Source: a virus
Reading direction: 5' to 3' (one strand)
Length of the DNA stretch: 35,885 nucleotides
Virus record (IMG/VR): IMGVR_UViG_3300048927_000812
Coordinates: 1-35,885 of that record
Shown: in pieces, positions 1 to 35,885 of the stretch
How the letters are laid out: each line of letters begins with the position of its first letter
Position numbering within the stretch: the stretch's first letter is position 1
Notes under the pieces: generated by a model
What the model saw: only the letters and a program-made list of their open reading frames with translations
Told to the model about the DNA's origin: nothing
The model's database searches: none
Program-made: the position numbers and the translations under genes

Positions 1-1536
1 TTACGGCAATGACCAAGCCGCGCGCGGATCGCTGATCTTGCGCATTATGGGCGACCCGATCTTCACGACCCCGATCCCGCCCGCGTTTGAACGGAACTGG
101 ATCGTGATCGGGCGACTGGTCCATCGCAACCGATTGGCACCGGCAGTCGATTTCACCGGTAGCTTCACATCCAGCAGGTAGGTCCGCCCACCCCCGCCGT
201 TGCCGGTGAAGATGTTCGTCTCCCAGATCAACGCGTTGGCAGCGCTATACTGCTCATTCTGGGTCCAGATCGGTCCACCGCCAGTGTTGCTTGCGTTCCA
301 TGTCCACCCATCCCAGCCGTTCAGTTCGATCGGAATGAGCACCTGAACCCAATCACCCTCCGCAACACCGAGGATTGTGAAGCTAATGTCGGCGGTCGTC
401 GTTAACCGAAACTGATGCAGGGTCGTGCCATCATTGACCGACGTGATGGTCAACACCTGCTTCTCGTTGCCAATTGCGATAACTTCTTTGCTGGCAACAG
501 CCGTCGATGTGCCGACCGGCCGCGTCACGCTGAAGCCGGTAGCTACGTTGCCGGTAATTCCCGTCGCCTTGCCGCCGCTCGTTCCGGGCAGGCCAGCATA
601 GGGGAAAAGATTTCCCGACAGCGGATCAACGTTCCGGTCGTCACCAGCAGTAACCATGGACTGGAGGATCGGCATCAGCGAGTTCGCCAGCACGGTTGCG
701 CCATAAGATGACGGGTGGACACCATCGCTGCCGATAATCGCGGTATCTCCAGTTCCCCAGGTGGACGACGCCGTAGCGTCGATCGCGGTCGTGTCCCAAA
801 CCTTCACGCCATACCGAGAGGATTGCTTCAAAATCCAGTTGTTGAGCGTATTAATAGAGGCCAGTCGGGCATCACTGGCAGCCCAATCGAAGCGCCAACC
901 CGCCGTCTTGATGACCACCCACACTCCAGCGTTGTTGAAAAGGCTGATCTGTCGATCGAGATGAGCGATGATGGCCGCGATACTGTTGTCGCCAGTGCCG
1001 CTCAGTCCACTGGAAATATCATTTGTGCCAATGTCCAGCACAATGATGTCAGGCTTGCGAGCGAGAGCATAGGACGAGCGATTGATCGTCCCCGGTATGT
1101 TGGCGCTATTGTAGATCAAATGATCACCGGACAGCCCCTGCTGTGATCCCGTTACAGCATTCCCCCCAACCGGCATCCGCCAGGGCATGTCTATCGATTC
1201 CTGCGCAAAGGTATCGAGGTTGAATCGTCCATCCTGATATTTGATTGGATAGAGATAGCTCTGCGGCGTCTCGCTAGTCCCCTGATGTCCATTGGTTGCG
1301 GTCTGGCTGGCGAGATAACGGCTATAGGTGCCGCGACCCATGAAACTGTGCCCCACCCCCATGACCTTCGCGCCGGTAGCGAGAGGCAGGGACGGCAGCG
1401 TGCGTTTCGGGAAACCATAGGCTGCCCCGACGGCGGTCGGCGTATCGCCCACGACCTGCGCGGCAGTGGGCTGCACCGCCACCGCGAAGAGTGGCAACAC
1501 CATTTGCAAAAGCAAAATGGAAAGCAGCTTGCGCAT
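1..1536 (-). CDS. Secreted SGNH/GDSL-family hydrolase
   Basis: The 511-residue protein has a Sec signal peptide (residues 1 to about 26: KLL near the N-terminus, a hydrophobic core, then TAAQ). SGNH hydrolase blocks follow. Block I is GHSFMG with the nucleophile at Ser64, with His where the usual Asp of GDS stands. Block III is DIGTND with Asn172, and block V is SDGVHP with Asp271 and His274. These enzymes remove acyl groups from sugars or lipids. The C-terminal 200 residues look like a beta-rich carbohydrate-binding or jelly-roll module and have no motif I can name. It is the last gene of the late operon, and its ATG overlaps the stop of the upstream gene (TGATG). Because it has a signal peptide and lies beyond the lysis genes, it may be exported by the infected or lysogenic host rather than built into the virion. 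The substrate is unknown. Confidence 0.85.
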   Translation of the reverse strand: MRKLLSILLLQMVLPLFAVAVQPTAAQVVGDTPTAVGAAYGFPKRTLPSLPLATGAKVMGVGHSFMGRGTYSRYLASQTATNGHQGTSETPQSYLYPIKYQDGRFNLDTFAQESIDMPWRMPVGGNAVTGSQQGLSGDHLIYNSANIPGTINRSSYALARKPDIIVLDIGTNDISSGLSGTGDNSIAAIIAHLDRQISLFNNAGVWVVIKTAGWRFDWAASDARLASINTLNNWILKQSSRYGVKVWDTTAIDATASSTWGTGDTAIIGSDGVHPSSYGATVLANSLMPILQSMVTAGDDRNVDPLSGNLFPYAGLPGTSGGKATGITGNVATGFSVTRPVGTSTAVASKEVIAIGNEKQVLTITSVNDGTTLHQFRLTTTADISFTILGVAEGDWVQVLIPIELNGWDGWTWNASNTGGGPIWTQNEQYSAANALIWETNIFTGNGGGGRTYLLDVKLPVKSTAGANRLRWTSRPITIQFRSNAGGIGVVKIGSPIMRKISDPRAAWSLP

Positions 1537-2003
1537 CAGGGCACCCTCACCAGCGTTGCGTTACATGCTGTCGCGCCGCTCACCGTGGCATCGATGACAG
1601 CCCCGGCAGCCAGCGTGACCAGCGTCCCCCCTCCGCTGTCAGCAGCGGTCTTGCTCAGCAGCGTCAGCATCGTCGCGCCATCCGGACCGCGATAGCGGAT
1701 GCTCAGCGTCCCATAGGCCGAGCAGAGCTGACTGACAACATAGCGCCCGCCAGCGACCGTCACGGACGAAGCAGGGACATTGGCCGCCACCAACCCAAAG
1801 GAGTCGGCAAAGCCGGTCGTAGGAAGCGGCGCCGTCGCGGACACTGGCGCGCACGTACCATCCAATTGCTTGACGCAGGTCGCCTGCATTGGCGCATAGC
1901 CTGCGGGCGCCTGCACCGATGATGCGGCCGCCTGAGCGAGTGCTGCGCTGGGCACTGCAAAAAGGGCAAGCGCCAGCGCAGGTGCCCACCGAAAGATGTT
2001 CAT
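1536..2003 (-). CDS. Small exported protein of unknown function
   Basis: This 155-residue protein starts at the ATG at 2003, which has AGGGA six bases upstream; the in-frame ATG 18 bases earlier has no ribosome binding site. Residues 1 to about 23 form a clear Sec signal peptide ending SAALA-Q. The mature part contains four Cys residues (enough for two disulfides), the phrase APVSATAPLPT and a beta-rich Gly/Thr/Ala C-terminal half. It is translationally coupled (TGATG) to the secreted SGNH hydrolase downstream, so the two are probably exported together. The family is not recognised. A role in surface modification or as a partner of the hydrolase is inference from position and the shared signal peptides. 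Confidence 0.75.
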   Translation of the reverse strand: MNIFRWAPALALALFAVPSAALAQAAASSVQAPAGYAPMQATCVKQLDGTCAPVSATAPLPTTGFADSFGLVAANVPASSVTVAGGRYVVSQLCSAYGTLSIRYRGPDGATMLTLLSKTAADSGGGTLVTLAAGAVIDATVSGATACNATLVRVP

Positions 2004-2058
2004 TGGATTTCCCTTCATCAAATGGGAGTGAAGATGTTGCTGTCAGGCCAGAGCGACT

Positions 2059-2613
2059 TCAGCCGCCCTCTCTGCCGTTTGCTGGCGCTGCTGGCGAAAA
2101 GACGACTGCCCCCTGTTCCGTCACCCACTGACGCAACGCGACAAGGTTCCACGCCTGCCGCTCAGCTATTCGGAGCTTGGCAAGAAGTCCGTTACAATCG
2201 GCCCCTGCATAAGCTCGGCAGGTGGCTTCGCTGGCGATGGACACTGGAGCCGGGTCGGAACTGCGGAGATCGCTTCGGGCCGCGAGTTGCACGCGCACAC
2301 GGTCATAGCGAGCATCAACATCGGCAAGGCGCGCCTCATAGTCATTTCTGTTCCTTTCGTTGATTGCGGTCTGATCGGCCTTCACGCGCTCGACAGTGGC
2401 CGCCGCCTGCTGCTGGGCGGCGGCGGTCGCAGCGCGATAGTTGGCGACGGTCTGCTGGTGGGCCTGCTGTTCGGCTGCGCGACCCGTCCGGGCGGAGTCA
2501 CGTTCGGCGGTGCGAGCCTCAACCATAAGCAGCAGCACAGCGACGATGACGACGAGAACAGCGATCACCCCTTCGCGCCACCAGCGAGAGGCAATGGCGA
2601 ACGCCGCGCTCAT
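2059..2613 (-). CDS. Rz-like inner-membrane spanin (i-spanin)
   Basis: The 184-residue protein has one N-terminal transmembrane helix (about residues 15-31, Val/Ala/Leu-rich) followed by a long Ala/Gln/Arg/Glu-rich helical segment (about 32-110) with coiled-coil character. This is the topology of phage Rz proteins, which span the periplasm and fuse the inner and outer membranes after endolysin action. Two Cys near the C-terminus (TCRAYAGADC) could form a disulfide. It overlaps the holin gene by four bases (ATGA) and follows the endolysin, a standard lysis cassette order. A complete Rz1-type reading frame lies inside it in the +1 frame (separate entry), which strongly supports the Rz assignment. 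There is no clear sequence identity with lambda Rz; the assignment rests on topology, position and the nested partner. Confidence 0.8.
   Translation of the reverse strand: MSAAFAIASRWWREGVIAVLVVIVAVLLLMVEARTAERDSARTGRAAEQQAHQQTVANYRAATAAAQQQAAATVERVKADQTAINERNRNDYEARLADVDARYDRVRVQLAARSDLRSSDPAPVSIASEATCRAYAGADCNGLLAKLRIAERQAWNLVALRQWVTEQGAVVFSPAAPANGREGG
2166..2345 (-). CDS. Rz1-like outer-membrane lipoprotein (o-spanin), nested in the Rz gene
   Basis: A 59-codon frame starts at ATG 2345 and ends at TAG 2166-2168, wholly inside the i-spanin gene in the +1 frame. AAGGA lies six bases upstream of the ATG. The product begins MTMRRALPMLMLAMTV: two Arg, then a hydrophobic stretch, then VCAC, a lipobox-like site with Cys19 as the likely lipidated residue (Cys at -2 is unusual). 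The predicted mature chain of 41 residues has eight prolines and a segment QCPSPAKPPAELMQ that closely resembles the Pro-rich part of lambda Rz1. Signal, lipobox, length, Pro content, ribosome binding site and full nesting all match the lambda Rz/Rz1 arrangement. In the envelope it would sit in the outer membrane and bind the periplasmic end of Rz. Confidence 0.82.
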   Translation of the reverse strand: MTMRRALPMLMLAMTVCACNSRPEAISAVPTRLQCPSPAKPPAELMQGPIVTDFLPSSE

Positions 2614-2882
2614 GGCCGTTCCTCCAGCGCGACCGGATCAGCAGGCGGCAGCTTTGCAATCAGCCGTTCGTTCACGGTCTCGCTGGTGTCGCGTGCCTTG
2701 AAGGTGCCGATGACGCCGATCAGACCCGTGACGGCGGCGCCGATGAAGCCGAGCGCGGCAACGATCTGCGCGAGATGGGAATCCGGCTCGACGGAAACGC
2801 AGATGATCGCAGCGACGATCGACATGATGACGATCGCGGCCAGCGTCGCCAGATAGGCGACGACGTTGTGGCGATTGTTCAT
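2610..2882 (-). CDS. Putative holin (two transmembrane segments)
   Basis: The 90-residue protein has two predicted membrane helices (about 8-30 and 38-61), separated by a short acidic loop (VEPDSH), and a charged C-terminal tail with both Lys/Arg and Glu. Size, topology and position fit a class II-type holin: its gene overlaps the endolysin stop by four bases (ATGA) and the spanin start by four bases (ATGA). A holin would form the timed inner-membrane lesion that releases the endolysin. Holins have little sequence conservation, so this is an assignment by topology and neighbourhood. The 125-residue membrane protein at 3456-3833 is a possible alternative or an antiholin-like partner. Confidence 0.75.
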   Translation of the reverse strand: MNNRHNVVAYLATLAAIVIMSIVAAIICVSVEPDSHLAQIVAALGFIGAAVTGLIGVIGTFKARDTSETVNERLIAKLPPADPVALEERP

Positions 2883-3394
2883 GCCTCATCCCTCGAAATG
2901 GGGGCGCCGACCGCCGACAGCCTCACCGGCCCACCGATGACGGGCCAGCCCTTGGGCCACCGCCGCGCGATGCAGCGCGATTTCTCCAGCCGCATGATGC
3001 TGACCGCGTCGCCCTGATTGCCGCCCAGGACATGATAATGGCTGGCGTCCTCGCCCACATAGAAGGCGACATGGCCGCCGCCAGTCCGCTCGAATACGAG
3101 GATTGCGCCGGGGGCGAGCCGATCGGCGGCAATGACGCTGCCCCATGTCGCCCACGCCTTGGCGCGAACGCCAACCTTCATTTCATCGAGCGAAACACCG
3201 GCTGCGCGAAGGCAGTTAGCAACGAACAGCCCGCACCACGGCACGCTGTCGGCATTATAGACGATGCCCAGCACTCTGACGCCGAGCTGCTTTGCCCAGG
3301 CTAGGATGGATGGATTGTTGGCGGCCCCGGCAGCTTCACGCGTGCCGAGAAGCGCCCGCGCAGCCGTCAGCCATGCAGGGTTGGTAGAACCCAT
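2879..3394 (-). CDS. Endolysin, CHAP/NlpC-P60-like amidase (TIGR02594-type)
   Basis: The start is taken at ATG 3394, which has GGGAG seven bases upstream. The open frame continues 29 codons further but that part looks non-coding. The 171-residue protein has the papain-like hallmarks of the TIGR02594/CHAP group: PWCGLFVANCLR with the nucleophile Cys, and GGGHVAFYVGE with the catalytic His about 65 residues later, followed by a LGGNQGD segment typical of the family. Such enzymes cut amide bonds in peptidoglycan. There is no signal peptide, so release would depend on the holin. It is followed without a gap by holin and spanin genes, forming the lysis cassette. Confidence 0.85.
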   Translation of the reverse strand: MGSTNPAWLTAARALLGTREAAGAANNPSILAWAKQLGVRVLGIVYNADSVPWCGLFVANCLRAAGVSLDEMKVGVRAKAWATWGSVIAADRLAPGAILVFERTGGGHVAFYVGEDASHYHVLGGNQGDAVSIMRLEKSRCIARRWPKGWPVIGGPVRLSAVGAPISRDEA

Positions 3395-3455
3395 GTCAGT
3401 CTCCCATGAAAATGGGCGCCTGAAGCGCCCGAAAATTCCGTAATGTGCGGATAGA

Positions 3456-3833
3456 TCAGCCCGAACCCAGCAGCCGGTCATGAGCCGCGATGGTGGCCCC
3501 TAGTTGCCGGGCCTGCCCCTCGCCATCGACATAGGCTTGCAAGCGCGTAAGCCTCGCCTCGGTATCCCGTTTCGATGAGTGACAATCCTCGACTTCCACC
3601 TCCAGCTTCTCGATGCGCTCGTCCTGTGATTTGAGCCGGGCTTCCAGTGTCAGCCGGTAGCTCTTCCAACTTTGATCCAGTTCGGCGCGCTGCTGGTCGT
3701 TCACCGCCGCCACCCTGTCCGCGCGGCCAGTCAACCAGAGAATGAGCCAGCGCATCCCGTAGAGACCGCCGCCCAAACTCAAGCCGCCCGCCGCGACCTG
3801 CGCCACTTCACCCGCCAGACCGCCTTCGCTCAT
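3456..3833 (-). CDS. Membrane-anchored coiled-coil phage protein
   Basis: The 125-residue protein has a Gly/Leu-rich hydrophobic stretch plus MRWLILWL (about residues 14-34), then a charged helical segment (about 40-95) with heptad-like spacing of Leu/Val and many Lys/Glu, suggesting a coiled coil. The start has a strong purine-rich ribosome binding site (AAGGGGGA). Position between the tail genes and the endolysin resembles small membrane/coiled-coil proteins of Mu-like and related prophages (DUF2730-like), some of which sit in lysis cassettes. I cannot assign a function. It might be a second holin, an antiholin or an unrelated membrane protein. Confidence 0.7.
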   Translation of the reverse strand: MSEGGLAGEVAQVAAGGLSLGGGLYGMRWLILWLTGRADRVAAVNDQQRAELDQSWKSYRLTLEARLKSQDERIEKLEVEVEDCHSSKRDTEARLTRLQAYVDGEGQARQLGATIAAHDRLLGSG

Positions 3834-3873
3834 CTTTCCCCCTTCAATTCCGAAACGATGTTGGAGCCGCTGA

Positions 3874-4791
3874 TCAGCTGAAGACGTTGCGCTTGATGAC
3901 GCGGTCCCAGTCCGCCTCCAGCACGTCGATCGGCGAGCGGCCAGATCGGGCGAGGTTTTCGATGAACCCGCGATAGCAGCGATAGCCCTGATACTGGTTC
4001 GAGAAGCTGACGAACATTTCCGTCACGCCGAAGGTTGGGACGCGGGCCGAGAAGTTCGCGCTGTTGTCCGCGCCGACAGCGCCAGTCGAAGTCTTGCGTC
4101 CAGCCGCCGTCCGCACGGTCAGCCCCACGCCATCAGCGTTGCGCCAATAAGCGATCTGTGCCAGCGTCCCCAAATCGGCCACGTCCAGCGAAACCGCCAG
4201 ATTGACCGCCGCGTTCACCGCTGTCTGCCGCCTCGCCTCGATCCGGCGGGTAGCGACCAGGCCGATTAGCACCAACTCTGGATTGCTGTTCATCCCCGCC
4301 GACCCGAAGGATGCCGAGAAGATCGGGGAAATCGTGCCGGTGTTGAAGTTCGCGTCCAGCGGAAGCTTGCAATATTGCACTGCCAGAAAGCGCTGCGACG
4401 CGCCGGGGAACGCAGCACCGGCAGGAGCCGCGCTCCAGATATCCGCCAGCGCCGCAGCAGGTCCGGTGAAGATATTCTGCCGCACCGTGACGCCCGAAAA
4501 GTCGAACCCGCCACCCGCATAGGTCAGCCGCGCATTGGTGCCAGGCGAATTGACCCCGCCTGCCCCCGCGCGCTCTGCCATGTCGGTGATCACCGCCGCC
4601 ACGCCGGGATCGGCCGCAGCCGGACGACCACTGGGCGGACCACCGGGATAACACCAAGGGAAGGCGAGATCGAACAGGTATCGGACGCCCCCATTATCGT
4701 CGCGCACCAGCGCATCCCGCACCGGGAACGGCAGGCTGGTATCATCGGAGGGGACGGGGGAAATAAGGGCGGGAACGCCGACAATGGCCAT
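3874..4791 (-). CDS. Phage structural protein, probable tail-tip or fibre component
   Basis: The 305-residue protein starts at ATG 4791 with AAGGA eight bases upstream. It has no signal peptide. Residues 1 to about 60 are Pro-rich; the rest is Gly/Ala/Ser/Thr and aromatic-rich in the way of beta-sandwich (LamG/concanavalin-like) phage proteins. It ends with a distinctive YRGFIENLARSGRSPIDVL segment. It lies immediately downstream of the 677-residue tail SGNH hydrolase, so it probably belongs to the same tail-tip or adsorption apparatus. The fold assignment is inference; no catalytic motif is visible. Confidence 0.65.
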   Translation of the reverse strand: MAIVGVPALISPVPSDDTSLPFPVRDALVRDDNGGVRYLFDLAFPWCYPGGPPSGRPAAADPGVAAVITDMAERAGAGGVNSPGTNARLTYAGGGFDFSGVTVRQNIFTGPAAALADIWSAAPAGAAFPGASQRFLAVQYCKLPLDANFNTGTISPIFSASFGSAGMNSNPELVLIGLVATRRIEARRQTAVNAAVNLAVSLDVADLGTLAQIAYWRNADGVGLTVRTAAGRKTSTGAVGADNSANFSARVPTFGVTEMFVSFSNQYQGYRCYRGFIENLARSGRSPIDVLEADWDRVIKRNVFS

Positions 4792-4803
4792 GGTGATAGT
4801 CCT

Positions 4804-6837
4804 TCAGATGGATTGGGTAGCGAGGCGGAGATAGGCGTCGGCGATGACCCGCCCGCCCGTCGCCGGTTCGGGGTGGATCAGGTCGGCGTTGAACCATGGC
4901 CGCTCCGGGTTAGCGGCGGCATAGGCGAAGGCGTAGTTGGCGGGCGATCCGAAATAATATTGCAGGTCCAGATGCGCGCATGCGGACTGCACCGCGAGCC
5001 GTCGCTGCGCCGAGGCAAGCTCGGCCATCGGCCTCACATTGTTGGTTCGCTGGTTCTCAGGCGGCGTGGATAGGAGAATATCGCAGGCCGGGCGGGCGGC
5101 GCGGATATTGCCGACGACCGTGGCGAGCTGGTTGGCGAAACCGTTGCCGTCGAACCATGGCTGGTCGTTCGTCCCGAACAGCAGGATGGACAGATGAGGC
5201 GCGAGCTTGCCGATCGCGGCTGACCAGCCCGCTGCGGGCATGGATGACCAGTGCTGGCTGTGCGACCCACTCGACGCGATCTTCTGTACGCGGATGCCCG
5301 GCGCGTTGCTGCGCATATCGACGCCAGCCAGGGCGACGTTACCGGACATGACGCGCAGCCGCGCCGTGGCCGCCGTCGCGGGCAGGCCCGGCAGCAGGAC
5401 ACTGCCGCCGCCCGTCGTGGTCAGCGCGATGTCGGCGGAATAGGTCGCGCCGTCATCCCAACTGACCCGAATAACGCCGGTGCCGTCGCCACCATAGAAC
5501 AGCTCCGCCGCATTGTGGCCTGCGGGGAAATTCCACCGCGCATAAGCGCCCGCCGTGCTGCTGGTGACAAGGCCGAGGCTTGGCACCGCATCGACCGTCT
5601 GGCGATAGGTGCAGTCCCATGCGCCGATCAACTGGCAGATCGTCACCTGATTGCCGAAGCAAGCGCCCCTGTCCATGTTGACGGGCTGGTTGCCCGCGCT
5701 CCACGTCCCGGTGAAAGGCGCGGTGAGCCAGGGAAAGCCCAGCCAGCCGACGCCCGCCAGCCCATATTCTGCGATCAGCGTCTGTGCGAAGGGGCCGACC
5801 CAGCGCGAAACATTTTGCGAATAGCTGTCGCCCAGGATGCAGATGACCAGTTGCGCGCTTTCGCCCAGCAGCAATTGCCGCAGGCGCAGGCGAGTTTCCT
5901 GCAACAGCCATGCGCCATAGGTCGGCCCGATCGGGTCGCCATAGGCGGTCAGGCCGGTGTCGATGCGCTGGGCGAGCGTCAGGCGGCTTCCGCGCGCGTC
6001 GGCCACTTCCTTGGCGGTCGCCGCCGCCGCATCGCTGCCGCCGCCCCCGATCCGGGATATCAACCGCCCGAAGCTGGTCAGCACCAGCAGCTGCGCATCG
6101 TCCACCGTTTCGAAGCTGCTGATCGACAGCGCCTCGCTCACCTCCTCTTCCGCCAGCCGGATGACCTCGCGCCCGCCGGGCGACAGGATCATCATGCGGG
6201 CAGGCTCCAGCGTTTCGAACAGCGCACCCTCGACGAATGCGGACGTGTCGATCGGCGCGGGCGGCAGCGCTGCCGGTTCGCCGATCGCGCCAATCAGCTT
6301 TCCGTTGGGGCTGAGGATCAGCATGTCCACGGGATCGAGCGTTTCGAACGATCCGCCCGCGACGAGATTGGAGATATCGACCGCCGCCGCTGCCGCCGCG
6401 GACTGCCCCACCGCAGCGACCTGACGACCGTTGGGCGACAGGATCAGGAAGGTGATCGGCTCGATCGTCTCGAACAGGTCGAACTTTACGGCGGCATCCG
6501 TCAGCGTGTTGAGCAGTCGGCCGTTGTCCGACAGGACCAGCGTCACGCCTTCATAGGCGAGGGTTTCGAACACGCTCGACCGGGTTAGGTTGAGCGCCGC
6601 GACCGCTGCCGCAAGTTGGGCGATAGCGGCCGAGGGATCGCCATGCAGGATTTGCAGCTTGGCCGGGCATGGGATCAGCACCACCGTGCCATCGGGCTGG
6701 GTGAAGGGATAATTGCCGTTCAGCGACGGCCCCCCATTCACGCGCCCCGCAGTCCATTCGGCCAGTTCGCCCTGAAGGCTGGCGAGCTTACCGACGACGG
6801 CAATCATCTGTGCCGCCGCTTCAGCCCATGTCGTCAT
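4804..6837 (-). CDS. Tail-associated SGNH hydrolase with N-terminal repeats
   Basis: The 677-residue protein has no signal peptide. Residues 1-85 form a possible attachment domain. Residues 90-265 hold five repeats starting FET and carrying LILSPNGR-like cores. From about 300 onward it is an SGNH esterase: ILGDSYS with nucleophile Ser338, FGTNDQP with Asn557, and NADLIHP with Asp652 and His655. A beta-rich insert (about 375-510) sits between blocks I and III. Such tail esterases deacetylate or otherwise trim surface polysaccharide during adsorption. The gene overlaps the 57-residue gene upstream by four bases (ATGA) and sits among tail-tip genes, so it is probably a virion component. It and the secreted 511-residue SGNH protein share the catalytic blocks but not the N-terminal architecture. 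Confidence 0.85.
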   Translation of the reverse strand: MTTWAEAAAQMIAVVGKLASLQGELAEWTAGRVNGGPSLNGNYPFTQPDGTVVLIPCPAKLQILHGDPSAAIAQLAAAVAALNLTRSSVFETLAYEGVTLVLSDNGRLLNTLTDAAVKFDLFETIEPITFLILSPNGRQVAAVGQSAAAAAAVDISNLVAGGSFETLDPVDMLILSPNGKLIGAIGEPAALPPAPIDTSAFVEGALFETLEPARMMILSPGGREVIRLAEEEVSEALSISSFETVDDAQLLVLTSFGRLISRIGGGGSDAAAATAKEVADARGSRLTLAQRIDTGLTAYGDPIGPTYGAWLLQETRLRLRQLLLGESAQLVICILGDSYSQNVSRWVGPFAQTLIAEYGLAGVGWLGFPWLTAPFTGTWSAGNQPVNMDRGACFGNQVTICQLIGAWDCTYRQTVDAVPSLGLVTSSTAGAYARWNFPAGHNAAELFYGGDGTGVIRVSWDDGATYSADIALTTTGGGSVLLPGLPATAATARLRVMSGNVALAGVDMRSNAPGIRVQKIASSGSHSQHWSSMPAAGWSAAIGKLAPHLSILLFGTNDQPWFDGNGFANQLATVVGNIRAARPACDILLSTPPENQRTNNVRPMAELASAQRRLAVQSACAHLDLQYYFGSPANYAFAYAAANPERPWFNADLIHPEPATGGRVIADAYLRLATQSI
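6043..6570 (-). repeat. Five tandem FET-LILSPNGR protein repeats in the tail hydrolase
   Basis: Residues 90-265 contain five degenerate repeats, beginning FET at residues 90, 122, 164, 207 and 242 (spacing 32, 42, 43 and 35). Each has FET(L/I/V) followed after about 8 residues by a hydrophobic (L/M)(I/V)L(S/T), then NG(R/K) or GGR or FGR. The second to fourth copies are best conserved and are separated by Ala/Pro-rich linkers. This looks like a beta-hairpin repeat stalk between virion attachment and enzyme. Confidence 0.8.
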
Positions 6838-7007
6838 GCGATCGGCACCAACTGGCCGTCGACCACGCGATGGGTCGAGTCATAGTCGAAGCGATATTCT
6901 TCGACGGCGATCCACGCGACGCCGCTGTCGTCCAATCCCTCCAGCGACCCGGTATAGGTCTGAAGGATAACGCCGGTGGCTGCATCGTAAATGACAGCGG
7001 TGATCAT
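6834..7007 (-). CDS. Small tail-region protein, 57 residues
   Basis: The start is ATG 7007, which overlaps the stop of the upstream 836-residue tail protein (TGATG). Its own stop overlaps the start of the SGNH tail protein (ATGA). A longer frame upstream would run inside the tail gene and is unlikely. The sequence (starting MITAVIYDAATGVI and ending VVDGQLVPIA) is soluble, with alternating hydrophobic residues suggesting a small beta domain. Similar short proteins between tail-tip genes often act as assembly chaperones or adaptors. That is analogy only. Confidence 0.65.
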   Translation of the reverse strand: MITAVIYDAATGVILQTYTGSLEGLDDSGVAWIAVEEYRFDYDSTHRVVDGQLVPIA

Positions 7008-9517
7008 CAGTAATTGACCTGCGTATAGAGGGTGCGGGCTGAGCAAGAGACCGAGTTGGGCGCCGCCCAGATGATGTCGACGTCGTATGTCCCGGCAGGC
7101 AACGCCAGTGCACCTGACAGGCATACGACGTCCTGCGTTTTCATGCCGCCGCCGGGAAACACTTCCTGATAATTGATCCGCAGCCGCATGTTCCAGGTGT
7201 TGTCGCCCGAAGGGAAAGACTGCGCCACGGTGCAGATGGCGTAGATCAAACCGGGCTTGGTCAGGGTGACAGATGTCTGGAGGATCTTCAGGAACGTCGT
7301 ACCCACGCCCGTCACCGCCGACGACGCCGTCGTCACCTGCCCACCGTTGAGGCTGAAGCGCGAGCCGATCTCGATCGAGTCGACGACGATATCCTTCATG
7401 CGGACCTTGCCGTCGCCACCTATCGACGGGTCGCTGTAGGAGAAGATCGACGCGCCGGAGGGCGTCAGGAAGTTATAGGCGTTGAACAGAAACTCCAGCC
7501 GGGCCAGCGTTCCGTTATTGGTCATCACCATGCCGGAGATCAGTCGGCGGCCGTTGCTATCCACCGTCGTCCCCAGAACGGCCTTCGCCGTCACGCCTCC
7601 ACTTGCATCAACGACGATTGATCGCAGATCGTTAATCGCCCCACTGTTCGCGCCCAGGCTTGCCGAGATCGAGTTGAAGCGCTGGGCAAGGCTCTGCGTC
7701 GGCCCGGTGCCGCCTACTGGACCGACCCGAACGGTATCGACATTCATCAGCCAGCTTTGCCCATCGCCGGACTTCGCGCCCATCAGCGCCAGCGTCTCGA
7801 CAATTGCCTCGTTATCCTGCGTCTGCTGAGCCTGAAGGTTCGCCACCACTGTGCCGATCGGCTGCCCAGCCAACGTGGTTCGGGCCAGCATCATGGCATG
7901 GTTGGTCGATGCCAGCGCGCCCATATCGAACCAGTTCTGGCCGTTCAGGTCGAGGTCGTTCAACACCTCCTGCGCTGGCCGCCCCCTTACAGCCTCTGTG
8001 TCCTTCGACGTGTTATCGCCCGTCACATCAGCGCCATCAGCGGGTTTGGGCTGGTCGGGATCGTCGTCGACAATCTCAGTCCAGCTAACGCCGCCGACCC
8101 GCACGGGAGCCGTCCATGCCGTCTGCTGTTTACCGGCGAGGAATTGGGCCTGCGTCGACCAGCGATATTCGCCTTGCGCAAGCGCCTGCGGGGCCAGCGT
8201 CCAGCCGGGCGGTATTTCGCCTGTGTCGAACGCTGGTATGGCAGGAGCAGGGGTGGAATTGCGATAAACCACCACCAGCGTCGACGTTGCCAGCGGTTCC
8301 ACCACGGCCGCCTTGCTTAACCCCTCCACCGACAGCGAAAGCGAGCTAACGTTCTCCCCGACCTCGATCGAGAACTCCTTGAAAAAGCCGTAGATATTAA
8401 GCGCCTCCAGATCCGCATCAGCGATCCAGAGGCAAGGACGTGCGCGCACCGCAGCCATTCGATTGGCGACGACATCGACGGCACCCGTACGCAGCAGCGC
8501 CCGCCCGTTCATGCGCTTCGCCCAGGCGCGCTCGACGACTGTTATCTCCCCGAATGCATCGGCTTCCTTGATGCTGTAATCGGTAATTTCCGCCGTGGGC
8601 GATGCCTCGGTAAGACCGAGGCCGACAAGATTCCCCATCAGCAGCGTGCCAACCGCCACGTTGCTGCCCGCGATCGTCACGGTGATGACGCCGGAAACGT
8701 CAGGCAGATCGAGGAACGTCACCATCGTACCCACGGGCGCCTTGGCACGGTCGTAGCCGGCGGCCTGCACCCGCACCAGCGCAGCCGTCACGTCCAGCAG
8801 CGCGAGCGCATCAACAGCCTGGGCAGGATCGAAGGTCAACACGATATTGCCGGCGGACGTGGTCGCGGTGCCCAGCGCTTCATCGAACATCGCCCAGCGA
8901 TTGGTAGGGCCGATGTCGAGCCACTCCGCGCTGCCGTCAGAAGGTTCATGGCCGATGTTGGCAACAATCAGGCTTTCCCAGCGGCGATGATTACGGATGA
9001 CCCGGCCGCCGGAGGGATAGGTGGTGCCCACCGCCCAGGCGGGATAATCATTTTCAGCCACACTGCTGGCGGTCAGCACGCCGTCATTGATCGCAGCCGG
9101 TTGCAGCAACTGGAGCGTAGAGACCGCCTGATCCGGCGCGGGATCTTCTCCGCCATCGGCAACCAGGCTGGTTTCTGCCAGACCTTCGACCGTCAGGGTG
9201 CAGAAGCTGGTCGGCGGCAGTGCCAGATCAATCGAGAAATCCTTGTAGAAGCCAACGAACGACAGGCTTTCCAACTCGTCGTCTGCGATCCATTCCACTG
9301 CCGTGGCGCGCAACCCGGCCAGAGTGCGTTGCAAGGCATCGACGTCATCGGTGGGCAGCTGCATGCGCACTGACATCCGGCGTGCAAAGCCGCGCTCTAC
9401 CACGCGCGTGACGCCAAACTTGTCGGTCTCGCGCCGACTATAATCGACAATACCGATAGAGGGCTGGGCTTCGGTCGTGCCCAGCCCAATCGTCTCGCCG
9501 CCAACGACCACCTTCAT
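7007..9517 (-). CDS. Tail-tip/hub protein with an internal domain duplication
   Basis: This 836-residue protein follows the tape measure with a four-base overlap (ATGA). Two homologous segments are visible: residues 11-113 (GLGTTEAQPS to LTVEGL) and 299-400 (GLGLTEASPT to LSVEGL). They share VVER, RRM/KRM, WIAD.(E/D)LE(S/A)L and FGF/YGF-type (Y/F)K(D/E)FSI motifs. Between them (about 155-215) lies an AWAVGTTYP...GPTNRWAMFD module seen in many phage tail proteins. The C-terminal half (about 520-836) resembles the DUF1983-like C-terminal part of lambda gpJ-type host-specificity proteins and ends in a beta-rich receptor-type domain. It most likely makes the distal tail or hub and contacts the host. 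No separate gpL/gpK/gpI-like genes are present, so it may do several jobs. Confidence 0.75.
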   Translation of the reverse strand: MKVVVGGETIGLGTTEAQPSIGIVDYSRRETDKFGVTRVVERGFARRMSVRMQLPTDDVDALQRTLAGLRATAVEWIADDELESLSFVGFYKDFSIDLALPPTSFCTLTVEGLAETSLVADGGEDPAPDQAVSTLQLLQPAAINDGVLTASSVAENDYPAWAVGTTYPSGGRVIRNHRRWESLIVANIGHEPSDGSAEWLDIGPTNRWAMFDEALGTATTSAGNIVLTFDPAQAVDALALLDVTAALVRVQAAGYDRAKAPVGTMVTFLDLPDVSGVITVTIAGSNVAVGTLLMGNLVGLGLTEASPTAEITDYSIKEADAFGEITVVERAWAKRMNGRALLRTGAVDVVANRMAAVRARPCLWIADADLEALNIYGFFKEFSIEVGENVSSLSLSVEGLSKAAVVEPLATSTLVVVYRNSTPAPAIPAFDTGEIPPGWTLAPQALAQGEYRWSTQAQFLAGKQQTAWTAPVRVGGVSWTEIVDDDPDQPKPADGADVTGDNTSKDTEAVRGRPAQEVLNDLDLNGQNWFDMGALASTNHAMMLARTTLAGQPIGTVVANLQAQQTQDNEAIVETLALMGAKSGDGQSWLMNVDTVRVGPVGGTGPTQSLAQRFNSISASLGANSGAINDLRSIVVDASGGVTAKAVLGTTVDSNGRRLISGMVMTNNGTLARLEFLFNAYNFLTPSGASIFSYSDPSIGGDGKVRMKDIVVDSIEIGSRFSLNGGQVTTASSAVTGVGTTFLKILQTSVTLTKPGLIYAICTVAQSFPSGDNTWNMRLRINYQEVFPGGGMKTQDVVCLSGALALPAGTYDVDIIWAAPNSVSCSARTLYTQVNY

Positions 9518-12500
9518 GCGGCGACGCCCGTCACGCTGATCGCCGTGCCGCCGCTGGCAGCGGTCACGTCATCCAGCTTCCGCTTGATTTCGCTGCTTTT
9601 GCCCGCATTGGCCGCATGTCCGGCATTATTCTCCTCGCGCATCCGCGCCACCTCCGCGCGAAGCCCTTTCACCTCAGTGGCAAGATCGTCATTAGACGCT
9701 CTAGTCGTGGCGCCGCTCGCCTGCGCAGCGGCCGCAGCGGCAGCGATCGTGCTGGCGGTCGAACTGCCGCCGCTGTCTGCTAACGCAGTAATCGCGGCAT
9801 AGGTTAGTTCGAGGCTCGACGCGGTCTGCGCCTGCACCCGGTCCAGTTCCTGCCGGCTTGTCGCCACCAGCTCGGCCGCGCGCAGCAGCGATTGACTGAG
9901 GCCCGGCAGCGACTTCGCTGCATCCTGATCGCCACCGCGCGCTGCCGCATTGGCCGCGTTGAACTGGCCGAGCAGGGAAGCGAAGCCCCCATCTTCATTG
10001 CCGCCGGTGAGACCCCGGATGCGTTTCACCTCATCCATGATGCTATCGCCGACACTGGTCCACGCATCGCGCAGCTGCTCGGCTGCTTTGGCCGCCTCCT
10101 GCGCGTCCTGCATGGCCCATATCTGCTGTTGCAGCACGCGGTTGCTCGCATCAAGCTCGGCAAGATCGAGGGCGCGGAGCGCTGCCGTGTCACCCTTCAA
10201 CTCCAGCAACTTGCGTTGCAGATCCTGCCGCTCCGACAGAATGTCTGCCGCGCTGCTCGCACCGTTCATGCTCGCTTGCAGATCGGCAAAGGCGGGAGCC
10301 AGTTGCATCAGCGTGGCGTAGGTGGCCTGCCCGGCGGATGTCGTCAGATCCTGCGCCTCCACGAGCGCACGGAACCCGGCCAGCGACGAAGGCATTGCCA
10401 GATCGAGGCTATCGAAAACTTTGGCGAACTGCGCGGTCTTCGCAGCCGCCTGTTCCGCCTTGGAATAATAGGTCTCGAAATAGGTCTGTACGGCGCCCGT
10501 CATGTCGCTGAGGCTGTCGAACTGGTCGGCCAGCGCCATCTTGAGGTCGGTTGACAGGCCATATGTCGCAAGGCCGAGCATATCGAGCGAACTTGTGACC
10601 TGTTCCGCCGTCGATGCAACGCGCGCCAGCGTTTCGAACAGGCCTTCGCCAACCTGCTGGAACCGTTCGATGCCGGGAAACGCCGCCTTCGCCATATCGT
10701 CAGCGGCGGCGCCGAACACGGCATTGAGCTTTTCGGCAATCTCCTCCCCGGTCAGGCCGTTGAGGTCGATCTTGCCAATCTTGACCACAAAGCTGTTCAA
10801 CCGCTGCTGGATGGCTTCTGTGGATTGGCCGAGTGGGCCAGCTGCAGCGGCGATGGCATCATTGAATTGACGCAGGATCAGCGTGAACTGGTTTTCCAGC
10901 CCGCTGTCAGCGTCGGAATATTGCGTCGAATATTTGGTCGACGTGGTGATGCCGAACGTCTTCTTCTTCTTTTTGATGTCGGAATAATAGGAGGCGTCGT
11001 ACCCGCTGCCGAGGATCTGTTGCAGTGTCTGATCGCTGCCATAGAGGCCTGCGCCCACGACGCTGGTCTTGGTGCCGAACAGCGAACCGATGGCTTTGCC
11101 GATGCCGCCCAATATCCCGCCGAGGATCGGCACCTTGGACAGCAGCCCGCCACCGGTGAGAAGGCCGGAAATCACCTTGCCGGTCGTGTCCGTCTGGAAC
11201 CCGGTCGCGACGCCGTCGGAGGCATTGATATTGCCCTCGCGCACCAGCAGCGTCGCAAAGCCGCCGATCTGGCTTTCGATGGCGCTAAGCGATGCGGCCA
11301 TCTGGCGCGAATAGGACAGCATGACCGTGTCGACTTCCTTCAGCGCGTCGATCGACTTCTTGATGCTATCCGACTTGGCGCTGCTATCGCCCAGCACCGT
11401 GCCTGTCCCGTCGTTGGCCTTGGGCAAGCTGCTGCCGCCCCCTCCGAACGCACCAGCGATGCCGACGCCGATCGATGCGAGCGCTGCGATCGTCGCTGCG
11501 CCGGCGGCCAAGTTGAGCGGGAATGGCAGGGACGAGATTGCCGTGACGACCGCCTCCACGGCTTTTGCCGCCGTACGCGTGCCGCTCTTCGCAACCGATG
11601 AGACTGTCTCTACCGCGTCCTGCGCCATGGCACGCACCGACAGGGCGAATTCAACAGCACGGAAAGCCTTTTCCGCCGTCTCCATCGCTTTATAGCCCGA
11701 CGATCCTTCGTGGAAGAAACCCTTGGCGGCCGACGCCATGTCGCCATAAGCGCCAATCTGCGCGGTCGACGTGGCAAGATGATGCCGGGCCGTTTCGCGC
11801 GCTTTTGCCTGTTCACTGGTCGCAGCCCGCAAGCGAACGATATGCTCCGCGTCCGCCCGCTCCTGTTCGGCCCGATTATTGGCATAGATGGACGCCATCC
11901 CGCCGATCGCATCACCGACACGCCCGAACGCATCAGCCATGCCCTGGGCACCATTCTGGACGTTGCCGGCGATCAGATCCCACTGGTTCGCGGTGAACGC
12001 CAGGGCGTCGCTATATTCGCGCTGGGCCTCCGTCAGCCGCTGCTGTTGCTCGGCGATCTGCACTTGCTGGGCGATGTAGGTCGCTCTGTCGCCGGCGTTC
12101 AGCTTTTCGGCCTCCTGTCCTGCCTTCACGGTAGCAAGCGCCTTCACACGTTCCATATCGGTAGCACCGACCAGACGCAGTTCTTCTCGCAATTCGGCGA
12201 GACGATCATTGCCGGCGGCCGTCATGCTGTTGAACCGATCGGTCGCCTGCGCCGCGCGCACACGCTCGCGAACCGCTTGCTGATCCGCCAACGCCCTGGT
12301 CGCGCGCTCCGCTTCTTCCTTTAGGCCGCGCTGCTGCGCCACTTCGATAGCCGCGAGCAACGGCAGATCCGCAATCCGGTCCTGAACAAGCTCGGCGGCC
12401 CGTTCGGACGTCACGAGACCCGACGCCACCATGGCGTTCACCTGTTCCTGCGCAATCGCCTGCTCCCGCGTGGATGCCGTCGCTTTGGCACCGTCGGCAA

Positions 12501-13881
12501 CACGCTGGGCGACGGACAGCTGAACCTGCCGGTTCACGGCAGCCTCGATATCGCCGCGCTGTTTGATGGCTTGGGATTCCGCCTTAACCCGCGCTTCGGC
12601 AACCAGTGCGGCAGCATCGGACACCCGATAGGCGTCGGCCACGGCATTCAGGTTCCGGATCTGGGCGGCCGTGGCTTCCGCATCGCGGGCGAGCTGCTGC
12701 GCGTGCCGATCAACCTTGGGCTTCTCCGGGGTCCGATCCGCCTTGATCGCCGCAGCCTGTTTTTGCAGATCGGCGAGCTTGTTCGAACGCAGCTGCTGGG
12801 TCACGTCCTGACCGAACCTGGTCATGGCCGCATTGGCCTCATTGAATGCACCCTTATAGGCGCCGCCCGCGTCGGCGAGGATGTCGCTGATGCCCTTGCC
12901 TTCGAACACACCTTTTACGATGGCGCTGATGGCGCGGAAGGTGCCCACAAAACTGGAATAAAGCCCGGCCAGCGCATTGCGACCGGCGGTGGTCATCCAG
13001 TCCATGGCCTGCCCGAACCACTTGCCCATGTTGCCAAGGTCCAGGCCGACGCTCCGGGCCATGACCTGGAATGTCGCGGTAACAACATCACCCGTCGAAA
13101 CCGACGTATCCTTCAGCCGCTTGATTTCGGCGTGGGTGAGACCCAGGCCTGCGATCATGGGCTTGGTATCGACGCCTTTCGATACTTCGCGGCTGAACAG
13201 GGCAAGCGCGGCGACAGCGGCCCCGGCACCCACCGCCAGCGGCGCGAACCGGACTGCCACCGCGCCCAGCTCCGCAAAGAACCCTTTGACGCCGCCCTCG
13301 GCCATCTGCGCCACCTGGATGATTTGCCCCGCCTGCGTCGCGAAAATCTGCATGGGCGGCGAACCAGAGGCCGCCATGGTCGCAATATCGTTGATCTGGA
13401 AGGAAAGCTGGGTCATCGACCCGCCGCGCTTGCCGGCCTTACCAGCGGTAGCATCAAGCCGATCCATCTCCGCGCTGGCAGCACGAAGGCGGGCAGCGAC
13501 CTCGGTCAGTCCACGGCTGTCAGCATCGGTCGCCCGCATCTCCGCCCGCATCTGGCGGATTTCGGACGCGCTCTTGCCGAAAACCTCGATCTGGCGCTCC
13601 AGCTGGCGCACCATACCTTCACTGGCTTTTTCGACGCGACTGGTGTCACGGGCGACGCTTGCCAGTTCGCGGGACGCCATGTTGCCGAAGCTGCTGATGC
13701 TGGCGCTCGCGCCCCGAAGATCGACCGCCCCCTTTGCCGCCCCTTCCATTTTCTGGAATTCGCGAGCGACGTTGGCGACGGTCTGCCCCACTAGGTCATC
13801 CATCGACCGCAATTGGCCAAAGCTGTCAAAGAAATTGATGGCAAAGCCGACTTCCAGCGTTGCAACTTCACCATCTGCCAT
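9514..13881 (-). CDS. Tail tape measure protein
   Basis: The 1455-residue protein starts at ATG 13881 with AAGGA seven bases upstream. It has the expected tape-measure build: a long helical N-terminal part rich in Ala, Gln, Arg and Glu, the segment MTQLSFQINDIATMAASGSP followed by MQIFATQAGQI (about residues 156-187), which is typical of lambda-H-like tape measures, a hydrophobic stretch (about 204-229), a second Gly/Ala-rich hydrophobic stretch (about 785-815), and C-terminal helices with MREENN. The length fixes tail length; at about 1.5 angstrom per residue this suggests a tail of roughly 200 nm. It is preceded by the G/GT-type chaperone frames, as expected for a siphophage. Confidence 0.93.
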   Translation of the reverse strand: MADGEVATLEVGFAINFFDSFGQLRSMDDLVGQTVANVAREFQKMEGAAKGAVDLRGASASISSFGNMASRELASVARDTSRVEKASEGMVRQLERQIEVFGKSASEIRQMRAEMRATDADSRGLTEVAARLRAASAEMDRLDATAGKAGKRGGSMTQLSFQINDIATMAASGSPPMQIFATQAGQIIQVAQMAEGGVKGFFAELGAVAVRFAPLAVGAGAAVAALALFSREVSKGVDTKPMIAGLGLTHAEIKRLKDTSVSTGDVVTATFQVMARSVGLDLGNMGKWFGQAMDWMTTAGRNALAGLYSSFVGTFRAISAIVKGVFEGKGISDILADAGGAYKGAFNEANAAMTRFGQDVTQQLRSNKLADLQKQAAAIKADRTPEKPKVDRHAQQLARDAEATAAQIRNLNAVADAYRVSDAAALVAEARVKAESQAIKQRGDIEAAVNRQVQLSVAQRVADGAKATASTREQAIAQEQVNAMVASGLVTSERAAELVQDRIADLPLLAAIEVAQQRGLKEEAERATRALADQQAVRERVRAAQATDRFNSMTAAGNDRLAELREELRLVGATDMERVKALATVKAGQEAEKLNAGDRATYIAQQVQIAEQQQRLTEAQREYSDALAFTANQWDLIAGNVQNGAQGMADAFGRVGDAIGGMASIYANNRAEQERADAEHIVRLRAATSEQAKARETARHHLATSTAQIGAYGDMASAAKGFFHEGSSGYKAMETAEKAFRAVEFALSVRAMAQDAVETVSSVAKSGTRTAAKAVEAVVTAISSLPFPLNLAAGAATIAALASIGVGIAGAFGGGGSSLPKANDGTGTVLGDSSAKSDSIKKSIDALKEVDTVMLSYSRQMAASLSAIESQIGGFATLLVREGNINASDGVATGFQTDTTGKVISGLLTGGGLLSKVPILGGILGGIGKAIGSLFGTKTSVVGAGLYGSDQTLQQILGSGYDASYYSDIKKKKKTFGITTSTKYSTQYSDADSGLENQFTLILRQFNDAIAAAAGPLGQSTEAIQQRLNSFVVKIGKIDLNGLTGEEIAEKLNAVFGAAADDMAKAAFPGIERFQQVGEGLFETLARVASTAEQVTSSLDMLGLATYGLSTDLKMALADQFDSLSDMTGAVQTYFETYYSKAEQAAAKTAQFAKVFDSLDLAMPSSLAGFRALVEAQDLTTSAGQATYATLMQLAPAFADLQASMNGASSAADILSERQDLQRKLLELKGDTAALRALDLAELDASNRVLQQQIWAMQDAQEAAKAAEQLRDAWTSVGDSIMDEVKRIRGLTGGNEDGGFASLLGQFNAANAAARGGDQDAAKSLPGLSQSLLRAAELVATSRQELDRVQAQTASSLELTYAAITALADSGGSSTASTIAAAAAAAQASGATTRASNDDLATEVKGLRAEVARMREENNAGHAANAGKSSEIKRKLDDVTAASGGTAISVTGVAA

Positions 13882-13893
13882 CGATCATTCCTT

Positions 13894-14397
13894 TTATCCC
13901 AGCACCATGCACAGCTGGGCCACTTCGGTTTCACGTTCGCGCTGCGTGACCTCGCCACGCCATGGAGGCGGGCAGGACTCGCTTTCGGCCCGGCGGCCTT
14001 CCGCCAGATATTCGAGGGACAGCTTGCGGATGAGCCGCGCTTCCCACGGGGCGAGCCGGGTGCCGGTCAGTTGTGACCATGCCTGTATCGACTGCCAGCT
14101 GACCGGAGCCGACCCCATCCCCGCCGCCTCGGTCAGCCCGATCTCGATCAGCCGGCTAATGATATGAGGCGCCGGGTTCGGCGGCATGGGCGGCCTGATC
14201 TTCCGCCGCTTCAACTGATCGATGCGGCTGATAGCGGGCGGCCGATCCTTGGCCTGCGCCCGCTTGGTGCCCTCCGCCGGCTTAGGCGCGGCATTGAGCC
14301 ACGCCATCTGCCGGACATAGAGCTTCAGCTGGTCGTCGAGCCTGCCGAGAACTTTCCCCAGTCGCCCACGAATTTGCCCGCCTGCGCCTTGATCCAA
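13894..14397 (-). CDS. T part of a gpGT-like tail assembly chaperone (made by -1 frameshift)
   Basis: This frame lies -1 relative to the upstream chaperone gene and overlaps it by 73 bases. Its only possible starts near the beginning are poor (TTG at 14397, no ribosome binding site). It is entered through the slippery GGGAAAG at 14352-14358. After slippage the frame continues from base 14352 as VLGRLDDQLK and gives 152 residues ending AQLCMVLG, so the fusion is about 279 residues. The segment carries a Lys/Arg/Pro-rich stretch (IDQLKRRKIRPPMPP) and a helical C-terminus. In lambda, G and GT coat the tape measure and recruit tail tube protein; the position directly before the tape measure gene matches. 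Confidence 0.82.
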   Translation of the reverse strand: MDQGAGGQIRGRLGKVLGRLDDQLKLYVRQMAWLNAAPKPAEGTKRAQAKDRPPAISRIDQLKRRKIRPPMPPNPAPHIISRLIEIGLTEAAGMGSAPVSWQSIQAWSQLTGTRLAPWEARLIRKLSLEYLAEGRRAESESCPPPWRGEVTQRERETEVAQLCMVLG

Positions 14398-14732
14398 CCC
14401 AACGTCGGATCGGCATAGACTGCATGATGCAGCGCGGAGCCTGCGAGATCATCGACCTCGATATGGTGGAAACGCGCGGTCAGGGCGGCGAGGTCTTCGG
14501 CCTCTTCAGCCCGGCGCTGGGCAATCGGAGCCAGCGCGACCTTGCCGTCATTGTCCTGCATGCGCTGAAGGGCGCGAGCGGACTGGCGTTCCTCGACCTG
14601 GGCAAACTCCTGCGAACCAGGACCAAACAGGTCAATGCCTACCGGCTCGCCGTTTTCATATAGAAACGAGCCGTCCGGCCCCTTCAGGTGGAGAAACGCG
14701 GTAGCGGCAACAGCAAGAATCTTGATCTTCAT
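14325..14732 (-). CDS. gpG-like tail assembly chaperone
   Basis: The 135-residue protein starts at ATG 14732 with AGGA seven bases upstream. It begins MKIKILAVAATAFLHL, contains a Glu/Ala/Arg-rich helical centre and ends in the frameshift zone (FVGDWGK, then FSAGSTTS before the stop). Position between tail tube and tape measure, size, and the shared N-terminus with the frameshift product make it the G-type chaperone. It has no transmembrane signal despite the hydrophobic N-terminus. It should be made in large excess over the fusion. Confidence 0.82.
   Translation of the reverse strand: MKIKILAVAATAFLHLKGPDGSFLYENGEPVGIDLFGPGSQEFAQVEERQSARALQRMQDNDGKVALAPIAQRRAEEAEDLAALTARFHHIEVDDLAGSALHHAVYADPTLGWIKAQAGKFVGDWGKFSAGSTTS
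14352..14358 (-). other. Programmed -1 ribosomal frameshift site GGGAAAG
   Basis: On the minus strand the heptamer reads G GGA AAG in the frame of the upstream chaperone gene (codons TGG GGA AAG, residues Trp125-Gly126-Lys127). It has the X XXY YYZ form and is the same heptamer, in the same register, used by lambda G/GT. A -1 slip gives GGG AAA and continues in the downstream frame, while non-shifted ribosomes stop at TGA 14325-14327. Confidence 0.85.
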
Positions 14733-14757
14733 GGACTTGTCCTTTCGCGGGAAGGTT

Positions 14758-14800
14758 GCACCAGCCCACCCCGCGCCCGCGATGCGGGGCGAGCTGGTGC
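14758..14800 (-). other. Two-tier hairpin between tail tube and chaperone genes
   Basis: An outer 8-bp stem (GCACCAGC at 14758-14765 with GCTGGTGC at 14793-14800) encloses a 6-bp CCCCGC/GCGGGG stem (14769-14774 with 14784-14789), separated by a 3-by-3 internal loop. No U-tract follows on the minus strand, so it is not a standard intrinsic terminator. It lies right after the highly expressed tail tube gene, which would suit an mRNA-stabilising 3' structure or an attenuator. Confidence 0.6.
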
Positions 14801-14840
14801 GCAGAGACCGGCCAGAGCCGGAAGCTGCTAGAATGCGGGC

Positions 14841-15284
14841 TTAGGGTGCGGGCACCTTGACGACGACCGTGTTGATCTCGACCGAGGGCGCGGCGGTCAC
14901 GATGCTGTCAGCGCCGTCAATCGTTTCGGGATAACCGAAGGTGCGACCCTGAAAATAGCGGATCGAACCATCGGGCAGGGTCACCTTGAAGGCGTAAAGG
15001 TTATTACTGACAGCCGAGGCGCGCAGCAGCGTCTGTCCGGCGTCGGCATCGTCATGCGCCACGGTGGGCTGAAGCGTGCCATAGTCGACGGACCCCTTAT
15101 GCTTCTGTTTCGGCCCTTTGAGGGGCTGAAACTCAACCTTGGCATAGGAGGCGCCGATCGCACCGATCTTGTCGATCTGCCCGATTTCCGTGTAGGTTAG
15201 CGCCGCGTAGCCAGCGGCATCCTGCGTGGCAGGAACGCCCGCCGAAATGGCGAGCGCCGTGCCCGCCGCAGTAATGGACGTCAT
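14841..15284 (-). CDS. Major tail tube protein
   Basis: The 147-residue protein has AAGGAG six bases before ATG 15284. It starts with an Ala/Gly-rich arm (MTSITAAGTALAISAGVP) and has features of lambda-V/HK97-type tail tube proteins: a YTEIGQIDKIGAIGASY segment, the KHKGSVDYG segment with Lys-Gly, and a C-terminal run of short beta strands (SVEINTVVVKV). It follows the tail terminator and precedes the chaperones, the normal order. It polymerises into the tail tube around the tape measure. Confidence 0.88.
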   Translation of the reverse strand: MTSITAAGTALAISAGVPATQDAAGYAALTYTEIGQIDKIGAIGASYAKVEFQPLKGPKQKHKGSVDYGTLQPTVAHDDADAGQTLLRASAVSNNLYAFKVTLPDGSIRYFQGRTFGYPETIDGADSIVTAAPSVEINTVVVKVPAP

Positions 15285-15352
15285 ATCATTCTCCTTTGGA
15301 GGCGAACCGGCTCAGCCGGTGATGTCGTTCGCGCGGGCGAACCTTGGGGCGA

Positions 15353-15532
15353 TCAGGCGTCCTTGGCGGCCTTGTCATCGGCAGTCGGCGCGCGCACCAG
15401 GCCCGCCGCTTCATAATTGCCGAACACGCCTTCCGGCAGATCGACGACGCTGCCGGCGGTGAAATGCTGTTCGGTGCCGGTATCATTGAAAGTGCTGATG
15501 ATGAAGGCCTTCTTCGTCTTCGTAGTCGCCAT
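15353..15532 (-). CDS. Small head-tail region protein, 59 residues
   Basis: The start at ATG 15532 has GAGGAG seven bases upstream, and that site overlaps the stop of the previous gene. The protein begins MATTKTKKAFIISTF, contains G-S-V-V-D-L and a later AAGLV, and ends in a charged tail (ADDKAAKDA). It shares this layout with the 52-residue protein at 17143-17301. Small proteins of this build are common in HK97-like structural operons; none has a function I can name. Confidence 0.75.
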   Translation of the reverse strand: MATTKTKKAFIISTFNDTGTEQHFTAGSVVDLPEGVFGNYEAAGLVRAPTADDKAAKDA

Positions 15533-15543
15533 GTCGTTACTCC

Positions 15544-15945
15544 TCACACCTGCGCGTCGAAGGTGACGCGGAAATCCTGTGTCTGTTCAAAGCTGTTGCC
15601 GGGGCCGCCCACGTCTGGACCGGTGCCTGCGGTCAGAATGGAAACGCGCCGCGCCCCGCCCAGATCGCCGGTTCGACCTGCGCAACACGCTTTCACAAGG
15701 TCGATGATCTCATTCTGGTCCCGATAGCTCGCTGCCCTGACGGTCACCGCCACGCGGGCGATCTGTCGGACCCAACCGACCCGCTTGAGCGGCTGACGAT
15801 CCACGACGCTGACGGTGCGCACCAGAAGCGCGGGCAAAATCACGCCCTCGGGCAGCCTGCCACCCTTGATGCTCGCCTCCGCGACCCGTTCGGTCACAGG
15901 AACGTCTTCCCGCAGCAGCGCGCCGATGATGTCGCTGCCAGTCAT
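15544..15945 (-). CDS. Tail terminator / DUF3168-like tail completion protein
   Basis: The 133-residue protein overlaps the gp10-like gene by four bases (ATGA). Its mixed pattern (GRLPEGVILPALLVRTVS, then RVAVTVRA, then DLVKACC and RVSILTAGTGPDV) and its position between HK97 gp10-like protein and tail tube match the lambda U/DUF3168 group, which caps the tail tube and joins it to the head. The family assignment is by pattern and order. Confidence 0.75.
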   Translation of the reverse strand: MTGSDIIGALLREDVPVTERVAEASIKGGRLPEGVILPALLVRTVSVVDRQPLKRVGWVRQIARVAVTVRAASYRDQNEIIDLVKACCAGRTGDLGGARRVSILTAGTGPDVGGPGNSFEQTQDFRVTFDAQV

Positions 15946-16469
15946 GATGCGTCGCCCTCGTCTGAACCCATGATGCCGGCCCGGCTGACCCGACTGGTGA
16001 TGTAATGCTGCGCTGCCTTGATGGCCTCGCCCTCTTTGCTGTCGAGCGCAGGCCGGAGAAACGGATGCGGTTGCGCGCCGGGATGGAATACGGTCGCACC
16101 CACGAATTTGTCGCCGATCTTCAGCGAGGCCTTGTCGTCAACGGACTGATTGACCTTGCGCACGCTCATTCCGTTGCGCTGATTGTCGTCAACCGAGATG
16201 AAGTGAGGATCGGTGCCATATTCGAGCCACGGCGCTAAATAGGCGCCACGGCCCTTTACCTGCACCTTGCCGATGATCCGGCCGTCCTCCTCTTTCGTGG
16301 CAACCTTGATCGCGTTGGTCACCGCAGAAGATACCGACCGCTCTTTTGCCTCCGCCGCCACGACATTGGCCGCCGCACGGGCTGCACCGCGCAGCAGTTT
16401 GCTTTCCAGCTGGGCGGGCAATTGGGCGAAGAAGGCCTTGACCTCGCTCGCCCCCTTGACCGTAGCCAT
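15942..16469 (-). CDS. HK97 gp10-like neck/tail protein
   Basis: The 175-residue protein begins with an amphipathic helical segment (KAFFAQLPAQLESKLLRGAA) and carries the family signature GRGAYLAPWLEYGTDPHF, followed by a C-terminal GAQPHPFLRPALD motif. Both are hallmarks of the HK97 gp10 family, a tail/neck assembly component. Its start overlaps the stop of the head-tail joining gene (TGATG) and its stop overlaps the next start (ATGA). Confidence 0.88.
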   Translation of the reverse strand: MATVKGASEVKAFFAQLPAQLESKLLRGAARAAANVVAAEAKERSVSSAVTNAIKVATKEEDGRIIGKVQVKGRGAYLAPWLEYGTDPHFISVDDNQRNGMSVRKVNQSVDDKASLKIGDKFVGATVFHPGAQPHPFLRPALDSKEGEAIKAAQHYITSRVSRAGIMGSDEGDAS

Positions 16470-16831
16470 CAGGCGGGATTGCCCGCTGGCCGATAATCTT
16501 CGACCATGAATTCCTGTCGCGGTGGGCGCCCCTTCAGATCCGCCGGTCCTGCCACGATATGCATCAGCCGGTCACCCTTTACGAAACGCATAGCTGGCGT
16601 CACATCGCCACGGGCGCGGATGCGCAGGCGCGCGCGGCGGGTCAAAGTCGTAATGCCTTCGCTGTCATCTTCGGCGCGGCTTGGCAGCACGTCCTGAATG
16701 CCAGCCCAGATCTCATCGACCAGCACCCACTCGCCAGAGCCTGCGCCGTCAAAGCTATCGTCTGCCACGGGGCGCTCCAGTCGCACGAAGCTATCCAGTT
16801 CGCGCGCGGTCGATCTGTCCCGCCGCTTCAT
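16469..16831 (-). CDS. Head-tail joining (head closure) protein
   Basis: The start is ATG 16831, which overlaps the previous stop (ATGA); the six extra codons upstream are unlikely. The 120-residue protein shows the head-tail joining pattern: a DSFVRLERPV strand, a W-V-DEIWAGIQDV segment, RLRIRARGDV, a GDRLMHI segment, and a C-terminal EFMVEDYRP. This is the SPP1 gp16/HK97 gp7-like group that closes the portal and binds the tail. Confidence 0.85.
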   Translation of the reverse strand: MKRRDRSTARELDSFVRLERPVADDSFDGAGSGEWVLVDEIWAGIQDVLPSRAEDDSEGITTLTRRARLRIRARGDVTPAMRFVKGDRLMHIVAGPADLKGRPPRQEFMVEDYRPAGNPA

Positions 16832-17121
16832 GCAAACGATACCCGGCAATAATATCCGACCAGGTCGCGGAGCGCGTCTTCGTCGACCAGTGGCGCACCG
16901 GGATTGTCATAAAGCTCGACGATCGCGACCTTAATCGCTTCCACCACGACAGCGGGCACGGCGTCGTCGGCCCAACCGCCCTCGCCGACGATCGGTCGCT
17001 GCATGAACCCTGCAACGATGCCGGTCGCGCCGGCAATGAGTTCGCGCATCCGCTCGTCGGACACTTCCGATCCGACGCGCAGATGCTCGCGAGCGACGGC
17101 GAGGGTGATGATGTCAGCCAT
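16828..17121 (-). CDS. gp6-like head-tail connector
   Basis: The 97-residue, mostly helical protein has the HK97 gp6 signature: ITLAVAREHLRVGSEVSDER at the N-terminus, then a helix containing AGATGIVAGFMQRP, and a C-terminal VVVEAIKVAIVELYDNP helix. GGAG lies six bases before the ATG. Such connectors form a ring under the portal. It is followed by the head closure protein with a four-base overlap. Confidence 0.9.
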   Translation of the reverse strand: MADIITLAVAREHLRVGSEVSDERMRELIAGATGIVAGFMQRPIVGEGGWADDAVPAVVVEAIKVAIVELYDNPGAPLVDEDALRDLVGYYCRVSFA

Positions 17122-17142
17122 GACGCTCTCCGCCGCCCGTTA

Positions 17143-17301
17143 TTACGCCTGACCTTCGGCCGTTTTCGGCTTCGGATCCTTGTAGGCGACGGCAACCTTA
17201 GCTTCGACCAGCTGCTGTTCGGTCTTCTCGTCGAAACCAGCGATGTCGCCCTTGTTGTAGAGGGTGCCGACCTGCGCCTGCACGAGGAATTTTACTGCCA
17301 T
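17143..17301 (-). CDS. Small head-region protein, 52 residues
   Basis: ATG 17301 has AAGGAGA seven bases upstream. The 52 residues begin MAVKFLVQAQVGTLYNKGDI and end KPKTAEGQA. The layout (strand, Y.KGDI, helix with LVEAKVAV, charged tail) resembles the 59-residue protein at 15353-15532. It lies between capsid and connector genes, where HK97-type phages often carry small uncharacterised proteins. Function unknown. Confidence 0.75.
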   Translation of the reverse strand: MAVKFLVQAQVGTLYNKGDIAGFDEKTEQQLVEAKVAVAYKDPKPKTAEGQA

Positions 17302-17363
17302 AATGGCTCTCCTTCAGAGGAAAATGGCGGGCGTGATGGACGCTCGCCGCGAGAGGGGAAGGC

Positions 17364-18662
17364 TTAGGGCTTCCAAGTGACGCCGGTCAGCACCGACACT
17401 GCGCGATCATAGCGCAGCTGGGTGTCATGCTCCTCGATCAGACGGATCACCGTCTCATCGTTGGAGAAGGCCGCCCGAATGGTGCCATTGTCGTCGTAAG
17501 CAGCCTCGGTCGAGGCAGCCAGGGCGACCTGATAGGTGTCACCGATCAGGAACTGGCTCCAGTCGCCGAAATACAGCTCGGACTCGTTGCCGCCGCCGCC
17601 AAGATTGTCGGGAACCGATGTGGTCGCCGCAATCTTGTAGCCCTTCAGCGTGTTGCTGGCTTCGATCGACGGATAGACGATGTTGCCGTTGGCATCGCGC
17701 AGATTGGCCAGATATTCGCGCAACGTCGGCGACATGACCCAACCGCAGCTGAGCATCGGAAGATTTGCGTTCTGCACCGCCAGCAGCAGGCGGGACAAAT
17801 CCGACGACACGGTCAGCAAGGTCGGATTGGCCGTCATCGTTAGGATGTTGCCCGCCGCAGCCAGATAACGGGCGCCGGTGGGCGCACCGGTGGCAACGGC
17901 ACCGCGCAGGAACTGCTGATCTTCCTTGACCGCCGCCGAAGACAGCAGATCGTCACGCACCATCGCATCCACACCGAAACTCGCGCGGCGGATCAGCTGG
18001 TTCGTGATCGGCACCAGCGCCATCAGCTTCTTGGCCGACATCGTCAGCGTCCCGACCTGCATATCGGTCGTCGGCGCCGGAACGCGCTCGCCGACATAGC
18101 TTGCCTGCGTGCCAGCGGTTTTCTTCCGCATGGTCAGGTTGCCGTCGGGCATCGGGACCGACCGGGCGCCGAGGTTACGAACAACGACGCGCGGGCGCAG
18201 CAGGTCGATAAAGTCGCGGCTATAGGCCGTATCGACCAGATAGCCGCCTTTGGTGTTGGTCGACTGCTCCATATTGGCCACGATCTGGCCGGTTTCGTCA
18301 CCCCAGACCTGCTGCGCGTGGTTGGCCATGGCGCGCTGATCATTGCCGCCGGTCGCAGCAATGGCGATGGCGATGCGACCGACCATTGCGCCGGGGTCCA
18401 TTTTGTCCTTCACGGCCGCAGGCACTGTCGGGGTCGGGCCACCGACGATGATGGGAGTGGCCGCCGAAGCCTTCAGCGCCAGCAGGCCTTCCTCCCGTTT
18501 GATGGCTGCTTGCAGCCCTTCCGCTTCCTTCTGCCAGGCATCGAACTGGGTCTGTTCTTCAGCCGTCAGGTCGCGATTATCCTCGCTTGCCGCGAGTTCC
18601 AGCGCTCCATCCATCGACGCGATGACGGCCGCCAGAGAGGTCTTGAGTGCGGTAATCCGCAT
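17364..18662 (-). CDS. Major capsid protein, HK97 fold
   Basis: The 432-residue protein has AAGGAG six bases before ATG 18662. Residues 1 to about 110 form the helical delta (scaffold) domain (ALKTSLAAVIASMDGALELA, TAEEQTQFDAW) ending in a Thr/Pro-rich linker. The core then follows with typical HK97-type segments: GGYLVDTAYSRDFIDLLRP, RVPAPTTDMQVGTLTMSAKK, MALVPITNQLIRRAS and FLRGAVATGAPTGARYL. The delta domain is probably removed by the S49 protease encoded just upstream. The exact cleavage site was not determined. Confidence 0.95.
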   Translation of the reverse strand: MRITALKTSLAAVIASMDGALELAASEDNRDLTAEEQTQFDAWQKEAEGLQAAIKREEGLLALKASAATPIIVGGPTPTVPAAVKDKMDPGAMVGRIAIAIAATGGNDQRAMANHAQQVWGDETGQIVANMEQSTNTKGGYLVDTAYSRDFIDLLRPRVVVRNLGARSVPMPDGNLTMRKKTAGTQASYVGERVPAPTTDMQVGTLTMSAKKLMALVPITNQLIRRASFGVDAMVRDDLLSSAAVKEDQQFLRGAVATGAPTGARYLAAAGNILTMTANPTLLTVSSDLSRLLLAVQNANLPMLSCGWVMSPTLREYLANLRDANGNIVYPSIEASNTLKGYKIAATTSVPDNLGGGGNESELYFGDWSQFLIGDTYQVALAASTEAAYDDNGTIRAAFSNDETVIRLIEEHDTQLRYDRAVSVLTGVTWKP

Positions 18663-18680
18663 GGTGGTCTCCTTAGGTTG

Positions 18681-19610
18681 TTACGATCCGGCGCGCAGCA
18701 GCGCGACGGTGTTTCGATTCGCCGCGGCCGTCCGCCGAGGCGCAGCCGGAGGGGCGCTGCGGGCCAGACGGCGAATGGCCGCGTCGAGGCCTTCAGCCTC
18801 CACGCGATCAACCATACCGGCTGCCTTGGCATCCTTCCCGGTCAGGGTGCCGCCCTTGCCGAATTCGGCCCGAACGGTAGCTTCTGTGACGCCGCGCCCC
18901 TTGGCGACGGTGCCGATGAACACTGCCTCCAGCGCGTCCAGCATGGGCAGCAGGGCATCGCGCCCTTCCTGCGTCGCGAGGTCGGGCCGCTTGTTCGGCG
19001 CTCCGGTGCTGACGATATCGACCGAGCGACGGCCCGAAGCGTCGGCGTTTTCCTGATAGCTGCTCGACATGCAGACACCGATCGAACCCACGAGGCTGGT
19101 CGGGTCGACGCTGATGCCGCCGGAAGCCTGACTGGCGATCCAATAGGCGGCCGAGCAACACTGGCCGGTCACATGGACCGAAACCGGCTTATTGATCGAG
19201 CGGAGGAACTGCCCAAAATCATGGATGCCAGCTACCGCCCCGCCGGGGCTGTCCATGGTGATCAAAATATTGCGCACATCGGACGATGCATCCAGCGCGC
19301 GCAAATCTGCTGCCATCACGTCCAGCGTCGTAGCGCCGGAGGTCGAAAGCCCGCTCGCGCGGGGGAAAATGGGGCCGAACACCGGAAGCGAACCGACACC
19401 ATCGCGTAGGGCAGCAGTACGGGTGCCCGGCGCGCGCTCGCCCATGCGGGCCGTAGCGGCTTCAAAGCGAGCCTGATGGCCGTCGCGCTCCACCTCGATC
19501 AGAGCCGGATGCTCGATCATGCGCAAAGCAATCGCTTCGATCGCGTCGAGATAGGCAGGCATAATCGCCCACGGCTGCGATCGGATCGCAGCGAGGATAT
19601 GCTGGTTCAT
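18681..19610 (-). CDS. Prohead protease, S49/SppA-like (lambda C-type)
   Basis: The 309-residue protein carries the S49 peptidase signature: ITMDSPGGAVAG (residues 117-128), the nucleophile Ser153 in GQCCSAAYWIAS, and GSIGVCMS. Lys207 in APNKRPDL is the likely general base. Helical segments with LLPMLDALEAVF and GKDAKAAGMVDRV complete the fold. GGAGG precedes the ATG, which overlaps the portal stop by four bases (ATGA). It sits between portal and capsid as in lambda and processes the prohead. No separate scaffold gene is present, consistent with a capsid-linked delta domain. Confidence 0.93.
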   Translation of the reverse strand: MNQHILAAIRSQPWAIMPAYLDAIEAIALRMIEHPALIEVERDGHQARFEAATARMGERAPGTRTAALRDGVGSLPVFGPIFPRASGLSTSGATTLDVMAADLRALDASSDVRNILITMDSPGGAVAGIHDFGQFLRSINKPVSVHVTGQCCSAAYWIASQASGGISVDPTSLVGSIGVCMSSSYQENADASGRRSVDIVSTGAPNKRPDLATQEGRDALLPMLDALEAVFIGTVAKGRGVTEATVRAEFGKGGTLTGKDAKAAGMVDRVEAEGLDAAIRRLARSAPPAAPRRTAAANRNTVALLRAGS

Positions 19611-20908
19611 TGTTCCTCCGAGGGACGCGGGACGTTCTGGACGGGCTGCTGCCCTTCGATTTGCGAGCCGGAGCCGAGGCGGTATCCGTCGCCGCCAGGA
19701 CGATCGTTGGCGTTTTCTTTCCGGCGGATCTCGTTCGGGTTGTAGATGCCCTTGTCGATTGCGATGGAATAGGCCTCGTACCGGCTCTTGATGTCGCCCT
19801 TGAGCATCGCTTCGGGGAGAAACTCGAAGAAGTGCCCCGGCTCGGCAAAGGCATGCGTCATGTGTGCCGCTGCCCGCTCGAAATGGCCCAGCATCGTATA
19901 AAGGTACAGTTCGAGGCTCTGATGCTCGATGTTGGAAAAGGTCGCGCGTGCCAGTTCGAACAGCACATGCGGCGGAATGCCGAAGGCGCGGGCGACTTCC
20001 ACGACGCTGAAGCTGCGCGCCTCGATAAACTGCGAAGCCTTGTTATCGTGGGAGAGGAATTTTGCATCCATCTCCTGATCGAGGACGGCGACACCGCCAG
20101 CGTTACGCGGCCCGGAGAAGCGCGCCTGCCAATCCGTCTTGATCCGGCTCTTTTCCGTCTGTTCGATCTTGGCCTTGGCGGTCAGGATCGTGGAAGGCTG
20201 GGCGTTATTTTCCCAGAAGCGGCGTGCAAATTCGCTGGTCGATGCTGCGCCTTCCAGCGCATCGGCCAACAGCTTCAACCGGTCGATGCCCACCAGCCCG
20301 TTGCGGCTGAAGCCCGGCACGAACCAGAGGTCATTGCGCGTCAGCCGATCACGCGACCCATCGGGCAGGCTTGCGTCGTAGAAGACTTCGAGACCGGATT
20401 CCCGGTCCCAATGCTGGGCGACTGCAATGCCGTCCGGATTCAGGCGGCTAAGCGAGCTGGGCCGATACAGTTGATCACGATGAATGAACGCCCCGAACTT
20501 CCCGCGCATCAGCAGATCGCCCAGCATCAGTTCCTTCATCAGGAAGGCTGGCTGCACCGCATTGGCGCTGGTCGAAAACATCAAGGCCTGCGCAGCATCC
20601 TCGACTCGTTCTTTTCCGGCATCTGTGTTCCGGTAATAATGAACCGGCGTCATCGCGAAGAGGCCGCAAAGCACTTCCAGCGCGCGCAGGACGCCGGTCA
20701 GCGACATCGCACGGGTTTCGCCCATCGGGGCGCCGCCACCATTCGAGCCAAGGATATTCATGACGGTGAAGCCGCCCGCATCGTCCAGGCCATCAGCCGC
20801 CGCGACCGGCCCGCTATTGAAGCGCGGCCCCTCCGGCGGCTCCGCACTGACGGGCGCGGACGCACGAAACGCCCGCGCAGCAGCGCGCGCCCGATCCATC
20901 ATGCCCAT
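19607..20908 (-). CDS. Portal protein (HK97 family)
   Basis: The start is set at ATG 20908, four bases after the terminase stop region; the 27 codons upstream in frame would run into the terminase gene. The 433-residue protein shows HK97 portal features: ALEVLCGLFAMTPVHYYRN, a MLGDLLMRGKFGAFIHRD segment, WENNAQPSTIL, and the region VLDQEMDAKFLSHDNKASQF followed by RAFGIPPHVLFELARATFSN. It forms the dodecameric DNA channel at one capsid vertex. A weak ribosome binding site suggests coupling to the terminase gene. Confidence 0.93.
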   Translation of the reverse strand: MGMMDRARAAARAFRASAPVSAEPPEGPRFNSGPVAAADGLDDAGGFTVMNILGSNGGGAPMGETRAMSLTGVLRALEVLCGLFAMTPVHYYRNTDAGKERVEDAAQALMFSTSANAVQPAFLMKELMLGDLLMRGKFGAFIHRDQLYRPSSLSRLNPDGIAVAQHWDRESGLEVFYDASLPDGSRDRLTRNDLWFVPGFSRNGLVGIDRLKLLADALEGAASTSEFARRFWENNAQPSTILTAKAKIEQTEKSRIKTDWQARFSGPRNAGGVAVLDQEMDAKFLSHDNKASQFIEARSFSVVEVARAFGIPPHVLFELARATFSNIEHQSLELYLYTMLGHFERAAAHMTHAFAEPGHFFEFLPEAMLKGDIKSRYEAYSIAIDKGIYNPNEIRRKENANDRPGGDGYRLGSGSQIEGQQPVQNVPRPSEEQ

Positions 20909-20912
20909 GGTG

Positions 20913-22664
20913 TCAGATTCCCGTATATTGAAACGAACCCACCGCGACCGGATTGGCCTCCAGCAGCTTCGTGGCGTTGAACCCCGCAATCAGCGGATCG
21001 ATTTTGGCCTTGCCTGCCGATTCCTTGGTGATCAGCACGGCATTCCCTTTCTGCTCTGCCTTCGCATTGCCGACGCACCACGCCATCATGCGCGAACCGT
21101 CATGCACGACCATTTTCAGCTTCAGCTTTCGCTCCATGGACCAGACGGCCGACGACAGGCGAAAGCCTTGGCTAACGGCCACCACCTGCGGGTGAACCAG
21201 ACCAATTTCCGCGAGTGCATCGACCAGCGCCCCCACGCCCTGCGGATCGAGACCAATCGCGCCCTTGTCAGGCAGCAGTCCACTGGCCTTGACTTGCTCG
21301 ATGACGGCGACGATCTCCGCCACATCCTCTTCGGTAGATGGCGAGCTTTCCCCAAGATCGAGGTCGGCCCATTCTTCCAAGGGTGGCCCACCATTATGGC
21401 CGACCCTCACCAGCGAGCCGTCATCCACGAAATTCTGTAGGACGCTCTCTTCCGACTGGCGGCGCGTGAACACTTCCGGCCAAGCCCATGCCCGGAACCA
21501 GAACAGCCACTTGCGGGTGCCGCGCTCGCGCCCCGCGACGCAAAGGCCAAAAAGATCGTCCAGGCCGCCGCCGTCGATGCCGACCACCACGACTTCGCAT
21601 CGTCGCAACAGCTCTCCCAGCGTCAGCGTCTTGTCGCCCGCAGCCTCCCACGAGTCCGCACCACGCCAGCGGTGACGGCTCAACCGAAGGCCGATTTCGA
21701 CATTCAGATGCTTCGCCAGGAAGATCTGGAGCGCGCCAGAGCCTTCCCGCTGGGCCTCTATGAGCTTGCCCATCAGCCATTCGGCATCGACCGAACGGCC
21801 GATATTGGGGTTCGTCACATAGAAATTTTCGGGGTCGAGATAAGCCTCGGCCTCGATCATCGCCTCTGGATACTCATAGAGCATCCCGAATTTCCGCAGG
21901 TCCGTCACCGTGCCGTCGCGAATGTCGCGAAACAACGCCAGCTTGGAGGCGAAAACGCCCGCAGGTGCCTCATCGCTATGCGTCGACAGATAGACGACGA
22001 AGCCCTCTGGCCTCGATACCAGGCCGCCGGTCGCTTCCATCAGCATAGCGTCGGCACGCGGCATTTTACCGAATAGCCAAAGCTCCTCGACGATTATGAA
22101 TGCCGCCTTTTTGCCCGACACGATGTCCGTATCGGCCGCAACCACCTTCAACTCCGCGCGCGTAACCCGGTGTTTGATCGTCCGCTGGTTCTCCACGATG
22201 TGGAGCAGCAGGTTCAGCTCAGGATCTTCGCGGACCATCCCCATCGCGGGGGTGAATACGTTGTTGGCGACCTCCTTTGTCGGCGCCAGCACCAGCAGCT
22301 CGGCCGAGTGGCGCCAGTTACGCACGATCGCGGTGACAGCGATGCCGGCGGCGATGGTCGATTTCGAGTTCTTCTTGCTGATCAGCAGAAGGAACTCATT
22401 GATCAAACGCCGGGCCGTCTCCGGGTTATAGGCGCCGAAGATCGCACCCACGAACTCGAAAACGAATGGCTCGCTTACCTCCCCAAAGGTCGGATAGCGC
22501 TCCAACTCGGCATCATAGGGCAGATCGGTGATCTGCAGCGACTTGAAGACGGTAAGCGCCGCCTCAGCCTCGTCAGGAAAGAGCGGATCAAACGGCACCA
22601 ATGAGCGCCGCTCAACAATTCTCTCGCGCCAGTCCGGGCACGCGGTCGACCAAACCGACTGCAC
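20913..22664 (-). CDS. Terminase large subunit (HK97-type)
   Basis: The 583-residue protein starts at GTG 22664 with GAGG just upstream. The ATPase domain has the Walker A variant ISKKNSKST (residues 95-103), the coupling-type segment [14 protein letters not shown] and Walker [10 protein letters not shown] (187-195) with Glu193/Glu194. The nuclease domain begins [16 protein letters not shown] with Asp364 and Asp369/370, and it has a later Asp/Glu-rich region. It cuts and translocates the concatemeric DNA through the portal. Motifs place it in the Terminase_1/HK97 group. Confidence 0.95.
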
Positions 22665-22671
22665 CGCAGCC

Positions 22672-23127
22672 TCAATTCAAGCGCGGTGCCGCCGGCGGAG
22701 CAAACTTGCCGGTGACCTTGCCAGCTGCTTCCTTCGCGGCCGCCTTGATCCCGATCGGCTTCTGCGCGGCCGCCTTGGCGGGACGGTCGGTGAATTTGTC
22801 CGACAGGGATTGGAGGCGCTTACGCTCCATCGTCTTATCGAGCAACGACATGGCAGCGACGCTACCAGCCTCCACCTGGGCAATCATGGCGGCCATGTTC
22901 TTCATTTCGAGCCTGAGCCGGGCTGAAGCCTTGCCGCTAAGCTCATGAAAATAATGGCGGTTTAACGTGCGGGCGGTGATCTGTAATGCGGCGGCAATGG
23001 CCTCTTCATCATGCCCGCAGGCAAGCGAAAGCTGCACAAAACGGCGGTTTTCTGCGGTTGGCACGTGAGGCGGACGCCCCTTCTTACCACGCGACGCGGG
23101 GATCGGATCGCCGAACAGGTCGGTCAC
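22672..23127 (-). CDS. Terminase small subunit
   Basis: The open frame runs up to ATG 23226, but that region overlaps the end of the HNH gene, and family members usually begin close to the TDLFGDPIP segment, so GTG 23127 is preferred. TTG 23151 (GGAG nine bases upstream) and TTG 23136 are alternatives. The protein has [20 protein letters not shown], then an HTH ([19 protein letters not shown]) typical of terminase small subunits, a helical middle with [16 protein letters not shown], and a Lys/Ala/Pro-rich C-terminus. It would bind the cos/pac site. The stop is seven bases before the large subunit start. Confidence 0.85.
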
Positions 23128-23201
23128 TCCGCTCAAAAATACGTCGCCCAAGAAAAAAATCTCCGAATGAGAGGACTGGCGGTAATAGAGCCGCCGACCC
23201 C

Positions 23202-23540
23202 CTAGACTTTCGACCCACCCCCCCATGTCCGGCCCTGCGCCCGCGCGGCCCGCGCCGCCGCCGTCTTCTGCTGGTGGTGGGTGAAGCAGAGCAGTTCGAC
23301 GTTGCGGGGATCGAGATCCGCGCCGCCATCCTTCCGCTCAACGATATGGTCGCCGATGACCCGATGCGTCGGCGTCGGACAGCCAGCGCGTTCGCAGCGA
23401 TTGCCGCGCTCGCGCCTAATGTCCGCCATCAACCCGCGCCACTCCGGCGATGAATAGAAGCCCTCTGCCACCTTGGGCGCAGCCTTCACCTTCGCGGGCA
23501 TCCCGCCGAGGCGAGGGCCAAGAGCCTTGAGCTTTCCCAT
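23202..23540 (-). CDS. HNH endonuclease, packaging-associated
   Basis: The start is set at ATG 23540 (MGKLKALGPRL), because the 57 upstream codons cover a strong hairpin and look non-coding. The 112-residue protein has YSSPEWRGLMADI, a zinc/HNH core with CERAGCPTPTHRVIGDHIVE (DHI giving the catalytic His), DPRNVELLCFTHHQQKT with the Asn and final His, and a basic tail. HNH proteins next to terminase genes stimulate cos cleavage in HK97 and many other phages. It is the first gene of the structural operon. Confidence 0.9.
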   Translation of the reverse strand: MGKLKALGPRLGGMPAKVKAAPKVAEGFYSSPEWRGLMADIRRERGNRCERAGCPTPTHRVIGDHIVERKDGGADLDPRNVELLCFTHHQQKTAAARAARAQGRTWGGGSKV

Positions 23541-23556
23541 CGGTGCGCCTGCAAAT

Positions 23557-23597
23557 GACAACGCCCCGCTGGGCCAGGGGCCAAGCGGGGCGTTGTC
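23557..23597 (-). other. Perfect 14-bp inverted repeat upstream of the HNH/terminase genes
   Basis: GACAACGCCCCGCT (23557-23570) and its exact reverse complement (23584-23597) enclose a 13-base loop. Neither strand has a T-run after the stem, so it does not read as an intrinsic terminator. It sits just upstream of the HNH start. Possible roles are the 3' end structure of the previous transcript, a leader structure, or part of the cos/packaging region. Confidence 0.7.
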
Positions 23598-23730
23598 GAG
23601 TTTGGAGAGGATCGTCGCGCTGGCCCCGCACATAGGTCCGCCACCAGCGTATCCATCTGCTAGCGGATTTCGCCCGAAAGGTGGACAAACATTATTTGCA
23701 TGATGCAACATTCTACCCCTTGCGCCGTCT

Positions 23731-24219
23731 CTATGCGCGGATTTCTGCGGCGTTCAGCGCTTCACAAATGCAAGTCACTGCGCGTGAGTAGCGCTTGCGC
23801 AGGCCGTCAGCACCAAGGCTCAGCCCCATCGGACGAAGCAGCGCCCGCCATGGGATGACCTTGCGGCCCGCAGCCAGTGCCGTGACGGCCAGTACCACCA
23901 ACTTCCGATCACGCTCCGGCGCATGCGCCAGCCAAGCCGAAGCCTCCTCCATTCGGGCGATCTGCTCACGCGACAGAGGGATGCGCGGCACCGGCTTATC
24001 CTCATGCGCGGCCCAATCCCACCAATCGCGCACGATCAGATGCCATGGCCCGTCGGATGCAAAGCCCCAGTTGCCACGCTCGGTCCGCCATTGGAACTGC
24101 ATCGCCTCGATCAGCCGCGCCTCAACGTCAGTGAAGGCCCAAAATGGACGCGGAGAAATGGCTCTTTCCGCTCCCATGGTGATGGAAGGATCGTCCATGC
24201 TGCTGCGCCGATCATGCAT
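23731..24219 (-). CDS. HTH protein, DUF6362-like; possible late regulator
   Basis: Start uncertain: GTG 24243 opens the frame, but ATG 24219 has AAGGGA about ten bases upstream and is preferred (162 residues); ATGs at 24198 and 24177 are also possible. The N-terminal half has FTDVEARLIEAMQFQW, and the second half SREQIARMEEASAWL followed by a C-terminal HTH-like segment (WRALLRPMGLSLGADGLRKR). This layout resembles the DUF6362 family of sphingomonad and rhizobial prophages. It is the last gene before the packaging operon, a common place for late activators (Q- or sigma-like). That role is inferred from position. Confidence 0.75.
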   Translation of the reverse strand: MHDRRSSMDDPSITMGAERAISPRPFWAFTDVEARLIEAMQFQWRTERGNWGFASDGPWHLIVRDWWDWAAHEDKPVPRIPLSREQIARMEEASAWLAHAPERDRKLVVLAVTALAAGRKVIPWRALLRPMGLSLGADGLRKRYSRAVTCICEALNAAEIRA

Positions 24220-24459
24220 ATTCCGAAATTCCCTTTGTATCACAGTATATTGGCAGTTTCAGAGTAGAGGGACATGGAAGGATGGAAGGACATGGAAGGA
24301 TAAATAGGGGTCGTATCGCACACACATGCGCGCCTGCGCATATAGGTGGGAGGCACCTCGGAAACTTTCTCCAATCCTTCCAAACCCGCAGAAAACCACG
24401 CCTCGCGCTCCTTCCATTGCTTCCATTCGCCTCCCTCCGTGGAAGGACTAATCCTTCCA
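24183..24459. repeat. Cluster of eight TGGAAGGA motifs (candidate iterons)
   Basis: Exact TGGAAGGA occurs on the plus strand at 24183-24190, 24275-24282, 24283-24290, 24293-24300 and 24440-24447, and on the minus strand at 24375-24382, 24409-24416 and 24452-24459. The copies at 24440 and 24452 form a 7-bp inverted repeat around a short spacer. Seven copies lie in the 218-base gap between the primase and HTH genes (24244-24461), where no gene is seen; the eighth is in the start of the HTH gene. The gap also has a 6-bp dyad (ATGCGC/GCGCAT at 24326-24341). P4-type primase-helicases bind iterons near their gene, so this is a candidate replication origin or a regulator array. Confidence 0.75.
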
Positions 24460-24461
24460 GA

Positions 24462-27236
24462 TCACTCGAACGGCGGCGTCCAATCGTCGGGTTCGGGCGA
24501 CTGCGCCGCAGGCGATGAGGGTTCGGGAGGCGGATCGTCGGCCTTGTCCTGCGACCCGAAGCGACCGGCCTTGATGTCGGCCACCTCGACCGTCGCCTCT
24601 ATGTCCAGCCACCAGACGCCGTTCGATGTCTTCCGCTCATAGCCACGGTCCTCCATGGCCTTGGCAAAGCCCTGCGCTGACCATTCAGCCTTGCCGCTTT
24701 CGCGCACCCACTCATTGAAGACCTCCAGCAGCTCGGAGGACCGCGTTCGCGCTCCATCCTTGTCCGCCGTACAATCCCGCAGGAACTGGCCGAGCTGGTC
24801 GCTCGCCTCTCGATATTTCTGCGTCGCGGCCTTCACGTTGGCGGACTCGGTCAGCCCGTTCATTTTCAGGTCCAGCAGGCCCGCCATCATCCGATTGAGG
24901 ACGCCCGACGCCTCCGATTTCAGCTTGTCGGGCAGGCGAATATCAATCTCGCTATCGGGAATGCGCACGGTCCACGGCACCAGGCGCACACGGCCCCAGA
25001 TGCCATCGTCATGGCCGGTGATCTTGGGCTTATAGTTGCCTTGGGCCGTCAGCTTGAAGGACGGGAGGAAGGAGAAGAAGCCCTTGTTCAGATGGCGGGC
25101 CTGAATGGCCTCACCGCCCGTGACTTCTTTGATGAGCGCTTCTGCCAGCTTCGCGCCCTTCTCCGGTTCGGAGGTGCGGAGGAAGCGGACCCCCGGCAAC
25201 TGGGCAAGGTCTGGCGTCGCGTCGGACCCCTTGCGCTTGTTCGATTGCTCCAGAAAGGTATCGAACTTGATGACCTGCGAATAGTCGCCAAGGATATGGG
25301 CGATCAGATCAGTCCACGTCGATTTGCCGTTGCGGCCCATGCCGTAGAAAAAGGCCATCTTGTGATAGCCGATGTCGCCGGTCGAACTCAGGCCCGCCCA
25401 TTGATGCAGGAACCGCCTGTCATCCTCATCGGGCATGACACGCGCAAAGAACCCGTCGTAACTCTCGCAGGTCGCCTTTGGATCATAGATGACCGCGCCC
25501 ATTTTCGTGATCAGATCATCGCGATTGTGCGGGAATAGCTTGATTTCAAGCCGTTTGCCGACAGTCACGATGCGCAGCGTCCCGTTCATGACATTCAGCG
25601 CCATGCGATCAGCGTCTAGGTGTTTGGCATCGATCGCGATTTCCCCGAACGACTTGGCCAGCGCCGCGACCGCGCCGATGCGGGACGCGCCCTCGCTCGA
25701 TTTGGCGTGGGCGTTGATCGTGTCGGAAAACATGGTCACGCCCTGTTTCGTCGCCTTCACCACGAAATCCAGCGCCGCCCGCTTTTCCTCATCGCTGGCA
25801 TCGGCGGGCAAATCTTCCTTGCACCCGCTCATTTCGACCAGATCAGCTTCGTTGCGGATAGCGCGGATGGTCTGAAACACCGCGTATATGACTTCGCCGG
25901 GCGTCTTGTCCTTCTCTTCGGTCAGCAGCGCCCAGCGCCGCCCGTCCCAGCGAAACCAGCCCAGTTCCCGGCAAAAGCGGAACAGGTGGCCAAAGCGGAC
26001 CTTGAACCGCTCGGCATTGCCTAGATCGGTCAGCGGCAGGAAAGCGCAGGCGCGATCGCGCTCTGCGTCGGGCGGCATGCCGATGCGCCGGTTGTCGCCC
26101 CCTGACCCCCGCTGTTCAACCGGGGCGCCTTCCTCCATCTGGAAGGATGGCAATCCATAGTCCTCTGGGGAGGGCCCGGGAGCGGAAGGAGCGGAAGGAG
26201 CGGAAGGAGCGGAAGGAGCATCGCCCGCCCCCGCGCGGAAGTAGGCGCCAGCGGCGGAGCGACGCGCGCGACGGTCGGCCCGTTCCTGTGCAGCGGCCGC
26301 GACCTCTCCGAGGTCGCGAGGTTTTTCGAGGCCTGCTATCCAGCCGCTTTCAATCGTGGCCTGCAACTGGGCATCATCGTCGCGGCCGGGATTGCGGCGG
26401 GCGCTATCCTCTATCGCCGCACGGGCGACCGATTCCCGCAGCGCCCCGGCCGCGACCAGCGTAGCGATCTGAAAGGCGCTCTTGTTCAACTGCGGATTGC
26501 GGCTGCCCGATGCTGCCGTTTCGATCAGGCGGCATTCCGCCTCCAGCGCCGACAGGGCGTAGCGCCGGAGCGAATCGTCAACATTGTCATCATGGACGGG
26601 CGCAGGGCGGCGGGCAGGGGTGGGCGCATCCTGCTTGACCGGCTTGCGCAATATGTCGACCAGCGCACCGGGCGCCTCGACAATATTGGCATCAGCCTCG
26701 CCGCGCAGCCACCGATAAGCGACACCATCGGCGTTGATGCTGGGCGGCGCGATGACATATCCGCCCTTGCCGCGCACGTCGACATGGTCGGGCAGGCTGC
26801 CGCTGTTGCGGATCTCTGCGCCTCCATCATCCGGCCAGGTCAGCCACACATGGACGCCGCCCGATGGGGTGCGCGATGAAAGCGAGGCGGGCAGGGCAAC
26901 GCCCATCTGGGCCTCAAGCTCACCGCGCAGCCGCTCCAGCGTCCACTCTTCACCGGTATCATCATCATGGCGCGGGTCGAAATCGAGGACGAACAGGCGG
27001 TCATGGCCCGTCGCCACGCCCACCATCGCCTTGGGCCAGCGCGCCCACCATTCGCCAATCGTTTCACTGTCGGTGGTGGCCTTGCTGACCCCGCCGCTAT
27101 TCTTGATCGGCTTGCCCTCGGCATCGACCTCTTTGGGCGGCAGCGGGCGCTTTGTGCGCGGATTGCACGGGAAAACCGGCCACCCGCGCGCCGCATAATC
27201 GAGGGCGGCAACCAGATACGGATTGATTGAAGACAC
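24462..27236 (-). CDS. Bifunctional PrimPol / D5-like helicase (P4-type primase-helicase)
   Basis: The 924-residue protein starts at GTG 27236. Residues 1 to about 200 form a primase-polymerase domain: AARGWPVFPCNPRTKRP at the N-terminus, the metal-binding LDFDPRHD with Asp85 and Asp87, GGVHVW with His129, and GKGGYVIAPPS. A linker follows (about 200-400) with an APS repeat. The D5-N/helicase part holds HQWAGLSSTG and Walker A GMGRNGKST (632-640), with a later SEPEKGAKLAEALIKEVTGG segment. The C-terminal 80 residues look like a winged helix (FNEWV...GYERKTSNGVWWLDI), then an acidic/Pro tail. This is a complete initiator-primase-helicase of self-replicating phages. Confidence 0.93.
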   Translation of the reverse strand: MSSINPYLVAALDYAARGWPVFPCNPRTKRPLPPKEVDAEGKPIKNSGGVSKATTDSETIGEWWARWPKAMVGVATGHDRLFVLDFDPRHDDDTGEEWTLERLRGELEAQMGVALPASLSSRTPSGGVHVWLTWPDDGGAEIRNSGSLPDHVDVRGKGGYVIAPPSINADGVAYRWLRGEADANIVEAPGALVDILRKPVKQDAPTPARRPAPVHDDNVDDSLRRYALSALEAECRLIETAASGSRNPQLNKSAFQIATLVAAGALRESVARAAIEDSARRNPGRDDDAQLQATIESGWIAGLEKPRDLGEVAAAAQERADRRARRSAAGAYFRAGAGDAPSAPSAPSAPSAPGPSPEDYGLPSFQMEEGAPVEQRGSGGDNRRIGMPPDAERDRACAFLPLTDLGNAERFKVRFGHLFRFCRELGWFRWDGRRWALLTEEKDKTPGEVIYAVFQTIRAIRNEADLVEMSGCKEDLPADASDEEKRAALDFVVKATKQGVTMFSDTINAHAKSSEGASRIGAVAALAKSFGEIAIDAKHLDADRMALNVMNGTLRIVTVGKRLEIKLFPHNRDDLITKMGAVIYDPKATCESYDGFFARVMPDEDDRRFLHQWAGLSSTGDIGYHKMAFFYGMGRNGKSTWTDLIAHILGDYSQVIKFDTFLEQSNKRKGSDATPDLAQLPGVRFLRTSEPEKGAKLAEALIKEVTGGEAIQARHLNKGFFSFLPSFKLTAQGNYKPKITGHDDGIWGRVRLVPWTVRIPDSEIDIRLPDKLKSEASGVLNRMMAGLLDLKMNGLTESANVKAATQKYREASDQLGQFLRDCTADKDGARTRSSELLEVFNEWVRESGKAEWSAQGFAKAMEDRGYERKTSNGVWWLDIEATVEVADIKAGRFGSQDKADDPPPEPSSPAAQSPEPDDWTPPFE
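26183..26217 (-). repeat. Four 9-bp repeats (Ala-Pro-Ser linker) within the primase gene
   Basis: The plus strand reads four tandem copies of CGGAAGGA with 9-base spacing (26183, 26192, 26201 and 26210). On the coding strand they encode Ala-Pro-Ser four times in the linker between PrimPol and helicase domains. The GGAAGGA core is the same as in the cluster downstream of the gene, and one more TGGAAGGA is at 26140-26147. Confidence 0.85.
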
Positions 27237-27302
27237 GAAATCCCACCCCGAAAATCAGGCGAAAAGGCAACAGCGATGGAAGAATGAAGGGGTCAGGCCG
27301 AC

Positions 27303-27767
27303 CTAAAACGGGACTTCATCGTCCAGGCCATTATCGAAATTGCGGCCGCCAGCGTCGCCACTCGATCCGCCGAAGCCCGGCCCGTCCTGATAGCCGCTAT
27401 AGTCGCTGCGCCCGCCGCCGTTGCCGCCAGCGCTATCGAGCATCTGCAACTTGGCATCGAATCCGCTCAGCACCACTTCTGTCGACCAGCGGTCGTTGCC
27501 CGACTGATCCTGCCATTTGCGGGTGCGCAGCTGACCGCCGATGAAGAGCTTGCTGCCCTTCTTCACATATTGCTCAACCACCTGAACCAGCGGACCGAAC
27601 ACGACGACGCTATGCCATTCGGTACGCTCTTTCTTCTCGCCGGAACTGCGATCTTTCCAGCGCTCGCTGGTGGCGAGGCGAATCGACGCCACCTTATCGC
27701 CACCCTGTAGGCCGCGAATCTCAGGGTCTGCGCCCACATTTCCAATCAACCGAACTTCATTCAACAT
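27303..27767 (-). CDS. ssb: Single-stranded DNA-binding protein
   Basis: The 154-residue protein starts at ATG 27767 (GGAG eight bases upstream). The OB-fold signature is clear: LIGNVGADPEIR, ATSERWKDR, TEWHSVVVFG, VEQYVKKGSKLFIGGQL and a RKWQDQSGNDRW strand. A Gly-rich linker then leads to the acidic tip LDDEVPF, which in bacterial SSB recruits replication and repair proteins. It lies between the clamp and primase genes and would coat ssDNA during phage replication. Its ATG overlaps the end of the small Cys-rich gene by 11 bases. Confidence 0.97.
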   Translation of the reverse strand: MLNEVRLIGNVGADPEIRGLQGGDKVASIRLATSERWKDRSSGEKKERTEWHSVVVFGPLVQVVEQYVKKGSKLFIGGQLRTRKWQDQSGNDRWSTEVVLSGFDAKLQMLDSAGGNGGGRSDYSGYQDGPGFGGSSGDAGGRNFDNGLDDEVPF

Positions 27768-27987
27768 GGATCAGACTCCAACGAAACATACAGACGGATT
27801 TGCCAGGATCATGCGCCTGCCGGTGGGGCGTCGTGATCAGGCGCGAGGTCAACATGCTGGCGCTATGGTTCGTGCAATTGACGGTGCCGCAGCGTGGGCA
27901 GGGGGTTCGGGCGGCGCGCATCAGGGAAGCGTCGTCAGCTTTGAGCCTCGCCAGACGCCCGAAGCTCTTGCGACCGAGAATGCTCAT
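27757..27987 (-). CDS. Small Cys-rich protein, possible zinc ribbon
   Basis: The start at ATG 27987 overlaps the previous stop by four bases (ATGA), with AGGA about nine bases upstream; longer starts would overlap the previous gene. The 76-residue protein has a CPRCGTVNC cluster (residues about 30-38), a candidate zinc knuckle, after a basic N-terminus (MSILGRKSFGRLARLK). It ends inside the ssb gene (11-base overlap). Position within the replication operon suggests a DNA-related role. Function unknown. Confidence 0.6.
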   Translation of the reverse strand: MSILGRKSFGRLARLKADDASLMRAARTPCPRCGTVNCTNHSASMLTSRLITTPHRQAHDPGKSVCMFRWSLIHVE

Positions 27988-28190
27988 TCGTCGCTTTCCT
28001 TCCCGGCAATCGCGCCGATCTTCTTCATGAGCTGTTCGGCCCGTGTGCGATCGGCGCGGTGCGATCCGCCTGCGGTGCATTCCATGATGATGCGGGCCAG
28101 CGATTCGATTTCATGGGCGCGGCGGTAGAAGGTGCCCGATGACAGCAGCGGCTTGACCCCCGTGTCCGAACGCTCTGCCCCCGCGTCCAT
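27984..28190 (-). CDS. Small replication-operon protein, 68 residues
   Basis: The gene lies four bases after the beta-clamp stop and overlaps the next gene by four bases (ATGA), so it is part of the same operon. The protein has FYRRAHEIESLARIIMECT, a helical segment, and a charged C-terminus (RAEQLMKKIGAIAGKESDE). There is no membrane segment or recognisable motif. The ribosome binding site is poor (AGGA very close to the ATG), so coupling to clamp translation is likely. Confidence 0.6.
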   Translation of the reverse strand: MDAGAERSDTGVKPLLSSGTFYRRAHEIESLARIIMECTAGGSHRADRTRAEQLMKKIGAIAGKESDE

Positions 28191-28194
28191 CGTC

Positions 28195-29325
28195 CTAGAC
28201 CCGCATCGGCATCAGGACATATACGCGGTCGGCTTCGTCACTTTGCTGCCAGAGCGTACCGGTCGCCGCGTCCGCCATATGAACGCAGGCGCGGGAGCCT
28301 TCTGCACCGGTGCCTTTCAGGTGGCCCAGAATGTCCAACAGATAGCGGCCATTGAAACCGATCCGCAGCGGATCACCTTCATATTCGCACTCGACCTCTT
28401 CAGTCGCCGTCCCGTTTTCAACGCTGGTCACCTGAAGCGTGACCACCTTGGCGTCGAACTGAAGGGCGATGGTTCGCGTCTTTTCGCTGCTGATGGTCAG
28501 CATCCGTTCGACCGCTGCGGCCAGCGGCCCAGGCTCGAACCATGCAGCCTTGTCGCTGGCGGACGGGATGACGCGGGTATAATCGGGGAACTGGCCGTCA
28601 ATAGGCTTCCCTGTCAGGATCGTCGCGCCCACATCGAAACGGAAGCGCGTGGTGCTGATCGATACATCGACCGTGGTCGTGACCTCATCCAACTGATGCG
28701 ACAGCGCGCTGATGGCCTTTTTCGGCATGATGATGTCCGGCATTTCCTCGGCGCCCTCAGCGGCGTCGGTGCGGAGGCGGGCAAGGCGATGCCCGTCGGT
28801 CGCCGCAGCCACCATCCTGCCGGATCCGTCCGGGACATGGACGAAAATCCCTTTGAGATAATAGCGAACATCCTCGGTCGACATGGCGAAACCGACACTG
28901 TCGATCATCGCGGCCAGCTTGCCCGCGTCCTGCTCCCACTGGGCATCCCAGTCGCTCATTCCAAGCGTTGGAAATTCATCGACCGGCAAGGTCGGCAGTT
29001 TGAAACGGGCGCGACCGCAGGTGATGGCGATGCCGGTATTGCCGTCGGCCTTGATCGTCGCGACGCCGTCCACCGGCAGCTTGCCCGCGATCTTTTCCAG
29101 CGTCCCGGCATCGGCGCAAAACGCCATCGCCTTATTCTTGCCTACCTCTTCAAGATCGATGACCTTTTCAATCATCAGCTCCAGGTCGGTGCCGGTCAGG
29201 TGCATCTGCCCCGGCGTCGATCGAACCATCACACAGGAGAGCATCGGAACGGTGCAACGCGCTTCTACCACGGCCTTGATGGCCTTCAGGCCGCCGCGCA
29301 GGGCTTTGACATTTACTTGGATCAA
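28195..29325 (-). CDS. dnaN: DNA polymerase III beta sliding clamp
   Basis: The start is TTG 29325: GGAG lies seven bases upstream and the codon overlaps the previous stop (TTGA). The frame upstream of it has unlikely, Arg-rich composition. The 376-residue product has the three-domain clamp pattern: TDLELMI, LPVDEFPTLG in domain 1, FAMSTEDVRYYLKGIFVHV and ATDGHRLARL in domain 2, PIDGQFPDYTRVIP in domain 3, and GFNGRYLLDIL and VYVLMPMRV at the end. The clamp tethers polymerase and other enzymes to DNA. No phage DNA polymerase gene is seen, so it probably serves host Pol III. Confidence 0.95.
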   Translation of the reverse strand: MIQVNVKALRGGLKAIKAVVEARCTVPMLSCVMVRSTPGQMHLTGTDLELMIEKVIDLEEVGKNKAMAFCADAGTLEKIAGKLPVDGVATIKADGNTGIAITCGRARFKLPTLPVDEFPTLGMSDWDAQWEQDAGKLAAMIDSVGFAMSTEDVRYYLKGIFVHVPDGSGRMVAAATDGHRLARLRTDAAEGAEEMPDIIMPKKAISALSHQLDEVTTTVDVSISTTRFRFDVGATILTGKPIDGQFPDYTRVIPSASDKAAWFEPGPLAAAVERMLTISSEKTRTIALQFDAKVVTLQVTSVENGTATEEVECEYEGDPLRIGFNGRYLLDILGHLKGTGAEGSRACVHMADAATGTLWQQSDEADRVYVLMPMRV

Positions 29326-29582
29326 TGCGGCTCTCCTTGGAAATAGGGCGCGGGGGCGGCGCCGGGGCCTTTGGCGCCGCTCCCCGCTATGCCGTGCCCC
29401 AGGGGGGATTGAGCCACGGCAATCTGATTTTCGGTTTCGCGGTCGATTTCGTCGGCCCAATATTCGGCCGTGTCGAAATCCACCTCGTAGGTTTCGGGCA
29501 GATTGGCGAGCATGCACCGGCCCATCTGGTTGTAGCGCGCCTCGAAATGGCGCCGCGTGATCTGCATATCCACGAAGGTCAC
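29322..29582 (-). CDS. Hypothetical protein upstream of the clamp gene
   Basis: The start is most likely GTG 29582, which overlaps the previous stop by four bases (GTGA) and has GAGGG upstream; ATG 29567 is an alternative. The 86 residues begin VTFVDMQITRRHFEARYNQM, contain an acidic helical part (FDTAEYWADEIDRETENQ) and a Gly/Ala/Pro-rich C-terminus. The stop overlaps the clamp start by four bases. No family recognised. Confidence 0.6.
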   Translation of the reverse strand: MTFVDMQITRRHFEARYNQMGRCMLANLPETYEVDFDTAEYWADEIDRETENQIAVAQSPLGHGIAGSGAKGPGAAPAPYFQGEPH

Positions 29583-30085
29583 AGCAGCGCCCTCAGCGTC
29601 TGCGCGCCCGTGTCGGCAATGGTGATGACGCGCCGCTCCAGGGGGGACGGCTCCCAAACCGAGATCCGGCCGTCACGCACAAGGCAACGGACCCGATAGG
29701 AAGCGGCAACGCTATCCTGAAGGCCGACGATGCGCGCCAGCTCCGCATTGGTCGGGCACGGCTCGCCCCGGTTGGCGGCGCGCACCAGCTGGCGGAACAC
29801 CGCCTGCGTCGAGCGCTTCGCATCGTCGGAGCGGATCTTGAAATGCCCAGGGTTCAGGACACGCCGCCGCTCTTTCGGCGTCGGCAGCCGCTGCATGATG
29901 AAGCGGAAACCGCCATCGGTCGCCCGCTTCGATGTCATGGTGACCAACCCACGCTCATGGAGCGCGCGAACGGCCGCGCCGATCGCTTCGCCGGGCCGCT
30001 TCCCGGTGCAATAGACGGCATCTTCGCCGGGAGCCGCGCGCTCGACCCAGTCCTGCGCCTGCTCAGGCTTCATTATTTGCATCAT
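29579..30085 (-). CDS. Winged-helix (LexA-like N-domain) regulator or replication protein
   Basis: The 168-residue protein overlaps the previous stop by four bases (ATGA). The last 70 residues carry CPTNAELARIVGLQDSVAAS followed by YRVRCLVRDGRISVW, a winged helix of the LexA-DNA-binding type. A first winged-helix-like unit is possible around GEAIGAAVRALHERGLVTMT (residues 32-51). Being early in the replication operon suggests a regulator or origin-binding protein; neither can be chosen from the sequence. Confidence 0.7.
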   Translation of the reverse strand: MMQIMKPEQAQDWVERAAPGEDAVYCTGKRPGEAIGAAVRALHERGLVTMTSKRATDGGFRFIMQRLPTPKERRRVLNPGHFKIRSDDAKRSTQAVFRQLVRAANRGEPCPTNAELARIVGLQDSVAASYRVRCLVRDGRISVWEPSPLERRVITIADTGAQTLRALL

Positions 30086-30573
30086 TGCTCCCCCGATACG
30101 GCGCGAAGTTGGGTCAACAGCTGCACGGCAATCGCGACCAGCTGCTCAGCGTCATCGAGCAGCCCATGCTTTTTGACATCTTGGGCGCAGACGCGCTGAT
30201 CGTCGGCGAGGGACGCGCAGATCTTCGTCACAATCTCGGCCGCCTCCGTCGATACCGCGCCGACCTGCGTCATCCAGTCGCGCGCGTCGGTTTCGACCTC
30301 TGGCAGCGGGAACAGTTCGAAACCCTGCATGTGGGCAAGCGCGCGCGTGATATGGGGCCAGCCAGCCCTACCTTGGCCCAGCCGCTCAAGATGCGGCACC
30401 AAACGGAGCGGAATGAAGCCCGCCTTTTCCGAATTGCCCCAGTCGTTCACGACCGACTGCGCCCGCTCCATTATACGGGCGACATAAACCTGCTTGTCGA
30501 CTGCTACAGCCGCGGCGGTCGCATCCTTCAATGCGATGTCGGTTGCAGTAAGTTCGAGGCCACCGGGGATCAT
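30082..30573 (-). CDS. Hypothetical early protein, 163 residues
   Basis: ATG 30573 is preceded by GAGGG about eight bases upstream. The protein is mostly helical (DKQVYVARIMERAQSVVNDW, then a later EQLVAIAVQLLTQLRAVSG helix) with a central GFIPLRLVPHLERLGQGRAG segment. It starts the chain of four-base overlaps that runs through the replication genes (30082, 29579, 29322), so they form one operon. No family recognised and no catalytic motif visible. Confidence 0.65.
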   Translation of the reverse strand: MIPGGLELTATDIALKDATAAAVAVDKQVYVARIMERAQSVVNDWGNSEKAGFIPLRLVPHLERLGQGRAGWPHITRALAHMQGFELFPLPEVETDARDWMTQVGAVSTEAAEIVTKICASLADDQRVCAQDVKKHGLLDDAEQLVAIAVQLLTQLRAVSGEQ

Positions 30574-30680
30574 TAGGCAAGCCCTCTAGGGGCGCGGTCA
30601 CGAATATTCAGAACCTTGTCCTGATCCGCGCCCCCTTCGGCTATCGTGCGGCCGCATTGATTCGCACGAAAGGAACTAGA

Positions 30681-30905
30681 ATGGCCGAAACTGTCATCAC
30701 CCCGCAGGGCACCGACGCAATCGAGGTCGGCGGCTTCCATGATGACGCTGGCAATCGTTTTATCGGCCTGAACTTCAAAGCGCCGAACGGCGATAACACG
30801 GTCGTCACCTTCACCCCGGCCCTGTTCGACGCTTATGCTGAGCACCTTGCGCAGGCGGCTGCCCAGATGACCGGAGACGATTACTGGCGCAACGTTCCGA
30901 AGTGA
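30681..30905 (+). CDS. Small protein encoded opposite the early leftward operon
   Basis: ATG 30681 has AAGGA six bases upstream; the frame eight codons further upstream lacks this. The 74-residue protein reads MAETVITPQGTDAIEVGGF, then a LNFKAPNG strand and helices ending QMTGDDYWRNVPK. The opposite-strand frame (30573-30950) has less protein-like composition and was rejected. The gene faces against the early leftward transcription unit between cro and the replication operon, so it could be expressed in the lysogen or act as antisense. Function unknown. Confidence 0.6.
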   Translation: MAETVITPQGTDAIEVGGFHDDAGNRFIGLNFKAPNGDNTVVTFTPALFDAYAEHLAQAAAQMTGDDYWRNVPK

Positions 30906-30946
30906 CGGAGCGTCAACCCAAGCGATGAGGTTGGTTGGGGAGGGCA

Positions 30947-31183
30947 TCATGCAGCCTCCCCGATATTTTTGGCCACACTTTCGGGTGACGACACGGCCAC
31001 CGCCTTGGTAGCGCTCAGGTCAATCTTGAGCTTGTTCGCCATCGCTTGGACGCCGGGCATTCGCCATCGGGGAATGCCAGCCCCCGACTTCCAGCTAGAG
31101 ACAGTGGATGGCGGAAGCCCAAGTTCACGCGCTACTGCGCTTGTCCCGCCAAGCGCTGAAATGATGTCAGATGCCTTTTCCAT
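30947..31183 (-). CDS. cro: Cro-like HTH repressor
   Basis: ATG 31183 is preferred; GTG 31189 is two codons upstream. The 78-residue protein has ASDIISALGGTSAVARELGL, a YdaS/Cro-type helix-turn-helix (recognition helix around PSTVSSWKSGAGIPRWRM) and a C-terminus NKLKIDLSATKAVAV. It is divergent from the CI-like repressor across three operators, as Cro is in lambda. The promoter -10 ends seven bases before the ATG, so the mRNA may be leaderless. It would be the first gene of the leftward lytic transcript. Confidence 0.8.
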   Translation of the reverse strand: MEKASDIISALGGTSAVARELGLPPSTVSSWKSGAGIPRWRMPGVQAMANKLKIDLSATKAVAVSSPESVAKNIGEAA

Positions 31184-31189
31184 GGCCAC

Positions 31190-31218
31190 GAATTACGATT
31201 TTCGTAATTCAGTTGCAA
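31190..31218 (-). promoter_or_regulatory. Predicted leftward early promoter (cro)
   Basis: On the minus strand, -35 TTGCAA (31213-31218), a 17-base spacer and -10 TAATTC (31190-31195). Operator O1 fills the spacer and most of the -10. The predicted start is about 31183-31184, at the cro ATG. Hexamer match is partial, but spacing and operator register equal those of the rightward promoter at 32191. Confidence 0.65.
31191..31209. promoter_or_regulatory. Operator O1 (perfect palindrome)
   Basis: AATTACGA-TTT-TCGTAATT: 8-bp arms, perfect inverted repeat with a 3-base centre. It lies within the cro promoter. It is the best copy of the operator and likely the target of CI and Cro. Confidence 0.9.
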
Positions 31219-31224
31219 GCGAGA

Positions 31225-31243
31225 AATTACGATGTTCGTTATC
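31225..31243. promoter_or_regulatory. Operator O2
   Basis: AATTACGA-TGT-TCGTTATC: left arm perfect, right arm degenerate. It starts 34 bases from the start of O1 and 26 from O3, a spacing that could allow cooperative binding. Confidence 0.75.
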
Positions 31244-31270
31244 GACCGGCGGTTACGATTTTCGCAATGT
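31242..31270 (+). promoter_or_regulatory. Possible weak cI promoter
   Basis: If the register of the other two promoters is applied to O3, -35 is TCGACC (31242-31247), spacer 17, and -10 is CAATGT (31265-31270). The start would fall at about 31277, the GTG of cI. Weak hexamers, so this is a hypothesis. Confidence 0.35.
31251..31269. promoter_or_regulatory. Operator O3
   Basis: GGTTACGA-TTT-TCGCAATG: inner TTACGA-TTT-TCG conserved, outer bases degenerate. It is next to the cI start and may mediate autoregulation. Confidence 0.75.
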
Positions 31271-31276
31271 ACCCGA

Positions 31277-31897
31277 GTGCTAAGCCATGATGAACTTCTC
31301 GCCGAACTAAGGGCACAGCTTGCTCAACGCAGGTTCACCCAGAAGGCGCTTGCTGCCCACCTCCGAGTGGCCCCAGCGCGCGTAAATGAGATGCTGAAAG
31401 GCGAACGACGCATTCAAGGAAACGAAGTGCGCCCCCTCGCTGAATGGTTAGGCGTGACCGACGCTCCAGCGTCAAAGCCCTTGCCCGAAGGTGCGAAGCC
31501 GGTCACGTCGGTCCCACTCTTGGGCGAAGTCCCCGCAGGGCCATGGCGAGAGGCTATTCGCAGCTCAAACCATTATGTCCAAGTGGCTCTGCCCGGAACA
31601 CGCCCGAACGCCTATGCTCTAGAGGTAACGGGTGACTCGATGGATAAGCTGGTGCGCAATGGCGCCACCATAGTTGTCGACCCAGACGACATCGATCTCT
31701 TTGATAAGTGGCTCTATGTGGTGCGGAATGCAGACGGCGATGTCACTTTCAAACAATATCGGGACGCGCCAGCCAGATTAGTGCCTTGCTCGCGCAATCC
31801 CGTACATCAGACGATTCCCGTCACCGACCGAGAATATGAAATCCTTGGGCGGGTAGTCTTGATAACGGTCCCACCAGATCAAGCGGCTCTGGATTGA
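31277..31897 (+). CDS. CI-like S24-family repressor
   Basis: GTG 31277 is chosen. ATG 31232, upstream in frame, lies inside operator O2 and would make the operator region coding. The 206-residue product has an N-terminal HTH (RRFTQKALAAHLRVAPARVN), a linker, the Ala87-Gly88 cleavage site in LLGEVPAGPW, the catalytic Ser121 in EVTGDSMDKL and Lys159 in GDVTFKQYRD. This is an autocleavable, RecA-responsive repressor as in lambda. No Shine-Dalgarno is seen, consistent with a leaderless mRNA. It faces cro across O1-O3 and also overlaps a convergent gene by 19 bases. Confidence 0.9.
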   Translation: MLSHDELLAELRAQLAQRRFTQKALAAHLRVAPARVNEMLKGERRIQGNEVRPLAEWLGVTDAPASKPLPEGAKPVTSVPLLGEVPAGPWREAIRSSNHYVQVALPGTRPNAYALEVTGDSMDKLVRNGATIVVDPDDIDLFDKWLYVVRNADGDVTFKQYRDAPARLVPCSRNPVHQTIPVTDREYEILGRVVLITVPPDQAALD

Positions 31898-32073
31898 ACC
31901 CGTCCCCTGCGCGCCTGAATGCCGCCTGGAACAGTCACGTAAAAACATCCCCACTCATCATAGCTTCCTAGCCCCCGCGCAATCAGGTCACGCCGCGTTT
32001 TCTCCTTGCAGTTGCGCCAAGGGCCGACAGGTGTTGCGAAGCACACAGCGCGATACCAAACGATTTCCGTCAA
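31879..32073 (-). CDS. Small convergent protein opposite the repressor end
   Basis: A TTG at 32073 has GGAGG five bases upstream; earlier in-frame codons to 32169 lack a site. The 64-residue product has GPWRNCKEKTRRDLIARGLG followed by SYDEWGCFYVTVPGGI, a folded-looking pattern that I have the impression of having seen in sphingomonad hypothetical proteins. It ends 19 bases inside the repressor gene. Its promoter may lie near operators O4/O5 and would be divergent from the 32247 gene. Function unknown, gene status moderate. Confidence 0.5.
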   Translation of the reverse strand: MTEIVWYRAVCFATPVGPWRNCKEKTRRDLIARGLGSYDEWGCFYVTVPGGIQARRGRVQSRAA

Positions 32074-32174
32074 TCCCACCTCCCGAATCGTGAGCGACCG
32101 ATAAAGAACAAATTGCGAACATGGATCAACCCGCAGCGCCGAAAATAGCTGTGGAAAAACAGTCCACAAGCGCA

Positions 32175-32193
32175 GGTTACGAAAATCGTATTG
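32175..32193. promoter_or_regulatory. Operator O4
   Basis: GGTTACGA-AAA-TCGTATTG: inner TTACGA/TCGTA conserved. It overlaps the start of the -35 of the rightward promoter. Confidence 0.75.
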
Positions 32194-32219
32194 ACCGTAA
32201 ATTACGATTTCCGTAATTA
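32191..32219 (+). promoter_or_regulatory. Predicted rightward early promoter
   Basis: -35 TTGACC (32191-32196), 17-base spacer, -10 TAATTA (32214-32219), close to consensus. Operator O5 covers the spacer and -10, starting three bases after the -35 as O1 does at cro. It should drive 32247 through the integrase. Confidence 0.75.
32200..32218. promoter_or_regulatory. Operator O5
   Basis: AATTACGA-TTT-CCGTAATT: one mismatch from the perfect O1. It lies about 0.9 kb from O1-O3 on the other side of the repressor gene. Confidence 0.88.
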
Positions 32220-32220
32220 A

Positions 32221-32239
32221 CTCCTGTTCCCAACAGGAG
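32221..32239 (+). promoter_or_regulatory. 8-bp dyad covering the ribosome binding site of the next gene
   Basis: CTCCTGTT-CCC-AACAGGAG is a perfect 8-bp inverted repeat with a 3-base loop. Its right arm includes the AGGAG of the site used by the ATG at 32247. In RNA starting upstream of 32221 it would hide the site; in RNA from the predicted promoter (start about 32226) the left arm would be mostly missing. Confidence 0.75.
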
Positions 32240-32246
32240 GCAATAA

Positions 32247-32699
32247 ATGCTCGCTCACGCGTCTACCCAGTTCCCCTATCCCGGCAGCACGGCGATGCTG
32301 GACGGGCTTTCATTCAAAATTCAGCGGCTGAACGCCGACGGCACTGCCACCATTTCCCGCGACGGGCAGGGGGCCAGCTTTCGCCGTGACGCGCCACTGG
32401 CCGATCTGGTTGACCCGGTCGAGGCCGAGGAAAATGCAGCCCTGTCGCTGGCCGGCGACCGGGAAGAGGCCGACACCCGTATCGCCCTGTTCCTTGCGAC
32501 CCATCTGCGGCCGAACAATCAGATCGGCCTCTATGACCTGCGCCGCGCCGTGGCAGAAGCCGCCCACATCGGCCGTATTCCCGATGTCCGCGACTATGCC
32601 CACCTGTCACGCATCATGCGTCATATGGGCTGGACCAAGAGCGGCATGACCGGCACCCGCGCGCGCCGCCAGCCGCTCTATGTCCGGGGCGAAGAGTGA
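32247..32699 (+). CDS. First gene of the rightward early operon
   Basis: The 150-residue protein has AGGAGG six bases before ATG 32247. The N-terminal half is small and Gly/Asp-rich (TATISRDGQGASFRRDAPLA), the second half helical: LYDLRRAVAEAAHIGRIPDV, then RIMRHMGWTKSG and RQPLYVRGEE. This last part resembles the C-terminal winged-helix of some phage primase/VapE-like proteins and may bind DNA; that is weak. It starts a chain of overlapping genes to the integrase (TGATG with the next gene). Confidence 0.75.
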   Translation: MLAHASTQFPYPGSTAMLDGLSFKIQRLNADGTATISRDGQGASFRRDAPLADLVDPVEAEENAALSLAGDREEADTRIALFLATHLRPNNQIGLYDLRRAVAEAAHIGRIPDVRDYAHLSRIMRHMGWTKSGMTGTRARRQPLYVRGEE

Positions 32700-32869
32700 T
32701 GACTCCCTTCGCCCAGATCGCGGGCCTGATCTTCGCCGCCGCGTTCCTGCTGGCGTACTGGACCATCGCTACGATGTTCGCGGCCTACTGGCCGAAGATC
32801 ATCGCGGCGCTGGAGTGCCAGCCGATCCCGCAGGACGCACCGGTTTTCCGCCATGCCCGTCGACCCTGA
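32699..32869 (+). CDS. Small membrane protein, 56 residues
   Basis: ATG 32699 overlaps the previous stop (TGATG). The protein begins MTPFAQIAGLIFAAAFLLAY and has a hydrophobic segment of about residues 5-38 (one or two helices, ending AAYWPKIIAAL), followed by a short polar tail with one Cys. The next gene starts 17 bases before its end in another frame. Small membrane proteins of early operons can be superinfection-exclusion or regulatory factors; no evidence picks a role. Confidence 0.6.
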   Translation: MTPFAQIAGLIFAAAFLLAYWTIATMFAAYWPKIIAALECQPIPQDAPVFRHARRP

Positions 32870-33008
32870 CCCGCAGGGCTGTGCCATCCACCCCGCGCTG
32901 TTGGCTGCGCTCAGCATCATCGGCGCGTTCGCGTGGGTCTTCATATTCAAGGCAGCAGCGCTCGCTTGCGAGCTGACCGCCGCCTTCATTCAAAAGGTTA
33001 TGTCATGA
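32853..33008 (+). CDS. Small membrane protein, 51 residues
   Basis: The 51-codon frame from ATG 32853 overlaps the previous gene by 17 bases and the next start by four (ATGA). It has a polar N-terminus (MPVDPDPQGCAIHP), then a hydrophobic segment LLAALSIIGAFAWVFIF (about 16-32) that continues as KAAALACELTAAF. Two Cys flank the membrane segment. It may act with the 56-residue membrane protein. Unrecognised. Confidence 0.55.
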   Translation: MPVDPDPQGCAIHPALLAALSIIGAFAWVFIFKAAALACELTAAFIQKVMS

Positions 33009-33208
33009 GCGAACCCGCGAAGGTTGTTAATCAGGCCATGGGCGTCGCCAGCTATCTGGACGGCATCGGCGAGCGAAAGCGGGCGAACGACATTCGCCGC
33101 GTCTGCCGCAGCAACGGCGCGTACCGGAGCAACCTCAGCCAGCTCCACAAGGAAAATCGCCAGATCCGCGCCACCGTCGCGCAGCTCATCATGGGAGGGC
33201 GCCCATGA
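33005..33208 (+). CDS. Small helical basic protein, 67 residues
   Basis: ATG 33005 overlaps the previous stop by four bases (ATGA). The 67-residue protein is helical and rich in Arg/Lys (KVVNQAMGVASYLDGIGERK, then RANDIRRVCRSNGAYRSNLS and a heptad-like QLHKENRQIRATVAQLI). A coiled coil or nucleic-acid-binding protein is possible. The next gene overlaps the stop by four bases. Confidence 0.6.
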   Translation: MSEPAKVVNQAMGVASYLDGIGERKRANDIRRVCRSNGAYRSNLSQLHKENRQIRATVAQLIMGGRP

Positions 33209-33786
33209 TAACCGACTATATCAACCGTCAATATGGCGTCCCCGCCCGGATCGGCGGGCGCGTCTCCTATACCGGAATCGGTAAGCCCCAGCACGGGACC
33301 ATCGTTTCGGTCGACGGCGCCCGCCTGCGGATCAAGCTGGACGATAAGCCCGATTTCGTCGGCCTCTATCACCCGACATGGGAGCTGGAATATCTCGCCA
33401 GCGAGCCGCCTGCCATCGTGCATGATGCCGATTGCCTGTCCTTTTCGTGGTCTGTCTCGGCCCCTGCGATTGCAGCGCCAGCAGGGAGGGGAACGGCAAT
33501 GGCTGAACGCGACCTTTTCGACGCCGTCGCGGAAACTGCCCGCATGAAAATTCAGGAAACCATCTCGGATTTGGCCGTCACGGACAGCTTGTGCGAGCGG
33601 TTGATCGACGACACCGCGTTCATTGCCCTTTGCTCTGGCGCATCGGCTGCCATCGCCAACACTATCCGGGCGCTGGTCCACACCAACGGCATCGATGGCG
33701 ACGTGGTCATAGCTGCCATGACGAAGCAACTCACGGAACACTGGCAGCAGGCCAATAGCCCGCGCCGGGCGGGAGGGGTGCAATGA
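33205..33786 (+). CDS. Two-part protein with an internal start
   Basis: The 193-residue product starts at ATG 33205 (four-base overlap with the previous stop). Residues 1-70 look like an SH3/KOW-like beta domain: RVSYTGIGKPQHGTIVSVDG, RLRIKLDD, YHPTWELEYL. Residues 71-98 are a linker. Residues 99-193 (MAERDLFDAVAETARMKIQE onward) are helical. ATG 33499, in frame, has AGGGAGGGG seven bases upstream, better than the first start, so a separate 95-residue protein is likely made. The start of the second part looks like a fused gene. Its stop overlaps the next ATG (ATGA). Function unknown. Confidence 0.65.
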   Translation: MITDYINRQYGVPARIGGRVSYTGIGKPQHGTIVSVDGARLRIKLDDKPDFVGLYHPTWELEYLASEPPAIVHDADCLSFSWSVSAPAIAAPAGRGTAMAERDLFDAVAETARMKIQETISDLAVTDSLCERLIDDTAFIALCSGASAAIANTIRALVHTNGIDGDVVIAAMTKQLTEHWQQANSPRRAGGVQ

Positions 33787-34163
33787 ACCATCCAGCCGCC
33801 ACTCAACTCATCATCTTCGCCCAGGAAGAACGCGCCCGCCGCAAGGCTGGGTGGCATTCAGTGGGCAAAGGCCAGTCCGAAGGCGCGAAACAGGACGATG
33901 CCCTATGGTGGCACATCGAACGGTTCATGCGTCACCTCGCGGGAGATGACCGACCGCCCCGGCACCATGGTGGGGCGGCGAAGGACGCCATGATCGCCAA
34001 CCTGCGCACGACGTACCGCAAGGCGCTAGTGGCGTTCGATGCCAAGCCGGAACACCATCCTAAAATCTTCGCCCTGCGCGAGCTGCTGTACGCGCTGGAA
34101 TTTACGCTGCTCTACACCAAAGAGCACCCCATACCGATCCATCGTGAAAGGGCGGCAGCATGA
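33783..34163 (+). CDS. Hypothetical early protein, 126 residues
   Basis: The gene overlaps neighbours by four bases on both sides (ATGA at 33783 and 34160). The protein is rich in His, Arg and aromatic residues: LIIFAQEERARRKAGWHSVG, then DALWWHIERFMRHLAG, a basic NLRTTYRKALVAF segment and a C-terminal LRELLYALEFTLLY helix. It has no membrane segment or known motif. A place just upstream of the integrase suggests an accessory or excision-related role, which is not supported further. Confidence 0.6.
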   Translation: MNHPAATQLIIFAQEERARRKAGWHSVGKGQSEGAKQDDALWWHIERFMRHLAGDDRPPRHHGGAAKDAMIANLRTTYRKALVAFDAKPEHHPKIFALRELLYALEFTLLYTKEHPIPIHRERAAA

Positions 34164-34333
34164 ACGCCCCGGCCAAAATCACGCGGGGCACCGACCCCGA
34201 TATGATCGCTTTCGCTCAAGCTCTTGCAAGATTGCAGGTTGCGAGAGACATTGCCGCACTTCGCGCTGCGCGAAAGGGTGGCCTGAATGGAGAATACAAT
34301 GCGGACCGTCATCTATGCCCGGTTCAGCCATGA
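34160..34333 (+). CDS. Small protein overlapping the integrase start
   Basis: ATG 34160 overlaps the previous stop by four bases. The 57-residue product (MNAPAKITRGTDPDMIAFAQ, then a helix ALARLQVARDIAALRAARK) ends at TGA 34331-34333, 35 bases inside the integrase gene measured from its preferred start at 34299. Short helical proteins next to serine integrases are candidate recombination directionality factors. This rests on position only. Confidence 0.5.
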   Translation: MNAPAKITRGTDPDMIAFAQALARLQVARDIAALRAARKGGLNGEYNADRHLCPVQP

Positions 34334-35885
34334 AAATCAGAACCCCCGGTCCATTGCTGACCAGATAGCCCTGTGCCGCCAGCGGGCGGAACAGGAAGGC
34401 TGGACGGTTGTGGGCGCCTTCGAGGACGCGGCGACCTCCGGCGCTGCCGGGATTGGCGAGGATCAGCGCCCCGGCCTGAATGCCATGATGCGCATGGTCG
34501 AAGCGGGCGGGGTCGATCAGGTGCTTGCCGAATCGACCGACCGCGTCGCCCGCCACGTCGCGGACGCCCACAATCTGCGCGAGCGCATGGAGTTCGCGGG
34601 CGCCCGCCTGTTCACCCTGTTTGATGGCACCGTGACCCCCATGATCGGGCTGGTCAAAGGCTTCATGGATGCCCAGTTCCGCACGGACTTGGGCAAGCGC
34701 GTCAGGCGTGGCCACATCGGCACTGTCAAGCAAGGCAGGGCGCCGGGCGGCATTCCCTATGGCTATCGTCAAGCCAATAGGATTGATGAGAATGGCGGAC
34801 TGATCCGGGGGCTGCGCGAAATCGACCCCGAAAGGGCGGAGATTGTTCGCCGCATCTTCACCGAATACGCAGCGGGCAAAAGCCCGATGTCCATCGTCCG
34901 CGATTTGAACATCGAAGGCATTCGGGGGGCACGGGGCAACCTCTGGCACTCGACATCCATCGCGGGCGAGAAAACGCACCGGCGCGGCATCCTGCGCAAC
35001 GAAATGTACATCGGCATTCTGACCTATGGGACCAGCCGTCAAGTTGTGAACCCGCAGACCCGGCGTCGCCTGATGCGGCCCAATCCGGTCGAGGACATCA
35101 TTCGCCATCCGCTACCGGAACTGCGGATCATTGACGATGCCCTGTGGCAGAAGGTGCAGGATCGGCTTGCCGCCAACACCGGCACCCGACCCGAACGGCT
35201 GCGCCGCCCGAAGCACATCCTTTCCGGTGTAGGCGAATGCAGCGTCTGCGGCTCCGCGTGGGTGATGGTGAGCAGCCGATATTGGGGATGCAGCCGCTTC
35301 CGATATGGCGGCGACTGCACCAACAACCGCTTGGTCAGCAACAAATGCTATGAAGAGCGAGTGCTGGCCGACCTCAAGCAAGGCATGATCGCCCCGGAGG
35401 TGGTCAGCGCCTATGTCCGCGAATATCATCGCGACTTCGCGCGGGCATCCGCCGACCTTAGCCGCGACCGCGCCCGCGCCCAGCGCAAGCTGGAGGAAGC
35501 AGAACGCAAAAAGGAACGGCTGTTGAAGGCCTTTGCAGAAGGCGGCAGCGAGTTTGCTGAGATACGCGACATGCTGGCAGCCGCGCGGGAAGATGCTGAA
35601 CGCCTCGCCCGCGAACTAGCCAGCATGGATGCCGTACCCACGGTGCTGACCCTCCACCCTCAGATTGAGCAGGTCTATCTACAGCAGGTCGAAGAGCTGG
35701 AGACGGCCTTGGCGGCGCCGGACGCGCGACTAGAGGCGATCCCCAAGCTGCGCGCCATGATCGCCCGCATCGTCGTGTCGCCCAATCTGGAGAAGCAACG
35801 CGGTGTCACGCTGGAAGTCGTGCGCCAGATGGACGAAATTCTGTCGATTGTAACCGGGGTGCAGCAGAAGGCGAAGTTACGCTAA
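34299..35885 (+). CDS. Large serine recombinase (integrase)
   Basis: ATG 34299 has GGAG six bases upstream and is preferred over ATG 34287. The 528-residue protein has the resolvase domain: VIYARFS with nucleophile Ser10, AESTDRVAR with Arg82, a conserved FDG region and RTDLGKRVRRGH leading into the recombinase domain (GRAPGGIPYGYR, then the middle part ending LWQKVQDRL). A zinc ribbon follows with Cys314, 317, 331 and 340 (CSVCGSAW...WGC...GGDC), then a coiled coil of about 385-440 (RAQRKLEEAERKKERLLKAF). This is a complete phage-type serine integrase. It ends the operon and the window, so no att site can be placed. Confidence 0.95.
   Translation: MRTVIYARFSHENQNPRSIADQIALCRQRAEQEGWTVVGAFEDAATSGAAGIGEDQRPGLNAMMRMVEAGGVDQVLAESTDRVARHVADAHNLRERMEFAGARLFTLFDGTVTPMIGLVKGFMDAQFRTDLGKRVRRGHIGTVKQGRAPGGIPYGYRQANRIDENGGLIRGLREIDPERAEIVRRIFTEYAAGKSPMSIVRDLNIEGIRGARGNLWHSTSIAGEKTHRRGILRNEMYIGILTYGTSRQVVNPQTRRRLMRPNPVEDIIRHPLPELRIIDDALWQKVQDRLAANTGTRPERLRRPKHILSGVGECSVCGSAWVMVSSRYWGCSRFRYGGDCTNNRLVSNKCYEERVLADLKQGMIAPEVVSAYVREYHRDFARASADLSRDRARAQRKLEEAERKKERLLKAFAEGGSEFAEIRDMLAAAREDAERLARELASMDAVPTVLTLHPQIEQVYLQQVEELETALAAPDARLEAIPKLRAMIARIVVSPNLEKQRGVTLEVVRQMDEILSIVTGVQQKAKLR

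What the first reader, a model, noticed from the sequence alone, without database searches (positions are those of the whole stretch)
2166..2345. Hidden Rz1-type o-spanin fully nested in another frame of the Rz gene
A 59-codon frame, just below usual ORF cut-offs, lies in the +1 frame inside the i-spanin gene. It has AAGGA at the right distance, an Arg-Arg/hydrophobic signal, a lipobox-like VCAC and a Pro-rich mature part with QCPSPAKPPAELMQ, close to lambda Rz1. All features match the nested Rz/Rz1 architecture. It would be missed by automatic annotation.
Basis: partly seen in the sequence, partly recalled or inferred. Interest (0 to 1): 0.8.

Follow-up and report, generated by a model that had tools for sequence, protein, structure and literature searches.

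The report
Nested phage lysis gene (Rz1 spanin)
A phage hides a small outer-membrane lysis protein (Rz1) inside another reading frame of its partner gene (Rz), the same arrangement as in phage lambda; it is real and conserved in phages of sphingomonad bacteria, but it is a new member of a well-known kind.

Summary
On the minus strand, Rz (2613..2059, 184 aa) contains a 59-codon frame in +1 (2345..2166) with AAGGA six bases before its ATG.

Length alone is not significant: 36% of synonymous recodings of Rz give an ATG-started +1 frame this long, but only 0.6% give a lipoprotein-like one. Conservation settles it. Every distinct Rz relative found with Rz alone in viral contigs and phage records, and 17 of 19 strong hits from 398 genomes of one bacterial family, carry the same +1 nested lipoprotein; the other two are frameshifted or truncated. 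Synonymous change in Rz drops from 0.37 outside to 0.13 inside the overlap. The 59 residues match the PHROG Rz-like spanin family (E 1e-6). Rz models as an N-terminal membrane helix, linker and second helix.

One correction: the family's lipid cysteine aligns with Cys17, not Cys19. The window alone has Val at -1 (Ala/Gly/Ser in nearly all others), through a change silent in Rz, and has a second Cys at 19 in an acceptable lipobox (VCAC). Its lipidation site has probably slid by two residues.

This is an embedded two-component spanin like lambda Rz/Rz1; 182 such pairs were listed in 2018. New member of a known kind.

The parts
2059..2613 (-). Rz, the i-spanin: 184 aa, N-terminal transmembrane helix (about residues 15-33), long helix to about 112, linker, second helix about 143-168
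   Evidence: phrog_214 E 8e-4, phrog_13 E 5.5e-3, both Rz-like spanin; hydropathy 3.0; AlphaFold2, mean pLDDT 72.8, helices 2-112 and 143-168
2166..2345 (-). Rz1, the o-spanin: 59 aa lipoprotein precursor, +1 frame, wholly inside Rz
   Evidence: (phrog_3198 Rz-like spanin E 1.2e-6)
2352..2356 (-). Ribosome-binding site AAGGA of Rz1, inside the Rz coding sequence; it uses an AGG arginine codon (4% of arginine codons in nine other genes of this phage)
   Evidence: GAAAGGA is in the same place in most relatives, including most that are only about 35% identical in Rz
2289..2297 (-). Lipobox region of Rz1: Cys17 (2297-2295, aligned with the lipid Cys of all relatives, but Val at -1) and Cys19 (2291-2289, V-C-A-C)
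2202..2243 (-). Cys35 and Pro-rich core CPSPAKPPAELMQG of Rz1; Cys35 aligns with lambda Rz1 Cys29
   Evidence: lambda Cys29 forms the intermolecular disulfide (PMC5295617)
2610..2882 (-). Putative holin: 90 aa, two transmembrane segments, ATGA overlap with the Rz start
   Evidence: two segments, scores 2.87 and 2.42; searches give no confident family; function inferred from position
2879..3394 (-). Putative endolysin (NlpC/P60- or CHAP-like); the ATG at 3394 has GGGAGA in front, a longer frame starts at 3481
   Evidence: phrog_1259 tail lysozyme/hub E 5.6e-31, phrog_9589 endolysin E 9e-5; a 77% identical gene lies directly upstream of Rz in L002 and L003

Best explanation
2345..2166(-) is a functional embedded o-spanin (Rz1) paired with the i-spanin Rz (2613..2059). 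Both are read from one mRNA stretch; Rz1 translation starts from its own internal ribosome-binding site. Rz1 is exported, cleaved and lipidated in its lipobox and anchored in the outer membrane. Rz sits in the inner membrane with a periplasmic helix-linker-helix. The two periplasmic parts bind each other, and once the endolysin has removed the peptidoglycan the complex fuses or disrupts the outer membrane to complete lysis. Shown here: the frame, its conservation, double-frame constraint and the lipoprotein and Rz features. Inferred from lambda: translation, lipidation, complex formation and fusion.
For: Frame, start and RBS in the sequence. PHROG Rz-like spanin hits for both proteins. Relatives found by Rz alone carry Rz1: 3/3, all 12, all three distinct phage-record relatives examined (L014-L016), and 17/19 strong hits in 398 genomes of one family. 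Rz1 stays recognisable where Rz is only about 35% identical. Synonymous change in Rz is 0.134 in the overlap against 0.374 outside, permutation p 5e-5, 1 of 178 circular shifts as extreme; third-position differences fall from 0.44 to 0.17. Cys17 in 33/33 Rz1 sequences including lambda; Cys35 and PP41-42 nearly so. Rz model is a TM helix plus helix-linker-helix. An endolysin-like gene and a two-TM gene lie directly upstream.
Against: Val at -1 of Cys17 is atypical, and the proposed substitute Cys19 is seen only here, so lipidation of this copy is less certain than for its relatives. No SignalP or LipoP run was available. No Pfam family matches either protein above its cut-off. The PHROG hits for Rz are weak.
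Confidence: 0.95

Rival explanations
1. The +1 frame is a chance open frame in a GC-rich gene and is not translated.
For: Length alone is ordinary: 36% of synonymous recodings give a +1 ORF at least this long.
Against: Start, RBS, lipobox, Cys35 and the PP-x-x-L core are kept across relatives with about 35% Rz identity; synonymous sites in Rz are constrained exactly over the overlap.
Confidence: 0.01
2. A genuine Rz1 gene in the family, but this copy is losing function: A16V spoils the lipobox and Cys19 does not rescue it.
For: V at -1 is unique among 33 Rz1 sequences, caused by CGC to CGT, silent in Rz.
Against: Cys19 lies in V-C-A-C, with Ala at -1; relatives L042, L046, L047 and L048 also have Cys at -2 of their lipid Cys (LCAC, LCAC, LCSC, LCGC), and the rest of the protein is as conserved as in relatives. 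Consensus lipobox is [LVI][ASTVI][GAS]C with known deviations (PMC6139136).
Confidence: 0.07

Closest known systems
Lambda Rz/Rz1 (embedded two-component spanin)
   Same: o-spanin wholly inside the i-spanin gene in +1; about 60 aa; lipobox; single mature Cys just before a Pro-rich core; type II membrane i-spanin with helix-linker-helix; last genes of the lysis cassette
   Different: Little sequence identity; Pro-rich core is CPSPAKPPAELM, not a penta-proline; Rz cysteines elsewhere; lipobox shifted in this copy; the Rz1 frame ends at 0.80 of Rz
PHROG 3198 (Rz-like spanin)
   Same: Profile match over residues 7-48, E 1.2e-6
   Different: Only a family-level match; members not examined here
Sphingopyxis phage VSN-002 gene_31 and its unannotated nested frame
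   Same: Rz about 36% and Rz1 about 52% identical, same nested +1 architecture
   Different: Lipobox IAAC with Cys at the position of Cys17; annotated only as a hypothetical protein

Membership tests
Embedded two-component spanin (lambda Rz/Rz1 type) | o-spanin frame wholly inside the i-spanin gene in another frame | tested here: met
   2345..2166 inside 2613..2059, +1
Embedded two-component spanin (lambda Rz/Rz1 type) | i-spanin: N-terminal transmembrane segment and helical periplasmic domain | tested here: met
   One hydrophobic segment at 15-33; helices 2-112 and 143-168 in a medium-confidence model
Embedded two-component spanin (lambda Rz/Rz1 type) | o-spanin: signal sequence with lipobox Cys | tested here: met
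   RR, hydrophobic 6-16, VCAC at 16-19; family lipobox at Cys17. By motif only; which Cys is used is open
Embedded two-component spanin (lambda Rz/Rz1 type) | Pro-rich mature o-spanin | tested here: met
   PP41-42, P36, P38, P49, P56; P41 and P42 each kept in 30 of 32 other sequences
Embedded two-component spanin (lambda Rz/Rz1 type) | Periplasmic Cys for intermolecular disulfide in Rz1 or Rz | tested here: met
   Rz1 Cys35; Rz Cys132 and Cys140; bond formation not testable
Embedded two-component spanin (lambda Rz/Rz1 type) | Located in the lysis cassette | tested here: met
   Endolysin-like gene and two-TM gene directly upstream
Embedded two-component spanin (lambda Rz/Rz1 type) | Complements an Rz/Rz1-defective phage; disrupts the outer membrane | not testable with these tools
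   Needs an experiment
PHROG 3198 Rz-like spanin | Profile match | tested here: met
   E 1.2e-6, 28.9 bits

The most novel reading that the evidence does not exclude
The lipidation site of this o-spanin has moved two residues downstream through a substitution that is silent in the overlapping Rz frame, with a second cysteine taking over: one frame drifts neutrally while the embedded frame compensates. In addition, some i-spanins of this embedded group share their N-terminal membrane segment (MPFNPFSALTSKIFG) with shorter i-spanins whose o-spanin overlaps the gene end or lies outside it, which would mean modules move between architectures that a 2018 survey found never mixed within a family.
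Probability: 0.35. Interest if true: 0.4.

Novelty: new member of a known kind. Interest (0 to 1): 0.25.

Why it matters
It supplies a well-supported embedded spanin family for sphingomonad phages, a group where the spanin of phage Lacusarx could not be identified in 2017 (PMC5648845), and the family motif (lipobox C, then P-[ILV]-x-[AV]-V-x(5)-C-P-x(4)-P-P-x-x-L, roughly) lets nested Rz1 genes be annotated in records that now show only a hypothetical protein. It does not change how spanins are understood.

Tried and rejected
Chance ORF: rejected. Pfam: nothing above cut-off for Rz or Rz1. Rfam and tRNA scans of the window: nothing. Caulobacter phage Cd1 (L017) and L013 hits to Rz1: chance matches, no lipobox frame. 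Weak Rz-profile hits L054, L057, L058 look like other coiled-coil or membrane proteins, not spanins. A near-identical copy of the lipobox DNA was sought in viral contigs and not found, so V16/C19 cannot be checked against a sequencing error. The single genome-contig scan gave one relative only, Sphingobium chungbukense.

Full report
WHAT IS THERE. The window is a viral record carrying a phage with portal-, terminase- and tail-like genes on the minus strand and a serine-recombinase-like gene at 34287-35885 (the roles of these genes are my reading of the translations). At its left end, on the minus strand, lie an endolysin-like gene (3394..2879; phrog_1259 E 5.6e-31, phrog_9589 endolysin E 9e-5), a 90-aa protein with two transmembrane segments, probably the holin (2882..2610), and Rz (2613..2059, 184 aa). 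Inside Rz, in the +1 frame, is the 59-codon frame of the finding (2345..2166), with AAGGA six bases upstream of its ATG.

IS IT MORE THAN CHANCE. In 20,000 recodings of Rz with the phage's own codon usage, 36% had an ATG-started +1 frame of 59 codons or more, so length says nothing. A +1 frame of at least 40 codons with a hydrophobic stretch and a lipobox appeared in 0.64%. The decisive evidence is comparative. Among seven sequences (the window and six relatives that differ from it by up to 40% in Rz), codons for identical amino acids differ in 37% of comparisons outside the overlap and in 13% inside it; only 1 of 178 circular shifts of the overlap gives as large a contrast. Third-position differences fall from 0.44 to 0.17 per codon and their excess over first positions shrinks. 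The ribosome-binding site uses an AGG arginine codon, which makes up 4% of arginine codons in nine other genes of this phage, and GAAAGGA stands in the same place in most relatives.

RELATIVES. Searching with Rz alone, which is blind to Rz1, gave viral contigs, phage records and genomes of one bacterial family around Sphingobium chungbukense. All 12 viral loci and the three distinct phage-record relatives examined have the nested +1 lipoprotein. Of 19 strong genome hits (E below 1e-11), 17 have it; one (L044) has a frameshift that swaps the two frames and one (L045) is truncated at the 5' end. Three weaker Rz hits (L051, L053, L055) are nested as well. Rz1 can still be aligned where Rz is only about 35% identical.

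CORRECTION ON THE LIPID CYSTEINE. In an alignment of 33 Rz1 sequences, lambda included, Cys17 of the window is Cys in all; the residue before it is Ala, Gly or Ser in all but the window, which has Val. The cause is CGT where the close relatives have CGC in Rz, silent in Rz but Ala to Val in Rz1. The window also has Cys19 in V-C-A-C, not seen among the commonest residues at that column in the others. Four relatives have a Cys at -2 of their lipid Cys (LCAC, LCAC, LCSC, LCGC), so V-C-A-C is a plausible lipobox. I infer that lipidation moved to Cys19; a sequencing error cannot be excluded because no second copy was found.

HOW IT WORKS. By analogy with lambda (PMC5295617; PMC6139136): Rz1 is exported and anchored in the outer membrane by its lipid; Rz spans the inner membrane; the two join across the periplasm and, after peptidoglycan loss, fuse or disrupt the outer membrane. 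The features that can be read fit: Rz has one N-terminal transmembrane segment and models as helix 2-112, linker, helix 143-168 (mean pLDDT 72.8); Rz1 has a lipobox, a short linker, Cys35 aligned with lambda Cys29, and a Pro-rich core. Lambda needs a disulfide in Rz or Rz1; here both partners have periplasmic cysteines (Rz Cys132 and Cys140, Rz1 Cys35). Translation, lipidation, complex formation and fusion are inferred, not shown.

KNOWN OR NEW. Embedded spanins are an established class: 182 of 528 two-component systems in the 2018 survey, with 196 o-spanins missing from annotation; about 70% of embedded o-spanins start at 0.4-0.5 of the i-spanin, and this one starts at 0.48. The main text of that survey does not name Sphingomonas or Caulobacter, and lists phages of Rhizobium and Rhodobacter among the spanin-less. 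So this is a new member, with a distinct Pro-rich motif, of a known kind. The host of this phage is not known; a sphingomonad is inferred from the relatives.

SIDE LEADS. Two relatives (L038, L041) appear to have no periplasmic cysteine in either partner's mature part apart from the lipid Cys, a possible exception to the disulfide rule. Embedded-type i-spanins L014, L016 and L034 share the N-terminal segment with L049 and L050, whose o-spanins lie at or beyond the gene end, which suggests module exchange between architectures. Neither was pursued to a tree.

Noticed in passing
L014, L016, L034 against L049, L050 (N-terminal 15-30 codons of Rz): i-spanins with an embedded o-spanin share an almost identical N-terminal membrane segment (MPFNPFSALTSKIFG) with shorter i-spanins whose o-spanin overlaps the gene end or lies downstream: possible module exchange between spanin architectures.
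   Followed up: partly
L038, L041: Rz1 lacks the mature Cys (SEAPRF, SEAPPF) and the Rz partner's periplasmic part also shows no Cys, so an intermolecular disulfide seems not to be required in these.
   Followed up: partly
L044, reverse complement 1003-2029: A frameshift inside the overlap swaps the frames: the Rz frame runs into the Rz1 C-terminus and the reverse, so both genes are broken or the sequence has an error.
   Followed up: no
L036, L042, L059, L061: A sub-group of nested Rz1 proteins without the mature Cys and with a different core (SPSISPPDARLLEPPTVTDF); three of these four lie in one genome (G164).
   Followed up: no
window 3456-3833 (-): 125-aa predicted coiled-coil protein just upstream of the endolysin-like gene, strong ribosome-binding site, no confident family; role in lysis unknown.
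   Followed up: no
window 1-1536 (-) and 4804-6837 (-): A GDSL/SGNH-like hydrolase lies beside the lysis genes (1-1536, Pfam E 4e-10), and the 677-aa protein at 4804-6837 appears by eye to hold a second SGNH-type domain (GDSYS ... GTND).
   Followed up: no
PP395637, PP438420, PP438421: Phages deposited with Microcystis as host carry spanins of this sphingomonad family; the true host may be a bacterium living with the cyanobacterium.
   Followed up: no
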